This document shows positions 1-64,000 of a stretch of DNA of 64,000 nt, one piece after another. The DNA is from Palleronia pelagia (GTDB taxonomy: Bacteria > Pseudomonadota > Alphaproteobacteria > Rhodobacterales > Rhodobacteraceae). The DNA lies in assembly GCF_900110115.1 (NCBI RefSeq), contig NZ_FOCM01000004.1:310001-374000 (forward strand). Direction: 5' to 3'. The first letter of the stretch is position 1. Each line of letters opens with the position of its first letter. Position numbers and translations under genes: made by a program. Below the pieces are notes generated by a model, which made no database searches, was not told where the DNA came from, and was given only the letters and a program-made list of their open reading frames with translations.

Positions 1-1
1 C

Positions 2-1888
2 ATGGTGGTTCAGTCGTCGTCGCAGCACCCGACCGAGATCCAGCACAAGGTGGCCGAGGCGCTGGGTCTGCCCATGGCCGCCGTGCGCTGCGAGGTGCGG
101 CGCATGGGCGGCGGTTTCGGTGGCAAGGAAAGCCAGGGCAACGCGCTCGCCGTGGCCGCGGCCGTGGTCGCCGCCGTCACCGGGCGGCCCTGCAAGATGC
201 GTTACGACCGCGACGACGATATGATCATCACCGGCAAGCGCCACGACTTCCGCATCGATTACGACGTGGGCTTCGACGATGATGGCGCGATCGACGGGCT
301 GGACTTCACGCAATACGCGCGCTGCGGCTGGGCACAGGACCTGTCGCTGCCGGTGGCCGACCGGGCCATGCTGCACGCCGACAACGCCTATCACCTGCGC
401 GACGTGACCATCACGTCGCACCGGCTGAAGACCAACACCCAGAGCGCAACTGCCTTCCGGGGCTTCGGCGGGCCGCAGGGCATGCTCGGGATCGAGCGGG
501 TGATGGATCACATCGCCCATCACCTGGGGATCGACGCGCTGCGGGTCCGTCGGGCGAACTACTACGCCGACGTGCCGGTCGAGGGCGCAGGACCGGGGGG
601 CCAGCCCCCCGGACCCCCCGGAGGTATTTCGGGAAAGATGAAGCCGGGGGACAGCGCGTTGGCGGGCGAGATGCCGATCCGCGGCGATGGCGATGCGGCC
701 AGCCGGGGTGCGGACGTGGAAATGACGGCGCCGGTGGCGGGCCGCGCGGCGCCGGGCGACCAGACGACGCCCTATCACATGCCGGTCACCGACTTCATCC
801 TGGGCCGCATGACCGAGCGGCTGGTGGACGAGGCCGATTACCACGCGCGCCGCGCGGCGGTGGCCGAATGGAACGCGGCCAACGACGTCCGGAAGAAGGG
901 GATCGCGTTCACCCCCGTGAAATTCGGGATCTCGTTCACGTTGACGCACCTGAACCAGGCCGGCGCGCTCGTGCATGTCTACCAGGACGGCTCGGTCCAC
1001 CTGAACCATGGCGGCACCGAGATGGGACAGGGGCTTTACCAGAAAGTGGCTCAGGTCGCGGCCGACCGGTTCGGGATCGCGCTATACCAGGTGAAGATCA
1101 CCGCGACGGATACCGGGAAGGTGCCCAATACATCGGCCACCGCCGCCTCGTCGGGCGCCGACCTGAACGGGATGGCGGTGAAGGTGGCCTGCGACACGAT
1201 CCGCGACCGGATTGCGGGATTTCTGGCGGAATTGCACCAGTGTTCGGCCGCGTCCGTCGTCTTCGAGGATGGATTTGTGCAAGTCGGCGCCGAACGGCTG
1301 CCCTTTGCCAAGGCGGTCCAGCTGGCCTACCAGGGCCGCGTCAGCCTGTCGGCCACGGGGTTCTACAAGACGCCCGATATCGAATGGGACCGCATCCGCG
1401 GGCGCGGGCGGCCCTTCTACTATTTCGCCCATGGCGCGGCGGTGGCCGAGGTGGTCATCGACACCCGCACGGGCGAGAACCGCATCCTGCGCGTCGACAT
1501 CCTGCATGACGCGGGGCGGTCCCTGAACCCGGCCATCGACTTGGGCCAGATCGAGGGCGGCTTCGTGCAGGGGGCCGGGTGGCTGACCACCGAGGAACTG
1601 GTCTGGGACGATCACGGCCGGCTGCGCACCCACGCGCCCGCCACCTACAAGATCCCCGCCGCCTCGGACCGGCCCGAGATCTTCAACGTCGCACTGTGGG
1701 ACGGCGCCAATGCCGCGCCGACGATCTATCGCTCGAAAGCCGTGGGCGAGCCGCCCTTCATGCTGGGCATCGCGCCGTTCCTCGCGCTGTCGGACGCCGT
1801 GGCGGCGTGCGGGCCGCACTACCCCGCGCTGGACGCGCCGGCGACGGCCGAGCGCGTGCTGGCCGCCGTTCGGAGGGCCCGCGGATGA
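2..1888 (+). CDS. xdhB: Xanthine dehydrogenase molybdenum-binding subunit, 5' truncated
   Basis: This is the large Mo-cofactor subunit of a bacterial xanthine dehydrogenase, which oxidises hypoxanthine and xanthine to urate in the cytoplasm. The true start lies before the window; 628 residues are visible. Mo-pterin contacts MGGGFGGKE (about residues 35-43) and TAFRGFGGPQ (150-159) are present. So are GTEMGQGLYQ and, near the end, GEPPFML, whose Glu matches the catalytic base of the family. Residues about 191-253 form a Gly/Pro-rich low-complexity insert with no family counterpart that I know of; it coincides with a copy of an intergenic repeat (593-643). The frame stays open through it and the residues on both sides remain conserved, so the gene is probably functional. 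It overlaps xdhC by ATGA, so the two are probably translationally coupled. Confidence 0.95.
   Translation: MVVQSSSQHPTEIQHKVAEALGLPMAAVRCEVRRMGGGFGGKESQGNALAVAAAVVAAVTGRPCKMRYDRDDDMIITGKRHDFRIDYDVGFDDDGAIDGLDFTQYARCGWAQDLSLPVADRAMLHADNAYHLRDVTITSHRLKTNTQSATAFRGFGGPQGMLGIERVMDHIAHHLGIDALRVRRANYYADVPVEGAGPGGQPPGPPGGISGKMKPGDSALAGEMPIRGDGDAASRGADVEMTAPVAGRAAPGDQTTPYHMPVTDFILGRMTERLVDEADYHARRAAVAEWNAANDVRKKGIAFTPVKFGISFTLTHLNQAGALVHVYQDGSVHLNHGGTEMGQGLYQKVAQVAADRFGIALYQVKITATDTGKVPNTSATAASSGADLNGMAVKVACDTIRDRIAGFLAELHQCSAASVVFEDGFVQVGAERLPFAKAVQLAYQGRVSLSATGFYKTPDIEWDRIRGRGRPFYYFAHGAAVAEVVIDTRTGENRILRVDILHDAGRSLNPAIDLGQIEGGFVQGAGWLTTEELVWDDHGRLRTHAPATYKIPAASDRPEIFNVALWDGANAAPTIYRSKAVGEPPFMLGIAPFLALSDAVAACGPHYPALDAPATAERVLAAVRRARG
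593..643 (+). repeat. Intergenic repeat copy lying in frame inside xdhB
   Basis: A perfect 8-bp GC stem (593-600 with 605-612, loop CCAG) is followed by CCCCCCGGAGGTATTT and GGAAAGATGAAG. The same order of hairpin, GAGGTATTT core and AAGATGAAG tail occurs at 22650-22709, at 25231-25288 (reverse strand) and, degenerately, at 27178-27229, all between genes. Here it is translated as part of a Gly/Pro-rich loop of XdhB. There is no stop codon in this frame. Confidence 0.85.
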
Positions 1889-2646
1889 GCGCCGTCTGGG
1901 TCGAGGTCCTGCGCGCCCGGGGCTCGGCGCCGCGCGACGCGGGCACCGCCATGCGCGTGACCGAGACCGGGGCCGACGGCACGATCGGCGGCGGCACGCT
2001 GGAGCACCGCGCCATCGCCATCGCGCGCGACATGCTGCGCGACGGCACCGACACCGCGACGCGCAGCTTCCCGCTGGGCCCAGGGTTGGGGCAATGCTGC
2101 GGCGGGGCCGTCACGCTGGGATTCGGCCGCGCGCCGCGGCCCGTGGACCCGGTGCCGGTCTTCGCCGAGCGCGCCGCGCCCGCCGCCGGGGCGCCCGCGC
2201 TGTGGATCTGGGGCGCGGGACACGTGGGCCGCGCGGTGGTGGCCGCCCTGCCCCCGGCGGCCTTCGACGTCACGTGGATCGACGCGGACCGGTCCCGCTT
2301 CCCCGATCCGGCACCGCGCCATGTCGACGTGGTTCCGGCGGCGGACATGCCGCGGCTGGCGGTTCGCGCCCCGCGATCGGCGCGGCACCTTGTCTTCACC
2401 TACAGCCACGACATCGACCTCGCGCTCTGCGCCGCGCTGCTGCGGCATGGGGCAGCGGGGATCGGGCTGATCGGGTCGGACACCAAGTGGGCCCGCTTCT
2501 CGAAACGACTGCGCGCCATGGGGCTTGACCCCGGCGCGATCACCTGCCCGATTGGGGACAAATCTCTGGGAAAGGCGCCCATGGACATCGCCCGAGGCAC
2601 CGTCGAGGCATTGCTGGCACACTCCGACATCCGGGCCGCGTCGTGA
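1885..2646 (+). CDS. xdhC: Xanthine dehydrogenase accessory protein XdhC
   Basis: XdhC-family proteins bind molybdenum cofactor, help its sulfuration and insert it into XdhB; they are not part of the final enzyme. The ATG overlaps the xdhB stop (ATGA), giving 253 residues, normal for the shorter XdhC forms. Visible features are the N-terminal XdhC/CoxI domain with GTIGGGTLEHRA, the Cys-containing GQCCGGAV segment, and a C-terminal Rossmann-like domain starting at LWIWGAGHVGRA (about residue 106). It overlaps the next gene by four bases (GTGA), tying XDH maturation to the transporter operon downstream. Confidence 0.93.
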   Translation: MSAVWVEVLRARGSAPRDAGTAMRVTETGADGTIGGGTLEHRAIAIARDMLRDGTDTATRSFPLGPGLGQCCGGAVTLGFGRAPRPVDPVPVFAERAAPAAGAPALWIWGAGHVGRAVVAALPPAAFDVTWIDADRSRFPDPAPRHVDVVPAADMPRLAVRAPRSARHLVFTYSHDIDLALCAALLRHGAAGIGLIGSDTKWARFSKRLRAMGLDPGAITCPIGDKSLGKAPMDIARGTVEALLAHSDIRAAS

Positions 2647-4157
2647 CCGCGCCGCTGTTGTCGATACAGGGGCTGACCAAGGCCTATCCCGGCGTGGTCG
2701 CCAACGACGACGTGTCCTTCGAGATCGGCAAGGGGCAGATCCACGCCCTGCTGGGCGAGAACGGCGCGGGCAAGTCGACGCTGGTGAAGATGATCTACGG
2801 TCTCGTCACGCCCGACTCGGGCCGGATGGAGATCGCGGGACAGCCGCACGCGCCGGCCACCCCGCTGCAGGCCCGAGATGCGGGCGTCGCCATGGTGTTC
2901 CAGCATTTCAGCCTGTTCGACGCGCTGGACGTGGCCGAGAACATCGCGCTGGGCATGACCGACCCGCCGCCCATGCGCGACCTGGCCGCCCGCATCCGCG
3001 AGGTGAGCCATGCCTACGGCCTGCCGCTGGACCCCGACCGGATCGTGGGCGACCTGAGCGCGGGCGAGCGGCAGCGGGTCGAGATCGTGCGCTGCCTGCT
3101 GCAGGATCCGCGCCTTCTGATCATGGACGAGCCCACGTCCGTCCTGACCCCGCAGGAGGTCGAGATCCTGTTCGCCACCCTGCGCAAGCTGGCGGCCGAG
3201 GGCACCGCGATCCTTTATATCAGCCACAAGCTGGAAGAGATCCGCAGCCTGTGCGACGCCGCCACGATCCTTCGCCTGGGCAAGGTGGTGGGCCGCTGCG
3301 ACCCGCGCGAGACCTCGGCGCGCGAGCTGGCCGAGCAGATGGTGGGCAGCACACTGTCCAGCCCCGCGCGCCCCGAACACACCCCGGGCGACACGCTGCT
3401 GACGGTCGAGAACCTGAGCCTGCCGCCCGCCCATGCCTTCGGCACACCGTTGCGCGACATCCAGATCACGCTGGCGCGCGGCGAGGTTCTGGGCATCGGC
3501 GGGGTCGCGGGAAACGGGCAGGATGAACTGCTGGCCGCGCTGTCGGGCGAACGACTGAGCCCGCGCGGCACCGTGACGCTGGACGGCAGCGACCTGTCGC
3601 GCGCGGGTCCCGAGGCGCGGCGCAAGGCCGGCCTTTTGTCGGCGCCCGAGGAGCGGCTGGGCCACGCGGCGGCGCCCGACATGAGCCTGACGGAAAACGC
3701 GCTGCTGACCGGGCACGGCCGCAAGGGCCTGACCGGGCGCGGCTTCATCGACTGGCGCGGGGCGGCGGGCTTCGCGCGCGACATCATCGCCGCCTTCGAC
3801 GTGCGCACCCCCGGCGAAGGCACCGCGGCGCGGGCACTGTCGGGCGGCAACCTGCAGAAATTCGTCATCGGGCGCGAGGTGCTGCAAGGCCCCACCGTGC
3901 TGGTCGTGAACCAGCCCACCTGGGGGGTCGACGCCGCCGCCGCCGCCGCGATCCGGCAGGCGCTGCTGGACCTGGCCGAGGCGGGCGCGGGCGTCATCGT
4001 CATCAGCCAGGACCTGGACGAGCTGATGGAAATCTCGGACCGGTTCGCGGCCCTGAACGAGGGACGGCTGAGCGCGCCTGTCCCCGCCGCGACGCTGGAC
4101 GTGAAGCGGATCGGCCTGATGCTGGGCGGGGCCCACGACATGGAGGCCGCGGAATGA
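2643..4157 (+). CDS. ABC transporter ATPase, duplicated nucleotide-binding domains (BMP/nucleoside importer)
   Basis: This is a fused double ATPase (504 residues) of the RbsA/YufO class that energises import by the two permeases downstream. The first domain has Walker A GENGAGKST and signature LSAGERQR. The second has a degenerate Walker A (GVAGNGQDE, no Lys) but a good signature (LSGGNLQK), as is usual in this class. The start is GTG, overlapping the xdhC stop; the end overlaps the permease gene by ATGA. With a BMP-type binding protein and xanthine dehydrogenase in the same run of genes, purine nucleosides or purine bases are the likely cargo. The substrate is inferred from context. Confidence 0.9.
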   Translation: MTAPLLSIQGLTKAYPGVVANDDVSFEIGKGQIHALLGENGAGKSTLVKMIYGLVTPDSGRMEIAGQPHAPATPLQARDAGVAMVFQHFSLFDALDVAENIALGMTDPPPMRDLAARIREVSHAYGLPLDPDRIVGDLSAGERQRVEIVRCLLQDPRLLIMDEPTSVLTPQEVEILFATLRKLAAEGTAILYISHKLEEIRSLCDAATILRLGKVVGRCDPRETSARELAEQMVGSTLSSPARPEHTPGDTLLTVENLSLPPAHAFGTPLRDIQITLARGEVLGIGGVAGNGQDELLAALSGERLSPRGTVTLDGSDLSRAGPEARRKAGLLSAPEERLGHAAAPDMSLTENALLTGHGRKGLTGRGFIDWRGAAGFARDIIAAFDVRTPGEGTAARALSGGNLQKFVIGREVLQGPTVLVVNQPTWGVDAAAAAAIRQALLDLAEAGAGVIVISQDLDELMEISDRFAALNEGRLSAPVPAATLDVKRIGLMLGGAHDMEAAE

Positions 4158-5242
4158 TCAGCCTGGAAAAACGCCCCACCCCGTCGCGGGCCTGGACCTA
4201 TGCCACGCCGTTCCTGGCGGTGGCGCTGACCGTGATCGCGGGCGGGCTGATGTTCGCCGCGCTGGGCAAGGACCCGGTCGCGGCCATCCGCACGATTTTC
4301 TACGACGCGCTGTTCGATCCGCAATTCGCGGCCTATTCGCGCCCGCAACTTCTGGTGAAGGCCGGGCCGCTGATCCTGATCGCCACCGGCCTCGCGCTGG
4401 GGTTCCGCGCTGGGGTCTGGAATATCGGGGCCGAGGGGCAATACATCATCGGCGCGCTGACGGGTGCGGCGGTGGGGCTGGCGCTCTATCCCGCCGACAC
4501 GCGGATGATCTTCCCGCTGATGGTCATCGTGGGCGCGCTGGGCGGCTGGGCCTGGGCGATGATCCCGGCGATCCTGAAGACGCGGTTCAACACCAACGAG
4601 ATCCTCGTGTCGCTTCTGCTGGTCTACGTGGCCGAGAACCTGCTGGCCTCGATGGCGGTGGGGCGGCTCAGGAATCCCGAGGGCGGCGGCTTTCCGGGCT
4701 CGCGCAACCTGAGCCAGTGGGACTCGGCCGCGAACCCCGAGCTGATCGCCGATACCGGCATGCACTGGGGCGTGGTCGCGGCCTTCATCGCGGTGATCTT
4801 CGCCTACATCCTGCTGAACCGGCACCTGACCGGGTTCCACATCCGGCTGGCGGGACAGGCGCCGCGCGCGGCGCGCTTCGCCGGGGTCGAGCCGACACGG
4901 CTGGTGGTGCTGTGCCTTGGCATCTCGGGCGCGCTGGCGGGGCTTGCCGGGATCTTCGAGGTGACGGGACCGGCGGGACAGATCAGCATCGATTTCAACG
5001 TGGGCTACGGGTTCACCGCGATCATCGTGGCCTTCCTGGGCCGGCTGCACCCCATCGGGATCGCGCTGGCGGGGCTTCTGATGGCGCTGACCTATATCGG
5101 CGGCGAGCTCGCGTCCTTCATGCTGGGCATTCCGGCGGCGGCGATCCAGGCCTTCCAGGGGATGCTGCTGTTCTTCCTGCTGGCCGTCGACGTGCTGACC
5201 AACTACCGCGTGCGGCTGGGCCGTCGCGAGGCGTCGGCATGA
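4154..5242 (+). CDS. ABC transporter permease (BMP/nucleoside type), first subunit
   Basis: An inner-membrane permease of 362 residues in the BPD_transp_2 (YufP/RbsC-like) family. It has many hydrophobic helices and the conserved cytoplasmic coupling segment around NIGAEGQYIIGA (about residue 92) and FNTNEILVSLLL. Typical YufP proteins are about 350-360 residues. The ATG overlaps the ATPase stop, and the end overlaps the next small gene by ATGA. Its partner permease is 5558-6490, so the transmembrane domain is a heterodimer. Confidence 0.9.
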   Translation: MISLEKRPTPSRAWTYATPFLAVALTVIAGGLMFAALGKDPVAAIRTIFYDALFDPQFAAYSRPQLLVKAGPLILIATGLALGFRAGVWNIGAEGQYIIGALTGAAVGLALYPADTRMIFPLMVIVGALGGWAWAMIPAILKTRFNTNEILVSLLLVYVAENLLASMAVGRLRNPEGGGFPGSRNLSQWDSAANPELIADTGMHWGVVAAFIAVIFAYILLNRHLTGFHIRLAGQAPRAARFAGVEPTRLVVLCLGISGALAGLAGIFEVTGPAGQISIDFNVGYGFTAIIVAFLGRLHPIGIALAGLLMALTYIGGELASFMLGIPAAAIQAFQGMLLFFLLAVDVLTNYRVRLGRREASA

Positions 5243-5532
5243 GCGCGAACGCCCGCACCGCCGTGGCGATCCTGGCCGCCGTCGCCTTCGTCGTGTCCAT
5301 GTTCCTGGGCGCGCTGACCACGCCCATGGTGCCGGCGGCGCTGACCGGCCTCGCGTCCAGCATCCGGGCCGGCGACGCGCAATCCATCGCGATCCTGGGA
5401 GTGATGCTGGCGGCCATCGCGGTGGCGCTTTTGCAGGTCCGCCGGGGCTGGGCGCAGGTCGTTCTGGCCGTGATCGCCGGGCTGGCGCTCGGCTCGCTGG
5501 CGCCGCCGGTGATGGCAGGCAGCGCCCCATGA
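5239..5532 (+). CDS. Small three-helix membrane protein between the two permease genes
   Basis: A 97-residue hydrophobic protein starts at an ATG overlapping the stop of the upstream permease and ends 25 bases before the second permease. Three probable membrane helices lie at about residues 7-27, 44-62 and 66-90, with short polar links. I recognise no family. The strict coupling and same-strand position argue that it is really expressed and may be an accessory or stabilising subunit of the transporter; that role is inference. The sequence is low in complexity (Ala, Val, Leu), so chance coding cannot be excluded by eye. Confidence 0.6.
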   Translation: MSANARTAVAILAAVAFVVSMFLGALTTPMVPAALTGLASSIRAGDAQSIAILGVMLAAIAVALLQVRRGWAQVVLAVIAGLALGSLAPPVMAGSAP

Positions 5533-5557
5533 CCGCCCATACCCAACGGAGCACGCC

Positions 5558-6490
5558 ATGGACCTGAGTGCCATTTCCCCCACCCTGCTGGTCGCGTCGC
5601 TGATGGTGGCAGCCACCCCGATCCTGCTGGCCGCCCTGGGGGAGCTGGTGGTCGAGAAATCCGGCGTGCTGAACCTGGGCGTCGAGGGCATGATGATCAC
5701 CGGCGCCATCTGCGGCTTCGCCGTGGCGGTGGAGACCGGGAACCCCGTGGTGGGCTTCTTCGCCGCCGCGCTGGGCGGGGCGCTGTTGTCGATGATCTTC
5801 GGCGTGCTGACGCAGTTCTTCCTGTCGAACCAGGTGGCGACCGGCCTGGCGCTGACGCTGTTCGGGCTGGGGCTTTCATCGCTTCTGGGACAGGGCTACG
5901 TGGGCATCAAGCCGCCGTCGACGCCGCGGCTGAACCTGGGACCGCTCAGCGACCTGCCCTTCGTCGGGCGCGTCGTCTTCGGCCACGACTGGGTCGTGTA
6001 TCTCAGCCTGATCCTGTGCGTGGCGATCTGGTACTTCCTGCGGCGCACCCGCGCGGGACTGAAGCTGCGCGCCGTGGGCGAAAGCCACGACGCCGCCCAC
6101 GCCATGGGGCTGAAGGTGCGCGCGATCCGGCTGGCCGCCATCGCCTTCGGCGGCGCCATGGCGGGGCTGGGCGGTGCCTATCTGAGCCTCGTGCGCGTGC
6201 CGCAGTGGACCGAGGGCATGACGGCGGGCGCGGGCTGGATCGCGCTGGCCATCGTGGTCTTCGCCAGCTGGCGCGCGGGCCGCGTGCTGGTCGGCGCCTA
6301 CCTGTTCGGCGGCGTCACCGTGTTGCAGCTGAACCTGCAGGCTGCCGGTGTCGCGCTCCCGGTCGAGTACCTGTCGATGTCGCCCTACCTCATCACCATC
6401 GCGGTGCTGGTGGTCATGTCGGCGCGGGGAACGCGGCGCAGCCTGGGCGCGCCTGCGGACCTGGGCAAACAGTTCCACGCCGTCCACTGA
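5558..6490 (+). CDS. ABC transporter permease (BMP/nucleoside type), second subunit
   Basis: The second permease (310 residues, YufQ-like) of the purine/nucleoside-type importer. It contains the coupling region LGELVVEKSGVLNLGVEGMM (about residues 27-46), which matches the NLGVEGMM hallmark of this permease class, and eight or so hydrophobic segments. ATG 5558 follows 25 bases after the small membrane protein gene. The binding-protein gene is the next one downstream, after about 140 bases. Confidence 0.9.
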   Translation: MDLSAISPTLLVASLMVAATPILLAALGELVVEKSGVLNLGVEGMMITGAICGFAVAVETGNPVVGFFAAALGGALLSMIFGVLTQFFLSNQVATGLALTLFGLGLSSLLGQGYVGIKPPSTPRLNLGPLSDLPFVGRVVFGHDWVVYLSLILCVAIWYFLRRTRAGLKLRAVGESHDAAHAMGLKVRAIRLAAIAFGGAMAGLGGAYLSLVRVPQWTEGMTAGAGWIALAIVVFASWRAGRVLVGAYLFGGVTVLQLNLQAAGVALPVEYLSMSPYLITIAVLVVMSARGTRRSLGAPADLGKQFHAVH

Positions 6491-6493
6491 TCC

Positions 6494-6510
6494 CGCCGCT
6501 TCGCGCGGCG
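6494..6510. other. Short GC hairpin between permease and binding-protein genes
   Basis: CGCCGC (6494-6499) pairs with GCGGCG (6505-6510) around a TTCGC loop, three bases after the permease stop. No T-tract follows directly. It could attenuate transcription or stabilise the end of the upstream mRNA, which would allow separate expression of the binding protein. The rest of 6511-6630 shows nothing clear beyond GGGAGAACGAC, a ribosome site for the next gene. Confidence 0.3.
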
Positions 6511-6630
6511 CGTAATTTCGCGCCATCTGCGCAGCAATCGGGCGCGAACGCCCCGGTTTCCCCGGCGGATGACTTGCCTCGGCCCCCGGTCTTTATCAAA
6601 GTGCCCTGAAAAAGCATCAGGGAGAACGAC

Positions 6631-7719
6631 ATGCTTCGCAGAACACTTCTGGGCGCCGCCGCCACCGCGCTGGTGATGACGACGGGCGCCTTCGCGCAGG
6701 ACGACAAGACGAAGGTCGGCTTTGTCTACGTGGGCCCCGTCGGCGATGGCGGCTGGACATACGAGCACGAGCAGGGCCGCCTGGCCGTGGTCGAGGAATA
6801 CGGCGACCAGGTCGAAACCGTGTTCCAGGAAAGCGTGCCGGAAGGCGCCGACGCCGAGCGCGTGATGACCCAGATGGCCCTGTCGGGCGCGGACCTGATC
6901 TTCACCACCTCCTTCGGCTACATGGACCCGACCATGAACGTGGCCGAGAAGTTCCCGGACGTTAAGTTCGAGCACGCGACCGGCTACAAGACGGCCGAGA
7001 ACGTCGCCAACTACTCGGCCCGCTTCTACGAGGGCCGCGCGGTGCAAGGCTATATCGCCGGCAACATGACCGAGACCAACAAGATCGGCTACATCGCGTC
7101 CTTCCCGATCCCCGAGGTCATCCGCGGGATCAACGCGGCCTACCTGGCGGCGAAGAAGGTGAACCCAGAGGTCGAGTTCAACATCGTCTGGGCCTTCACC
7201 TGGTTCGACCCCGCCAAGGAAGCCGATGCCGCCAAGGCGCTGATCGAACAGGGCGCCGACGTGATCCTGCAGCACACCGACTCGACCGCGCCGCAGGCCG
7301 CCGCCGCCGAGGCCAGCACCGATGGCACCCAGATCATCACCTTCGGCCAGGCCTCGGACATGAGCGAATACGCCCCGCTCCCGCGCGTGAGCTCGATCAT
7401 CGACAACTGGGCGCCCTACTACATCGAGCGCGTGGGCGCGGTCATGGACGGCACCTGGGAAAGCCAGTCGGTCTGGCACGGCATCGCCGAGGGCATGGTC
7501 GGGATCGGCGAGATCTCGGACGCGGTGCCGGAAGACGTGAAGGCCGGCGCGCTTGAGATCCGCGACGCCATCGCCGCGGGCGAGATGCATCCCTTCACCG
7601 GCCCGATCAACCGGCAGGACGGCTCGGTCTGGCTGGAAGAGGGCGAGACGGCCGATGACGGCACCCTGCTGGGCATGGATTTCTACGTCGAGGGCCTGAC
7701 CGGCGAGATCCCGAACTGA
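6631..7719 (+). CDS. BMP-family ABC transporter substrate-binding protein
   Basis: A periplasmic binding protein (362 residues) of the basic membrane protein/PnrA-like family, which bind purine nucleosides or related ligands. The signal peptide has a hydrophobic core and a likely cut after AFA (about residue 22). The body shows GDGGWTYEHEQG and later FTTSFGYMDP, typical of the family. GGGAG at 6620-6624 precedes the ATG. It ends at a strong terminator. Its genes follow xdhBC, which suggests the ligand is a purine that xanthine dehydrogenase then oxidises; that link is inference. Confidence 0.92.
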   Translation: MLRRTLLGAAATALVMTTGAFAQDDKTKVGFVYVGPVGDGGWTYEHEQGRLAVVEEYGDQVETVFQESVPEGADAERVMTQMALSGADLIFTTSFGYMDPTMNVAEKFPDVKFEHATGYKTAENVANYSARFYEGRAVQGYIAGNMTETNKIGYIASFPIPEVIRGINAAYLAAKKVNPEVEFNIVWAFTWFDPAKEADAAKALIEQGADVILQHTDSTAPQAAAAEASTDGTQIITFGQASDMSEYAPLPRVSSIIDNWAPYYIERVGAVMDGTWESQSVWHGIAEGMVGIGEISDAVPEDVKAGALEIRDAIAAGEMHPFTGPINRQDGSVWLEEGETADDGTLLGMDFYVEGLTGEIPN

Positions 7720-7746
7720 TCCACCGCCCCCGCGCGACGGATCCGA

Positions 7747-7775
7747 CCCCGCCCCTTACCCGGGCGGGGTTTTTC
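7747..7775. terminator. Rho-independent terminator closing the xdh/BMP operon
   Basis: CCCCGCCC (7747-7754) pairs perfectly with GGGCGGGG (7762-7769) around a seven-base loop, and a run of five T follows on the plus strand. It lies 28 bases after the BMP gene. The stop codon of the convergent VWA gene (7756-7758) sits inside its left arm and loop, so it may also limit read-through from the other side, although the minus-strand side has no T-run. Confidence 0.88.
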
Positions 7776-8469
7776 TTTGCCCCGCGCCAGAGACGCCGTA
7801 GACCGGGCAGCCCAGCGTCAGCGACAGGGCGGAAACCAGGTCGTCCACGGTTTCGGCCGGCACGTACTGCCCGCCGGTGGTCTCGGCCAGGCACGACGCG
7901 GCGGTCTCGGCCCCCACGTTCACGCCCCGTCCCCAGTCGAAATGCTCGGCCCGGACCTTGAAGCCGATTACGTGCACGGTCAGGTCCACGCCCTCGTGGG
8001 CCAGGTGTGCCGCCAACTGGCAGGTGGCGCCGCCGCAAGTCTCCTTGCCGTCGGTCACCAGCACGACCGTGGCCGGGCGCCGCGTGTAGTCCAGCGCCTC
8101 GGCCGCCTCGGCCACGGCCCGGGTCAGGGGCGTCGGGCCGGCCGGGGCCAATTCGTCGATCACCGACAGGATTCGCGCGCCCGCGCCGGCGACGGGTGGG
8201 AAGTGGTGAGTGACGTTCTCGCAAGCGTCGCGCGCAGCGCCGGGGCCATAGACGGTCAGGCCCAGCCGGCGCAGACGCTCGATCCGCGGAATGATGCGGT
8301 GCAGGGCCTCGCGCGCCTCGAAGATCCGCGGCGTGTCGAGCCGGTTGAACCCCATCTCGGACATGGAGCCCGAGCCATCGAAGACGATGATCGCGTCTTC
8401 GGTGCAATCCTGCGAGGCTATGGCGGGTTGCACCGCCAGGACCATCGCCGCGAGGGCCACCCATTTCAT
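7756..8469 (-). CDS. Secreted von Willebrand factor type A domain protein
   Basis: A 237-residue protein with a signal peptide (likely cut after AIAS, about residue 19) and one VWA domain filling the rest. The metal-ion-dependent adhesion site is complete: DGSGS (about 31-35), a Thr in GPTPLT, and the Asp of VTDGKET. Such domains bind protein partners through a divalent metal. Six or more Cys in the mature part fit periplasmic disulfides. The gene is monocistronic and convergent with the BMP operon; its stop falls within that operon's terminator. Its partner and role are unknown. Confidence 0.85.
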   Translation of the reverse strand: MKWVALAAMVLAVQPAIASQDCTEDAIIVFDGSGSMSEMGFNRLDTPRIFEAREALHRIIPRIERLRRLGLTVYGPGAARDACENVTHHFPPVAGAGARILSVIDELAPAGPTPLTRAVAEAAEALDYTRRPATVVLVTDGKETCGGATCQLAAHLAHEGVDLTVHVIGFKVRAEHFDWGRGVNVGAETAASCLAETTGGQYVPAETVDDLVSALSLTLGCPVYGVSGAGQRKTPPG

Positions 8470-8574
8470 GTCCCGAGCGTGTCACCCCGCCATTGCCCTG
8501 TCCAGTTCGCAAAAAACGGCTGATGGGCGCGATCTCGGCTTTCCGTGGGCACGGGGCTTTGGCACTCTGCGGCC

Positions 8575-9507
8575 ATGACCGATATTACCGCGCCCGACGG
8601 CACCCCGCTCTCATCCTTCTGCTTCGGCGCCATGCAGTTCGGCGGCAAGGCAGACCACGACGCCAGCCACGCGATGTACCTGGCCTGCCGCGAGGCTGGC
8701 ATCAACTTCTTCGACACCGCCCATGTCTATACCGACGGCACGTCCGAGACCTGGCTGGGGGAATTTGCCGCCTCCGAACGGGACAAGCTGGTCATCGCGT
8801 CCAAGGCCAACTACCCGGGCGGCGCGGGGCGCGACAACATCCTCAAAAGCGTGGACGACTCCCTGTCGCGGCTGAAGATGGAGATGATCGACGTCTACTA
8901 CCTGCACCGCTGGGACGGCGACACGCCGCTGGAGGAAAGCTTCACCGCGCTCGCCGAGATCCAGGAAGCGGGCAAGATCCGGCACGTGGCCGTGTCCAAC
9001 TTCGCCGCGTGGCAGGTGATGAAGGCGCAGGCCGTGGCGAAGGACTGCGGCACGCGCATCGACATGATCCAGCCCATGTACAACCTGGTGAAGCGGCAGG
9101 CCGAGGTCGAGCTTCTGCCCATGTGCCAGTCCGAGGGTATCGCCGCCGCGCCCTATTCGCCCCTGGGCGGCGGGCTGCTGACCGGCAAGTACCGCGCGGG
9201 CGGCGAAGGCCGGATCACCGAGTCCGAGATGTATTCCAAGCGGTATTCTCAGGACTGGATGCACAACACCGCCGCCGACCTGAACACGCTCGCGCTGCAG
9301 ATGCGGATGGATCCCGCGACACTGGCCGTGGCATGGGCCGCCCGGCATCCCGGCGTCACCGCGCCGATCATCAGCGCGCGCGATGTTGACCAGTTGCAGC
9401 CATCGCTGGCCGCCATGTCCTTCGAGATGGACGATGCGCTTTACGCGCGGATCAGTTCGCTGTCGCCCACCCCGCCCCCGGCCACCGACCGGCTGGAGGA
9501 GGCGTGA
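8575..9507 (+). CDS. Aldo/keto reductase
   Basis: An NADPH-dependent (family knowledge) aldo/keto reductase of 310 residues. The catalytic tetrad is visible: Asp and Tyr in FDTAHVYTDG, Lys in SKANYPGG and His in YYLHRWDGD. The start is taken as ATG 8575; an in-frame GTG at 8545 would add ten residues that do not match the family. The end overlaps the next gene by four bases, so the reductase and the flavoprotein are probably made together, perhaps acting on the same carbonyl compound. The substrate is unknown. Confidence 0.88.
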   Translation: MTDITAPDGTPLSSFCFGAMQFGGKADHDASHAMYLACREAGINFFDTAHVYTDGTSETWLGEFAASERDKLVIASKANYPGGAGRDNILKSVDDSLSRLKMEMIDVYYLHRWDGDTPLEESFTALAEIQEAGKIRHVAVSNFAAWQVMKAQAVAKDCGTRIDMIQPMYNLVKRQAEVELLPMCQSEGIAAAPYSPLGGGLLTGKYRAGGEGRITESEMYSKRYSQDWMHNTAADLNTLALQMRMDPATLAVAWAARHPGVTAPIISARDVDQLQPSLAAMSFEMDDALYARISSLSPTPPPATDRLEEA

Positions 9508-10583
9508 GTTACGACATCATCGTCATCGGGGGCGGCATCGCTGGCGTCTCGGTCGCGGCCGAACTGTCCGGAGAGGCGAGCGTCCTGCTGCTCGAGGCCG
9601 AACGGTCGCTGGCCTACCACGCCTCGGGCCGGTCGGCGGCGATGTTCCTGCCCTTTTACGGCAACCGGGTCGTGCGGACGCTGAACGAGGCCAGCGCCGA
9701 TCACCATATGAACGCCGATGGTGGTGTCCTGCGCCCGCGCCCGTTCCTGTCGGTCGCGCCCGAGGCCAAGACCGATCACCTTGACCGCGCCACGGCCGAG
9801 CTGGGCCTGACACCCATGGCGCCCGAGGACGCGCTGAAGCTGCTGCCGATCCTCGATGCCGACTGGCTGGTGGCGGCGGCCACCACCGACCAGGCGTGGG
9901 AGCTGGATACCGATCTTCTGATCCAGAACTACCGGCGGCGGCTGCTGGCCAATGGCGGGCAGATCGAGACCGCCGCACGCGTGGATGGGATGACCCGCAC
10001 CGACGGCAGCTGGCACGTGAGCTGGCAGGGCGGGGACGCGCGCGCGCCCGAGATGGTGAACGCCGCCGGGGCCTGGGCCGACCCGGTGGCCGCCATGGCC
10101 GGCCTCGCGCCGCTGGGCCTGCAGCCGCACCGCCGCTCCATGGCGCAGCTGGCCGCACCGGGCGAGCGGGACGTGACGGACTGGCCCTTCGTCGAGGAAG
10201 TGGACGAGACCTGGTACGCCCGCCCCGACGCGGGCCGCTGGATCGTGTCGCCCGCCGACGAAGATCCGGTCGATCCAGGCGACGCGTGGGCCGATGACAT
10301 GGTGCTGGCCGAAGGGTTGGCACGCTACCAGGAGGCGGTGACGGTCGAGGTGACGAAGCCGCTGACCACGTGGGCGGGCCTGCGCACCATCGCGCCCGAC
10401 CGCACGCTGGTCGTGGGCCCCGACCCGCGCATGGCGGGCGTCTGGTGGTCGGCGGGACAGGCCGGCTACGGCTTCCAGACGGCACCGGCCGTGTCGCGCC
10501 TGCTGGCCGCGCAGATACAGGGCCGGACCCCGGATCTGGACAGCGAGACGGTGACCGCGCTAGGCGTAGAGCGCCTGATTTGA
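9504..10583 (+). CDS. FAD-dependent oxidoreductase (DAO/glycine oxidase family)
   Basis: A 359-residue flavoprotein of the D-amino acid oxidase/dehydrogenase superfamily. The dinucleotide-binding motif GGGIAGVSVAAEL lies at about residues 9-21, followed by the acidic residue LLEAE at the end of the second strand. The C-terminal part has the FAD-contact stretch WWSAGQAGYGFQ. GTG is the start, overlapping the reductase stop. Family members oxidise amino acids or N-methylated amines; nothing here fixes the substrate. Confidence 0.85.
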   Translation: MSYDIIVIGGGIAGVSVAAELSGEASVLLLEAERSLAYHASGRSAAMFLPFYGNRVVRTLNEASADHHMNADGGVLRPRPFLSVAPEAKTDHLDRATAELGLTPMAPEDALKLLPILDADWLVAAATTDQAWELDTDLLIQNYRRRLLANGGQIETAARVDGMTRTDGSWHVSWQGGDARAPEMVNAAGAWADPVAAMAGLAPLGLQPHRRSMAQLAAPGERDVTDWPFVEEVDETWYARPDAGRWIVSPADEDPVDPGDAWADDMVLAEGLARYQEAVTVEVTKPLTTWAGLRTIAPDRTLVVGPDPRMAGVWWSAGQAGYGFQTAPAVSRLLAAQIQGRTPDLDSETVTALGVERLI

Positions 10584-10602
10584 TCACAGAAAGGTATTTT
10601 CC

Positions 10603-11061
10603 ATGCGCCTCATTCCTCTTGCCGCCCTGTCCCTGACCCTCGCGACACCGGCCCTGGCCGAGACCCAGCTCGAGCGGATGGAGCGCCTGTCCGAAGCGAT
10701 GCAGGTCAAGATGTTCTCGACAATGCTGCAAGGCACCGATTTCGACGTGGCCTCGGCCGTGGCTTGGGACGACGAGATGCGCGCCAGCGCGGAATGCGTG
10801 CTGGATGCCTACGCGGCCGAAAGCTCGGAAGAGAACCTGGAGTCGGTCTTCGACCAGATGGAAGAGATCATCGCCCAGCCGGCGGCCGACATGGCCGCCA
10901 TGGAAGAGCAGATGAGCAATTTCGCCGCCCCCGTCCCCGAAGAGCGCGCGATCGAGATCAACCGCAGCTGCGGCATGGTCGACCTGCAAATGCAGAAAAT
11001 GCAGGAGTCGGGCCTGATGGACGCGATGATGCAGGCGCAGATGCAATCCCAGGGCAACTGA
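10603..11061 (+). CDS. Small secreted helical protein, unknown
   Basis: A 152-residue protein with a clear signal peptide (cut after PALA, about residue 19). The mature part is acidic, Met-rich and predicted helical, with two Cys (about residues 66 and 125) that may form a disulfide. AAAGGTATTTTCC precedes the ATG, and the gene follows the flavoprotein by 19 bases. I do not recognise the family beyond noting that similar small secreted proteins occur in Rhodobacteraceae. The function is unknown. Confidence 0.7.
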   Translation: MRLIPLAALSLTLATPALAETQLERMERLSEAMQVKMFSTMLQGTDFDVASAVAWDDEMRASAECVLDAYAAESSEENLESVFDQMEEIIAQPAADMAAMEEQMSNFAAPVPEERAIEINRSCGMVDLQMQKMQESGLMDAMMQAQMQSQGN

Positions 11062-11088
11062 CGGAAAGCAGGCAGCGCGGGCGTGTCC

Positions 11089-11763
11089 TTAATGGGCGCG
11101 CGGCATGTAGGAGTCTTCGCCCGCCTCGTCATAGCCGCAGCACGGGAAAGGATCGCGCTTTTCCCGCAGTTGCGGATACCGCCGCACCAGGCGGTCGCGC
11201 ATGTCGGCGTCGAACACCGCCAGCCGGTCGGCCACAGGGCGGAAGCTGGCCACCGGCAGGCCCGACACGCAGATCACCTCGTGCCGGTCAAAGCCGAAAT
11301 CGTAGAAGGTCGCGCTGTCCATGGTGCGGTCCACCCAGACATCGTCGCTGTGCCCGGCCAGCGCGCGGGCCTTCAGCAAACCACCCACGCCGTCGATCCC
11401 CGACAGAAGGTAGGACGGCACCACCACCGGCTGGTCCGGCGCCAGCACCAGCGGGCCGCTGGGCATCATCGGGCCGACCGCGCGCTTGGCGATCCGTATG
11501 GGCGCGGCGGCAGGGTCTTTGCCCACGGCCTCGGCCAGCGTGCGTTTCCAGATGAACCTGACGGGTTGCAACCCGTGGTGCCGTGTCACGATCAGATCGC
11601 CGATCTGGACGTTCTCGGCCCGCCGTTCGCCCGTGGGCGTGCGCAGCATGGCGGTGCCGGCAACGCCCGTCAGCGGTGCGGTTTCAGTGATGGCAAGCGG
11701 CTCGATACGCGACATTTTGCGCCCCCGGATACAACCCATGGTCGTATTGAGAGCAAAGGACAT
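11089..11763 (-). CDS. Hint-domain protein (Rhodobacteraceae type), lacking the splicing Cys
   Basis: About 224 residues resembling the Hint_2 domain common in this family. The segment TPTGERRAENVQIGDLIVTRHHGLQPVRFIWK matches the start of a Hint fold in its parts: the E(N/D) x (Q/R) x GD turn and the GLQPVRWI-like strand. At the place where Hint domains carry a nucleophilic Cys (CFTPGT-like) this protein has GVAGTAMLR, so autoprocessing looks unlikely. The start is uncertain: ATG 11763 is used, 11715 is a shorter choice, and the frame is open to 11835, where it would overlap the neighbouring gene. Function unknown. Confidence 0.75.
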   Translation of the reverse strand: MSFALNTTMGCIRGRKMSRIEPLAITETAPLTGVAGTAMLRTPTGERRAENVQIGDLIVTRHHGLQPVRFIWKRTLAEAVGKDPAAAPIRIAKRAVGPMMPSGPLVLAPDQPVVVPSYLLSGIDGVGGLLKARALAGHSDDVWVDRTMDSATFYDFGFDRHEVICVSGLPVASFRPVADRLAVFDADMRDRLVRRYPQLREKRDPFPCCGYDEAGEDSYMPRAH

Positions 11764-11824
11764 GGGCGAGGGCGAGGGGAAATTGTGGTGAAAGGCGATC
11801 AATTCTCGAGCAATGGCGCGCCCG

Positions 11825-12673
11825 TCACACGCCACCGCGCGCCGCCCGCCGCGCCACCAGGAACATCGCCCCCAGCAGGGTGGCCGGCAGGACGAAGATC
11901 TTGAAGGCGAAGACGGCCAGGATCATCACGTAGCTGCCCAGAAGCTGGTCGGCGTTGTCGTAGATGCGGGCAGCGAAGTCGCGGTAATCGGCGATCGAGG
12001 TCATGGGCGCCGTGAGGCTTTCGAGGAAGCCGGGGTCGGTGGCGGCCTCGGCATCGGCAAGGTCGGCGACCCCGCCGGTGATCTCCGCGATGATTCGCTG
12101 GTGATCCTCCCAGACGCCGGCCGTCATAGCGTCGGCCATCAGATCGGCGCCCACGAAGGTCAGCGGCAGCGCCAGCGACAGGAACAGCCCGTAGGTCAGC
12201 AAGCCCCGCGCCGGCAACGGTACCGCGCCGCCGCGCCGGGTGGCGGCCTGCACCGCTGCCACCGCGCAGGCCAGCGCCACCATGCCAAGGCCGACACCGC
12301 CCACCGGGCCCAGCGCGACGGCCAGCACACCGGTCGCGAGCATCACCGCGAAAACCACGCCAGCGATATGTTCGACCGTGTCGTCGATGGGCTCGAGCAC
12401 CTTCAGCGGCTGGACGGTCCCCTGCACGAACAGCGATCCGCCGACCTCGACCTCCTGCGCGGTCGACAGGAACGCGTTGAGCCCCCGCAAGGTGACGTAT
12501 GTCGCCGCCAACCCGGTGGCGACGGATTGGGCATAGTCCTGCGCCCGTGCCGTCACCGGGCTGTCGCGCCAACCCCAGCTCAGCCCCGCCGAGACCAGGG
12601 CCAGCGCCAGGAAAAGCGCGGCCAGTCCCGTCCGTCTAGCCGTCCTGCCGGATGCGGGCGTTGCTGGGGTCAT
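11825..12673 (-). CDS. Multi-helix membrane protein, unknown
   Basis: A 282-residue protein with an N-terminal membrane anchor (about 17-33), further hydrophobic segments (about 104-125, 127-145, 157-175) and a last helix (about 245-272). Between the last two sits a soluble stretch rich in Asp and Ala. I do not recognise it. Its start overlaps the end of the flavoprotein gene upstream by 38 bases, so the two are probably cotranscribed. Confidence 0.65.
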   Translation of the reverse strand: MTPATPASGRTARRTGLAALFLALALVSAGLSWGWRDSPVTARAQDYAQSVATGLAATYVTLRGLNAFLSTAQEVEVGGSLFVQGTVQPLKVLEPIDDTVEHIAGVVFAVMLATGVLAVALGPVGGVGLGMVALACAVAAVQAATRRGGAVPLPARGLLTYGLFLSLALPLTFVGADLMADAMTAGVWEDHQRIIAEITGGVADLADAEAATDPGFLESLTAPMTSIADYRDFAARIYDNADQLLGSYVMILAVFAFKIFVLPATLLGAMFLVARRAARGGV

Positions 12674-15167
12674 AGGGGCTGTCCTCGGTCACTTCGGCGT
12701 CCCACAGCTCGCGGAACATCCGGACCTTCAGACGGGTGCCGGGCGTCGCGAGCGCCTCGGGCACGTATCCCATGCCGATGGATTTTCCGAAAGCCACCGA
12801 ATAGCCGCCCGAGGTCAGGCGCCCCACCTTGGTGCCCTCATGCAGCAGCGCCTCGCGTCCCCACGGGTCGGCATCGCCGGGCCCGTCGATCAGCAGCGTG
12901 ACGCACTTGGTGCGGATGCCCGTCTCGACCATGGCGCCCTTGCCGTGAAACTCCTTCGACAGGTCGACGAAACGGTCCAGCCCGGCCTCGAGCGGGGTGG
13001 CGTCGCGGCCGAGTTCGTTGCCGAAGGCACGGTAGGACTTCTCCTGCCGCAGCCAGTTCTGCGCCCGCGCGCCCACCAGCTTCAGGCCGTGATCGGCGCC
13101 CGCGTCCATGAGCCGGTCGAACAGGTGGTTCTGCATCTCGATCGGGTGGTGCAGCTCCCATCCCAGCTCGCCCGTGTAGGCCACGCGCACGGCGGTGAGC
13201 GGAACCATCCCAAGTTCGATCCGACGATGGGACAGCCACGGGAAACGCTTGTTCGACAGGGCCGTGTCCGGATCGGCATCGGCGATCAGCGCCCGCATGA
13301 TGTCGCGGGACCTGGGACCGGCCAGCGCGAAGACACCGGTGCGCGTCGTCCAGTCCTCGACCGTTATGCGGCCGAACCGCGCCTCGTTATCCTCGACCGC
13401 CTTCATCAGGTAGTCGCCGTCATAGGCGGCCCAGGCCCCGGCCGAGATCAGGGTGAAGCGGTCGGGCGCCTCGCGCAGGATGGTGTACTCGGTCCGCGTG
13501 GTGCCGTGCGCGGTCAGCGCGTAGGTCAGGTTGATCCGGCCCACCTTGGGCAGCGCGTTGATGGTGAACCAGTCGAGGAAGGCCGCCGCGCCGGGCCCGT
13601 GCACGACGTGCTTGGCGAAGGCGCTGGCATCGATCAGACCCGCCGCGTCGCGCAGGCCCTGCGCCTCGGCGCGGGCGTAATCCCACCAGCGCCCGCGGCG
13701 GAAGCTGCGCGCATCGTGGTCCGAGAAGTCGACGACCGACCGCGCGTCGCGCGCGACCTCGCCGCTCTCGGGGTCGACGGCAAAGTAGTTGGGACGCTCC
13801 CAACCGCCGACCTGCCCGAACTGGGCGCCGCGCGCCGCCATCCGGTCATAGCTTGGGGCGGTGCGCAGCGGCCGCGCGACCTCGCGCTCCTCGTCGGGGT
13901 GGTGGAGGATGTAGACGTGGGCATAGGCCTCTTCGTTCTTGGCCGCCGCGTATTCCGTCGTCATCCAGTCGCCGTAGCGCTTGGGGTCCAGCGACGCCAT
14001 GTCGATCTCGGCCTCGCCCTCGACCATCATCTGGGCGAGGTAATTGCCCGCGCCACCCGCGGCGGTGATCCCGAAGCTGAAGCCCTCGGCCAGCCACATG
14101 TTTCGCAGGCCCGGCGCCGGACCGATCAGCGGGTTGCCGTCGGGGGTATAGCAGATGGGGCCGTTGAAATCGTCCTTCAGACCGACCTCTTCGCTGGAGG
14201 GGATGCGGTGGATGAAGGACATGTATTCCTCCTCGATCCGCTCCAGGTCCAGCGGGAACAGGTCGGCGCGGAAGCTGTCGGGCACCCCGTATTTGAACCG
14301 CGCGGGGGCGCCATGCTCGTAGGGGCCGAGGATCCAGCCGCCACGCTCCTCGCGGACGTACCACTTGGCGTCGGCGTCGCGCAGCACCGGATGCTCGCCG
14401 TTTTCCTTTCGCCAGGCGACCAGCGCCGGGTCGGGCTCGGTCACGATGAACTGGTGCTCGACCGGGATGGCCGGGGTCTTGATGCCCAGCAGTTTCGCCG
14501 TGTGCTGGGCGTGGTTGCCGGTGGCGGTGACCACGTGCTCGGCGGTGATGACCTGCTGTTCGTCGGACGGGATCAGGTTGCCGCCCTTTTCGACCATCTT
14601 CGTCAGGGTGACGCGCCATTCGCTGCCGGTCCATTCGTAGGCATCGGCCTGCCAGCGCCGCTCGATCGTGACGCCGCGCTGGCGCGCGCCCTTGGCCATC
14701 GCCATGGTGACGTCGGCGGGGTTAATGTAGCCGTCGGTCGGGTGATAGATCGCGCCCACCAGGTCGTCGGTATGGACCAGGGGGAAGCGGTCCTTGATGT
14801 CGCCGGGCGTCATCCACTCGAACGGGACGCCCACGGTCTCGGCCGTCGAGGCGTAGAGCATGTACTCGTCCATGCGCGCCTGGCTTTGCGCCATGCGCAG
14901 GTTGCCCACGACGTAGAAGCCCGCGTTCAGCCCCGTCTCTTCCTCGAGCGTCTTGTAGAACTTGATCGAGTAGTCGTGGATCCACGTGGTGGCGTAGGAC
15001 ATGTTGAAATAGGGCAGCAGGCCCGCCGCGTGCCAGGTCGAGCCGCTGGTCAGCTCGTCGCGCTCCAGCAGGACGACGTCGCTCCAGCCGTATTTCGCGA
15101 GGTGATAGGCGATCGAGGCGCCGACGGCGCCGCCCCCGACAACAAGTGCTTTCACGTGGGTTTTCAT
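12636..15167 (-). CDS. Dimethylglycine/sarcosine dehydrogenase-like FAD protein with GcvT domain
   Basis: An 843-residue two-domain enzyme. The N-terminal half is a DAO-type FAD domain with GGGAVGASIAYHL (residues 11-23) and SGSTWHAAGL, whose His is the usual covalent FAD site. The C-terminal half (from about residue 440) is a folate-binding GcvT/aminomethyltransferase domain ending in a barrel-like segment with GWELHHP and GGYSVAFGKSIGMGYV. Such enzymes demethylate N-methylated glycines and pass the one-carbon unit to tetrahydrofolate. The exact substrate (dimethylglycine, sarcosine or a relative) cannot be read from the sequence. It lies 114 bases downstream of the formylglycine-generating enzyme gene. 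Confidence 0.88.
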   Translation of the reverse strand: MKTHVKALVVGGGAVGASIAYHLAKYGWSDVVLLERDELTSGSTWHAAGLLPYFNMSYATTWIHDYSIKFYKTLEEETGLNAGFYVVGNLRMAQSQARMDEYMLYASTAETVGVPFEWMTPGDIKDRFPLVHTDDLVGAIYHPTDGYINPADVTMAMAKGARQRGVTIERRWQADAYEWTGSEWRVTLTKMVEKGGNLIPSDEQQVITAEHVVTATGNHAQHTAKLLGIKTPAIPVEHQFIVTEPDPALVAWRKENGEHPVLRDADAKWYVREERGGWILGPYEHGAPARFKYGVPDSFRADLFPLDLERIEEEYMSFIHRIPSSEEVGLKDDFNGPICYTPDGNPLIGPAPGLRNMWLAEGFSFGITAAGGAGNYLAQMMVEGEAEIDMASLDPKRYGDWMTTEYAAAKNEEAYAHVYILHHPDEEREVARPLRTAPSYDRMAARGAQFGQVGGWERPNYFAVDPESGEVARDARSVVDFSDHDARSFRRGRWWDYARAEAQGLRDAAGLIDASAFAKHVVHGPGAAAFLDWFTINALPKVGRINLTYALTAHGTTRTEYTILREAPDRFTLISAGAWAAYDGDYLMKAVEDNEARFGRITVEDWTTRTGVFALAGPRSRDIMRALIADADPDTALSNKRFPWLSHRRIELGMVPLTAVRVAYTGELGWELHHPIEMQNHLFDRLMDAGADHGLKLVGARAQNWLRQEKSYRAFGNELGRDATPLEAGLDRFVDLSKEFHGKGAMVETGIRTKCVTLLIDGPGDADPWGREALLHEGTKVGRLTSGGYSVAFGKSIGMGYVPEALATPGTRLKVRMFRELWDAEVTEDSPYDPSNARIRQDG

Positions 15168-15182
15168 GGCAGCGCCCCTTCA

Positions 15183-15206
15183 ACGATACTTGGCCCTCCG
15201 TATCGT
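15183..15206. promoter_or_regulatory. Inverted repeat upstream of the DMGDH-like gene
   Basis: ACGATAC (15183-15189) and GTATCGT (15200-15206) form a perfect inverted repeat with a ten-base spacer, ending 16 bases before the flavoprotein start on the minus strand. The position suits an operator or a leader hairpin close to the ribosome site. No regulator gene is adjacent. Confidence 0.45.
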
Positions 15207-15281
15207 CGTCGGGACCGGCACCAAGGCGCGGTTTCGACGGGTCGCGTCGGGAAAACGACAGAGCGACGCGATAGCGCGGGC

Positions 15282-16217
15282 TCAGGCCGGGGCCGCGACC
15301 CGAAACCCCGCGTTGCCCGTCGGGCTGCCGGGGTCGTTCGCCGTGCGGGAGTGGACGAAGTAGCGGTCGCAATAGCTCGCGTGGCAAAGGTACGAGCCCC
15401 CGCGCTGCACCCGGCCGGGGCCGGTGTCGGGTCCGGTCGGATCGCTCAGCGGACCCTTGGGCAATGGTGCATCGGCAAAACGGTCGGCCACCCATTCCCA
15501 GACATTGCCGCAGGTGTTGTAGAGCCCGTAGCCGTTCGGCGCGAAAGCGGTCACCGGGACCGAGCCGGTATCCGCGGGGCCGGGCACGGGGAATGCCCCC
15601 TCGAATACGTTCATCGCGATATGGCCGCCGGGGCGCATCTCCGATCCCCAGGGGAACTTGCGGCGGTCGAGTCCGCCGCGCGCCGCGCGTTCCCACTGTG
15701 CCTCGGTCGGCAGGCAAAGACCGGCCCACCGGCAATAGGCCTGCGCGTCGTGCCACGTGACATGCACCACCGGGTGATCGTCCAGCGCGACGCTTCCCGG
15801 CCCCCGCGGTGCGCGCCAGCAAGCCCCCTCCACGCGCCGCCACCACGGCAGGCCGGGTGGCGATTGCGGCCAGTCGTCGGGCCGGTCCAGAAGCCCGACG
15901 AAGACCGACGACCAGCCTTCGGCCTCGGCCAGCGTGACATGGCCGGTGGCGGCGACGAACCGGGCGAACTGTGCATTGGTGCAGGCCACGGGCGAGATGC
16001 GGAACGGCGCGAGCTTCACCCGGCGGCGGGGGGCGTCGTGGTCACCGGGGAAACGGGACTGTCTCGCCCCCATGTCGAAAAAGCCGCCGGGGATCGCGAC
16101 CAGATCGTTGGCCAGCGCGGCGCGCGTTGCGGCGTCCGCGGGCTGGACCGGGGTCGTCGCCGCCCCGTCGGCGCGGGGCTTTGTCACCGCCGCCATGCCG
16201 CAGCAGGATCCTGTCAT
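15282..16217 (-). CDS. Formylglycine-generating enzyme (sulfatase-modifying factor)
   Basis: This converts the active-site Cys of type I sulfatases to formylglycine (family knowledge). It has 311 residues with the FGE-sulfatase fold throughout: IPGGFFDMG, FAPNGYGLYNTCGNVWEW and, near the end, RGGSYLCHASYC. Cys278 and Cys283 match the paired catalytic cysteines of genuine FGEs, separating it from cysteine-less paralogs. An N-terminal TGSCCGM supports ATG 16217. There is no signal peptide, so it acts in the cytosol. It is divergent from the sulfatase it presumably activates. Confidence 0.92.
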   Translation of the reverse strand: MTGSCCGMAAVTKPRADGAATTPVQPADAATRAALANDLVAIPGGFFDMGARQSRFPGDHDAPRRRVKLAPFRISPVACTNAQFARFVAATGHVTLAEAEGWSSVFVGLLDRPDDWPQSPPGLPWWRRVEGACWRAPRGPGSVALDDHPVVHVTWHDAQAYCRWAGLCLPTEAQWERAARGGLDRRKFPWGSEMRPGGHIAMNVFEGAFPVPGPADTGSVPVTAFAPNGYGLYNTCGNVWEWVADRFADAPLPKGPLSDPTGPDTGPGRVQRGGSYLCHASYCDRYFVHSRTANDPGSPTGNAGFRVAAPA

Positions 16218-16362
16218 TCAACGTGTTCCGCGCATCGTGGGATCGTTGCAGAATAGCAGCGCGCGGGACCCGCGCAAGCCAACGGCGCCGGGGCGGATTT
16301 ACTCCGACCATCCTATTGTCGACCTTTCTGAGTCCGGAAGAAAGACAGCGCAGGTGACGGAC

Positions 16363-17685
16363 ATGAAGAAGAACATTCTCCTCGTCTCGTTCGACGATCT
16401 CCTGGCCTACTGGCGCTATCGGGATGTCTTCGGCGAACCGTTGCAGGTCCCGAACCTCGACCGGCTGTGCGCGCGCGCGACCGTGTTCCGCAACGCGTAC
16501 GCCCAGGCGCCGATCTGCGGGCCGTCGCGGGCCAGTTTCATGTCGGGACTGTCGCCCGCGACAACCGGGATCTTCGACAACCGCACCAGTATCTTCGACC
16601 GCGTTCCGGACCGCGCGCTCTGGCCCTTCCGCCTGAAGGAAGCGGGCTACTTCAACTCGTCCGGCGGCAAGGTGCACCACGGGTACGGCGCCCTGCGAAG
16701 GCGCCACCACAAAACGCTGTACCACGACAACCAGAAACGGTTCGACCCGGACATGCATTTCCCGCAGGGCGTCGAGAAACAGAAGTTCGGCGGTCATCGC
16801 GGCGGCTGGGCGGCCACCGATCCGGCCGACGACCACCGTTTCTACGACCACGAGGTGTCGACCTCGGCGGCGACGTTCCTGGCGGAGTTCGACGCCGCGC
16901 AGCCGTTCTACCGCGAGGTCGGGTTCTACAGCCCCCACGGCCCCTTCTACACGCCCGTGCGGTTCCGCGAACTCTACGACCCCGACAGGTTCCAGCGCCC
17001 CGAGACCTGGGACCGCGACGGATTTCCGGATGAGCCCCTCATCCGGGAACGCGTGCCGCCCAACCCGCAGCTGGAAGCCGGCAACACCGGCTGGTGGCAG
17101 CAGAGCCTTCGCAATTACTTCTCGGCCGTCAGTCACGGGGACTACCACCTGGGCCGCGTGCTCGACGCGCTGGAAGCCTCGCCGCATGCCGGCTCGACAT
17201 TGGTGGTCGTGCTATCGGATCACGGGTATCACCTGGGCGACCGCAACCGGTTCTCGAAATTCACGCTATTCGAGCAATCGCTCGCGGTGCCGCTGATCGT
17301 GTTCGATCCCGCCAATCCCGCCCCGCGCACGGTGGACGATCCGGTGGCGTTGCTGGACGTGGGGCCAACGATCATGGATTACGCGGGCCTCTCCCCGATC
17401 GAGGGCTGCGATGGCCGGTCGCTCCTGCCCTATCTGCGCGGCGCGGGCGATCAGGATCAGGCGATCACGAGCTTCTCGAATGACGGGGCGACCGTCCGGC
17501 AGGGCCGCCACCGGCTGATCCGCTACCACGATGGCAGCGTTCAGCTTTTCGATGTCGAAAGCGACCTGTGGCAGCAACACGACCTGGGAGGCGATGATCC
17601 CGCTTTTGCGCCGCTCGACGCGGAATTGCGCCGGGTCTGTCGGGCGCAGGGGTTCGAGATCGGCGCCATGGACGGGACGGGCTGA
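16363..17685 (+). CDS. Cytoplasmic type I sulfatase
   Basis: A formylglycine-dependent sulfatase of 440 residues, resembling iduronate-2-sulfatase-like members. The metal-binding start NILLVSFDDL (residues 4-13), the activation motif CGPSR with Cys52 as the formylglycine site, and SDHGYHLGDRN near residue 285 are all present. AGGTGA at 16352-16357 sets ATG 16363. No signal peptide is seen, so the substrate must enter the cell first. It is divergent from the maturation enzyme and convergent with the taurine importer. Together they place sulfate-ester and sulfonate use side by side. The substrate is unknown. Confidence 0.92.
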   Translation: MKKNILLVSFDDLLAYWRYRDVFGEPLQVPNLDRLCARATVFRNAYAQAPICGPSRASFMSGLSPATTGIFDNRTSIFDRVPDRALWPFRLKEAGYFNSSGGKVHHGYGALRRRHHKTLYHDNQKRFDPDMHFPQGVEKQKFGGHRGGWAATDPADDHRFYDHEVSTSAATFLAEFDAAQPFYREVGFYSPHGPFYTPVRFRELYDPDRFQRPETWDRDGFPDEPLIRERVPPNPQLEAGNTGWWQQSLRNYFSAVSHGDYHLGRVLDALEASPHAGSTLVVVLSDHGYHLGDRNRFSKFTLFEQSLAVPLIVFDPANPAPRTVDDPVALLDVGPTIMDYAGLSPIEGCDGRSLLPYLRGAGDQDQAITSFSNDGATVRQGRHRLIRYHDGSVQLFDVESDLWQQHDLGGDDPAFAPLDAELRRVCRAQGFEIGAMDGTG

Positions 17686-17701
17686 GCCACGACGCTCAGC
17701 C
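17680..17701. terminator. Hairpin spanning the stops of convergent sulfatase and tauC
   Basis: GGCTGAGC (17680-17687) pairs perfectly with GCTCAGCC (17694-17701) around a six-base loop. Both stop codons (TGA at 17683-17685, and the tauC TGA at 17696-17698 on the other strand) lie in the stem. There is no T-run on either side. The position suggests a bidirectional terminator or mRNA end stabiliser. Confidence 0.6.
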
Positions 17702-19036
17702 GCGGCCCTTCCACGGGACGAGGAATCGCTCGGCCGCGCGCATCAGCATGTCGATACCGAAGCCGATGATGCCGATCAGGATGATCCCCATGATGACGAT
17801 GTCGGTGGACTGGAACTTGGAGGCCACCATGATCATCATGCCCGCGCCCTTTTCGGCTGCGACCAGCTCGGCCGCGACCACGGTGCCCCAGCACACGCCC
17901 ATGGCGACGCGGGCCGCGGTGAAGATTTCGGGCAGCGAGTTGGGGATGATGACGTGGCGCAGAACCTGCCACTTGCTCGCCCCCAGCGAATAGGCCGCGT
18001 GGACCTTGCTGATCTTCACGCCCGATACGCCGGATCTCGCACCGATGGCCATGATCCACAGCGCGGCCAGGAACAGCAGGATGATCTTGCCCACCTCGCC
18101 GATGCCCGCCCAGATGATGACCAGCGGGATCAGGGCCAGCGGGGGAACCGGGCGCATGAACTCGACGATCGGGTCGAACCAGCCGCGGAACCAGTCCGAC
18201 AGGCCCATGGCATAGCCCAGGGGGATGCCGACCATGGCCCCCAGCGTGAAGCCCACGATCACCCGGAAGAGCGAGTAGCCCAGGTGCTCGACCAGGGTCG
18301 AGTTGCGATAGCCGGTCGTCGCGATCTCGGTCAGGCGGGACCAGACCGCCTCGGGCGAGGGCAGCCAGATCGGCTCCATCTGAAGGCCCGCCGAAGGACG
18401 GATATTGGGTGTGCCCCGCCCCGACAGCGCCACGGTGCCGAAATCCACGCGCACCGTTTCGCCCGGCGCGATTTCCTTGCCGTCGATATGGGTGACGACG
18501 GCCTCTTCGTCGCGGCCGATCTCGTCGTTCTGGTCCACGCGCAAAAGGTCGCTGCGATACTCGGCGATGGCGATCGAGTCGTTCTTGGCGAACCCGTCTC
18601 CGGGCGGCACCTCGGGGGCCGGCGCCTCGTCGTCGCGGGGATAGACGAGGACCGTCACCTCGGCGTCGTCGCTGCGGCCGTCCGGCGTGGTGACCGTATA
18701 GGTGAAGGTTCCGGTACCCACGAACGGGCCCGGCGCATGCAGGAAGCCCGGCAGCAGGGACGAGCCGGTGAAGGACGCCCAGAGCACGAAGATCAGCACG
18801 ACCGACACCACCGATGCGACCGAGTTCGACACGACGGTCGACTCGTCCCCGAAGGTCACGGTCTTGAGCGACCTGTAGTCCGAGGCCGGGCGCAGCACCT
18901 TCTTGATCCCGGTCCAGATCAAGAGCGTCAGCAGGATGATCCCGATATAACCCGCGATGTAGGGCAGCGCGAAGAACAGGGTGGACAGGACCGCCACCAG
19001 TTCGCCCCAGAGGTCGGCGATGATGAGGGCGGTCAT
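17696..19036 (-). CDS. tauC: Taurine-type ABC permease with an extra periplasmic domain
   Basis: The C-terminal part (from about residue 223, PIWLPSPEAVWSRL) is a standard TauC/SsuC permease with the coupling loop AYSLGASKWQVLRHVIIP. E. coli TauC has about 275 residues; this one has 446. The added N-terminus has two membrane helices (about 14-42 and 72-95). They enclose a short cytoplasmic loop and are followed by a soluble stretch (100-222). That stretch includes GTFTYTVTTPDGRSDDAEV, reminiscent of an Ig/cadherin-like strand pair. The soluble part is predicted to face the periplasm, where it could touch TauA; that is inference. The gene overlaps tauB by four bases. Confidence 0.9.
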   Translation of the reverse strand: MTALIIADLWGELVAVLSTLFFALPYIAGYIGIILLTLLIWTGIKKVLRPASDYRSLKTVTFGDESTVVSNSVASVVSVVLIFVLWASFTGSSLLPGFLHAPGPFVGTGTFTYTVTTPDGRSDDAEVTVLVYPRDDEAPAPEVPPGDGFAKNDSIAIAEYRSDLLRVDQNDEIGRDEEAVVTHIDGKEIAPGETVRVDFGTVALSGRGTPNIRPSAGLQMEPIWLPSPEAVWSRLTEIATTGYRNSTLVEHLGYSLFRVIVGFTLGAMVGIPLGYAMGLSDWFRGWFDPIVEFMRPVPPLALIPLVIIWAGIGEVGKIILLFLAALWIMAIGARSGVSGVKISKVHAAYSLGASKWQVLRHVIIPNSLPEIFTAARVAMGVCWGTVVAAELVAAEKGAGMMIMVASKFQSTDIVIMGIILIGIIGFGIDMLMRAAERFLVPWKGRG

Positions 19037-19833
19037 TGCGCGGCCCCTCCCATGATCTCTTCTTCCATTTCCCAGATCATCGACAGGATCTCTTCCCGGC
19101 GCTGGCCGAACTCGGGCATCTTCTTCACCTCGCGCAGGTCCTGGCCGACGCCCGCATCGGCGAAGGGCAGACGGTATTCACGGTGGATCCGCCCCGGGCG
19201 CGGCGCCATGACCAGCAGCCGTTCGCCCAGAAGCAGCGCCTCCTCGACCGAGTGGGTGATGAGGATCACGGTCTTGCCGGTCTCCTTCCACAGCTTCAGG
19301 ACGAGGCCCTGCATCTTCTCGCGGGTCAGCGCGTCGAGCGCGCCCAGCGGTTCGTCCATGAGGATGACCTCGGGCTCGTTCGCCAGGCAGCGGGCCAGGG
19401 CCACGCGCTGCTGCATGCCGCCCGACAGCTCGTAGACGGCCTTTTCCTTGAACTGCGCCAGGCCCACGACGCCAAGCAGGTGATCGACGATCTCGCGTTT
19501 CTCGCCCTTGGGCATGCCCTTCATGGCCGGGCCGAAGCCCACGTTCTCGCGCACACTCATCCATTCGAACAGCGCGCCCTGCTGGAAGACCATGCCGCGC
19601 TCGGCCCCCGGCCCCTTCACGCGCTTGTCGCCCAGGACGACCTTGCCCTCGGTGGGGGCGAGAAAGCCCGCGAGGATGTTCAGAAGCGTGGTCTTGCCGC
19701 AGCCCGACGGGCCGAGAACGGACATGATCTCACCCTGCTTCAGGGTCAGGGACACGTTCTTGAGCGCTTGCACCGATCCACCGTCGGGCAGATCGAAGCG
19801 CATCGAGACATCGTCGATCACAAGGTCGGACAT
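19033..19833 (-). CDS. tauB: Taurine ABC transporter ATPase
   Basis: A 266-residue ATPase of the taurine/nitrate/sulfonate family. It has Walker A GPSGCGKTT, signature LSGGMQQRV, Walker B VILMDEPLGALD and the switch His in ILITHSVEEA. It powers TauC, with which it overlaps by GTGA/ATGA-style coupling. Its gene is separated from tauA by 127 bases that contain two strong hairpins, which may lower its expression relative to the binding protein. Confidence 0.93.
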   Translation of the reverse strand: MSDLVIDDVSMRFDLPDGGSVQALKNVSLTLKQGEIMSVLGPSGCGKTTLLNILAGFLAPTEGKVVLGDKRVKGPGAERGMVFQQGALFEWMSVRENVGFGPAMKGMPKGEKREIVDHLLGVVGLAQFKEKAVYELSGGMQQRVALARCLANEPEVILMDEPLGALDALTREKMQGLVLKLWKETGKTVILITHSVEEALLLGERLLVMAPRPGRIHREYRLPFADAGVGQDLREVKKMPEFGQRREEILSMIWEMEEEIMGGAAQ

Positions 19834-19854
19834 GGCGGCTCCGGGCTTGGGTGT

Positions 19855-19952
19855 CGGGCCGGAAAATGGCCCGGACGGGTGCGTGCGGCTGATCGTGACC
19901 CGTCACTGGATATTTGGAGCGACGGGCCGGGCACGATCTCGCCCCCGGCCCG
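19855..19952 (-). other. Two intercistronic hairpins between tauA and tauB
   Basis: Just after the tauA stop, CGGGCCGGG (19923-19931) pairs perfectly with CCCGGCCCG (19944-19952). A second stem, CGGGCC (19855-19860) with GGCCCG (19868-19873), lies about 20 bases before tauB. Neither has a T-run. Hairpins after a binding-protein gene commonly protect its mRNA and keep the ATPase and permease at lower levels; that is the likely job here. Confidence 0.6.
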
Positions 19953-19960
19953 CGGCAGGC

Positions 19961-20968
19961 TCACATGCCCTGCGCGGCTTCCAGCGGCCCGGTGGCCACG
20001 GCGTTGGCATAGCTGTCGCGCTTCTCGTCGATGGCGCCGGCTTCCAGGAAGACCTCGGCCACGCCGTTCATGAACTCCTGCGCGCCGCCGCCCAGCCATT
20101 TCTGGCTCAGCTGCTCGTCGACCGGCGGGAAGACGAAGGTGGAAATCGTCTCGTCCGTCGCGGTCACGTCCATGCCCGAGTCGCGGGCGATGACTTCCAG
20201 CATCTCCTCGCGGTTCTCGCCGGCGTTCCACATGGCGTTGGCATCGGCCGTCACCTTGAGGAAGGACGCCACCATGTCCGGGTTCTCGGCCACGAAATCG
20301 GCGGGCGCGCTGGTCACGTCGAAAACGAGGATGCCCAGCTCTTCCTTCTCGGCGCCGGTCAGCAGCACGTTGCCCGACTCCTTCATGCGGCGCAGCGCAC
20401 CGCCCCAGCCGCAGGCCATGTCGAGGCTGCCCTGCGCGAGCGCGGCCGCGCCCTCGGCGGGGGCCATGTCGACGATCTCCATCGAGGCGGGATCGACGCC
20501 GAAATGGTCCATCTGCTTGAGGAAGCCGTAATGCGCGGCGGTGCCCAGCGGCACGGCCACCTTCTTGCCCTCCAGGTCGCCGGCGGTGTCCTTGTCGATT
20601 TCCAGTGCCGTGGCGACCACGCAGTTGTCGTTGTCGGAATAGCTGACGGCCACGTCGACGATCTGGATGTCCTGGCCCGCGCTCGCCGCGACGACGAAGG
20701 GGGGCACGCCCTGGCTGACCGAGATCTGCACGTCGCCCGACGCCATGGCGGCGGACATCGCCGTGCCGGTGTCGAAGCTGACCCAGTTGATCGGCACGCC
20801 CATTTCTTCCTCGTAGGTGCCCATTTCCTTCGCGTACTGGAAAGGCATCGGCCACTCGAGGAAGTAGGCCACGGTGATGCCGTCGGAATGCTCGGCCGCG
20901 TGGGCCGCGAATGTCGTCATGGAGACGGCACCCGCTGCGGCGCCCATCAGAATTGCCTTCAGTTTCAT
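19961..20968 (-). CDS. tauA: Taurine ABC transporter substrate-binding protein
   Basis: A periplasmic binding protein of 335 residues with a signal peptide (cut near AHA, about residue 24). The body has the SsuA/TauA fold, with ITVAYFLEWPMPFQYA near the N-terminus and VSFDTGTAMSAAMASGDVQ. The specificity for taurine is inferred from the divergent tpa gene and the linked xsc and tauR. It is first in the tauABC operon; its promoter shares the 20969-21236 region with tpa. Confidence 0.9.
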   Translation of the reverse strand: MKLKAILMGAAAGAVSMTTFAAHAAEHSDGITVAYFLEWPMPFQYAKEMGTYEEEMGVPINWVSFDTGTAMSAAMASGDVQISVSQGVPPFVVAASAGQDIQIVDVAVSYSDNDNCVVATALEIDKDTAGDLEGKKVAVPLGTAAHYGFLKQMDHFGVDPASMEIVDMAPAEGAAALAQGSLDMACGWGGALRRMKESGNVLLTGAEKEELGILVFDVTSAPADFVAENPDMVASFLKVTADANAMWNAGENREEMLEVIARDSGMDVTATDETISTFVFPPVDEQLSQKWLGGGAQEFMNGVAEVFLEAGAIDEKRDSYANAVATGPLEAAQGM

Positions 20969-21139
20969 CGCTTTCTCCCGGTTGATATCGTTGTTTTTTA
21001 ATTGTTTGCGCCCGGCCGCGCTGAGGACACCCGGTCCCTTTCAGCCTCCGGGCCGAACTGTGTCATGGACCCACCCAGCAAAGCGGGCCGGTTTCGCAGC
21101 GTCAATGATAAACTCGGCCCCGGTCCGCCCACCGCGCCG

Positions 21140-21172
21140 CTGGACAGATGGGGTGGCGTGATCTGGCCCTAT
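21140..21172 (+). promoter_or_regulatory. Probable TauR operator upstream of tpa/tauA
   Basis: Two direct repeats, CTGGACAGAT (21140-21149) and CTGGCCCTAT (21163-21172), start 23 bp apart. The same 23-bp pairing is found before xsc and before tauR. MocR regulators bind direct repeats (family knowledge). TTGCCG (21178-21183) and AGAATG (21201-21206), 17 bp apart, are possible -35/-10 elements for tpa just downstream. The region also lies between tpa and the divergent tauABC, so it could serve both. Confidence 0.75.
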
Positions 21173-21236
21173 CACTCTTGCCGCGACAGGCGTTCTGGTC
21201 AGAATGAAACGATCGATCCTTGTTCGGAGCCGACCC

Positions 21237-22640
21237 ATGACCCTTCCGCTGCAGATGAACGACCCGCGCGCGGTGATCGAGGCCGACCGCAACCACGTCT
21301 GGCATCACCTGAGCCAGCACGCGGCCTACCTGCGGTCAGAGATCGACCCGCGCATCATCGTCGAGGGCAAGGGCCTGAAGCTGTGGGACATCACCGGCAA
21401 GGAACATATCGACGCCGTGTCGGGCGGTGTGTGGACCGTGAATGTGGGCTATGGCCGTGAACGCATCGCCGACGCGGTGCGCGACCAGCTGGTGAAGATG
21501 AACTTCTTCGGCGGGTCGCTGGGATCCATTCCGGGCGCCCGCTTCGCCGAGCGGCTGATCGAGAAGATGCCGGGTCTCAGCCGCGTCTATTACGCCAACT
21601 CGGGCTCCGAGGCGAACGAGAAGGCGTTCAAGATCGTCCGGCAGATCGCCCACAAACGGTACGGCGGCAAGAAACACAAGATCCTGTTCCGCGACCGCGA
21701 TTACCACGGCACCACCATCGGCTGCCTCTCGGCCGGCGGCCAGCAGGAGCGCAACGCCCAATACGGCCCCTTCGCCCCCGGCTTCGTCGAAGTGCCCCAC
21801 TGCCTGGAATACCGCAAGCACGAGCAGGGTCTTGGACACCTCTCGGGCGCCGATTACGGCATCGCCGTCGCCAACGAGATCGAGAAGGTGATCCTGCGCG
21901 AGGGTCCCGACACCGTGGGCGCGCTCTGTCTCGAGCCGGTGACGGCCGGCGGCGGCGTGATCCCCCCGCCCGAAGCCTACTGGGACCGCGTGCAGGAGAT
22001 CTGCCGGAAGTACGACGTGCTGCTGCATATCGACGAGGTCGTCTGCGGTCTGGGCCGCACCGGCACGTGGTTCGGCTACCAGCAATACGGGGTCGAGCCG
22101 GACCTGGTGACCATGGCGAAGGGCGTCGCCTCGGGCTATGCCGCGATTTCCTGCTGCGTCACCTCCGAGCGCGTGTTCGAGATGTTCAGCGACGACGAGG
22201 CCGACCCGTTGAATTATTTCCGCGATATCAGCACCTTCGGCGGCTGCACCGCCGGTCCGGCCGCGGCGCTGGAGAACATGGCGATCATCGAGGACGAGGA
22301 TCTCCTGTCGAATGTCGACCGGATGTCCGAGCGGATGATCGGCAACCTGCACCGCCTGGCCGAGAAGCACGCCGTCATCGGCGACGTGCGTGGCAAGGGC
22401 CTGTTCCTGGGCGCCGAGCTGGTCACCGACCGCGAGACCAAGGAGGTCATGCCCGAGACGCACGTGCAGGCGGTGGTCAAGGACTGCATGGCCCAGGGTG
22501 TCATCATCGGCGCGACCAACCGCTCGGTCCCGGGCTACAACAACACCCTGTGTTTCAGCCCCGCCCTGATCGCCACGGCCGACGAGATCGACCACATCAC
22601 CGACGCCGTCGACGGTGCCCTGACCCGCGTCTTCGGCTGA
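21237..22640 (+). CDS. tpa: Taurine--pyruvate aminotransferase
   Basis: A PLP-dependent class III aminotransferase (467 residues) that moves the amino group of taurine to pyruvate, giving sulfoacetaldehyde and alanine. The cofactor Lys lies in VTMAKGVASGY; IDEVVCGLGRTGTWFG and the N-terminal GGVWTVNVGYGRERIA are typical of Tpa. GGAG at 21226-21229 selects ATG 21237 over the upstream in-frame ATG at 21204. Divergent tauA, the paired operator and the downstream tauR and xsc support the assignment over other omega-aminotransferases. Confidence 0.93.
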   Translation: MTLPLQMNDPRAVIEADRNHVWHHLSQHAAYLRSEIDPRIIVEGKGLKLWDITGKEHIDAVSGGVWTVNVGYGRERIADAVRDQLVKMNFFGGSLGSIPGARFAERLIEKMPGLSRVYYANSGSEANEKAFKIVRQIAHKRYGGKKHKILFRDRDYHGTTIGCLSAGGQQERNAQYGPFAPGFVEVPHCLEYRKHEQGLGHLSGADYGIAVANEIEKVILREGPDTVGALCLEPVTAGGGVIPPPEAYWDRVQEICRKYDVLLHIDEVVCGLGRTGTWFGYQQYGVEPDLVTMAKGVASGYAAISCCVTSERVFEMFSDDEADPLNYFRDISTFGGCTAGPAAALENMAIIEDEDLLSNVDRMSERMIGNLHRLAEKHAVIGDVRGKGLFLGAELVTDRETKEVMPETHVQAVVKDCMAQGVIIGATNRSVPGYNNTLCFSPALIATADEIDHITDAVDGALTRVFG

Positions 22641-22649
22641 CCGCCGGAA

Positions 22650-22709
22650 GGGGGCTCTGCCCCCGTCCGCTGTCGCGGACTCCCCCGAGGTATTTGGGGA
22701 AAGATGAAG
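22650..22709 (+). repeat. Intergenic GAGGTATTT repeat between tpa and the HNH gene
   Basis: Two hairpins in a row (GGGGGC/GCCCCC at 22650-22664; GTCCGC/GCGGAC at 22665-22680) are followed by CCCCCGAGGTATTTGGGG and AAGATGAAG. It starts ten bases after the tpa stop and may act as a terminator or mRNA end structure. This is the best-formed copy of the four in the window. Confidence 0.85.
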
Positions 22710-22764
22710 GGCGGGACGGCAGGAAACCGTTGCATCCCGGGCCGAGACGGCTTTCCTGGGGCGC

Positions 22765-23697
22765 ATGGGAAAGCTGGTTCTCCTGCACAAGGCGGATTCG
22801 ATCTACGAGGACGAGCCGGACGTCGTTTACGACTTCCCGCGCTCCTACCTGAAAGCGGTCGATGAGGCCGTCGACGACTGGATCGTCTACTACGAGCCGG
22901 TGAAGGCCGGACCGCGTGGCTATTTCGCGGTGGCAAAGATCGACCGGGTGATCCCGAAGCCCGGGGTCGAGGGGCGCTTTCTCGCCAATATCGCGCCGGG
23001 CAGCTTCCTGCCGTTCGACCGCGAGGTGCCGCGGTTGATTTCCGGCCGCCCGCTGGAAAGCGCGCTGACCGGACCGGACGGGACGCCGAAGAAGGGTGGC
23101 GCGATCCAGCTTGCCGTCCGCCGTCTGCCCGAGGCGGACTTCGCCCGCATCGTCGACCTGGGCCTGCCGCAGGATCTGGAGCGAATGGAGGCCGTGCGCT
23201 ACGACGCGCAAATGTCGGAGCTTGCCGAAGAGCCCGCCCCGTTCGAGCGCCCGGTTCTGGAAAGGCTGACGCGACGGCCCTATCGCGATGTCGCCTTTCG
23301 CCGGAAGGTACGTGCGGCCTATGGCTATCGCTGCGCCATGTCCGGCCTGATGCTGCGCAACGGTGGTGGGCGGCCCGAGGTGCAGGCGGCGCATATCAAG
23401 CCTGTCGCGGACAAGGGCACCGACTCGGTCCGCAACGGGCTGGCGTTGTCGGGAACGCTGCACTGGATGTTCGATCGCGGGCTGATCTCGGTCGCCGAGG
23501 ATTGCGAGACGATCCTCGTGTCGCACAACAAGGTGCCGCGGGACGTGGTCGGGCGGCTTCTTGCGCCTGACGGCAAGCTGGTCCGGCCGACAGATCCGCG
23601 CGATGCGCCGCACAGAGACAATTTGCGCTGGCATCGCGAGAACGTCTTCGGACGTGTCCTTTCCGGCGATCCGGCGCCTTGGGAGACGCCCGGCTAG
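22765..23697 (+). CDS. HNH endonuclease-family protein
   Basis: A 310-residue protein whose C-terminal third is an HNH nuclease-like domain. It has YRCAMSGLML, then QAAHIKPVADKGTDSVRNG and LSGTLHWMFDRGLISV, giving the His-Asn-His pattern typical of restriction-type HNH_2 domains. The N-terminal part (residues 1-160) holds an uncharacterised domain that might read DNA. It sits alone, with no methylase or defence partner, between tpa and tauR on the same strand. Whether it is a solitary modification-dependent nuclease or something else is open. Confidence 0.8.
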   Translation: MGKLVLLHKADSIYEDEPDVVYDFPRSYLKAVDEAVDDWIVYYEPVKAGPRGYFAVAKIDRVIPKPGVEGRFLANIAPGSFLPFDREVPRLISGRPLESALTGPDGTPKKGGAIQLAVRRLPEADFARIVDLGLPQDLERMEAVRYDAQMSELAEEPAPFERPVLERLTRRPYRDVAFRRKVRAAYGYRCAMSGLMLRNGGGRPEVQAAHIKPVADKGTDSVRNGLALSGTLHWMFDRGLISVAEDCETILVSHNKVPRDVVGRLLAPDGKLVRPTDPRDAPHRDNLRWHRENVFGRVLSGDPAPWETPG

Positions 23698-23719
23698 CTC
23701 CGTTCGGGGCATCTCGGCT

Positions 23720-23752
23720 ATTGGTCCAGTGGACGGGGCGCGATATGTCCAG
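23720..23752 (-). promoter_or_regulatory. Probable TauR operator at the tauR start
   Basis: On the minus strand, CTGGACATAT (23752 to 23743) and CTGGACCAAT (23729 to 23720) are direct repeats 23 bp apart, matching the tpa and xsc pairs. The nearer repeat ends four bases before the tauR ATG. A regulator bound here would block transcription or initiation, which suggests negative autoregulation. Confidence 0.7.
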
Positions 23753-23755
23753 ATC

Positions 23756-25219
23756 ATGGGCCTGGCCACCGAAACCTTCTTCCTCGACCCCGATGCCGCG
23801 GGAACGCTTCAGGCGCGGATCCAGGCGATGGTCGCGCAGGGGATCCTGTCGGGGCGCTTCCGCCCGGGCGAGCGGATGCCGTCCTCGCGCGCGCTGGCCC
23901 GTCACCTGGGCGTCAGCCGCATGACGGTGACGCTGGCCTATACCGACCTGGTGGCCGACGATTACCTGATCGCGCGCGGTCGGTCGGGGTATTTCGTCTC
24001 CGACACGGCGCCGCAGCCATCGGGTCACGTCCCGGCCCCGCGCGAGGACCGCGTGGACTGGCAGCGCGCCCTGCAGCCGGTCCCGGCGCCCGCCCCGCGG
24101 GTCGAGCGTCCGGCTGACTGGCGCCGCTACCGGTTCCCGTTCATCTACGGCCAGACGGACCCGACCCTGTTCGATCACGCCAACTGGCGGCTCTGCGCGC
24201 TGCGGGCGCTGGGGCAGCGTGATTTCGACGCGATGACGGCGGATCACTACGAACGGGACGACCCGAGGCTGGTGGATTTCATCGCGCGCCATTCGCTGCC
24301 CCGGCGCGGTATTCTGGCGGGTCCGGACGAGATCCTGGTGACCATGGGCGCGCAGAACGCCCTGTGGTTGACCGCGCAGGTGCTGCTGGGGCCGGACCGC
24401 CACGCGCTGATCGAAGACCCGGCCTACCCGCCCCTGCGCGAGATCCTGCACCAGTCGGGCGCGCGGGTCCGCCCCGTGCCGGTGGACGCGCAGGGTCTTC
24501 CCGTCGAGGGACTACCGGTCGCCGACGTGGCCTTCGTCACGCCCAGCCACCACTGCCCGACCTCGGCCACCCTGCCGCTGGAGCGTCGGCGGGCCCTGCT
24601 CGATCACGCCGCGCGCCACGACATGCTGGTGGTCGAGGACGATTACGAGTTCGAGATGTCGTTCCTCGGCCCCCCGGCCCCCGCGCTCAAGTCGCTCGAC
24701 CGGGACGGGCGCGTGATCCACGTGGGCAGCTTCTCCAAGTCGCTCTTTCCGGGGCTGCGGCTGGGCTACCTCGTGGGCAGCAAGCCCTTCATCGACGCCG
24801 CGCGCGCGCTCAGGTCGACCACGCTGCGCCACCCGCCCGGGCAGATCCAGCGGACCGCGGCCTATTTTCTCGAACTCGGGCATTACGACGCGCTCATCAA
24901 GCGGATGAGTCGCGCCTACCGTCGCCGGCGCGAGGTGATGGATGCCGCCGTCGCGCATCACGGGCTGGATGTCGCCGGGCGGGGCAGCTTCGGCGGGTCG
25001 TCGCTGTGGATGCGCGCGCCGGGCCTCGACGCCGCGGCGCTCGCGGCCGACCTGCGCGTCAAGTCGGTGATGATCGAACCAGGCGCGCCCTTCTTCGCGG
25101 ATCCCGCGCAGGGGCGCGAGACCTACCGATTGGCCTATTCCTCGATCCCCGAGGACCGCATCGCCGAGGGCGTCGCGCGCATCGCCGCCGCCATCGACGC
25201 GCGGCGGCCTGGACCCTGA
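23756..25219 (+). CDS. tauR: MocR-type (GntR family) regulator of taurine genes
   Basis: A 487-residue fusion of a GntR winged helix-turn-helix (about residues 15-85, with RMPSSRALARHLGVSRMTV) to an aminotransferase-like domain. The PLP Lys is visible in GSFSKSLFPGLRLGYL. TauR-type proteins activate taurine genes when taurine is present (known in related Rhodobacteraceae). Its position between tpa and xsc and the three paired operators support the name. ATG 23756 is chosen because the winged helix begins at the usual distance from it; the frame stays open far upstream into the HNH gene. Confidence 0.9.
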   Translation: MGLATETFFLDPDAAGTLQARIQAMVAQGILSGRFRPGERMPSSRALARHLGVSRMTVTLAYTDLVADDYLIARGRSGYFVSDTAPQPSGHVPAPREDRVDWQRALQPVPAPAPRVERPADWRRYRFPFIYGQTDPTLFDHANWRLCALRALGQRDFDAMTADHYERDDPRLVDFIARHSLPRRGILAGPDEILVTMGAQNALWLTAQVLLGPDRHALIEDPAYPPLREILHQSGARVRPVPVDAQGLPVEGLPVADVAFVTPSHHCPTSATLPLERRRALLDHAARHDMLVVEDDYEFEMSFLGPPAPALKSLDRDGRVIHVGSFSKSLFPGLRLGYLVGSKPFIDAARALRSTTLRHPPGQIQRTAAYFLELGHYDALIKRMSRAYRRRREVMDAAVAHHGLDVAGRGSFGGSSLWMRAPGLDAAALAADLRVKSVMIEPGAPFFADPAQGRETYRLAYSSIPEDRIAEGVARIAAAIDARRPGP

Positions 25220-25230
25220 TCCCCGACGCG

Positions 25231-25288
25231 CTTCATCTTTCCACAAATACCTCCGGGGGTGTCGCGCAGCGACGGGGGCAGCGCCCCC
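25231..25288 (-). repeat. Intergenic GAGGTATTT repeat between tauR and xsc (reverse orientation)
   Basis: Read on the minus strand it has the stem GGGGGC/GCCCCC (25288-25274), a second stem GTCGC/GCGAC (25273-25261), then CCCCCGGAGGTATTTGTGG and AAGATGAAG ending at 25231. It lies just after the tauR stop and 28 bases before the xsc operator. Its order matches the tpa-HNH copy. Confidence 0.85.
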
Positions 25289-25315
25289 ATCACCGCCGTC
25301 AAGCCGAACCGCCGT

Positions 25316-25348
25316 CTGGCCCTATCCTGCCGAACCAACTGGCCCTAC
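25316..25348 (+). promoter_or_regulatory. Probable TauR operator upstream of xsc
   Basis: CTGGCCCTAT (25316-25325) and CTGGCCCTAC (25339-25348) are near-identical direct repeats 23 bp apart, matching the second half-site before tpa in sequence and both other pairs in spacing. They lie 55 bases before the xsc ATG, which is suitable for an activator site. I see no convincing -35/-10 pair here. Confidence 0.78.
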
Positions 25349-25402
25349 AGAAGCGGCGCCACCGCGCCCAAGAAGGCCGGGACCAGCGGAGGGAGACACG
25401 CC

Positions 25403-27166
25403 ATGAAGATGACCACCGAAGAAGCCTTCGTGAAGGTGTTGCAGCGTCACGGGATCCGCCATGCCTTCGGGATCATCGGATCGGCCATGATGCCGATTTC
25501 GGACCTTTTCCCTACCGCCGGCATCACTTTCTGGGACTGCGCGCATGAAGGCAGCGCGGGCATGATGGCCGATGGCTACACCCGCGCCACCGGCGAGATG
25601 TCCATGATGATCGCCCAGAACGGCCCGGGCATCACCAATTTCGTGACCGCCGTGAAGACCGCCTACTGGAACCACACACCGCTTCTGCTGGTCACGCCGC
25701 AGGCGGCCAACAAGACCATCGGCCAGGGCGGCTTCCAGGAAGTCGAGCAGATGAAGCTGTTCGAGGACATGGTCGCCTACCAGGAAGAGGTGCGCGACCC
25801 CTCGCGCATCGCCGAGGTGCTGGCCCGGGTCATCGCCAAGGCCCACCGCATGAGCGCGCCCGCGCAGATCAACGTGCCGCGGGACATGTGGACCCAGGTG
25901 GTGGACATCGCCCTGCCGGACCCGGTGGAGTTCGAGGCGCCGACACCCGGGGCCGCGTCCCTGGATCGGGCCGCCGCGCTTCTGAAAAGCGCCGACTTCC
26001 CGGTGATCCTGAACGGCGCCGGCGTGGTTCTGGCCGGGGCGATCGGCGACACGGTCGACCTCGCCGAGCGTCTGGATGCGCCGGTCTGCTGCGGCTACCA
26101 GCACAACGACGCCTTCCCCGGCTCGCACCCGCTGCACGCGGGGCCGCTGGGCTACAACGGGTCCAAGGCGGGGATGGAGCTGATCGCGCGGGCCGACGTG
26201 GTTCTGTGCCTCGGCACGCGGTTGAACCCGTTCTCGACCCTGCCGGGATACGGGATCGATTACTGGCCCAAGGACGCCAAGGTGATCCAGGTGGACATCA
26301 ACCCTGACCGGATCGGTCTGACCAAGCCCGTCACCGTTGGGATCGTGGGCGACGCGAAAAAGGTCGCCCAGGGCCTCCTGGAGCGGCTTGGCGACAAGGA
26401 CGCGCCCGCCAAGGAGCGGCTGAACCTGATCGCCGAGACGAAATCCCGCTGGGCGCAGGAGCTGTCGTCCATGGACCACGAGGAGGACGACCCCGGCACC
26501 AGCTGGAACGAGCGCGCCCGCGCCGCCCATCCCGACCGGATGAGCCCGCGCATGGCGTGGCGCGCGATCCAGTCCGCGCTGCCCAAGGACGCCATCAGCA
26601 GCAGCGACATCGGCAACAACTGCGCCATCGGCAACGCCTACCCGTCCTTCGAGGCGGGCCGGAAATACCTGGCGCCCGGCCTGTTCGGACCCTGCGGATA
26701 CGGCCTGCCGTCCATCGTGGGCGCGAAGATCGGGCAACCGTCCGTGCCGGTGGTGGGGTTCGCGGGCGACGGCGCCTTCGGCATCGCGGTGACCGAGCTG
26801 ACCGCCATCGGCCGGGACGAGTGGCCCGCCATCACCATGGTCGTCTTCCGCAACTACCAGTGGGGCGCGGAGAAGCGGAACTCGACCCTGTGGTTCGACG
26901 ACAATTTCGTGGGCACCGAGCTGGACCTGAAGGTGAGTTATGCCGGCATCGCCCAGGCCTGCGGTCTGAAGGGCGTGCAGGCGCGCGGCATGGACGAGCT
27001 GACCGACATGCTGGCCGAGGCCGTGCGCGCGCAGATGGAAGACAACGAGACCACGCTGATCGAAGTGATCCTGAACCAGGAACTGGGCGAGCCGTTCCGC
27101 CGCGACGCCATGAAGAAGCCGGTGCGCGTGGCGGGCGTCAGCGCGTCGGACATGGCTGCGGAATAG
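25403..27166 (+). CDS. xsc: Sulfoacetaldehyde acetyltransferase
   Basis: A ThDP enzyme (587 residues) that cleaves sulfoacetaldehyde with phosphate to sulfite and acetyl phosphate. The N-terminal ThDP domain has the catalytic Glu in WDCAHEGSAGMMADGY. The C-terminal ThDP motif is GDGAFGIAVTELTAIGRD with FRNYQWGAEKRN after it, which is diagnostic of Xsc rather than acetolactate synthase. GGGAG at 25391 sets ATG 25403. Promoter repeats for TauR precede it. A repeat and then ackA follow on the same strand. Confidence 0.95.
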   Translation: MKMTTEEAFVKVLQRHGIRHAFGIIGSAMMPISDLFPTAGITFWDCAHEGSAGMMADGYTRATGEMSMMIAQNGPGITNFVTAVKTAYWNHTPLLLVTPQAANKTIGQGGFQEVEQMKLFEDMVAYQEEVRDPSRIAEVLARVIAKAHRMSAPAQINVPRDMWTQVVDIALPDPVEFEAPTPGAASLDRAAALLKSADFPVILNGAGVVLAGAIGDTVDLAERLDAPVCCGYQHNDAFPGSHPLHAGPLGYNGSKAGMELIARADVVLCLGTRLNPFSTLPGYGIDYWPKDAKVIQVDINPDRIGLTKPVTVGIVGDAKKVAQGLLERLGDKDAPAKERLNLIAETKSRWAQELSSMDHEEDDPGTSWNERARAAHPDRMSPRMAWRAIQSALPKDAISSSDIGNNCAIGNAYPSFEAGRKYLAPGLFGPCGYGLPSIVGAKIGQPSVPVVGFAGDGAFGIAVTELTAIGRDEWPAITMVVFRNYQWGAEKRNSTLWFDDNFVGTELDLKVSYAGIAQACGLKGVQARGMDELTDMLAEAVRAQMEDNETTLIEVILNQELGEPFRRDAMKKPVRVAGVSASDMAAE

Positions 27167-27177
27167 ATGGCGAGGCC

Positions 27178-27229
27178 GGGGGCGCTGCCCCCGGACCCCC
27201 GGAGGTATTTCCGGACCAGTGATGTGAAG
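27178..27229 (+). repeat. Degenerate GAGGTATTT repeat between xsc and ackA
   Basis: The stem GGGGGC/GCCCCC (27178-27192) and CCCCCGGAGGTATTTCCGG are present, but the second hairpin is missing. The tail is diverged, with GATGTGAAG in place of AAGATGAAG. It starts 12 bases after the xsc stop and ends 12 bases before ackA, so it probably shapes the mRNA between them. Confidence 0.75.
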
Positions 27230-27240
27230 GGGCGCGGCGC

Positions 27241-28293
27241 ATGATCCTGGTGGTGAATGCTGGGTCCTCCTCGTTGAAATGCGCGGTGTTCGCGCGCGAT
27301 CTTGCCCGCGTGGCCGACGCGCAGGTCGTCGAGATCGGGGGGGCCTCGGCCGTTATCGTGAATGGCACGCGGCGCGCGGCCGCGTTGGCCGATCACGGCA
27401 CGGCGCTGGTCGCCGTGCTGGAGGCGCTGGACCTGGCGCCCGACACGCTGGCCGGCATCGCGCACCGGGTCGTGCATGGCGGGGCGGAGATGGACGGCCC
27501 CCGGCGCATAGACGCCACGGTGCGCGCCCGGATCGACGCGCTGGGGGCGCTGGCACCTTTGCACAACCCGGTCGCCCTGGCCTGCATCGACGCGCTGGCG
27601 GAAATGGCCCCGGGGGTCCCGCAGGTCGCGAGTTTCGACACCGCCTTCCACGCCGGACAGGAGGACGTCGCCCTGCGCTATGCCCTGCCCGACCGCTGGC
27701 ACGCGGCGGGCGTGCGGCGCTATGGCTTCCACGGTCTGAGCTATGCCGGGCTGGTGAGCGCGCTCGATCCGCTACCGCGCCGCCTGCTGGCCTGTCACCT
27801 TGGAAACGGCGCGTCGATCTGCGCCATTCGCGATGGCCGGTCGGTGGCGACCTCCATGGGCTATTCGCCGGTTTCGGGCCTGACCATGGGCAGCCGCGTG
27901 GGCGAGATTGATGCCAACGCCGTCCTGCGGATCGCCGGCGAGATCGGTCTCGACGCCGCGCGCCGCCTTCTGAACAACGACAGCGGCCTGCGCGCGCTGG
28001 GGGGCACCAGCGACATGAGGTCCCTGCCCGCAGGCGGTCTTGCCCGGCGACACTTCGTGCATTGGGCCGTGCGGCAGGCCGGGGGGCTCGTCGCCACCAT
28101 GGGCGGCATCGACGCCATCGCCTTCACCGGCGGCATCGGCGAGAACGATGCCGCCATCCGCGAGGGTATCGTCGCCGGGCTGGCCTTTGCCGGAGACGTG
28201 CCCGTCCACGTGGTGCCCGCCGACGAGGAAGGCACGATCGCGCGCGAGGCGGCCGGGATTTTGGGGATGACGCCCGGCGGGGCGGCACACTAG
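27241..28293 (+). CDS. ackA: Acetate kinase, short form
   Basis: This converts acetyl phosphate and ADP to acetate and ATP, which would harvest the energy of the acetyl phosphate made by Xsc. Family motifs: VVNAGSSSLK at the N-terminus, AHRVVHGG, FDTAFH, YGFHGLSY, TMGSRVGEIDAN and FTGGIGEND. It has 350 residues, about 50 fewer than most AckA proteins. The second His of the usual HGTSH motif is Tyr here; the first, catalytic His is kept. No phosphotransacetylase gene is in the cluster, although Pta is what many taurine degraders place here. Confidence 0.88.
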   Translation: MILVVNAGSSSLKCAVFARDLARVADAQVVEIGGASAVIVNGTRRAAALADHGTALVAVLEALDLAPDTLAGIAHRVVHGGAEMDGPRRIDATVRARIDALGALAPLHNPVALACIDALAEMAPGVPQVASFDTAFHAGQEDVALRYALPDRWHAAGVRRYGFHGLSYAGLVSALDPLPRRLLACHLGNGASICAIRDGRSVATSMGYSPVSGLTMGSRVGEIDANAVLRIAGEIGLDAARRLLNNDSGLRALGGTSDMRSLPAGGLARRHFVHWAVRQAGGLVATMGGIDAIAFTGGIGENDAAIREGIVAGLAFAGDVPVHVVPADEEGTIAREAAGILGMTPGGAAH

Positions 28294-28302
28294 GGTGACG
28301 CC

Positions 28303-31140
28303 ATGACAACGCCCAAGATCGACCTGCACCCGAAGCCCGGCGACCGGGTCGCCAAGACCACCTGCTACATGTGCGCCTGCCGCTGCGGCATCGACGTGCA
28401 CCTGAAAAAGGACGCCGGGGGCACCGAGCGGGTCGCCTATATCGAGGGCAACCGCGACCACCCGGTGAACCGCGGCGTGCTGTGCGCCAAGGGCAGCGCG
28501 GGAATCATGCAGCACCTGTCGCCCGCCCGGCTCCGTGCGCCGCTGAAGCGCACGGGCCCGCGCGGTTCGGGCCAGTTCGAGGAAATCGGCTGGGACGAGG
28601 CGCTGCAGATGGTGACCGACCGGCTCGGGCCACTACGCAAGACGGCACCGGAGAAGCTGGCCTTCTTCACCGGGCGCGACCAGTCGCAGAGCTTCACCAG
28701 CTTCTGGGCGCAGGCCTACGGCACGCCCAACTACGCCGCACATGGGGGATTCTGCAGCGTCAACATGGCGGCCGCCGGCATCTACACCATGGGCGGGGCG
28801 TTCTGGGAATTCGGCCAGCCCGACTGGGAGCGGACCGAGCTGTTCATGATCTTCGGCGTGGCCGAGGATCACGACAGCAACCCGATCAAGATGGGCCTTG
28901 GCCGGCTGAAGGCCCGCGGCGTGAAGGTCATCGGCGTGAACCCGGTGCGCACGGGCTACAATGCCGTGGCCGACGAGTGGGTGGGCATCACGCCGGGCAC
29001 CGACGGGCTGTTCATCCTGTCGCTGATCCACTGCCTGTTGCGCGCGGGCAAGATCGACCTCGACTACCTCGCGCGGTTCACCAACGCGCCGGTGCTGGTG
29101 AACGAGGATCCGAAATCGCCCGAGCACGGTCTCTTGCTGACCGACGACAACGGGCGCGCGCTGGTCATGGATCGCGCCACCGGCAAACCCGCTGCGTTCG
29201 ACGCCAAGGGAGTACGCCCGGACCTTGCCGGCAAGCTGCGCCGGGCGGGGCTGACCCATCGCAGCGTGTTCCATCATATCGCGGACCGCTATCTCGACCG
29301 TGCCTACGCGCCCGAGGTGGTGGGACCGTCCTGCGGCATCGCGCCCGAACGGATCGAGGCCATCGCCGCCGAGCTGGCCCATGCCGCCTTCGACAAGTCG
29401 TTCGAACTGGATCGCGCGTGGACGGACTTCCGCGGCGAAACCCACCAGAGCATGCGCGCGCGGCCCGTGAGTTTTCACGCCATGCGTGGCATCAGCGCCC
29501 ATTCCAACGGGTTCCAGACCGCCCGCGCGCTGCATCTTCTCCAGATCCTGCTGGGCAGCGTCGAGGCGCCCGGCGGCTTCCGGTTCAAGCCGCCCTACCC
29601 CAAGCCCGCGACCGCGCACCCGAAACCGCACAGCGGGGTAACACCGGGTCAGCCGCTGGACGGACCGCACCTGGGCTTCGTGCAGGGGCCCGACGACCTG
29701 TGCCTCAAGGAAGACGGCAGCCCGGCGCGCATCGACAAGGCCTTCACCTGGGAAAATCCCATGAGCGCGCATGGCATGATGCACATGGTCATCTCGAACG
29801 CGCATGCGGGCGACCCCTACCCCATCGACACGCTGTTTCTCTACATGGCGAACATGGCGTGGAACTCGTCCATGAGCACCGGGCGCGTCATGGAGATGCT
29901 GACCGACACCGACGAGAACGGTGATTACGTCATCCCCAACATCATCTATTCGGACGCCTATTCGTCCGAGATGGTGGCCTATGCCGACCTGGTGCTGCCG
30001 GACACCACTTACCTGGAACGGCACGACTGCATCTCGCTGCTGGACCGGCCGATCTGCGAGGCCGACGCCGCCGCCGACGCGATCCGCTGGCCCGTGGTCG
30101 AGCCCGACCGCGACGTGCGCGGCTTCCAGTCGGTCCTGGTGGACCTGGGCGCGCGTTTGGGCCTGCCGGGGTTCGTGAACGACGACGGCAGCGCGAAATA
30201 CCAGGACTACGCCGATTACATGGTGAACCACGAACGGCGACCCGGGGTGGGGCCGCTGGCCGGGTGGCGCGTGGGCGAGAAGGGCCTGACGCACGGGCGC
30301 GGCACGCCCAACGCGGGACAGATCGACGCCTATGTCGCCAATGGCGGCTTCTGGATGGAGCACGTCCCCGAAAACGCGCAGTATTTCAAACCGTGGAACA
30401 TGGCCTACCAGGAATGGGCGGTCGATATCGGGCTGTTCGACAAGGCGACGCCCTACCTCTTCTCGCTCTGGTCCGAGCCGTTGCGCCGGTTCCAGCTGGC
30501 GGCCGAGGGACACGGCCATCGCCAGCCCCCCGATCACCTGCGGGCGCGCATCAAGACCACGCTCGATCCGTTGCCGATCTGGTATCCGCCGCTGGAGGAT
30601 GGCCACGCCGACCCGGTGGAATACCCGATCCATGCCCTGACCCAGCGCCCGGCCGCCATGTATCACAGCTGGGGCAGCCAGAATGCATGGTTAAGACAAA
30701 TACATGGCCATAATCCCATGTATCTGCCCACGGAATTGTGGGAAAAACACAATTTCCAGGAAGGCGATTGGGCACGCGTCACCTCGCAGCATGGCGAGAT
30801 CACCGTGCCCGTGGCGCAGCAGGCGGCGCTGAACCGCCACACGATCTGGACCTGGAACGCCATCGGCAAGCGGCGCGGGGCATGGGCGCTGGACGACGAC
30901 GCGCCCGAGGCGAAGAAGGGCTTCCTGCTGAACCACCTGATCCACGAGTTGCTGCCGCCGAAGGGCGACGGGCTGCGCTGGTCGAACAGCGATCCGGTGA
31001 CGGGCCAGGCGGCCTGGTTCGACCTGCGCGTGAAGGTCGAGAAGGTGCCGGCGCCGAAGCAGTCCTATCCCGACACGGGCCGGCAGGGCAGCCCGGTGGG
31101 CCGCGGCCCACACCGCGTGGCACAGCAGGTGAAGCCATGA
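28303..31140 (+). CDS. soeA: Sulfite dehydrogenase SoeA, molybdopterin subunit
   Basis: The catalytic subunit (945 residues, DMSO reductase superfamily) oxidises sulfite to sulfate on the cytoplasmic side of the membrane. An N-terminal 4Fe-4S site is present (CYMCACRCG, then a Cys in GVLCAKG), followed by the bis-MGD domains. There is no Tat signal, which fits SoeA and argues against periplasmic DMSO or polysulfide reductases. Linkage to xsc, which releases sulfite, supports the name; the assignment rests on context and subunit pattern. A short AT-rich stretch (30691-30760) with two hairpins and a rare TTA Leu codon stands out. It overlaps soeB by ATGA. Confidence 0.87.
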   Translation: MTTPKIDLHPKPGDRVAKTTCYMCACRCGIDVHLKKDAGGTERVAYIEGNRDHPVNRGVLCAKGSAGIMQHLSPARLRAPLKRTGPRGSGQFEEIGWDEALQMVTDRLGPLRKTAPEKLAFFTGRDQSQSFTSFWAQAYGTPNYAAHGGFCSVNMAAAGIYTMGGAFWEFGQPDWERTELFMIFGVAEDHDSNPIKMGLGRLKARGVKVIGVNPVRTGYNAVADEWVGITPGTDGLFILSLIHCLLRAGKIDLDYLARFTNAPVLVNEDPKSPEHGLLLTDDNGRALVMDRATGKPAAFDAKGVRPDLAGKLRRAGLTHRSVFHHIADRYLDRAYAPEVVGPSCGIAPERIEAIAAELAHAAFDKSFELDRAWTDFRGETHQSMRARPVSFHAMRGISAHSNGFQTARALHLLQILLGSVEAPGGFRFKPPYPKPATAHPKPHSGVTPGQPLDGPHLGFVQGPDDLCLKEDGSPARIDKAFTWENPMSAHGMMHMVISNAHAGDPYPIDTLFLYMANMAWNSSMSTGRVMEMLTDTDENGDYVIPNIIYSDAYSSEMVAYADLVLPDTTYLERHDCISLLDRPICEADAAADAIRWPVVEPDRDVRGFQSVLVDLGARLGLPGFVNDDGSAKYQDYADYMVNHERRPGVGPLAGWRVGEKGLTHGRGTPNAGQIDAYVANGGFWMEHVPENAQYFKPWNMAYQEWAVDIGLFDKATPYLFSLWSEPLRRFQLAAEGHGHRQPPDHLRARIKTTLDPLPIWYPPLEDGHADPVEYPIHALTQRPAAMYHSWGSQNAWLRQIHGHNPMYLPTELWEKHNFQEGDWARVTSQHGEITVPVAQQAALNRHTIWTWNAIGKRRGAWALDDDAPEAKKGFLLNHLIHELLPPKGDGLRWSNSDPVTGQAAWFDLRVKVEKVPAPKQSYPDTGRQGSPVGRGPHRVAQQVKP
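30700..30754. other. AT-rich double hairpin inside soeA
   Basis: ATACATGG (30700-30707) pairs with CCATGTAT (30716-30723), and AATTGTG (30734-30740) with CACAATT (30748-30754). Both are perfect, with loops of eight and seven bases. The surrounding 70 bases are far richer in A and T than the rest of the gene. The frame is intact. It could be an internal RNA structure, a protein-binding site or a trace of recombination. Confidence 0.5.
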
Positions 31141-31874
31141 CAGCGCTGCCCGAGACGACCGAGCGCAAGCTGGGCCTGGTGATCGACCTCGACACCTGTG
31201 TCGGCTGCCATGCCTGCGTCACGGCCTGCAAGGGCTGGAACACCCAGAACTACGGCGCGCCCCTGGGCGATGACGACGCCTACGGCGCGGCGCCGTCGGG
31301 CGCGTTCCTGAACCGCATCCACAGCTTCGAAGTGCAGCCGGACGAGGGCGCGGCCCAGACCGTGCATTTTCCCAAGTCCTGCCTGCATTGCGACGACGCG
31401 CCCTGCGTCACCGTCTGTCCCACGGGTGCGTCCTACAAGCGGGTCGAGGACGGCATCGTCCTGGTGAACGAGACCGACTGCATCGGTTGCGGCCTCTGCG
31501 CCTGGGCCTGCCCCTATGGCGCGCGCGAAATGGACCCGATCGAGGGCGTGATGAAGAAATGCACGCTCTGCGTCGACCGGATCTACAACGAGGCGCTTCC
31601 GGAAGAGGATCGCGTGCCCGCCTGCGTGCGCACCTGTCCCGCCGGAGCGCGCCATTTCGGCGACCTCGCCGATCCGGACAGCGACGTGAGCCAGCTGGTC
31701 GCGGCGCGCGGCGGCATGGACCTGATGCCCGAGCAGGAGACGAAGCCGGTGAACAAGTACCTGCCCCCCCGCCCGCGGGACGAGATCGACGTGCTGGCAC
31801 CCTTCCTCGAGCGTGTGGACGAGGGGCCGAAAGGATTCCTCGGCTGGCTCGACCGGGCCCTGGAGCGGCTCTGA
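31137..31874 (+). CDS. soeB: Sulfite dehydrogenase SoeB, iron-sulfur subunit
   Basis: A 245-residue ferredoxin-like electron carrier with four 4Fe-4S Cys clusters: CVGCHACVTACKG, CLHCDDAPCVTVCP, CIGCGLCAWACPYG and CTLCVDR with CVRTCP. It passes electrons from SoeA to the membrane subunit. The start overlaps the soeA stop (ATGA), and soeC begins one base after its own stop. The length matches SoeB/DmsB-like proteins. Confidence 0.9.
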   Translation: MTALPETTERKLGLVIDLDTCVGCHACVTACKGWNTQNYGAPLGDDDAYGAAPSGAFLNRIHSFEVQPDEGAAQTVHFPKSCLHCDDAPCVTVCPTGASYKRVEDGIVLVNETDCIGCGLCAWACPYGAREMDPIEGVMKKCTLCVDRIYNEALPEEDRVPACVRTCPAGARHFGDLADPDSDVSQLVAARGGMDLMPEQETKPVNKYLPPRPRDEIDVLAPFLERVDEGPKGFLGWLDRALERL

Positions 31875-31875
31875 C

Positions 31876-32751
31876 ATGCATCCCGCACCGTCGCTGATCT
31901 TCTTCTCGACCCTGTCGGGGCTTGGACTGGGCTTGCTGGCTTTTTTGGGCCTCGGGCTTGCGCCGACGGAAGGGCTGACCGGGCTGATCTTCTTCGCCCT
32001 GGCCTTCGCGCTGACCGGCGCGGGCCTGCTGTCGTCGACCCTGCACCTGGGCCACCCGGAACGCGCGCTGAAGGCGTTCACCCAGTGGCGCACATCGTGG
32101 CTGAGCCGCGAGGCATGGGTGGCCGTGGCCGCCCTGTCGGTCATGGGGCTCTACGCGCTGCTGGCGATGCCGGGCCTCAGGCTCGCGCCGCTGGGCTGGC
32201 TGGGCGCGTTACTGTGCCTGGGCACCGTCGGATCGACCGCGATGATCTACGCGCAGCTGAAGACCGTGCCGCGCTGGCACCAGCCGACGACCCCGCTGCT
32301 GTTTCTTGGCTATGCCATCACGGCCGGGGCGTTGCTGTCGGGTCGCGTCAGCTGGACCGTGGTGCTGCTGATCGTCATGGCCGCGCTGCAGGTGCTGGCG
32401 TGGAGGCGGGGCGACGCGGCGCTGGCCAAGTCGGGCACGACCACGGGTACCGCGACCGGGCTGGGCGGCCGTGGCCGGGTCCGTCTGTTCGAGCCGCCCC
32501 ATACCGGGGGCAACTACCTGACGCGCGAAATGGTGTTCCGCGTCGGGCGCAAGCACCGGGTGACCTTGCGGACGCTGGTCCTGATCCTCGCCTTCGCTCT
32601 GCCCGCCCTGTTGCTTCTGCTGCCGTTCAGCCACTGGCTCGCCGCGATCGCGGTAGTCAGCCATGTGGTCGGGATGCTGGCGCAACGCTGGCTGTTCTTC
32701 GCCGAGGCCGAACACGCGGTGGGCCTGTACTACGGTCAATCCGCCGCCTGA
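31876..32751 (+). CDS. soeC: Sulfite dehydrogenase SoeC, membrane anchor
   Basis: A DmsC-family integral membrane protein (291 residues) with about eight helices and the family's HLGHPERA segment (about residue 57) after the second helix. It anchors SoeAB to the inner membrane and hands electrons to quinone (family role). It is the last gene of the taurine/sulfite run and is convergent with the sugar ATPase; 72 bases separate them without a clear terminator. Confidence 0.88.
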   Translation: MHPAPSLIFFSTLSGLGLGLLAFLGLGLAPTEGLTGLIFFALAFALTGAGLLSSTLHLGHPERALKAFTQWRTSWLSREAWVAVAALSVMGLYALLAMPGLRLAPLGWLGALLCLGTVGSTAMIYAQLKTVPRWHQPTTPLLFLGYAITAGALLSGRVSWTVVLLIVMAALQVLAWRRGDAALAKSGTTTGTATGLGGRGRVRLFEPPHTGGNYLTREMVFRVGRKHRVTLRTLVLILAFALPALLLLLPFSHWLAAIAVVSHVVGMLAQRWLFFAEAEHAVGLYYGQSAA

Positions 32752-32823
32752 CGCGCCGGACGCCCGCCGCCCGTCAAGGTGGCCCGCGAAACGGCCGGCC
32801 CGGGACCGGGCGTCGTCGCGCCT

Positions 32824-33879
<1,056 letters not shown>

Positions 33880-33901
33880 GGCGACCCCTCTCGTTGGTGG
33901 T

Positions 33902-34705
33902 TCAGGTTGGCACGGTCCGCAGCCGCGGGCCGTCCTCGGGAAAACGCCAGGCGTGGATGTCGCTTTCGATCTTGGCGCGGGTGTCCAGCAGCAGCGGCGC
34001 TAGCTGCGACAGGTCGTCGAGGCTGCGGCGTGCGGTGGTCGACGTGATCGACAGGCCGCCCAGGATGCGCCCCCCGCGGCTGAGGATCGGCGTCGCGATG
34101 CAGATGATCCCGGGCTCGTGCTCCTCGCGATCGTAGGCGACACCAGCCTCGCGGATGTGGGCCAGCTCGGCCCTCAGCGCTTCGGGCGTGGTCAGTGTTG
34201 CGTCGGTGAAGCGGTGATAGCTCTGCTGGCCCAGCGCCTGGTCCAGTTCAGCGTCGGGCAGGAAGGCCAGCATCGCCTTGCCCAACCCCGTGCAATAGGA
34301 CGGCCCCACCCGGCCCGTGGCCGAGAACATGTCGACCCGCAGCGCGGTGTTGACCTTGTCGACGTAAAGCACCTGCGCGCCGTCCAGCTGCGCCAGGTGC
34401 ACCGCTTCACCGGTTTCGCGCGACAACCGGTCGAGCCACTCATGCGCCACCGGTGCCAGCGAGGCCTGCGACCACGCCTTGTGGGCCAGGCGCACCAGCC
34501 GCACGCCCAGCGTGTAGGTCCCCAGCTCGGCATCGTGGCTCAGCATCCCCTGCGAGGTCAGCGTCTGCAGAAGCCGATAGAGCGTCGCCTTGGGATAGGG
34601 CCCATCCTCGAGCAGGTCCGAAAACCGCACCGGGCCGCCCGCGGCCGCCACCCGGTCGAGCACGTCCAGCGCCTTGCCTACCGTTCCGTCGCGCGCTTCG
34701 GCCAT
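33902..34705 (-). CDS. IclR-family regulator of the galactoside genes
   Basis: A 267-residue IclR regulator: N-terminal winged helix (with YPKATLYRLLQTLTSQG, about residues 35-51) and C-terminal effector domain (VDKVNTALRV, GLGKAMLAFLP, GLSITS). GGGGAGGAAC directly precedes ATG 34705, so the in-frame ATGs at 34720 and 34798 are less likely starts. It shares a divergent region with the binding-protein gene and is cotranscribed with the ATPase. The likely effector is a sugar or sugar acid from the pathway encoded across from it. Confidence 0.9.
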   Translation of the reverse strand: MAEARDGTVGKALDVLDRVAAAGGPVRFSDLLEDGPYPKATLYRLLQTLTSQGMLSHDAELGTYTLGVRLVRLAHKAWSQASLAPVAHEWLDRLSRETGEAVHLAQLDGAQVLYVDKVNTALRVDMFSATGRVGPSYCTGLGKAMLAFLPDAELDQALGQQSYHRFTDATLTTPEALRAELAHIREAGVAYDREEHEPGIICIATPILSRGGRILGGLSITSTTARRSLDDLSQLAPLLLDTRAKIESDIHAWRFPEDGPRLRTVPT

Positions 34706-34778
34706 GTTCCTCCCCGTCATCGGCACCGCCCCGCTGAGGCGGATCGGGCTGTTGACAACGTAATCCGGCTGCCGCACA

Positions 34779-34817
34779 GTTTTCAATATGCAAAACAAGG
34801 TTTCAAATAATGGAACC
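34779..34817. promoter_or_regulatory. Twin palindromes in the IclR/binding-protein divergent region
   Basis: GTTTTCAATATGCAAAAC (34779-34796) and GGTTTCAAATAATGGAACC (34799-34817) are imperfect palindromes side by side, AT-rich amid GC-rich DNA. The second lies just upstream of the ribosome site of the binding-protein gene (GGGAGGA, 34824-34830). IclR proteins bind such palindromes. TTGACA at 34752-34757 is a good -35 for the plus-strand genes, but no -10 stands at 17 bp. Confidence 0.6.
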
Positions 34818-34839
34818 GTTTTCGGGAGGAATTCTTAAC

Positions 34840-36102
34840 ATGCTGAAGACACTGAAGGCCTCGGTCGCGGTGGCGGGACTCGTCGCCGGCGGCCATGCGT
34901 TCGCCGCCGAACACGAATCGCTCTCGGGCGATCTGGTCATCTTTTCCGACATGTCGAACCCGGCGCCGCGCGCGGTCATGGAAGGCCTCGTGGCCGAGTT
35001 CGGCGAGATGCATCCGGACCTGAACATCGAGCTCACGGTCATCGACCGCGAGGCCTACAAGACGCAGATCCGCAACTTCCTGACCGCGAACGCCCCCGAC
35101 GTGGCCAACTGGTACGCCGGCAACCGCATGGCGCCCTACGTGGACGCGGGCCTGTTCATGGACGTCAGCGACATCTGGGAAGGCGAGATGAGCGAGAACC
35201 TCGCCTCGACCAAGTCGGCCATGACCATGGACGACAAGCAGTGGGGCGTGCCCTACACCTACTACCAGTGGGGCGTCTATTACCGCGCGGACCTGTATGA
35301 CGAGTACGGGCTGGAAGAGCCGCAGGACTGGGAAACGCTGAAGTCCAACTGCCAGACGCTGCTGGATAACGGCATCAAGTGCTTCACCATCGGCACCAAG
35401 TTCCTGTGGACCGCCGGCGGCTGGTTCGACTACCTCAACATGCGCACCAACGGCTACGACTACCACATGCAGCTGACCGCGGGCGAGATCCCGTGGACCG
35501 ATGACGGCGTGCGCCAGACCTTCGCCAACTGGCGCGAGCTCATCGACATGGGCGCCTTCGTGGACAACCACACCGCCTATTCCTGGCAGGAGGCGCTGCC
35601 CTTCATGGTCAACGGCGACGCGGCCGCCTACCTGATGGGCAACTTCGCCGTGGCGCCGCTGCGCGAGGCCGGGCTGTCGGACGACCAGCTGGACTACTAC
35701 CAGTTCCCGGCCATCAACCCGGACGTGGAGCTGGCCGAGGACGCGCCGACCGACACGTTCCACGTGCCCGCGCAGGCCAGCAACCCCGAGGCGGGCAAGG
35801 CCTTCCTGAAATACGTGACCTCGCCCGAGGTGCAGACCTGGATCAACGCCAGCGACGCGCTGGGCCAGCTGCCGGTGAACAGCCAGGCATCTGTGGGCGA
35901 CGACAAGTTCCTGCAACAGGGCTTCGAGGTGCTGTCGTCCAACGCGCCGGGCGGCGTGGCGCAGTTCTTCGACCGCGACGCCCCGGCCGAGATGGCCAAG
36001 GTCGCCATGGAAGGCTTCCAGCAGTTCATGGTGCAGCCGGACCAGCTGGACAATATCCTCCAGCGGCTCGAGCAGGCCGCCGGCCGGATCTACGACAAGT
36101 GA
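34840..36102 (+). CDS. Sugar ABC transporter substrate-binding protein
   Basis: A periplasmic CUT1-type sugar-binding protein of 420 residues. The signal peptide is cut near AFA (about residue 21). FSDMSNPAPRAVMEGLVAEF and later LMGNFAVAPLREAG fit the family. GGGAGGA nine bases upstream fixes ATG 34840; the in-frame ATG at 34810 is rejected because its N-terminus spoils the signal peptide. With two galactosidases downstream, the ligand is likely an alpha- or beta-galactoside. Three hairpins follow the gene. Confidence 0.92.
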   Translation: MLKTLKASVAVAGLVAGGHAFAAEHESLSGDLVIFSDMSNPAPRAVMEGLVAEFGEMHPDLNIELTVIDREAYKTQIRNFLTANAPDVANWYAGNRMAPYVDAGLFMDVSDIWEGEMSENLASTKSAMTMDDKQWGVPYTYYQWGVYYRADLYDEYGLEEPQDWETLKSNCQTLLDNGIKCFTIGTKFLWTAGGWFDYLNMRTNGYDYHMQLTAGEIPWTDDGVRQTFANWRELIDMGAFVDNHTAYSWQEALPFMVNGDAAAYLMGNFAVAPLREAGLSDDQLDYYQFPAINPDVELAEDAPTDTFHVPAQASNPEAGKAFLKYVTSPEVQTWINASDALGQLPVNSQASVGDDKFLQQGFEVLSSNAPGGVAQFFDRDAPAEMAKVAMEGFQQFMVQPDQLDNILQRLEQAAGRIYDK

Positions 36103-36108
36103 CGCGTT

Positions 36109-36186
36109 GCGGGGCGGGGGTCACGGCCCCCGCCCCGCGCCATTTTCATCCGGGATGAAAATCCGGAGATTATCGCGGATAATCTC
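36109..36186 (+). other. Three consecutive hairpins after the sugar-binding protein gene
   Basis: First a perfect 12-bp GC stem (36109-36120 with 36127-36138) followed by TTTT. Then TTTTCATC/GATGAAAA (36143-36150 with 36154-36161, loop CGG), and GAGATTATC/GATAATCTC (36166-36174 with 36178-36186, loop GCG). The first resembles a terminator. As the permease genes follow on the same strand, partial termination that keeps the binding protein in excess is likely. Confidence 0.75.
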
Positions 36187-36236
36187 ATTCAGGGTGTCCC
36201 CGACGCCCTGCCGGCCGTCCGACCGAGGTGCCCCCG

Positions 36237-37154
36237 ATGACCCAAGCCGCCCTGCCGCAATCGACCGTCCGGAAGTCCTGGTGGCGTCGCAACCAGATCG
36301 CCATCACGCCCTACCTGTTCCTGGCGCCGGGCGTCCTGTTCTTCGCGGTCTACGTCATCATCCCGATCTTCCAGAGCTTCGGCATCTCGCTGCAGGACTG
36401 GGACGGACTGGGCCAGCCGACCTATGTCGGCCTCGAGAACTACCGCGAGCTGGGCAATGACCCGGCCTTCTACACCTCGCTGAAGAACAATGTCTGGTGG
36501 CTGCTGCTCTACCTGCTGGCCATCCCCGCGGGGCTGGGAATCGCGCTGTTCCTGAACCAGACGGTGACGGGCATCCGCATCTACAAGTCGCTGTTCTTCT
36601 TTCCCTTCGTCATCAGCCAGGTCGTCGTCGGCCTGGTCTTCACCTGGTTCTACGATCCCGCCTTCGGGCTGCTGAACGTGATGCTGGGATGGTTCGGCGC
36701 GGGGCCCATCAACGTGCTGGGCGACCCCCGCTACGTGACCTTCGGGATCATTCTCGCCGGTCTCTGGCCGCAGACGGCCTATTGCATGATCCTGTATCTC
36801 ACCGGTCTGAATGCCGTGAACCCCGAGCAGATCGAGGCCGGGCGGCTGGACAACGCCAAGGGGTGGCGCATGCTGTGGCACATCGTTCTGCCGCAGCTGA
36901 AGCCCGCGACCTTCATCGCCTTCGTCGTGACCATCATCGGGGCGCTGCGCAGTTTCGACCTGATCTCGATCATGACGCAGGGCGGGCCTTTCGGATCGAG
37001 CCGCGTGCTGAGCTTCTACATGTTCGAGGTCGCGCTGTCGGAATACGGATTCCGCATGGGCTATGGCGCAGCGATCGCGGTGGTGCTGTTCCTCATCATG
37101 CTGTGCTTCATCGCCTATTTCCTGTTCTCCATGTACCGCGAGGAGCGGCGTTGA
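36237..37154 (+). CDS. Sugar ABC transporter permease, MalF type
   Basis: A 305-residue permease with six helices and the coupling motif EAGRLDNAKGWRMLWHIVLP (about residues 200-219), the EAA loop of CUT1 permeases. GAGGTG at 36225-36230 supports ATG 36237 over GTG 36228. Its TGA overlaps the ATG of the YjbR-like gene. It pairs with the MalG-type permease at 37522. Confidence 0.92.
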   Translation: MTQAALPQSTVRKSWWRRNQIAITPYLFLAPGVLFFAVYVIIPIFQSFGISLQDWDGLGQPTYVGLENYRELGNDPAFYTSLKNNVWWLLLYLLAIPAGLGIALFLNQTVTGIRIYKSLFFFPFVISQVVVGLVFTWFYDPAFGLLNVMLGWFGAGPINVLGDPRYVTFGIILAGLWPQTAYCMILYLTGLNAVNPEQIEAGRLDNAKGWRMLWHIVLPQLKPATFIAFVVTIIGALRSFDLISIMTQGGPFGSSRVLSFYMFEVALSEYGFRMGYGAAIAVVLFLIMLCFIAYFLFSMYREERR

Positions 37155-37522
37155 TGACCCGGGGCGAGATCGACACCATCGCCGCCCGCCTGCCCGGCGC
37201 CGTGCTGTCCGGCCCCGGCGAGCTCGACGCGTGGAAGATCGGCGGCAAGATGTTCGCCTGTTTCGGTCACACCGAGACCCGCGATCGGAACACAGGGCAC
37301 GTCGTCCTGCGCTGTGCCGACAGTGACAGCGCCCGGATGCTCATCGACGCGGGCGTGGGGCGCAAACCCGCCTATTTCCGCGGCGCGTGGCTGCACCTGG
37401 ACCTGCCCGACCTGGACCCCGGCGAGGCGCGGCACCGGATCGCGGTTTCCTACGACACGGTGCGCGCCGGCCTGACGAAAAAGGCGCAGGCCGCCCTGCC
37501 CCCGCGCGAGGAGGATCGCTGA
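37154..37522 (+). CDS. MmcQ/YjbR-family protein between the two permease genes
   Basis: A 122-residue small soluble protein with the YjbR fold signature: DAWKIGGKMFACFGH near the middle, HVVLRCADSDSARML, and KPAYFRGAWLHLDL. Members are described as DNA-binding-like (CyaY fold), but their role is not known. Here it is joined on both sides by TGATG overlaps, so it is made together with both permeases. I know of no transport role for the family. Confidence 0.82.
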   Translation: MTRGEIDTIAARLPGAVLSGPGELDAWKIGGKMFACFGHTETRDRNTGHVVLRCADSDSARMLIDAGVGRKPAYFRGAWLHLDLPDLDPGEARHRIAVSYDTVRAGLTKKAQAALPPREEDR

Positions 37523-38370
37523 TGTTTCCCACCCCGATCGAGAAACAGCCCCGCGCGGCGCAGCTGACCTACCAGGCGTTCCTGCCGCTAGCGCTGCTCC
37601 TGTGGCTATTGCCGCTCATTGCCGTGATGATCTTCTCGATCAAGCCCGGCGCGGATTTCGGCAACGCGAATTACTGGGGCTGGCCGTCCAGCTTCGAAGG
37701 ATTCACGAACTACGGCAAGGTGTTCCTGGAATCCCAGATGCCGCGCTACCTGCTGAACTCGGTCCTGATCACGGTGCCCACCGTCATCGGCTGCATCGCC
37801 CTATCGGCCATGACCGGCTTCGCGCTGGGGATCTATCGTTTCCGCGCGAACCTGTGGATCTTCTTCATGTTCGTGGCGGGCAATTTCGTGCCGTTCCAGA
37901 TTCTGATGGTGCCGGTGCGGGACCTCACGCTGGACCTGGGGCTTTATAATACCAAGACCGGGCTCGTCCTGTTCCACATCGCCTTCCAGACGGGGTTTTG
38001 CACGCTGTTCATGCGCAACTTCATCCGCCAACTGCCCTTCGAGCTGATCGAGGCCGCCCGGGTCGAGGGCGTGGCCGAATGGCGTATCTTCTGGTTCGTG
38101 GTGCTGCCGCTGATGAAGCCCGCGCTGGCGGCGCTGTCGGTGCTGGTCTTCACCTTCATCTGGAACGACTACTTCTGGGCCGTGGTGCTGACCCAGGGCG
38201 CCGAAAGCCAGCCGGTTACGGCGGGCATCACCAGCTTCAACGCGCAGTACCGTGCGGCCTATCACCTGATGAGCGCGGGCAGCATCGTCGCCGCCCTGCC
38301 GCCGGTCGCGATGTTCTTCCTGATGCAGAAGCACTTCATCGCCGGACTGACCCTAGGCGCGGTGAAATAA
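37522..38370 (+). CDS. Sugar ABC transporter permease, MalG type
   Basis: A 282-residue permease with six helices and the EAA loop EAARVEGVAEWRIFWFVVLP (about residues 179-198). It forms the translocation pore with the MalF-type partner at 36237. ATG overlaps the previous stop; its TAA overlaps the alpha-galactosidase ATG, extending the run of coupled genes. Confidence 0.92.
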   Translation: MFPTPIEKQPRAAQLTYQAFLPLALLLWLLPLIAVMIFSIKPGADFGNANYWGWPSSFEGFTNYGKVFLESQMPRYLLNSVLITVPTVIGCIALSAMTGFALGIYRFRANLWIFFMFVAGNFVPFQILMVPVRDLTLDLGLYNTKTGLVLFHIAFQTGFCTLFMRNFIRQLPFELIEAARVEGVAEWRIFWFVVLPLMKPALAALSVLVFTFIWNDYFWAVVLTQGAESQPVTAGITSFNAQYRAAYHLMSAGSIVAALPPVAMFFLMQKHFIAGLTLGAVK

Positions 38371-40448
38371 TGCCGCAGTGGCGCCTCGATGACGGACGAC
38401 AGACGCTGGTGATGGCGGCCGAGGGCGACGCCCTTCCGGCGGTGATCTATTTCGGCACGGCCCTGCCACGGGACGAGGACCTAGAAGAACTCGCCCGCGC
38501 GCAGGCGATGGACCTGGGCGGCGGCACGCTGGACGTGGTCGCCCCCATCAGCCTCTGCCCCGAGCCGGGGCGCGGTTTCGGCGGCCATCCCGGCGCCATG
38601 CTGCGCGACAGCGACGGGCTGCCCCTGACGCTGGCGTTCGAGGGGGCCCGGGTCGAGGCGACCGACACGGCCTTCCGCGTCACGGCGCGCAATCGCGGCG
38701 TCGGCCTGCGCTACAACGCGGTGATCGAGATCCTGCCGACCGGGCTCGTCGCGCTGCGCGCCGATCTCGACGCCGATGCGCCCGTGATCTGCGACTGGCT
38801 GGCTGCCCCGGTGCTGCCCGGCCCGCAGGACGCGGCCCCGATGATCGACATTCACGGCGGCTGGATCAGCGAATGGCGCGCGGTCGAGACGCCCTGGCAG
38901 CCGGGGCAGCGGGTGCGCGACGGGCGGCAAGGCCGGTCCGGCCACGAACACCCGCCCCACGCGGTCTTCCCGGCGCGCGGCACGACCAAGACCCGCGGAC
39001 AGGCGCTGGCCCTGCATTACGCCTGGTCCGGCGGCCACCGCATGGTTGCCGAGGAACTGCCCGATGGCCGCCGCCAGCTGCAGATGGGCCACAGCCCGGG
39101 CGCCTGGCAGGGCGCGGCGACACGGTTCAGCACCGGCACGCTGCTGGCCGGGTTCAGCACCGAGGGCATGGGTGGCACGGGCGTGCTGTTCCAGCGGCAC
39201 ATCCGCGACATGGGGATCAACTGGCCCGACAAGTCCCGCCCGCGCCCCGTTCACTACAATTGCTGGGAAGCGATCTATTTCGACCACAGCCTCGACGCGC
39301 TGAAGGACATCGCCAGCGCCGCCGCCGACCTGGGCGCCGAGCGCTTCGTCCTCGACGATGGCTGGTTCGGGCAGCGCGACGACGACACCACGTCGCTGGG
39401 CGACTGGTGGATCGACACGCGCAAGTATCCCGACGGGCTGATGCCCCTGATCGAGCATGTGCATGCCTGCGGCATGGCCTTCGGGCTGTGGGTCGAGCCC
39501 GAAATGGTGAACGAGAACAGCGACCTCTACCGGCTGCACCCGGGCTGGGTCCTGGGCCCGCCCGACCAACCGCGTGGGCGGCAGCAGCTGGTGCTGGACC
39601 TGGGCCGCGCCGACGTGCGCGACCACCTGTTCGATGCGCTGCACGCGATCCTGAAGGACCACCCGGTCGACTACCTGAAATGGGACCATAACCGGCTGCT
39701 GCCCATCGGCGACGCAGCGCAGACCGACGGGATCTACGCGCTGCTCGACCGGCTGCGCGCGGCGCATCCCGGGGTCGAGATCGAAAGCTGCGCGTCGGGC
39801 GGCGGGCGGATCGACGCGGGCATCCTGTCGCGCACCCACCGCGTCTGGTTGTCGGACAGCAACGACGCGCTGGAACGGGTGCGCATCCAGCATGCCGCGT
39901 CCCTGCTTTTGCCCTCGGCGGTGACGGGCAGCCACGTGGGCCCCGACCCGTCGCACACCTCGGGGCGGCGGTTGCCCATGGCTTTCCGCGCCTGGGTCGC
40001 CGCCCAGCGCCACATGGGGTTCGAGATGGATCCGCGTAGCCTGCCGGCCGAGGATGCCGAAACGCTGCGCGGGATCACGAAATGGTACAAGGACAACCGG
40101 GTCTGGATGCACGCGGGCGACATCCTGCCCCTGGACTGCGCCGATCCGGCCGTGCGGGCCGAACTGCAGCGCGCGGCCGACGGCCACCGCTTCGTCGCCT
40201 TCGTCGCCCAGACCGAGACCTCTCCACAGGCCCTGCCCCGCCCGCTGCGGCTGGCCGGGCTCGACCCGGAGGCGCGGTACCGCGTGCGGCTGGTGAACCC
40301 TTCGGACATTCCGCCGCAAAGCCGCGGCCCGGTCGCATTGAAGGACGGCCCCGTGACGCTCAGCGGTACGGCGCTGATGGGGATGGGGCTTTCGCTGCCC
40401 TGGGCGTGGCCCGCCACGATGTGGGTGATCGAGGGGGAGCGCCTGTGA
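38370..40448 (+). CDS. Alpha-galactosidase, GH36
   Basis: A retaining alpha-galactosidase of 692 residues, splitting alpha-1,6-galactosides (melibiose or raffinose type) in the cytoplasm; no signal peptide. Nucleophile Asp439 is in YLKWDHNR and acid/base Asp496 is in LSDSND. The barrel also has RFVLDDGWFG and FGLWVEPEMV. The N-terminal beta-sandwich (about 1-280) is typical of GH36. It is joined to both neighbours by four-base or one-base overlaps. Confidence 0.93.
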   Translation: MPQWRLDDGRQTLVMAAEGDALPAVIYFGTALPRDEDLEELARAQAMDLGGGTLDVVAPISLCPEPGRGFGGHPGAMLRDSDGLPLTLAFEGARVEATDTAFRVTARNRGVGLRYNAVIEILPTGLVALRADLDADAPVICDWLAAPVLPGPQDAAPMIDIHGGWISEWRAVETPWQPGQRVRDGRQGRSGHEHPPHAVFPARGTTKTRGQALALHYAWSGGHRMVAEELPDGRRQLQMGHSPGAWQGAATRFSTGTLLAGFSTEGMGGTGVLFQRHIRDMGINWPDKSRPRPVHYNCWEAIYFDHSLDALKDIASAAADLGAERFVLDDGWFGQRDDDTTSLGDWWIDTRKYPDGLMPLIEHVHACGMAFGLWVEPEMVNENSDLYRLHPGWVLGPPDQPRGRQQLVLDLGRADVRDHLFDALHAILKDHPVDYLKWDHNRLLPIGDAAQTDGIYALLDRLRAAHPGVEIESCASGGGRIDAGILSRTHRVWLSDSNDALERVRIQHAASLLLPSAVTGSHVGPDPSHTSGRRLPMAFRAWVAAQRHMGFEMDPRSLPAEDAETLRGITKWYKDNRVWMHAGDILPLDCADPAVRAELQRAADGHRFVAFVAQTETSPQALPRPLRLAGLDPEARYRVRLVNPSDIPPQSRGPVALKDGPVTLSGTALMGMGLSLPWAWPATMWVIEGERL

Positions 40449-41347
40449 CCCGTCCCGACTGGATCGCCGTCGACTGGGGTACCACCAACGCCCGCGCCTG
40501 GGCCATGGCGGGGGCCGAGGTGCTCGACACCGCACCGGGCGGCCCCGGCATGGGGGGCCTCGCGTCGGACGGGTTCGAGCCGGCGCTGCTGCGCATGATC
40601 GACGGATGGGACATCGCGCCGGGCACCCCCGTGATCGCCTGCGGCATGGCGGGCGCCGCGCAGGGCTGGCGCGACGCGGGCTATCGCAAGGTGCCGGCCA
40701 CGCCGCTATCCGACACGCTGGTGCCCGTGCCCACGAACGACGCGCGGCTGGCGGTCCATATCGTGCCTGGCCTGAAACAGACCAACCCCGCCGACGTCAT
40801 GCGCGGCGAGGAGACGCAGATCGCCGGTTTCCTTGCGCTGAACCCGGATTTCGACGGCGCCATCTGCCTGCCCGGCAGCCATTCCAAGTGGGTGCAGATC
40901 AGCGCGGGCGAGGTCGTGTCGTTCCGCACCATGATGACGGGCGAGCTGTTCGCGGCGCTGGCCCACCACTCGGTGTTGCGCCACTCGGTCGCGCCCGAGG
41001 GCTGGGACGATGACACCTTCGCCGACGCGCTGTCGCAAAGCCTCAGCCGCCCCGAGCAACTGGCCGCGCGCCTGTTCTCGATCCGGGCCGAGGCGCTTTT
41101 GAACAATCGCGGCACCGCCGAATCCACCGCCGCGCTGTCGGGTCTGCTGATCGGTGCGGAACTTGCCGCCGCCAAACCCTATTGGCTTGGACTGCCCGTG
41201 GCGCTGATCGGCGCGGCGGGGCTAACGCAACATTACGCCACGGCGCTGGCCATGCAGGGCGTGCAGGTGATCCGCACGCGCGGCGACACGCTGACGCTGC
41301 AGGGCCTGACGGCGGCGTGGCGCGGATTGAGCAAGGAGCCTTCATGA
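40445..41347 (+). CDS. dgoK: 2-dehydro-3-deoxygalactonokinase
   Basis: A 300-residue kinase that phosphorylates 2-keto-3-deoxygalactonate in the De Ley-Doudoroff pathway. [13 protein letters not shown] at the N-terminus is the phosphate-binding loop of the DgoK family. [19 protein letters not shown] and GEETQIAG are further family motifs. GTG start overlaps the GH36 stop; its TGA overlaps the aldolase ATG. Confidence 0.92.
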
Positions 41348-41949
41348 CCAGACCCCTCATCGCCATCCTGCGCGGCATCGACCCGTCCGAGGCGGTGGAC
41401 GTGGCGGCAGCGCTGATCGAGGCGGGGATCACCCGCATCGAGGTGCCGCTGAACTCGCCCTCGCCGTTCGACAGCATCGCGGCCATGGTGAAGGCCCACG
41501 GTCAGAACGCGCAGATCGGTGCCGGCACCGTGCTGACGCCCGCGCAGGTGTCTCAGGTGCACGACGCGGGCGGGCAACTGATCGTCTCGCCCTGCTTCGA
41601 CCCCGCGGTCGTTGCGGCCACGCGCGCGGCCGGGATGGACAGCTTCCCGGGCGTGCTCAGCCCCACCGAATGCTTCGCCGCGCTGCACGCGGGCGCCACG
41701 GGGCTGAAGGTGTTCCCGGCCTTCCAGATGGGGACCGAGGGGCTGAAGGCCCTGCGCGCCGTGCTGCCCACCGAGACGCAGGTCTACATGGTCGGCGGCG
41801 TGGGCCCCGAGAATTTCGGCGACTGGCTGCGCGCCGGCGCGTCGGGCTTCGGCATTGGGTCGGCCCTCTACCGTCCCGGCGACGCGGTTGACGACATTTC
41901 TTCCCGTGCCCGCGACATGGTCGCCGCCTACGACGCGGCAGAAGGGTGA
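41344..41949 (+). CDS. dgoA: 2-dehydro-3-deoxy-6-phosphogalactonate aldolase
   Basis: A class I aldolase (201 residues) cleaving KDPGal to pyruvate and glyceraldehyde 3-phosphate. The Schiff-base Lys is in [23 protein letters not shown] at the N-terminus and [14 protein letters not shown] with its Glu are typical of DgoA rather than the KDPG aldolase Eda. It is coupled to dgoK. Confidence 0.92.
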
Positions 41950-41953
41950 AACG

Positions 41954-42826
41954 ATGATCGAGACCGGAGAACCGCAGACCTATGACACGACGCGCTGCCT
42001 GTTGGGCGAAGGCGCGTTCTTCCACCCCCAGCGCGGGCAGCTTTTCTGGTGCGATATCCTGTCGAAAAGGGTGCTCAGCCGGATCGACGGGGCGCTTCGT
42101 GACTGGACCTTCGATCGGCACGTGTCCTGCATGGGCTGGGTCGACCACGACACGCTGCTGGTGGCGACCGACACCGACCTGATGCTGCTGAATATCGAAA
42201 CCGGCAGCCACACCCACCTGTGCGATCTCGAGGCCGACAAGCCTGCCAACCGCCCCAATGACGGGCGCGCCGACCCGCAGGGGGGGTTCTGGATCTCGAC
42301 CATGGGGCTGGAAAAGGGCGTGGGCGACGGCGCACTTTACCGATTCTACAAGGGCGAGCTGCGCAAGTTGAAGGGCGGCATGTCCATCGCCAACGCGATC
42401 TGTTTCACCCCCGACGGCACCACCGCCTTTTTCGCCGACACGCCGGCGCAGATGATCATGCAGTGGCGGCTGGACGGTGACGGGTGGCCGGTGGGGCAGG
42501 CCGAAACATGGCTCGACCTGCGCGGCACGCCCTACCATCCCGACGGCGCGGTCTGCGACGCCGACGGCAACCTGTGGTCGGCGCAGTGGGGCAACAGCCG
42601 CGTCGCGGTCTACGGCCCGGACGCGACCCAACTGCACGTCGTGAACCTGCCCGCGCTGCAGACGACCTGCCCGGCCTTCGGCGGGCCCGACCTGTCGACG
42701 CTGTTCGTCACCTCGGCCGCCGTCGGCATCGACGAGCCGATCATCGCGACCGAGGATGGCCACGGCCGCACCTTCCGGGTCGAGACCAACGCCACTGGGC
42801 AGGCAGAGCACCGCATCCTTCTCTAG
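41954..42826 (+). CDS. SMP-30/gluconolactonase-family lactonase
   Basis: A six-bladed beta-propeller lactonase (290 residues). Metal-binding residues are seen as the Glu in LLGEGAFF, Asn in ANRPNDGRADPQGGFW and the Asp in HPDGAVCDADGNLW. In this setting it most likely opens galactono-1,4- or 1,5-lactone to galactonate, the step after galactose dehydrogenase. ATG 41954 lies four bases after the aldolase stop. Confidence 0.88.
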   Translation: MIETGEPQTYDTTRCLLGEGAFFHPQRGQLFWCDILSKRVLSRIDGALRDWTFDRHVSCMGWVDHDTLLVATDTDLMLLNIETGSHTHLCDLEADKPANRPNDGRADPQGGFWISTMGLEKGVGDGALYRFYKGELRKLKGGMSIANAICFTPDGTTAFFADTPAQMIMQWRLDGDGWPVGQAETWLDLRGTPYHPDGAVCDADGNLWSAQWGNSRVAVYGPDATQLHVVNLPALQTTCPAFGGPDLSTLFVTSAAVGIDEPIIATEDGHGRTFRVETNATGQAEHRILL

Positions 42827-42880
42827 CCCTGCCCCCGGATTCACCTGTCCGCAAAAATTCACTCCAAGTCAGGCCCCGTC

Positions 42881-44776
42881 ATGCCCGCCAGAACCCTCGG
42901 CACCTGCTACTACCCCGAACACTGGCCCGAGGAGACCTGGGACGAGGACGCGCGGCGCATGGTCGAGGCCGGGCTGACCTGGGTCCGGATCGGCGAATTC
43001 GCCTGGTCCCGGATCGAGCCTCAGCCGGGACAGTTCGACTGGGGCTGGCTCGACCGGGCCATCGAAACGCTGGGCGATGCGGGGCTGAAGGTCGTGCTGG
43101 GCACGCCCACCGCCACGCCGCCGGCCTGGGTCGTGGACAAGCATCCCGACATGTTTGCGCTGGACGCGCAGGGCCGCCCGCGCGGGTTCGGGTCGCGGCG
43201 GCATTACTGCTTCTCGCACGAGGGCTATCTCGAAGAATGCCGCCGCATCGTCACGGAGGTCGCCAACCGCTATGGCCGCAACCCGCATATCCGCGCTTGG
43301 CAGACCGATAACGAGTACGGCTGCCACGACACGGTCGTCAGCTATTCCGACGCCGCGCGGCGGGCCTTCCAGGACTGGTGCGCGCAGCGCTACCAATCGC
43401 CGGACGCGCTGAACCGGGCTTGGGGCAACGTCTTCTGGTCGATGGAGTATGACACCTTCGGGCAGATCGGCCTGCCCAACCTGACCGTGACCGAACCCAA
43501 CCCGGCCCACGCCCTGGCATTCCGGCGCTTCTGTTCGGACCAGGTGGTGCGGTTCAACCGGGTGCAGGTCGAGATCCTGCGCGCCCGCACCGACGCGCCG
43601 ATCCTGCACAACTACATGGGCCGCGAGGTCGCCTTCGACCATTTCGCCGTGGGCGCCGACCTGGATATCGCCACCTGGGACAGCTACCCGATCGGCTTTC
43701 TCGAGGATCGCACGCCCGCGACCGAGGCCGAGCGCGCGCGCTTCCTGCGACAGGGGCACCCGGACATGCAGGCGTTTCACCATGACCTCTACCGGGCGGT
43801 CGGGCGCGGCCGCTGGTGGATCATCGAACAGCAGCCCGGCCCGGTGAACTGGGCCGCGCACAACCCCGCGCCGCTTCCGGGCATGGCGCGGCTCTGGGCG
43901 TGGGAAGCATTCGCCCACGGGGCCGAGGCGGTCTGCTATTTCCGCTGGCGGCAGTTGCCCTTCGCGCAGGAACAGCACCACGCGGGCCTGCTGCGCCCCG
44001 ACAGCGCTCCCGCGCCGGGGCTGGAGGAATGTGCGCAGGTGGCAGGCGAACTGGCCGAGGCCCCCGAGGCCGGAACCGCGCGCGGCGACGTGGCGCTGGT
44101 CTTCGACTATGCCTCGGCTTGGGCGTGGGACGTGCAGCCGCAGGGTGTCGAATTCGACCATTTCACGATCTGCTTCGCCTTCTACTCCGGCCTTCGGCGA
44201 CTGGGCCTGAACGTCGACATCCTGCCCGCCGACGCCGACCTGTCCGGCCATGCGCTGGTTCTGGCGCCCGGGCTCGCCACCCTGCCGCAGGGGTTTTGCG
44301 ACGGGCTGACCGGCACGGCGATCCTCGGGCCGCGCACGAACGCGAAGACGACCGAGATGGCGATCCCCGTCCCGCTACCCCCGGCGCTGCCCGGCCTCGA
44401 TACCGCCGTCGCGCGGGTCGAGACGGTTCCAGCCTCGGGCGCGGTGCCATTGGCACAAGGCGGCACACTGCAGCACTGGATCGAGACGCTGGATGGGGAT
44501 GCCGAGGTGATCGAGACCACGGCAGACGGCGCGCCGACATTGGTGGCTGCGGGCAAACTTCACTACCTGGGCGGCTGGCCGGATGCCGAGGCGCTCGACC
44601 GGATCCTGCGGCGGGCCTGCGCGGCGGAGGGGATCGAAACGCTCGACCTTCCGGACGGGCTGCGGCTGCGCGATACCGACACGCACCGTTTCTGGTTCAA
44701 CTACGCGCCCGAGCCGGTCCGCTTCGCGGGCCGCGAGATCCCGGCGGCGGGCGTCCTTTGGGAGGATCGACCATGA
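42881..44776 (+). CDS. Beta-galactosidase, GH42
   Basis: A 631-residue GH42 enzyme hydrolysing beta-galactosides in the cytoplasm. Acid/base Glu145 is in QTDNEYG and nucleophile Glu316 is in IIEQQPG; TCYYPEHWP and VRIGEFAWSRIEP at the start are family hallmarks. The trimerisation domain (about 380-570) and a short C-terminal sandwich follow. There is no signal peptide. TGA overlaps the mutarotase ATG. Confidence 0.94.
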   Translation: MPARTLGTCYYPEHWPEETWDEDARRMVEAGLTWVRIGEFAWSRIEPQPGQFDWGWLDRAIETLGDAGLKVVLGTPTATPPAWVVDKHPDMFALDAQGRPRGFGSRRHYCFSHEGYLEECRRIVTEVANRYGRNPHIRAWQTDNEYGCHDTVVSYSDAARRAFQDWCAQRYQSPDALNRAWGNVFWSMEYDTFGQIGLPNLTVTEPNPAHALAFRRFCSDQVVRFNRVQVEILRARTDAPILHNYMGREVAFDHFAVGADLDIATWDSYPIGFLEDRTPATEAERARFLRQGHPDMQAFHHDLYRAVGRGRWWIIEQQPGPVNWAAHNPAPLPGMARLWAWEAFAHGAEAVCYFRWRQLPFAQEQHHAGLLRPDSAPAPGLEECAQVAGELAEAPEAGTARGDVALVFDYASAWAWDVQPQGVEFDHFTICFAFYSGLRRLGLNVDILPADADLSGHALVLAPGLATLPQGFCDGLTGTAILGPRTNAKTTEMAIPVPLPPALPGLDTAVARVETVPASGAVPLAQGGTLQHWIETLDGDAEVIETTADGAPTLVAAGKLHYLGGWPDAEALDRILRRACAAEGIETLDLPDGLRLRDTDTHRFWFNYAPEPVRFAGREIPAAGVLWEDRP

Positions 44777-45771
44777 TCGAACGCTTCGGAACCCTGCCCG
44801 ACGGCCGCACGGTCGAGCGCATCACCCTTCGCAACGACGCGCTGACCGTGCGGATCCTGACATTGGGCGCGCTGATCCAGGACGTGCGGCTGGCGGGCGT
44901 CGATTTCTCCCTGACCCTGGGCAGCCCAGACCTGTCCGCATACACCCGCATCTGCACCCATTTCGGGGCAGTGATGGGGCCGGTCGCCAACCGGATCGGC
45001 GGGGCCAAAGCCACGCTGGACGGCACGGAATACCGGCTCGACGCCAACCAGGACGACCGGCACACGCTGCACGGCGGCGCGGCGGCGACCCACACGCAGG
45101 TCTGGGAAGTCGTTGACCAGGACGACACCGAAGCGACCCTTGCGCTCAGCCTGCCCGACGGCGCGGGCGGCTTTCCCGGCAACCGGCGGATCGAGGTGGA
45201 ATACGCGTTGGATGGCGCAACCCTGCGCGTCACCTTCCGCGGCGCAACGGATGCGCCCACCTGGATGAACCTCGCCAGCCACGGTTACTGGACCATGCAG
45301 CCGCCCGAAGGCTGGAGCGGCCAGCGGTTACAGGTACTGGCCGACCGCTATCTGCCGACCGATGGCGACGACCTGCCCACGGGCGAGATCGCCGAGGTCG
45401 CGGGCACGCCCTACGACTTCCGCGAGGGTGTGACGCTGGACCTCGACACGACGCCGCGGCTGGATCACAACTTCTGCCTCGCCGATGCGCCGCGCGGGCT
45501 GATCCCGGCGCTGCGACTGTCGGCGCCGGACAGTCCCTCGCTGGAAATCGCGACCACCGCGCCGGGGATGCAGGTCTTCGACATGCACAAGTTCGCGGTG
45601 GAGGAAGAGACGAACCACGGACAGCCCTACCCCCGCCGCGCCGCCATGGCGTTCGAGCCGCAGCACTGGCCGGACGCGCCGAACAACCCGGGCTTCCCCT
45701 CGGTCGAGCTGCGCCCGGGCGCCGTCTATTCCCAGACCACCGAGTATCGCTTCGACCGCGCCGCGCGCTAA
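44773..45771 (+). CDS. galM: Aldose 1-epimerase (galactose mutarotase)
   Basis: A 332-residue mutarotase that interconverts alpha- and beta-galactose. Catalytic His in HTLHGG and in NLASHGYW, and Glu in PSVELRPG, are present. By equilibrating the anomers it links the two galactosidases to whichever anomer the downstream dehydrogenase uses. It is the last gene of the coupled sugar run. Confidence 0.92.
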   Translation: MIERFGTLPDGRTVERITLRNDALTVRILTLGALIQDVRLAGVDFSLTLGSPDLSAYTRICTHFGAVMGPVANRIGGAKATLDGTEYRLDANQDDRHTLHGGAAATHTQVWEVVDQDDTEATLALSLPDGAGGFPGNRRIEVEYALDGATLRVTFRGATDAPTWMNLASHGYWTMQPPEGWSGQRLQVLADRYLPTDGDDLPTGEIAEVAGTPYDFREGVTLDLDTTPRLDHNFCLADAPRGLIPALRLSAPDSPSLEIATTAPGMQVFDMHKFAVEEETNHGQPYPRRAAMAFEPQHWPDAPNNPGFPSVELRPGAVYSQTTEYRFDRAAR

Positions 45772-45781
45772 ATTGCCGCAC

Positions 45782-47194
45782 ATGGTGCGTGTGCTGTCCC
45801 TCCTGCTGGCCGTGGGCTTGCTCCTGCTGTCGGCGTGGCAGTTGGAACGGGCCAAGGACGGGCTGGACATCCGTCACGACCGTATCGGCGACACGCCCGC
45901 CACGTTCCTCACCCGCGCCGGTCGCACGCCCGAAGGCTGGGTCATCGTCTCGCACGGTTTCGCCGGATCGCGGCAGATGATGCACGCGCTGTCGCTGAGC
46001 CTGGCGCGCACGGGGCTGGGCGTGATCAGTATCGACAGCATCGGCCACGGGCGGCATCCGGGGTTGCTGTCGCCTGACGTGACGCGGATCGAAGGCACCA
46101 CGGCGCAACTGGTCGACCAGATGGGCCAAGTAATCGCGGCGGCGCCCGGCCCGGTCGTGGCGCTGCTGGGGCATTCTATGGCGACCGACATCATCCTGCG
46201 CGCTGGGCGCGCGGCCGGGATCGGGCAGCTGGTCGCCATCTCGATGTATTCCGAGACCCTGTCGCCCGATTGGCCGCCCGCGCTGCTGGTGGTCTCGGGC
46301 CAGTGGGAATCGCGGCTGAGGGACGTGGCGCTGGACGCCGCGCGGATGGTCGAGGCCGACGTGCTCGAGGGCGAGACGGCGGAAGAAGGCGAGGTCCGAC
46401 GCCGCACCGCCGTCGCGCCCTGGGTGGGCCACGTGGGTGTCCTGTGGTCGCCGACCACCGCGCGGGCCGCCCGCAATTGGCTGACCGGCGCCGCCACGCC
46501 GCCCGCGCTGACCGGGCCGTGGATCGTCCTTCTGCTGGGATCGATGCTGGCGGCGGGCCGGGTCGCCACCGGCTGGGCCGCCAGGGGCGACCTGGCACCG
46601 GCCCTGCCCGCCCGCAGCTTCTGGCTTGCCGGGCTTCTGCCGCTGCCGCTGGCCGGCCTCGGCGCGCTGGCGGTATCGGACGCGGCGCTGTTCGGCATGG
46701 CGGGCTTCGCGCCGCTGGGCCTTGCGCTGGCCGTGCCCGGCATGGCGTGGCTGGCGGTGGGATGGTCGCGACTGGGGAGGCCCGGCGCGGGGCTGGCGCT
46801 GTTCGCTCTCTGGTCGCTCGCCTTCGCCCTGCTGCTGGACCGCTACGGCGCGTCGTTCCTGCCCACCGGGCCGCGCGTCGCGCTGGCACTGGCGCTGCTG
46901 CCGGCGACGCTGGCCTATGCCCTGGGCGAGGCCGTCCTGCTGGCGGGCAGCGGGATCGTCCGGCGGGTCGCCCTGCGCCTGGCGGTGCTGGCGCTGCTGG
47001 GCGGGCTCATGTTCGCAGCCCCCGCCCGGATCGGCCTGACCTTCACAGTGCTGCCGGTGCTGGTGCTGTTCTGGCTGGTTTTCGGCACGGTCGCGCGCCC
47101 CATCGCCCGTCGCCGTCCGGGCGCGGCGGGGCTGGGACTGGGCGCGGCGCTGGCATGGTCCATCGCCGCGTCAACGCCGCTGTTCTCGGCCTAG
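45782..47194 (+). CDS. Alpha/beta hydrolase fused to a polytopic membrane domain
   Basis: A 470-residue protein. It has an N-terminal membrane anchor (about 1-20), then an alpha/beta hydrolase domain (about 40-240) with VIVSHGFAGS and the nucleophile elbow LGHSMATD (Ser; the second Gly of GxSxG is Ala). A C-terminal half follows with about seven or eight helices (from about 240). The hydrolase also shows GHGRHP and a late His in PWVGHVGV. ATG 45782 is used; TTG 45773 would add three residues. Its substrate is unknown. The stop shares a CTAG with the convergent alcohol dehydrogenase. Confidence 0.8.
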   Translation: MVRVLSLLLAVGLLLLSAWQLERAKDGLDIRHDRIGDTPATFLTRAGRTPEGWVIVSHGFAGSRQMMHALSLSLARTGLGVISIDSIGHGRHPGLLSPDVTRIEGTTAQLVDQMGQVIAAAPGPVVALLGHSMATDIILRAGRAAGIGQLVAISMYSETLSPDWPPALLVVSGQWESRLRDVALDAARMVEADVLEGETAEEGEVRRRTAVAPWVGHVGVLWSPTTARAARNWLTGAATPPALTGPWIVLLLGSMLAAGRVATGWAARGDLAPALPARSFWLAGLLPLPLAGLGALAVSDAALFGMAGFAPLGLALAVPGMAWLAVGWSRLGRPGAGLALFALWSLAFALLLDRYGASFLPTGPRVALALALLPATLAYALGEAVLLAGSGIVRRVALRLAVLALLGGLMFAAPARIGLTFTVLPVLVLFWLVFGTVARPIARRRPGAAGLGLGAALAWSIAASTPLFSA

Positions 47195-48336
47195 ATCAGG
47201 GCGTCGAACAGCCCGCGCACGTTGTCCTTCGTCAGCTCCACCGGGTTGCCACCGCAGCTGGGGTCTTTCAGCGCCATCTCGACCAGCTCGTCCACGCGGT
47301 CGTCGCCCACGCCCATGGCGCCGAGCTTGCGGGGGATGTCGAAGCGGTCGTTGAAGTCCTGCACGAAGGTGCGGAACCCGTCGAAGCCGCCATCGACGCC
47401 CAGGTAGGACGCCGCGCGGTCGAACCGGTCGCGGATCACGCTTTCGTTCAGGTCCAGCACGGCGGGCATGCAGACGGCGTTCGTCGTGCCGTGATGGGTG
47501 CCGTAGACCGCGCCCACCGGGTGGCTCAGCGCGTGGATCGCACCCAGCCCCTTCTGGAAGGCTACGGCGCCCATTGCCCCCGCGCTCATCATGTTGGCGC
47601 GCGCTTCGATATCGCTGCCGTCGTCGTAGGCGCGCGGCAGGTTGTCGATCACCAGCCGCATGCCTTCCAGCGCGATGCCCTGGCTCATGGGGTGATAATG
47701 GGGCGACGAGAACGCCTCAACGCAATGGGCGAAGGCGTCGAGTCCGGTGCCGGCGGTGATCGATTTCGGCATGCCCACCGTCAGCTCGGGATCGCAGATC
47801 ACCACGCTCGGCAGCACCTTGGGGTGGAAGATGATCTTCTTCACGTGGGTCTCGGAATCGGTGATGACCGACGCCCGCCCCACCTCGGACCCCGTCCCGG
47901 CGGTGGTCGGCACCGCCACGATGGGCGCGATGGCGTCGGCGTCGGCGCGGGTCCACCAGTCGCCGATATCCTCGAAATCCCAGACCGGGCGCACCTGTCC
48001 CGCCATGAAGGCGACCATCTTGCCCAGGTCCAGCCCCGAGCCGCCGCCGAAGGCGATCACCCCGTCATGGTCGTTCTCGCGGTAGACCTTCAGCCCGGCC
48101 TCGAGATTGCGCTCGTTCGGGTTGGGGTCCACGTCGGAAAAGATCGCGCGGCCGAGGCCCGCGGTCTCGATCAGGTCCAGCGTGCGGCGGGTGATGTCCA
48201 TGGCCGCGAGGCCGCGGTCGGTGACCAGCAGCGGCTTGCTGATGCCCGCGGCGATGCAGGCGGCGCCGATCTCGTCGATGCGGCCCGCGCCGAAGCGGAT
48301 GGCGGTGGGATAGGACCAGTTGGCGGTCATCGACAT
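47191..48336 (-). CDS. Iron-containing alcohol dehydrogenase
   Basis: A group III Fe-dependent NAD(P) alcohol dehydrogenase of 381 residues. GGGSGLDLGK binds the nucleotide; VPTTAGTGSE and the metal ligands in GTGLDAFAHCVEAF, HALSHPVGAVYGTHHG are present. It lies five bases after the aldehyde dehydrogenase stop, so alcohol and aldehyde oxidation are coupled. The substrate is not readable; context suggests an amino alcohol or its gamma-glutamyl derivative. Confidence 0.9.
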   Translation of the reverse strand: MSMTANWSYPTAIRFGAGRIDEIGAACIAAGISKPLLVTDRGLAAMDITRRTLDLIETAGLGRAIFSDVDPNPNERNLEAGLKVYRENDHDGVIAFGGGSGLDLGKMVAFMAGQVRPVWDFEDIGDWWTRADADAIAPIVAVPTTAGTGSEVGRASVITDSETHVKKIIFHPKVLPSVVICDPELTVGMPKSITAGTGLDAFAHCVEAFSSPHYHPMSQGIALEGMRLVIDNLPRAYDDGSDIEARANMMSAGAMGAVAFQKGLGAIHALSHPVGAVYGTHHGTTNAVCMPAVLDLNESVIRDRFDRAASYLGVDGGFDGFRTFVQDFNDRFDIPRKLGAMGVGDDRVDELVEMALKDPSCGGNPVELTKDNVRGLFDALI

Positions 48337-48341
48337 GGGCG

Positions 48342-49718
48342 TCAGGCTTTCTTGAGGTGGTAGGATTTCGGGCGGGTCAGCGCGTGGTAGCCCAGCACCG
48401 ACAGCCCCGCGCCAAGGCCGGTATCCTTGCAGCCGGTCCAGCACAGCGCGGGGTCGAGATAGTCGCAGCGGTTCATGAAGACGGTGCCGGTCTCCAGCCG
48501 CGCGGCGATGGCCTGCGCCGCGTCGATATCGCGGGTGAAGATCGCGGCGGTCAGGCCGAACTGGCTGTCGTTCATCTTGGCGATGGCGTCCTCGTCGTCC
48601 TTCACTGGCATGATGCAGACCAGCGGGCCGAAGGTCTCGTCCCGCATCACGCGCATGTCGTGGGTCACGTCCACCAGGATCTGCGGCGTCAGGTAAGCGC
48701 CCCCGTCGTCGGCCGGGTCGGTTTCGATCAGCGCGCGGGCGCCCTGCGTTACAGCCTCGCGGGTCTGGGCGCGCACCTCGTCGGCGAAGCGCACGTTCGC
48801 CATGGGGCCTAGCGTGGTTTCGGGGTCCAGCGGGTTGCCGAGCTTCAGCGCCTCGACCCACGCCACGGCCCGTTCGACGAACGCGTCGTAGAGGCTTTCG
48901 TGCACGTAGATCCGCTCGATCCCGCAGCAGCACTGGCCCGCGTTGAAGATCGCGCCGTCCATCAGCCCGTCGACGGCGGCGTCGACATCGGCATCGGCGC
49001 GGACATAGCCCGGATCCTTGCCGCCCAGCTCGGTCGCCACGGGGGTGAAGGTGCCCGCCGCCGCGATCTCCATCGCCTTGCCGCCACCGACCGAGCCGGT
49101 GAAGTTCACGAAGCCGAAGCGGCGCTCGGCGATCAGCGTGGCGGTCGTGTCGTGGTCGAGGAAGACGTTCTGGAACACGTCCTCGGGCACGCCCGCCGCG
49201 TGGAACGCCTCGACCAGCCGTTCGCCCACCTGCAGGGTCTGGGTGGCGTGCTTCAGCATCACGGTGTTCCCGGCGATGAGCGCCGGGGCCACGGTGTTGA
49301 TCGCGGTCATGTAGGGATAGTTCCACGGCGCCACGACCAGCACGACGCCGCGCGGCTCGCGCGTGATCTGGCGCAGCGCCTTGTCGCTGTCTTCGACCAC
49401 CATGGGGGCCAGAGCGTCCTTGGCGATGTCGGCCATGTGGCTGGCGCGCTCGTCGAAGCCGCCGAACTCGCCGCCATAGCGCACCGGGCGGCCCATCTGG
49501 TGGGCGAGCTCCACCGCCATGCGGTCGGTGGTCCTGCCCACCTCGGCCACGCCGGCGCGGACCAGCGCGATGCGGTCCTCCAGCGGGCGCGCGGCCCAGT
49601 CGGCCTGTGCGGCGCGGGCGCGGTCGCAGGCGGCACGTGCGGCATCGAGATCCAGGGTCTCGCGTTCCAGGTACACCGAGCCATCGATGGGCGAGATGCA
49701 TTTCAGGGTCTTGGTCAT
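48342..49718 (-). CDS. Aldehyde dehydrogenase (NAD-dependent)
   Basis: A 458-residue aldehyde dehydrogenase. Catalytic Cys is in FNAGQCCCGIERI and the general base Glu in ATELGGKDPGYV; NAD-binding VAPWNYP and NFTGSVGGGKAM are present. It resembles the succinate-semialdehyde/glycolaldehyde-type class. Gene order puts it between the GS-like ligase and the alcohol dehydrogenase on the same strand. Confidence 0.93.
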   Translation of the reverse strand: MTKTLKCISPIDGSVYLERETLDLDAARAACDRARAAQADWAARPLEDRIALVRAGVAEVGRTTDRMAVELAHQMGRPVRYGGEFGGFDERASHMADIAKDALAPMVVEDSDKALRQITREPRGVVLVVAPWNYPYMTAINTVAPALIAGNTVMLKHATQTLQVGERLVEAFHAAGVPEDVFQNVFLDHDTTATLIAERRFGFVNFTGSVGGGKAMEIAAAGTFTPVATELGGKDPGYVRADADVDAAVDGLMDGAIFNAGQCCCGIERIYVHESLYDAFVERAVAWVEALKLGNPLDPETTLGPMANVRFADEVRAQTREAVTQGARALIETDPADDGGAYLTPQILVDVTHDMRVMRDETFGPLVCIMPVKDDEDAIAKMNDSQFGLTAAIFTRDIDAAQAIAARLETGTVFMNRCDYLDPALCWTGCKDTGLGAGLSVLGYHALTRPKSYHLKKA

Positions 49719-49728
49719 GGTTGTTCCT

Positions 49729-51093
49729 TCAGGCCTGCTCGAACCCGCGGGCGATTTCCCAGTCGGTCACGGCGCGGTCATATTCTTCCTGCTCCCACTC
49801 GGCGGCGCGGGTGTAGTGGTCGACCACATCGTCCCCCATGGCGGCGCGGAGCATGTCGCTCTCGCGCAGGGTCTCGGTCGCCTCGCGCAGGGTGCGGGGG
49901 ATCTCGGGCGTATCCGCGGATTCATAGACATCGCCGCTGGTCGGGGCCTGAAGCTCCATCTCGTCGGCAATGCCGCGCAGCCCGGCGGCCAGCAGGGCCG
50001 CCTGAGCCAGGTAGGGGTTCAGGTCCGATCCGCCGATCCGGCACTCGACCCGCACGCCCTTTGTGCCCGCGCCGCACAGGCGGAACCCGGCGGTTCGGTT
50101 GTCCACCGACCACACGGTGCGCGTGGGCGCGAAGGTGCCCTTGGCGAAGCGCTTGTAGCTGTTGACGTAGGGCGCGAGGAAGAAGGTGATGTCGCGGGCG
50201 TAGTGGATCAGCCCGGCGAGGAAGTTCTGCATCAGCTCGGACATGCCCAGCTCGTTGCTGTCGTCGAAGAAGGCCGGATCGCCGTTCTGCCACAGCGACA
50301 TGTGGACATGGCTGGACGACCCGACCTTGTCGGCGCGCCACTTGGGCAGGAACGAGGCCGACACGCCGTGCTGCCACGCGATCTCCTTCACCGCGTGCTT
50401 GCCGATGGTGTGGTGATCGGCGCAGTCCAGCGCACCGGCGTAGCGGATGTTCAGCTCCTGCTGGCCGGTCTCGGCCTCGCCCTTGGTGCATTCCACGGGG
50501 ATGCCCGCAGCGTAGAGGTGGTTGCGCAGGGGCCGCAGCAAGCCTTCCTCCTTGGTCGTCTGGAACAGCGCGTAATCCTCGTTGAAGCCGTTCAGCGGCA
50601 CGAGGTCGCGATAGCCGGATTTCTGCAGGTCGCGCAGCGCGCCCTCGAACAGGAAGAATTCCAGCTCGGTCGCCATGGCCGCGTCTAGGCCAAGGTCGGC
50701 CAGCCGCGCGACCTGCCGCTTCAGCATCTGGCGGGGGCTGTGGGCCACGGGTTCGTGGCTGTGGTGATCCAGCACGTCGCCCAGCACCAGCGCGGTCTTT
50801 TCCAGCCACGGCACGTGGCGCAACGTGGTCAGGTCGGGGCGCAGGGTATAATCGCCATAGCCGCCCTCCCAGCTGGTGGCGCGGTAGCCGTCGGGCGTCG
50901 CCATCATCAGGTCGGTTGCCAGCAGGTAGTTGCAGCAGTGGGTTTCCTCGATCGCGTTGTCGAGGAAGTCGCGGACATGGAACCGCTTGCCCTGGAGCCG
51001 GCCCTGCATGTCGACAAGCGCCACCAGGACGGTGTCAATCTCACCCGTGGCGGCCAGTTCGGTGAGCGTGTCGAGCGAGAGATTGCCAGCCAT
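49729..51093 (-). CDS. Glutamine-synthetase-like gamma-glutamyl-amine ligase
   Basis: A 454-residue GS-family protein with the catalytic core: ATELEFFLF, GEAETGQQELNI, SSSHVHMSLW, NSYKRFAKGTFAPT and VECRIGGSDLNPY. Such catabolic GS homologues (PuuA, IpuC types) join glutamate to an amine instead of ammonia. It lies with an aldehyde and an alcohol dehydrogenase and an amidohydrolase, which matches that role. The N-terminal domain is the short form. ATG 51093 is chosen; the upstream frame to 51303 overlaps dctP. Confidence 0.85.
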   Translation of the reverse strand: MAGNLSLDTLTELAATGEIDTVLVALVDMQGRLQGKRFHVRDFLDNAIEETHCCNYLLATDLMMATPDGYRATSWEGGYGDYTLRPDLTTLRHVPWLEKTALVLGDVLDHHSHEPVAHSPRQMLKRQVARLADLGLDAAMATELEFFLFEGALRDLQKSGYRDLVPLNGFNEDYALFQTTKEEGLLRPLRNHLYAAGIPVECTKGEAETGQQELNIRYAGALDCADHHTIGKHAVKEIAWQHGVSASFLPKWRADKVGSSSHVHMSLWQNGDPAFFDDSNELGMSELMQNFLAGLIHYARDITFFLAPYVNSYKRFAKGTFAPTRTVWSVDNRTAGFRLCGAGTKGVRVECRIGGSDLNPYLAQAALLAAGLRGIADEMELQAPTSGDVYESADTPEIPRTLREATETLRESDMLRAAMGDDVVDHYTRAAEWEQEEYDRAVTDWEIARGFEQA

Positions 51094-51118
51094 GGGTGCG
51101 GTCCTCGTTGCGTTCGTG

Positions 51119-51151
51119 AAAACGGGGCGGCACCGGACAGGCGCCGCCCCG
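51119..51151 (-). terminator. Rho-independent terminator after dctP
   Basis: On the minus strand a perfect nine-base stem (CGGGGCGGC at 51151-51143, partner at 51131-51123, 11-base loop) is followed by TTTT (51122-51119). It lies 10 bases after the dctP stop and before the GS-like gene, so it separates or attenuates the TRAP genes from the dehydrogenase genes. Confidence 0.85.
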
Positions 51152-51161
51152 CGCGTTGGTC

Positions 51162-52205
51162 TCAGCCGAAGGTGTAGGGTGCGCCTGCGGTGTTGATGAC
51201 CTGGTTGTACTCGCGGAAGATGTCGACGACGCGCTGGTGCGTCTCGGATTCCTGCGCGATCTCGTCCCAGAAGGCCACGGCGGCCTGCTCGACCTCGGCC
51301 CATTCGGAGGCAGGCACCTCGCGCAGGGCCAGCTTGTCACCGCGGGCGCGCAGCCGCGCCTCGCCGCCCCAGTACCACTGATTGCGGTAGAAGTGTCCGG
51401 CCTCGATCCCCGCCATGACGACGGATTTCAGGTGATCCGGCAGATCCGCCCAGCGTTCCTGGTTTACGAAGAACGACCCGATCCACGCGCCCGAGATGTT
51501 ATTGGTCAGGAAATAGTCGGTCACGTCCGCCCAGCCCACGGTATAGTCCTCGGTGATGCCGGACCACGCCATGCCGTCCAGCTCGCCGGTCTGCACCGCG
51601 ACCTCGGCATCCTCGTAGGGGATGTTCACCGGCACCACGCCGAATTGGGTGAGGAAGCGCCCGGCCGTGGGGAAGGTATAGAGCTTCAGGCCGTCGAGGT
51701 CGGCGACCGACGTGATTTCCTTCGTGGTGTTGAAGTTGCACGGGTCCTGCCCCGCCGCCGACAGCCACTGCACGCCGACCTTCTGGTATTCCTCGCGCCA
51801 GATGTCGGCCAGGCCGTACTGGTTGAACAGCACCGGCACGTCGAGGATCGACTTGGTGGCAAAGGGGAAATACCCGCCGAAGACGCGCATGGGCGTGGGC
51901 GACGCCATGGAGTCGTCGTCCGAGTGGACGCCGTCGATGGTGCCCCGCTGCAGCGCCTGGAACAGCTCGCCCGTGGGGACGATCTGGTCGGCGTAGAACA
52001 GCTCGATCTCGAGCTCGCCGTTCGCGTTGGTGTTGATGTAGTCGATGATGGGCTTGGTCACCTGCTCGCCCAGCGCGGCGCCGGCATAGGTCTGGAACCG
52101 CCAGCGGATGGGCTCCTGCGCGTGCAGGACGGCGGGCGCGGCGAGCGTGGCGGGCGCGGCGACGGCGGCACCCTGCAAGAACTTGCGTCTCGTGGTCATG
52201 GTCAT
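51162..52205 (-). CDS. dctP: TRAP transporter substrate-binding protein DctP
   Basis: A 347-residue TRAP receptor with a Tat-type signal (TTRRKFLQG, hydrophobic core, cut near LHA). In the body FQTYAGAALGEQV and the Arg-rich ligand site YPTAGRFLTQ-like stretch fit TakP-type receptors, which bind organic acids. AGGAG precedes ATG 52205; ATG 52199 is an alternative. A terminator hairpin follows the gene. Its ligand is probably the compound degraded by the enzymes next to it. Confidence 0.9.
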   Translation of the reverse strand: MTMTTRRKFLQGAAVAAPATLAAPAVLHAQEPIRWRFQTYAGAALGEQVTKPIIDYINTNANGELEIELFYADQIVPTGELFQALQRGTIDGVHSDDDSMASPTPMRVFGGYFPFATKSILDVPVLFNQYGLADIWREEYQKVGVQWLSAAGQDPCNFNTTKEITSVADLDGLKLYTFPTAGRFLTQFGVVPVNIPYEDAEVAVQTGELDGMAWSGITEDYTVGWADVTDYFLTNNISGAWIGSFFVNQERWADLPDHLKSVVMAGIEAGHFYRNQWYWGGEARLRARGDKLALREVPASEWAEVEQAAVAFWDEIAQESETHQRVVDIFREYNQVINTAGAPYTFG

Positions 52206-52269
52206 GAACTCCTTGTTGGTTTGAAAGGGCGGGGCGGTTCGGGCCGCCCGCTTTGGTTATGCGCGAATG

Positions 52270-53598
52270 TCAGTAATCGTAGATCAGCCCCGGCAGCCAA
52301 AGCGCGATCTGCGGGAACACCATGACGAGGATCAGCGCCACGATCATCACGCCCACGAAGGGAATGATCGAGCGATAGATGTCGGTGATGGTGATCTCGG
52401 GCGGCGCCATGGCCCGCATCAGGAACAGGTTATAGCCGAAGGGCGGCGTCATGTAGGCGATCTGGCAGGTGATCGTGTAAAGCACGCCGTACCAGATCAA
52501 GTCGAACCCCAGCGCGCCAACCAGCGGCACGTAAAGCGGCGCGACGATCACCAGCATGGCGGTGTCGTCCAGGAACGTGCCCATCAGCAGGAACGACAGC
52601 TGCATCAGGATCAGGATCACCCAGGGGTTCAACCCCCATTGCGTGGTGAACAGGTTCTCGATCGCCTTCACCGCGCCCAGCCCGTCGAACACCGCGCCGA
52701 AGGCCAGCGCGGCCAGGATGATCCACATGAACATGCAGGTGATGGCCAGGGTCTGGCGGATCGATGTCTCGAACACCTGCCGGGTCATCCGGCCCTTGGC
52801 GACGGCGGCGAAGAAGGCCGCGAGCGCGCCGATGGCCGAGCTTTCCACCAGCGACGTCCAGCCGTTCACGAAGGGCACCATCATCACCGCGAAGATGCCC
52901 ACGGGCAGAAGCCCCGCCAGCAGCAGGCGGTATTTCTCACCCCGTGTGATCTGGTCCAGCTCGCTGCGGTCGATGGTGGGGCCCAGGTTCGGCGAGACCC
53001 GGCAGCGGATGGCGATGTAGATGATGAAAAGCGCCGCCATCATCAGCCCCGGCACGGCCCCCGCGAGCCAGAGCTGGCCCACCGGCTGCCGCGCGATCAT
53101 CGCGTAGAGCACCAGCACCACCGAGGGCGGAACGAGGATGCCCAGGGACGAGCCGGCCTGGATCACCCCCGTGACCATCAGCTTGTCGTAGTTGCGTTTC
53201 AGAAGCTCGGGCAGCGCGATGGTCGCGCCGATCGCCATGCCCGCCACCGACAACCCGTTCATGGCCGAGATCAGCACCATCAGCCCGATGGTTCCGATGG
53301 CCAGCCCGCCGCGCAGGCCGCCCATCCAGACGTGGAACATGCGATAGAGGTCGTCGGCGATTTTGCTTTCGGACAGGACGTAGCCCATGAAGATGAACAT
53401 CGGCAGCGTCAGCAGCGGGTACCAGCGCATGAGCTTGATCGCCGCCGCGAACCCGATGTCGTAGCCGCCCCTGTCGCCCCAGAGCAGGACGGCCGCCACC
53501 ACCGCGACGAAGCCGATGGCGCCGAAGACCCGCTGCCCGGTGAGAAGCAGCAGCATCATCGACGAGAACATGAGAAGGGCGATCATCTCATAAGGCAT
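52270..53598 (-). CDS. dctM: TRAP transporter large permease DctM
   Basis: A 442-residue permease of the DctM family with about 12 helices. LFIFMGYVLSES-type and GVIQAGSSLGILVPPSVVLV segments are characteristic. It carries solute against the gradient using sodium or proton flow (family knowledge). It overlaps dctQ by 11 bases at its start and is followed by dctP after 64 bases that hold a GC hairpin (about 52224-52252). Confidence 0.93.
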   Translation of the reverse strand: MPYEMIALLMFSSMMLLLLTGQRVFGAIGFVAVVAAVLLWGDRGGYDIGFAAAIKLMRWYPLLTLPMFIFMGYVLSESKIADDLYRMFHVWMGGLRGGLAIGTIGLMVLISAMNGLSVAGMAIGATIALPELLKRNYDKLMVTGVIQAGSSLGILVPPSVVLVLYAMIARQPVGQLWLAGAVPGLMMAALFIIYIAIRCRVSPNLGPTIDRSELDQITRGEKYRLLLAGLLPVGIFAVMMVPFVNGWTSLVESSAIGALAAFFAAVAKGRMTRQVFETSIRQTLAITCMFMWIILAALAFGAVFDGLGAVKAIENLFTTQWGLNPWVILILMQLSFLLMGTFLDDTAMLVIVAPLYVPLVGALGFDLIWYGVLYTITCQIAYMTPPFGYNLFLMRAMAPPEITITDIYRSIIPFVGVMIVALILVMVFPQIALWLPGLIYDY

Positions 53599-54136
53599 CG
53601 CCCTGCCTTTCGCCGTGATGGAAGCGCCCGACCTTTTCGCCGGTGCGCAGGAAGATGATGTCCTTCGCCAGCTCGCTGAGCGCCTGCAGCAGCATCAGCG
53701 CGATGCCGACGCACATGGTCACCTTGATCGGCCACATGTAGGGCCGCCACGGGCTGGAACTGCGCTCGCCCCCGTACTTGAAGCTGTAGGACGTGCTTTC
53801 GATCCCGCCCCAGAGCAGGATCACGAGGTAGACGATCAGGAAGAAGACCGTGAAGCAGTCGATCCACGATTTCTTGCGCATGGACCATTCGCCGTAGAAC
53901 AGGTCCATCCGCACGTTGGCCCCCATCTGCATCGCGTAGGGGCCGCCGAGGATGTAGTAGCCGACCATGACGAACTGCGCCATTTCCAGCGTCCAGAGCC
54001 GGGGGGTGAAGAACGCCTTGTTCATGCTGGAATAGAGCAGGATGCCCATCAGCACGAAGATGCCGAACATCATCACCCGGCCGAGGCCGTAGTTGAAGCC
54101 GTCCACCAGCCTGACATAGCGGCGCAAGACGTTCAT
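53588..54136 (-). CDS. dctQ: TRAP transporter small permease DctQ
   Basis: A 182-residue, four-helix protein of the DctQ family, forming the small membrane subunit of the TRAP transporter with DctM. The segment TLEMAQFVMVGYYILGGPYAM lies in the centre. Its start overlaps the amidohydrolase stop by four bases (ATGA). Confidence 0.9.
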   Translation of the reverse strand: MNVLRRYVRLVDGFNYGLGRVMMFGIFVLMGILLYSSMNKAFFTPRLWTLEMAQFVMVGYYILGGPYAMQMGANVRMDLFYGEWSMRKKSWIDCFTVFFLIVYLVILLWGGIESTSYSFKYGGERSSSPWRPYMWPIKVTMCVGIALMLLQALSELAKDIIFLRTGEKVGRFHHGERQGDAL

Positions 54137-54900
54137 TCGGCGGCCTTCGCGTCAGGTCCCGCCAGCCCTTGCCGCAGCATCGGCAGAAGGTGGTCGGCCA
54201 TGGCGGCCGCGCGGTCGGGCGTGTCGATCAGGTCGTTGCGGATCTCCAGCATCAGGGCGGGCCGTCCGTGGTCGTCGCCATGGATCTTCAGCATGTGGCC
54301 CACCCCGTCGGCCGGGCCGTAGGGTTCGTTTACCCGCGCGTCGTAGGTGCCGCGCGCGGCCTCGATGTCGCAGGCGCGCCGGGCGAGGTTGCCGTCTGCG
54401 TTGTGCAGGAAGCCCAGTTCGACCGTGCGGGGCTGGCCGTCGAAGACCGGCGTGAAGCTGTGGATGGTCAGCAGGGTGACGGGGGTCCCGGCCTGCCGCT
54501 CCTGCGCCGCCATGACCTCGGCCAGGCGGTCGTGGAAGGGCTGCGCGACGCGGTCGTGGCGCTCCTGCCGGGCGGAGGCGTCCAGCCCGCGGTTTCCGGG
54601 CACGTCGAACACCTCTGACCGATCGGGGATGGCGCTTGCGGCCTCCAGCGGGCGGTTCAGGTCATAGACCAGGCGCGAGATCCGGGCGGCGACCAGTGGC
54701 GCGTCCAATGCCCGGGCCAGGGGCGCCGCCACGTCCAGCGCGCCGATATCCCAGGCCGCGTGCGATGCGCGCGCGGCGGCGTCCAGACCCAGGCCGTCCA
54801 GCGAGGCGGGAATGTGATTGGCGGCATGTTCGCAGACCACGACCAGCGGCGCGCCGCGCCCTGCCCCGATCACCTCGACCGTTTGCCAATCATCGTCCAA
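54133..54900 (-). CDS. N-formylglutamate-amidohydrolase-like enzyme
   Basis: A 255-residue zinc amidohydrolase of the HutG/FGase family. Zn ligands fit VCEHAANHIP and TIHSFTPVFDG, and YDLNRPLE and EIRNDLID are family motifs. Classical members split N-formylglutamate in histidine degradation, but no other hut gene is here. It leads the TRAP operon. An amidase for gamma-glutamyl compounds is a plausible alternative role in this cluster (inference). Confidence 0.82.
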   Translation of the reverse strand: MDDDWQTVEVIGAGRGAPLVVVCEHAANHIPASLDGLGLDAAARASHAAWDIGALDVAAPLARALDAPLVAARISRLVYDLNRPLEAASAIPDRSEVFDVPGNRGLDASARQERHDRVAQPFHDRLAEVMAAQERQAGTPVTLLTIHSFTPVFDGQPRTVELGFLHNADGNLARRACDIEAARGTYDARVNEPYGPADGVGHMLKIHGDDHGRPALMLEIRNDLIDTPDRAAAMADHLLPMLRQGLAGPDAKAAE

Positions 54901-54955
54901 GCCGGACTTCCCCTTGCCAGATGGGATCGAGTGACGCTGGATTCCGATGGCAAGT

Positions 54956-54978
54956 CAAGGATTTTTCTGTAATCTTTG
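54956..54978. promoter_or_regulatory. Inverted repeat in the RpiR/amidohydrolase divergent region
   Basis: CAAGGATT (54956-54963) and AATCTTTG (54971-54978) form a near-perfect inverted repeat (7 of 8) with a seven-base spacer in an AT-richer patch. It lies 38 bases before the RpiR start and 56 bases before the divergent operon, a fitting place for the RpiR operator. Confidence 0.55.
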
Positions 54979-55015
54979 TTTCAGCCCGATGGGCGCTGTA
55001 GGAAAAGGAACGATC

Positions 55016-55897
55016 ATGGGCAGACGCAAGCTGGTCCGCGATCTCCTGCGGGAAAAGCAGGCCGACCTGACCGCGTCCGAGCGCAAGCTGGCCGCCGTGC
55101 TGCAGGACGGGCAATTAGTTCCGGGGCTGCAATCCATCACCAAGCTGGCCGAAAGCGCCGAGGTCTCGACCCCCACCATCGTGCGGCTGGCCCGCAAGCT
55201 GGGCTTCGACGGGTTCAACGACCTGCAGGACGCGATCCGCAGCGACGTGGCCGACGCCATGAAGCAGCCGCTGGCCAAGCTCGACCCCGGCGGGCCGATG
55301 CCGGGGGGCGACCACATGCTGTCGCGCTTCGTGACGGCGGTGTCGGACAACATCAACCGCACGCTGGAACGGCTGGATACCGCCGCCTTCGACCGCGTGG
55401 CCGGGGTTCTGGCCGACCCGTCGCGGCGGCTCCACTTGCTGGGCGGGCGCATCACCCGGTCGAACGCGGCATATTTCTTCAACCACCTGCAGATCATCCG
55501 CCCCGGCGTCACGCTTCTGGACAGCGCGCCCAGCGTGTGGCCGCAGGCGCTGCTGGACATCGATGGCGGCGCGGTGCTGATCGTCTTCGACATCCGCCGC
55601 TACGAAAAGGGGCTGGAAAAACTCGCCACGCTCGCGCGCGGCCAGGGGGCCGAGATCGTGCTGTTCACCGACATTTGGGGATCGCCCATCGAACGCCATG
55701 CCGACCACACCTTCCGCGCCATGGTCGAGGTGCCATCGGCTTGGGACAGCACGCTGGCGTTGAACCTGCTGATCGAGGCGCTGATCGCCGAGGTGCAGGC
55801 CCGCCGCTCCGACAGCAGCGCCCAGCGCATCGCCGCGCTCGAAGACATGATCGGCGAAAGCCGGATTTTCCGGTCGGGACAGGGCGCCGCCGACTAA
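55016..55897 (+). CDS. RpiR-family transcriptional regulator
   Basis: A 293-residue regulator: N-terminal HTH_6 domain (about 1-77, with SITKLAESAEVSTPTIVRLA) and a C-terminal SIS domain (about 125-260), which usually binds phosphosugars but in some members binds amino compounds. GGAAAAGGAA precedes ATG 55016. It is divergent from the amidohydrolase/TRAP/dehydrogenase operon, which it probably controls. Its stop overlaps the convergent kinase stop. Confidence 0.9.
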   Translation: MGRRKLVRDLLREKQADLTASERKLAAVLQDGQLVPGLQSITKLAESAEVSTPTIVRLARKLGFDGFNDLQDAIRSDVADAMKQPLAKLDPGGPMPGGDHMLSRFVTAVSDNINRTLERLDTAAFDRVAGVLADPSRRLHLLGGRITRSNAAYFFNHLQIIRPGVTLLDSAPSVWPQALLDIDGGAVLIVFDIRRYEKGLEKLATLARGQGAEIVLFTDIWGSPIERHADHTFRAMVEVPSAWDSTLALNLLIEALIAEVQARRSDSSAQRIAALEDMIGESRIFRSGQGAAD

Positions 55898-58458
55898 AGC
55901 CCCAGCGCCACACGGCTGCGTGACCACTCGGCCCGCGCGGCGTTGTGAGCGGCGGCGAGGAACTCTCCGTCCTGCGCCTCGTTCCGGGCTGCCTGTTCCA
56001 GCGCGCCCAGCGCCCCCTGCAACGCGGTTGCCCCGAACATCGCCGCGCTGCCGGCCGAGCGGTGCGCCTCGTCGGCGATGACCGCGGGGTCGGCGTCGGG
56101 GCCGTTCGAGATCAGCGTATCCACCTCGCGCGCAAAGCGGCCCAGAAGGTCGTCGACCCGGTCGGGACCCAGTGCCTGGCGCAGGTCGGCCAGCGGCTCG
56201 GCGTCCACGGGATCGGGCGCGGATGCGCCGTCGCCCGATGTCCAGCGATCGACGACACACAGCAGGGCGTCCCCCAGGACGGGCTTGACCATCACGTCGT
56301 TCATACCGTCGGCCAGGAAAGCCGCCTGCTCCTCTGCCTGGGCGTTCGCCGTCAGCGCGATGATTGGCACGTCCTTCGAGGCACCGTCGCCCCCGCGGAT
56401 CAGGCGTGTGGCCTTGCGACCATCCATCTTCGGCATGCGGACGTCCATGAGGATCACGTCGAACCGGCTGCGCGCGGCCAGGCGCACCGCCTCGGTTCCG
56501 TCCTTCGCCTCGGTGACCTCGTGCGCCGCCCGGCTGAGCGTTTCCCGGGCGATGGTGCGGTTGATGACGTTGTCTTCCACCAACAGGACCCGCGACGGGC
56601 GCGCCGGCGCCGCTGGTCGGTCGGCAGGCAGCGGCGTCGGGTGATGCGGCGGGTCGACAGGGTCCACAGGCAGGCGCAGGCAAAAGGTGCTGCCGCGTCC
56701 CGGCGCACTATCCAGCGTGATGGCGCCGCCCATCGCCTCGGCAAAGCGGCGGGCGAGCCCGAGGCCGAGCCCCGTGCCACCGGCCTGCCGATCGTAGGTC
56801 GTGTCGCCCGTGGTAAAATCCTCGAAGATCCGCGCCTGCATGTCCTCCGCGATGCCCATGCCCGTGTCGCGCACGGCGACGTGCAACACAGGCCGATCAT
56901 CACCGGGCGGCTCCGTCCCCGGCTCGACCTTCGCGGTGATGTCGATCTGGCCGCCATGGGTGAACTTCACCGCGTTGCCGACGATGTTCAGCAGGACACC
57001 CTCGATCCGGTCGCGGTCGGCGAGGATCCAGTCGATCCGGTCGCCCTCCCACGCCCAGGACAGCCGCGTGTCGTTGGCACGGGCCGCCCCGCTCTGGTTG
57101 TCGACGATGTCCTGGATCATCCGGCCGACATGCATCGGGCGTTGCCGCAGTCTCAGTTTGCCCGCGTCGTAGCGCGTTATGTCGAGGACGTCCGTCACGT
57201 GCCGCAGGAGCATACGGCCGGAGGTCTCCATGTTGCGCACGTATTCCTGCTGGCGTTCGGACAGGATCGTGTCGCCCAGCAGTCCCAGATTGCCAAGGAG
57301 ACCGTTCAGTGGCGTCCGGATCTCGTGGCTCATGGTGGCAAGGAAATCGCCCTTGGCGCGTTCGCTGGCCAGCGCTTGATCGCGGGCGGCGACCAGGTCC
57401 CGCTCGGCCTGAACGCGGTGCGAGATGTCGCGCAGGACCACCACGTAGATGTCGCCCTCAAGGGTCGTGGCGCGTTGGACCGACAGTTCCACCGGGAAGA
57501 CGGTGCCGTCCGCCCGGCTGGCAACGCCCTTGACGCGGCCCTTTCCAAGGATGGCGTGCTTGCCGGTCCGTTCGAAGGTCCGCATCTCCTCCTGGTGCCA
57601 GTCCTGCAGGTGTTCCGGCACGATCACTTCCGAAAGGTTCTTGCCGATAGCCTGGGCGGCGAAGACACCGAACGTGCGTTCCGCCGCGGCGTTGAAGCTG
57701 AGGACCTTCCCGGTCTCGTCACTCAGGATCACGGCGTCGAGGGAGGTTTCGGACACTACGCGCACCCTTTCGTAGGCGGCGGCGACTTCGGCCCGGCGGC
57801 GTATGCTCTGCGCATTCAACCATCCAAGACGCAGGGCCAGCAGCAAGAGGGCCAACAGAAGGCCGCCCGCCACCGCGGCGAGTTGGACCAGAGTTCGCAC
57901 CACTTCGTTGCGTCGATCATCGCTCAGGCGCGCGAAATACCCCACCCCAGAGCGGGAGACCTGTCGCACCGCGGGCCGAAGCGTCTCGATGCGGGTCAAT
58001 AGCGCGGGCGCGGCCCCAACGAGATCTTGTGAGGGGCCGTCGATCAGCGGAACGGTGTCGTCCAGGAAGGTTTCGACCCGAGACATCGCCTGGTCGAACT
58101 CCGCCAGGTCACGTAGCGCGGCGTAGGCCGACCCGTTTCGCAAGAGATCCACCCGGCTGTAGAAGATGTCGAAGGCCCGTGTCACCTGATCCAGGTCCTC
58201 GGTGCCGGGCTGATCGGTCGGCAAGGTGCTGACCGCCAACTGCAGCCGCAGGAAGTCGATCTCGACCTGCGACAGCGACCACTGGACGATATCCTCCTGG
58301 GCGCTCCTCTGATCCCGCAGGTCGCGCAGGACGTTCATCGTCAACGCGCCAAGCGTCAGCACCAATATCGCGAAGGTCAGCAACCCGAAAGCGATCCGGG
58401 CTATCTGGAAAGGTTGAATGGGCTGCACGTTGCACCGCCCCTCTCGAAGATCAAGCAT
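55894..58458 (-). CDS. Hybrid sensor histidine kinase with PAS, receiver and HPt domains
   Basis: An 854-residue sensor. Helix 1 is at about 20-44, a periplasmic helical region at 45-188, helix 2 at about 190-214 and PAS at about 230-345. HisKA has His378 in MSHEIRTPLNG, and HATPase follows (NAVKFTHGG, DTGMGIAED, GTGLGLGLA). The receiver domain starts near 640 (LLVEDNVINR, Asp in LMDVRMPKMDG), and the C-terminal HPt domain has His in DEAHRSAGSA. It holds a full internal phosphorelay that could end on the NarL-type regulator nearby. A GTG at 58428 has a better ribosome site (GAGAGGGG) than ATG 58458. Confidence 0.9.
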   Translation of the reverse strand: MLDLREGRCNVQPIQPFQIARIAFGLLTFAILVLTLGALTMNVLRDLRDQRSAQEDIVQWSLSQVEIDFLRLQLAVSTLPTDQPGTEDLDQVTRAFDIFYSRVDLLRNGSAYAALRDLAEFDQAMSRVETFLDDTVPLIDGPSQDLVGAAPALLTRIETLRPAVRQVSRSGVGYFARLSDDRRNEVVRTLVQLAAVAGGLLLALLLLALRLGWLNAQSIRRRAEVAAAYERVRVVSETSLDAVILSDETGKVLSFNAAAERTFGVFAAQAIGKNLSEVIVPEHLQDWHQEEMRTFERTGKHAILGKGRVKGVASRADGTVFPVELSVQRATTLEGDIYVVVLRDISHRVQAERDLVAARDQALASERAKGDFLATMSHEIRTPLNGLLGNLGLLGDTILSERQQEYVRNMETSGRMLLRHVTDVLDITRYDAGKLRLRQRPMHVGRMIQDIVDNQSGAARANDTRLSWAWEGDRIDWILADRDRIEGVLLNIVGNAVKFTHGGQIDITAKVEPGTEPPGDDRPVLHVAVRDTGMGIAEDMQARIFEDFTTGDTTYDRQAGGTGLGLGLARRFAEAMGGAITLDSAPGRGSTFCLRLPVDPVDPPHHPTPLPADRPAAPARPSRVLLVEDNVINRTIARETLSRAAHEVTEAKDGTEAVRLAARSRFDVILMDVRMPKMDGRKATRLIRGGDGASKDVPIIALTANAQAEEQAAFLADGMNDVMVKPVLGDALLCVVDRWTSGDGASAPDPVDAEPLADLRQALGPDRVDDLLGRFAREVDTLISNGPDADPAVIADEAHRSAGSAAMFGATALQGALGALEQAARNEAQDGEFLAAAHNAARAEWSRSRVALGL

Positions 58459-58492
58459 CCGCGCCGGGTGACCCGAGCCCGCGCCTGATCGC

Positions 58493-59005
58493 TTAGCGAA
58501 TGATCTCGATTCGGTCGAGTTGCCAGATCGACCGCGAATAGATCAAATCAGAGCGGTACTGACTATCCGAGTCGTATGGATAGATAAGCCAGAGCGGCCC
58601 CTTCTCACGCAATGACATGGGCGCCCCATCCAGATGCCAGGCCAGGATCGGGCCACCTTCGACCGCGTCACTGACCGGGATATCGACGGCGTAGTCGTTG
58701 ATCGCCCGCGCGCGCAGCTTTCCTTCACTGATGTTCAGCGCATCGACGAACGCCGCAAGTGACGTACCGTGGAAGACATGGGTGCCATTGGTCCAGATCG
58801 TCGAGGTCTCGACCCGCGTCTCGTCCAGAGCGCGCAGTCGCTCCAGGTCGAATTGCACGATATCCTCGCCATCCTCATGATCCAGGGATCCGGTAACGGT
58901 GAGGATGACCGAGGTGTCGTCCTTCGGACTCTCCCCAGCCCAACTCAACGTGGAGAACAGGATCAAGAGACCGGCGAGGCCGAGTTTTCTGAAGGGATGT
59001 ACCAT
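58493..59005 (-). CDS. Periplasmic SUOX-fold (molybdopterin-domain-like) protein without Cys
   Basis: A 170-residue protein: signal peptide (cut after SWA, about residue 23), then a single domain resembling the oxidoreductase molybdopterin-binding (SUOX) fold, with LTVTGSL, FDLERLRAL, FHGTSLAAFVDAL, and GGPILAWHLDGAPMS. The whole sequence has no Cys, so it cannot supply the Mo-ligating thiolate of the fold. It probably binds a ligand or protein instead. It is upstream of the hybrid kinase on the same strand, 34 bases apart, which suggests it is the kinase's periplasmic sensing partner (inference). Confidence 0.72.
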   Translation of the reverse strand: MVHPFRKLGLAGLLILFSTLSWAGESPKDDTSVILTVTGSLDHEDGEDIVQFDLERLRALDETRVETSTIWTNGTHVFHGTSLAAFVDALNISEGKLRARAINDYAVDIPVSDAVEGGPILAWHLDGAPMSLREKGPLWLIYPYDSDSQYRSDLIYSRSIWQLDRIEIIR

Positions 59006-59100
59006 GCCAAACGCCCTAACGTCAGATCCTTGCTAAATCGGAAATCCGCATGCCGTCACCTCGGTCAAAGGGATAGTGCTCGGCCCGATTGGATAGTCGC

Positions 59101-59167
59101 CTGTTATGCTTGACCAAACATGCCCGACCGGCCGCGCTTGGCGAAGCGTATTATTCCCGCATAACAG
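59101..59167. promoter_or_regulatory. Widely spaced inverted repeat in the sensor/regulator divergent region
   Basis: CTGTTATGC (59101-59109) and GCATAACAG (59159-59167) are perfect nine-base inverted repeats 49 bases apart. A smaller hairpin (CGCTT/AAGCG) lies between them. The region 59006-59242 separates the SUOX-like gene from the response regulator. These may be paired sites for the NarL-type regulator or the arms of a cruciform. The AT-rich part after 59160 probably holds the plus-strand promoter. Confidence 0.6.
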
Positions 59168-59242
59168 AATCTTTTTATCATTTTCTGGGTTCAGCACACG
59201 TTTGCGGTGTGTAAAATGATGTGCGGGCCAAGGACGATACTT

Positions 59243-59857
59243 ATGAGAGTCTTGATCGCAGACGATCACGATCTGCTTCGCGACACACTGGTCGAATACC
59301 TGCAAACACAGGGCAGTTTCGAGGTGGCCTGTGCGGGCGATCTCGACACCGCCCTGACAATGGTCGAGAACGGCGCGACTTTCGACTTGATCCTTCTGGA
59401 CTTGAAGATGCCCGGCATGGACGGTCTGAACGGCCTGACCCGGGCCTTGGCCGCGGGCGGCGGTCAGCGCGTCGCGCTGATGTCCGGCAATTGCACTCGC
59501 CAAACTGCCGAGCGCGCGATCGAACTTGGCGCGGCGGGTATCCTGCCCAAGACCATGTCCGCGAAATCGATGGTCAACGCCATGAAGTTCATGGCCCTGG
59601 GCGAGGTTTACGCCCCCGCCGACTTCCTGAACGCCATGGACAGCGCCGAGACGCATCCGCTGACACGGAACCTGACAAAGCGCGAGCAGCAGGTCCTGCG
59701 CGGCTTGACCGAAGGCAAGGCGAACAAGGAAATCGCCCGCGATCTCGACGTGCAGGAACCGACGGTCAAGCTTCACATGAAAACGCTCTATCGCAAGCTC
59801 GGCGTGGCGAACCGCACCCAGGCGGCGCTGATCGCGCGAGAGGCGGGGCTTTATTGA
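59243..59857 (+). CDS. NarL/LuxR-type response regulator
   Basis: A 204-residue regulator: receiver domain (1-120) with IADDHDLLRD, the phospho-acceptor Asp in LILLDLKMPGMDG and Lys in ILPKTMS. The LuxR-type HTH at about 140-200 reads LTKREQQVLRGLTEGKANKE and the recognition helix EPTVKLHMKTL. ATG 59243 is used because MRVLIADDH is the canonical start; the frame is open upstream. It is divergent from the SUOX-like/kinase genes and likely their output. It overlaps the convergent xylB end by seven bases. Confidence 0.92.
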   Translation: MRVLIADDHDLLRDTLVEYLQTQGSFEVACAGDLDTALTMVENGATFDLILLDLKMPGMDGLNGLTRALAAGGGQRVALMSGNCTRQTAERAIELGAAGILPKTMSAKSMVNAMKFMALGEVYAPADFLNAMDSAETHPLTRNLTKREQQVLRGLTEGKANKEIARDLDVQEPTVKLHMKTLYRKLGVANRTQAALIAREAGLY

Positions 59858-61293
59858 TCCAGCCGCGCCGCCTCGCGTAGACCGGCAAAGCGTTCTGCCC
59901 GCTCACGCAGCGCGTTGGCCAGTTCGGAATCGGGCGAAACGGTGCTGGCGACAGTCGGCTGGCTGCGGAACGCGCCCGAGCCCTCTCCGGCGGCCATGGC
60001 GCCCAGCCGCGCCGCCCCCAGCGCCGCACCGTGATCGCCCGCCTCCGGCAGGTCGATTTCGACCTCCAGCGCCGATGCGATGATCTTCAGCCAGTGCTGC
60101 GAACGGGCGCCGCCCCCGGTGGCCGCGATCCGGTCCAGCTTCGTGCCCGCCGCCGCGATCGCGTCCGCCGACTGGCCCAGCCCCAGCGCCACGCCCTCGA
60201 GCACCGCACGGGTCAGGTCCGCCCGGCCCGTTGCGTGCCCCAGCCCGTGGAACATGCCGCGCAGGCTCGCGTCGTTGTGCGGCGTCCGCTCGCCCGACAG
60301 GTAGGGCAGGAAAGTGACGGGGCCGGGCGTGGCGGGCGTGTCGCCCAGCTCGGCCACCAGCTCGCCGGGCGTCGCGCCGAGAATTCCGGCCAGCCAGTCG
60401 AGCGCCGAGGCCGCCGACAGCATGACGCCCATCTGGTGCCAGGTCTCGGGCAGCGCGTGGCAGAACGTGTGCACCGCGCTTTCGGCGTTGGGGCGATACC
60501 CCTCGGTCGCGGCGAACAGCACGCCCGAGGTGCCCAGCGACACGAAGCCCTGCCCCTCGCCCAGAACGCCCATGCCCACTGCGGTGGCGGCGTTGTCCCC
60601 GGCCCCGCCCGCGACTGGAATGCCCGCACGCAGTCCGAAGCGGCTTGCCAGGTCGGCGCGCAGGTCGCCTGCCCGCGCGGCGCCTTCGACCAAGCGCGGC
60701 ATGTGCTCGCGCGTCAGCCCGGTCGCCTTGAGACAGGCGTCGGACCAGTCGCGCGCGGCCATGTCGAGCCAGCTGGTCCCGGCGGCGTCCGACATCTCGG
60801 ATACCCGCTCGCCCGTCAGCCACAGGCGCAGGTAGTCCTTGGGCAGCAGCACGCAGTCAGTGCGGTCGAACAGCTCGGTCTCGTGGCTGCGCATCCAGGC
60901 CAGCTTGGGCGCGGTGAAGCCCGGGAAGACGATGTTGCCGGTCACCGCGCGGAACGGCCCCTCGGCATCCATGCGCGCGGCCTCGGCGTGGGCGCGCGTG
61001 TCGTTCCAGAGAATCGCGGGACGCAGGACGGCATCGGCGGCGTCCAGGCACACCGCACCGTGCATCTGGCCCGAGAGCCCGATCCCCGCCACCTGCGACA
61101 GGTCGTGGGTCTCGGCCAACTGCGACAGGCAATCCTCGGTCGCGCCGATCCACTGGGCGGGGTCCTGCTCGGACCAGCCGTCATGGGGACGCTCCACCGT
61201 GAGGGCGGAGTCGGCCTGGCCGACCGGCGCGCCGGCCTCGTCGATGAGCAGGGTCTTAACTCCCGAGGTTCCAAGGTCGATGCCCAGATACAT
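59851..61293 (-). CDS. xylB: Xylulokinase
   Basis: A FGGY kinase (480 residues) phosphorylating D-xylulose. MYLGIDLGTSGVKTLLID starts the protein; GLSGQMHG, AILWNDTRAHAEA, GGAGDNAATAVG and GGGARSQHW are XylB motifs. GGAAGGA six bases upstream selects ATG 61293 over 61314. No xylose isomerase or xylose transporter is nearby; it is the last gene behind a Liv-type importer on the same strand. Confidence 0.9.
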   Translation of the reverse strand: MYLGIDLGTSGVKTLLIDEAGAPVGQADSALTVERPHDGWSEQDPAQWIGATEDCLSQLAETHDLSQVAGIGLSGQMHGAVCLDAADAVLRPAILWNDTRAHAEAARMDAEGPFRAVTGNIVFPGFTAPKLAWMRSHETELFDRTDCVLLPKDYLRLWLTGERVSEMSDAAGTSWLDMAARDWSDACLKATGLTREHMPRLVEGAARAGDLRADLASRFGLRAGIPVAGGAGDNAATAVGMGVLGEGQGFVSLGTSGVLFAATEGYRPNAESAVHTFCHALPETWHQMGVMLSAASALDWLAGILGATPGELVAELGDTPATPGPVTFLPYLSGERTPHNDASLRGMFHGLGHATGRADLTRAVLEGVALGLGQSADAIAAAGTKLDRIAATGGGARSQHWLKIIASALEVEIDLPEAGDHGAALGAARLGAMAAGEGSGAFRSQPTVASTVSPDSELANALRERAERFAGLREAARLDQ

Positions 61294-61360
61294 GTGCCGT
61301 CCTTCCCATTTCATGTTAGCGCCAAGATCAGGGGAAACCGCGAGGCATGCAAGCGGTCGC

Positions 61361-62047
61361 CTAGACCCCCAGAAGCCTGTGCGCCGTGTCGTCGTCGAGC
61401 CCGCGCATGGGCCCGGACCAGACGCTGCGGCCCCGTTCGAGGATCACCGCGCTGTCGGCCAGCTTGCGCAGGTCGCGCAGGGATTTGTCGACGATCAGGA
61501 TCGACTGGCCCGCCTCCTTCAGCTCGGCGATGGCGTCCCAGATCTCGGCCCGAACCAGCGGGGCCAGACCCTCGGTCGCCTCGTCGAGGACCAGAAGCCG
61601 CGGGTTGGTCATCAGCGCGCGGCCGATCGCCAGCATCTGCTGCTCGCCCCCCGACAGCGAAGCGGCCAACTGGGTGCCACGCTCGGCCAGGCGTGGGAAC
61701 AGGCGGCCCACGGCGGCGCGGCTCCACGGTCCCGGCCGCGCGGCGGCGGCGAGGTTTTCCAGCACCGTGAGGCTGGCGAAGCAGCGCCGCCCCTCGGGCA
61801 CCAGGCCCAGCCCCAGCCGCGCCGCGCGGTGGCTGGGCAGCGCGTGCAGGTCGCGGCCGTCGAAGCGCAGCGTGCCCTGCGACGGGATCATCCGGCAGAT
61901 CGACTTGATCGTGGTCGACTTGCCCATGCCGTTGCGGCCCATCAGCGCCAGCACCTGCCCCGGCGCGAGGTCAAGCGACACGTCGAACAGCACCGGAACC
62001 GCGCCATAGCCCGCCTGCAGGCCCTCGATATGCAGAAGCGCGCTCAC
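61361..62047 (-). CDS. livF: Branched-chain amino acid ABC transporter ATPase LivF
   Basis: A 228-residue ATPase of the LivF type, with Walker A GRNGMGKST, signature LSGGEQQML and Walker B LLVLDEATEGL. It pairs with LivG, whose gene it overlaps by four bases. The actual substrate of Liv-type systems varies (amino acids, amides, urea), so specificity is open. Confidence 0.9.
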   Translation of the reverse strand: MSALLHIEGLQAGYGAVPVLFDVSLDLAPGQVLALMGRNGMGKSTTIKSICRMIPSQGTLRFDGRDLHALPSHRAARLGLGLVPEGRRCFASLTVLENLAAAARPGPWSRAAVGRLFPRLAERGTQLAASLSGGEQQMLAIGRALMTNPRLLVLDEATEGLAPLVRAEIWDAIAELKEAGQSILIVDKSLRDLRKLADSAVILERGRSVWSGPMRGLDDDTAHRLLGV

Positions 62048-62790
62048 AGGTCCCCCAGGTAGGCGCGGCGCACCTGGCGGTCGGCGCGCACCTCGTCCAC
62101 GCGGCCCGACGCGATGACCCGGCCCGCCACGAGCACGCTGATCCTATCGGCCAGGGCAAAGACAGCATCCATGTCGTGCTCCACCAGCAGGATCGGCGCC
62201 TCGGTCCGCAAGGCATCGAGCAGAAGGGTCAGGTCGGCCGAGCCTTCGCCGCCGAGCCCCGCCATGGGTTCATCCATGACGAAGGCCCGGGGCGCGAGGC
62301 TGAGCGCGATGGCGACCTCGAGCAGGCGGCGCTGGCCATGGGACAGCGCCGCGGCCGGCATGTCGGCGACGCCGCCCAGCCCGACGCGGTCGATGGCCGC
62401 CAGCGCGCGGTCGTGCCGGTCGCCCCGCCCCAGCGCGCGGCGAAGCAGGCCATACCCGCCGCCGGCGCGCCCGGTGGCGCCAAGCGTTACGTTCTCCAGC
62501 ACAGAATCTTCCATCGCCAAGGCCGAAACCTGGAAAGTCCGCGCCAGCCCCCGGCGCGCCCGCTGGGCCGGCGACGCGGCGGTCACGTCGATCCCGTCCA
62601 GCCGCACCTGCCCCGCATCGGGGACGAGGCTGCCGCAGATCTGGGCGATCAGGGTGGACTTCCCGGCGCCGTTCGGCCCGATCACGGCGTGGATTTCGCC
62701 CGGCCGGAGATCCAGCGACACGCCGTCGGTGGCCAGCAGCGCGCCAAAGGACTTTCGCAGCCCATGGGTGCTGAGCACCGCGTCAGACAT
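62044..62790 (-). CDS. livG: Branched-chain amino acid ABC transporter ATPase LivG
   Basis: A 248-residue ATPase with Walker A GPNGAGKST, signature LSHGQRRLL (His in the second position, as often in LivG) and Walker B AFVMDEPMAGLG. It overlaps livM by eight bases and livF by four, forming a tight operon. Confidence 0.92.
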   Translation of the reverse strand: MSDAVLSTHGLRKSFGALLATDGVSLDLRPGEIHAVIGPNGAGKSTLIAQICGSLVPDAGQVRLDGIDVTAASPAQRARRGLARTFQVSALAMEDSVLENVTLGATGRAGGGYGLLRRALGRGDRHDRALAAIDRVGLGGVADMPAAALSHGQRRLLEVAIALSLAPRAFVMDEPMAGLGGEGSADLTLLLDALRTEAPILLVEHDMDAVFALADRISVLVAGRVIASGRVDEVRADRQVRRAYLGDL

Positions 62791-63766
62791 GGGGCCCTGC
62801 CTTGCCGGTCAGCAGTCCGACGATACCCCCGCGCGCGAACAGCACGACGCCCAGCAGGATCGCGCCCAGCCAGACGTGCCAGAAATCGGTCAGCCCCCCC
62901 AGCCAATGCTCCAGCGTCACGAACAGGCACGCGCCGATCACCGGCCCCGCCAGCCGCCCGACGCCGCCGAGGATCACCAGCACGATCAGCTCGCCCGACA
63001 GCTGCCAGCTGAACATCGCGGGAGACACGAAGCGGTTCAGATCGGCGTACAGCGCGCCGGCCAGCCCGGTGATCGCGCCCGAGATGACGAATGCCACCAG
63101 CTTGACCCGCGTGGGCGAGATCCCCACGGCCGCCACCCGCGCCGGGCTTTGCCGTGCGGCGTTCAGCGCCAGACCCAGCGGCGCCGATCGCAGCCGCGCC
63201 GACAACAGAAGCGCCAGTACCAGCGCCGCGAAGCACAGGCCGAAGAACTGCACCGGCACCAGCGTGTCGACGCCGGGAAAGCTGTTGCGCAGGTAGATCG
63301 GCAGGCCGTCCTCGCCCCCGTAGGCCGACCAAGAGATCGCGAAGTAGTAGAACATCTGCCCGAAGGCGAGCGTGATCATGATGAAGTAGACCCCGCCCGT
63401 GCGCAGTGACAGAAGCCCGATCACCCAGGCCGCAAGGGCCGAGACGCAGATGGCCACCAGCCAGATGACCGGCATGGACTTGGTGCCTTCGATGGTCAGC
63501 GCCCCCAGTTCCAGCGGCGTGTAGCTCTGCGCGTGGAAGGCGAGGATCCCCATGGCGTAGCCGCCAAGGCCGAAGAACGCCGCGTGGCCCAGGCTGACCA
63601 GCCCGCCGTAACCCAGCGCGATATTCAGCCCCGTGGCGGCCAGTGCAAGGATCGCCGCGCGCGTCGCCAGCGTGATGGTGAATATCTCGCCCAGGGCCCA
63701 CGCGCCCAGGGCGACGGCCAAAAGCCCGGCGACAGCGCCGATGGTGACGAGACGCTCGGGGATCAT
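62783..63766 (-). CDS. livM: Branched-chain amino acid ABC transporter permease LivM
   Basis: A 327-residue permease of the LivM type with about nine helices. LNIALGYGGLVSLGHAAFFGLGGY near residue 47 contains the GLVSLGHAAFFG signature; LGGVGRLAGPVIGA is the second one. Its start overlaps the livH stop. Confidence 0.92.
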   Translation of the reverse strand: MIPERLVTIGAVAGLLAVALGAWALGEIFTITLATRAAILALAATGLNIALGYGGLVSLGHAAFFGLGGYAMGILAFHAQSYTPLELGALTIEGTKSMPVIWLVAICVSALAAWVIGLLSLRTGGVYFIMITLAFGQMFYYFAISWSAYGGEDGLPIYLRNSFPGVDTLVPVQFFGLCFAALVLALLLSARLRSAPLGLALNAARQSPARVAAVGISPTRVKLVAFVISGAITGLAGALYADLNRFVSPAMFSWQLSGELIVLVILGGVGRLAGPVIGACLFVTLEHWLGGLTDFWHVWLGAILLGVVLFARGGIVGLLTGKAGPHV

Positions 63767-64000
63767 GCGGGCCGCGCGCCGCCGAAGAGGCCCGTGGGCT
63801 TCCAGACCAGCACGGCCCCCATGAGGATATAGATCAGCATCGACGCCAGCGCCGCGCCGGTCTGGGCGGCGGCCTCGGGCGCCATGGCGACCGACAGAAC
63901 CAGCGGCAGGAAGATGCCACCCAGCGTATCCGTCAGCCCCACCAGCAGCGCGCCGATGAAGGCGCCCTTGATGGACCCGATGCCGCCGATGACGATGGTG
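63763..64000 (-). CDS. livH: Branched-chain amino acid ABC transporter permease LivH, C-terminal part
   Basis: Only the last 78 or so codons are in the window. GGIGSIKGAFIGALLVGL is the conserved C-terminal permease signature of LivH (compare LivM's GGVGRLAG). It ends with a helix and WKPTGLFG, the usual end of LivH. Its TGA overlaps the livM start. The binding-protein gene should lie beyond the window. Confidence 0.9.
   Translation of the reverse strand, partial: TIVIGGIGSIKGAFIGALLVGLTDTLGGIFLPLVLSVAMAPEAAAQTGAALASMLIYILMGAVLVWKPTGLFGGARPA

Follow-up and report, generated by a model that had tools for sequence, protein, structure and literature searches.

Within the window, by which we mean the whole 64,000-nucleotide stretch of Palleronia pelagia DNA analyzed here, positions 47191-55897 hold eight intact open reading frames, just where the first-pass annotation had placed them (Table 1). 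Seven of these lie on the minus strand, and the RpiR gene, on the plus strand, diverges from this operon. Reading the start codons from the sequence gives ATG 51093 for the ligase (454 aa), ATG 48336 for the alcohol dehydrogenase (381 aa) and ATG 55016 for RpiR (293 aa); the intervals employed in our searches exceeded these starts by one codon for the ligase and by three for the alcohol dehydrogenase.

Table 1. Genes and features of the predicted ethanolamine operon in the window
Feature	Coordinates	Strand	Basis
Iron-type alcohol dehydrogenase, predicted gamma-glutamylethanolamide dehydrogenase (GETADH)	47191..48336	-	Pfam, gene order
Aldehyde dehydrogenase, predicted gamma-glutamyl-aminoacetaldehyde dehydrogenase (GAADDH)	48342..49718	-	Pfam, gene order
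GS-like ligase, predicted ethanolamine gamma-glutamylase (ETAGA)	49729..51093	-	Pfam, 5DM3 match
TRAP binding protein DctP (EtoX equivalent), type A	51162..52205	-	4UAB/4XF5 match, residues
TRAP large membrane subunit DctM (EtoW equivalent)	52270..53598	-	Pfam, gene order
TRAP small membrane subunit DctQ (EtoV equivalent)	53588..54136	-	Pfam, gene order
FGase-family amidohydrolase, predicted gamma-glutamylglycine amidohydrolase (GGAH)	54133..54900	-	Pfam, 2odf match
Divergent promoter/operator region	54901..55015	.	Predicted from sequence motifs
RpiR-family regulator (HTH_6 + SIS)	55016..55897	+	Pfam, gene order; MED193_10021 equivalent

Pfam matches above cut-off were obtained for the enzymes (Fe-ADH, 5.6e-49; Aldedh, 1.1e-115; Gln-synt_C, 1.3e-96; FGase, 5.4e-39), the TRAP importer (DctP, 5.9e-23; DctM, 1.5e-66; DctQ, 1.2e-17) and the regulator (HTH_6, 1.4e-14, plus SIS, 1.1e-14). 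The alcohol dehydrogenase carries the D-x3-H and H-x13-H pattern, and the leader of the TRAP binding protein is twin-arginine-like. No curated NCBIfam family could be assigned to the four enzymes, every best score shown lying below its cut-off (for example, 358.9 against 500 bits for the alcohol dehydrogenase and 243.5 against 469.6 for the ligase). Two specific identities were rejected on such scores: the FGase-type enzyme as the N-formylglutamate deformylase HutG (28.2 bits against a cut-off of 278.75) and the ligase as a gamma-glutamylputrescine synthetase (GGputSyn, 209.2 bits against 650). The GS-like fold held in common with the latter family is what might recommend as substrate an amine that has no alcohol group, or a polyamine, gamma-glutamylated as in the putrescine and isopropylamine pathways; we consider this highly improbable, with the GGputSyn score so far under its cut-off and with both the alcohol dehydrogenase and the ethanolamine-type binding protein left unexplained. 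The closest PDB match of the ligase is 5DM3 (E 1.1e-202), which we take to be from Chromohalobacter salexigens, followed by 11zs (1.2e-163), and the sole PDB relative of the amidohydrolase at E<=0.001 is 2odf (1.2e-57).

The principle of gamma-glutamylation is common to the IpuC isopropylamine/alaninol pathway and the route considered here. The first-pass annotation had proposed a gamma-glutamyl amino-alcohol route with ethanolamine as first candidate, and this proposal is backed by characterized homologs and by a published operon of the same order. It had also supposed the presence of a TRAP importer and of an FGase-family hydrolase to be new to such a pathway; this was wrong, since both are already described in a 2023 report on Phaeobacter sp. 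MED193 and its ethanolamine operon, MED193_10021 to _10056 (PMC10132767). The order given there is RpiR, GGAH, EtoV, EtoW, EtoX, ETAGA, GAADDH and GETADH, and on comparison by gene order and annotation the eight gene kinds and their order are identical to those of the window; the enzyme of the aldehyde step is named gamma-glutamylacetaldehydeamide dehydrogenase in that report (PMC10132767). According to the same source, EtoX of MED193 binds ethanolamine with a Kd of 7.9 +/- 1.9 uM, and five products of the MED193 operon are raised during growth on phosphorylethanolamine (PMC10132767, Table 2), ethanolamine binding and induction thus being demonstrated for relatives. The report credits the pathway to prior work on C. 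salexigens and Agrobacterium tumefaciens and describes it as common in the ocean (PMC10132767).

We are confident that the window cluster is a chromosomal copy of this published ethanolamine (eto) operon; the pathway is already known, and what we describe is a further copy of the operon, not a new one. The C. salexigens ethanolamine system is said to have been first described by Vetting et al. The Streptomyces GlnA4 pathway is not known to include a TRAP importer, an RpiR regulator or an FGase-type hydrolase. What it shares with the window is a GS-like ligase for gamma-glutamylethanolamide, GlnA4 being reported to produce this compound (PMC6529630) and the window enzyme being predicted to do so.

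From homology and the published scheme we infer each enzymatic step in P. pelagia, as well as the role of RpiR. The TRAP importer would take up ethanolamine, and the GS-like ligase would couple it to glutamate, using ATP. The iron-type alcohol dehydrogenase and then the aldehyde dehydrogenase would oxidize gamma-glutamylethanolamide at its alcohol group, giving the acid gamma-glutamylglycine, from which the FGase-type amidohydrolase would release glycine and return the glutamate, the whole operon presumably being governed by the divergent RpiR protein. With respect to the cobalamin-dependent eut pathway, no EutB (PF06751) was matched in the organism's own genome (0 of 1), and among 14 control genomes only E. 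coli had a match. Nor does the own genome carry a second copy of the ligase; its three other GS-like matches are 29-34% identical.

In the operon direction, the divergent region reads TACAGAAAAATCCTTGACT. It contains a -35-like element, TTGAC, together with the left half of an inverted repeat of the form TACAG-N(26)-CTGTA, whose right half is missing in this stretch of the window. We have compared 65 RpiR-to-FGase regions, the window included, against a background of simple letter shuffles. TTGACA is present in 58 of the 65 (shuffled mean 3.6; the window has TTGACT), and TACAG followed by TTGAC in 17, the window among them (none in the shuffles); the more complete TACAG-N(22-30)-CTGTA occurs in 12 regions (shuffled mean 0.18), that of the window not among them. 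Such motifs make a repressor site overlying the predicted promoter plausible.

We anchored loci on the ligase and took the best 80 of 587 confirmed ones. All eight genes are found in the same order and orientation in 58 of these 80 loci, a conservation which argues that the arrangement is not a chance one; of the rest, 13 are truncated where a contig or locus ends and nine are arranged otherwise. Four of the best 80 (L034, L038, L040 and L064) have the ligase and the alcohol dehydrogenase without the aldehyde dehydrogenase and TRAP genes, and these ligase-dehydrogenase pairs count against the eto-operon reading. Of the other five, L073 is without the aldehyde dehydrogenase, L058 and L074 without the binding protein, L075 without RpiR, FGase and TRAP, and L082 without RpiR, FGase and the membrane subunits. 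Frames within the gaps of variant loci encode a GNAT protein (L048) and a glyoxalase-fold protein (L024), and in the extra frame of L027 nothing was recognized; the gaps of these three loci gave no clue to the substrate. A link of the cluster to a sugar acid, which the first-pass annotation had singled out as speaking against its proposal, was seen in none of the loci examined. The binding protein was detected in 94 of 149 genomes of the order sample (E<=1e-90) and in 47 of 385 of the class sample (E<=1e-80), two samples that overlap by four genomes (G000 and G002-G004).

TRAP importers, like RpiR regulators, frequently serve sugars and acids, and one might therefore suspect a TRAP cluster of the ordinary kind, for a sugar acid or a C4-dicarboxylate, whose neighbors have been misread. 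We give this virtually no credence: the window DctP lacks the Arg that binds carboxylates, and by far the nearest solved relative of this protein is an ethanolamine binder, 4UAB/4XF5, at E 1.2e-141, the next sequence following at 3.3e-17. At the position of that Arg the window has Y176, and Arg is found in all seven own-genome paralogues that were aligned, out of 10 other matches. Near the expected pocket, the window protein and Csal_0678 differ at three positions (W->Q, F->Y and W->Y, the window residue second), and position 197 of the window protein corresponds to a ligand-contact Phe of SiaP. Csal_0678 of C. salexigens, to which the window protein is 63.5% identical over the aligned part, is the protein of 4UAB, in which ethanolamine is reported to be held by Glu220 (PMC12410723); it too is described as devoid of the Arg with which TRAP binding proteins bind carboxylates (PMC4646407). 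The glutamate is kept as Glu219 in the window, an equation that involves an inferred offset of 3 (PDB sequence index 217 against the residue number), and in all of the 52 type A and 49 type B rows defined below. The genes, their order, their homology and this conserved ethanolamine-holding Glu are all direct observations.

Two discrete types of binding protein can be told apart. In 25 of the 94 genomes of the order sample, counting the own genome, the copy is 80-100% identical to that of the window; in the other 69 it is 55-67% identical, with no values between these classes. There is a single match in 93 of the 94, and G133 has two with identical scores; both classes are found inside nine genus codes (g3, g4, g10, g19, g22, g24, g26, g34 and g37). 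Outside the order the gap closes, with five class members 69-77% identical to the window's, of which four are type A by their residues; the fifth, a sequence of partial length, is type B on the same basis. We have called the type by residue 153, Q for type A and W for type B, and this gives 52 type A rows (the window and the own-genome copy L001 being counted separately) and 49 type B rows, including Csal_0678. All 52 type A rows have H94, Q153, N157, N159, Y176 and Y197; all 49 type B rows have Q94, W153, F176 and W197, together with H157 in 45 and A159 in 46. Since the best-characterized relative, Csal_0678, is thus of type B and the window protein is of type A with three changed residues, ethanolamine is for the latter a predicted ligand.

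Mean identity of the binding protein is 82.1 within type A, 82.5 within type B and 64.3 between them. The types are separated by 37 columns at the 80% threshold, and by 29 at 85% with the intermediate rows L026, L041, L042, L047 and L051 left out. The other seven proteins have no such column at all at the 80% threshold, and on this ground we have rejected the idea that type A marks an operon for a different substrate. Rows in this test had >=85% query coverage and a typed binding protein, so that loci without one drop out (A+B rows: ADH 26+37, ALDH 26+38, GS 49+47, DctM 49+43, DctQ 27+37, FGase 26+36, RpiR 26+36). Mean identities within A and B differ little from those between types for GS (73.0 and 75.3 against 72.8) and DctM (84.2 and 83.4 against 82.6); the difference is somewhat larger for DctQ (64.8 and 67.0 within, 61.9 between) and RpiR (49.1 and 51.2 within, 45.1 between). 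When 20 sequences were added, the Q153 (56 rows) and W153 (65 rows) proteins were still split by one branch, and Glu219 was present in all 19 that reach the position. The type A stem is long, at 0.50 changes per column. In L127, L128 and L130, W153 is combined with Y176 and Y197, a pair that is consequently not peculiar to type A, and these three loci speak against a sharp reading of the pocket.

Quick trees, made with no mixture model, tell different stories for the different genes. The binding-protein tree (100 rows) has one type change, with support 100. The tree of ADH, ALDH and GS joined (59 loci) has nine changes, at least eight of them forced by well-supported branches, against 19.6 with shuffled labels, and the AU test rejects type A as one clade (p 2e-98); the GS-only tree (96 rows) has 16. 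For the membrane subunits, DctM (92 rows) gives 10 changes, three of them forced (AU p 0.005), and six on the 59 shared loci (AU p 0.07), and DctQ (64 rows) gives six (AU p 0.024). The signal of exchange is weaker against these subunits than against the enzymes. The type thus partly follows descent and re-assorts freely with respect to the enzymes, less clearly so with respect to the membrane subunits. At the nucleotide level, base identity dips across the binding-protein gene in five A/B locus pairs, most weakly in L043/L055, and shows no dip there in one A/A pair. No remnant of a second binding protein lies adjacent to the first in the loci searched. A distant TRAP binding protein (<=24% identical) is found thousands of bases off in L016, L053 and L054. 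It appears that the binding-protein type has been repeatedly swapped into the same operon slot.

Replacement in place, with one copy per genome, favors ethanolamine as the common main ligand; the changed residues and the long type A stem favor a shift in affinity or ligand range, and they suggest that type A may differ from type B in one of these. These same two features, H94/Q153/N157/N159/Y176/Y197 facing mostly Q/W/H/A/F/W in type B and the length of the stem, could also mean that the chemistry is the same and that an altered DctP serves another natural substrate in type A, a small amino alcohol such as alaninol, serinol or an N-methylated ethanolamine, in line with the 2-aminopropanol presumably bound in 4XF5. 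This seems unlikely to us, given that the types interchange in one slot beside enzymes with no type-specific column, that the genomes with a match have a single copy (except for the equal-scoring pair of G133) and that Y176 and Y197 recur in W153 proteins. We offer tentatively, as a conjecture that may well prove mistaken, that in one conserved operon for ethanolamine the binding protein is an exchangeable cartridge: two old alleles, unlike each other in residues of the pocket region, would have taken each other's place many times over, the membrane subunits and enzymes remaining, and the swap of a single gene would so retune the range or affinity of uptake, type A departing from the published ethanolamine binders in its ligand range or affinity. 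A search of the literature, of titles only and hence weak evidence of absence, found none on two such types of binding protein.

Beyond the published pathway, the two binding-protein types exchanging within a common TRAP importer amount to a natural experiment. It would allow a test of how much change in a TRAP binding protein is compatible with docking to the same membrane subunits, and of whether ethanolamine uptake is tuned in bacteria through the replacement of alleles.

The ethanolamine TRAP binding proteins of the window and of the related loci L009-L117 and L122-L141 fall into two discrete types, and across this same set the type re-assorts with respect to the adjoining enzyme genes. 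The TACAG/TTGACA/CTGTA layout of the divergent promoter is kept among relatives, but in the window its right half has been lost. At loci L034, L038, L040 and L064 the ADH gene directly follows that of the ligase, with no ALDH, TRAP, FGase or RpiR gene of the eto-operon kind near this pair.

Positions of the features considered
Feature	Position	Database match
TRAP binding-protein gene	window 51162-52205	
Divergent promoter (RpiR/FGase)	window 54901-55015	
Xylulokinase-like FGGY kinase	window 59851-61314	NCBIfam XylB, 553 bits (above cut-off of 380)
ABC importer, HAD-family hydrolase, ligase, ALDH and ADH	L075:5508-13895	

At locus L075 the place of the TRAP genes is taken by an ABC importer of the phosphonate type together with a hydrolase of the HAD family, and the ligase, ALDH and ADH come after them; this importer and hydrolase might serve the uptake and dephosphorylation of a phosphorylated ethanolamine compound.
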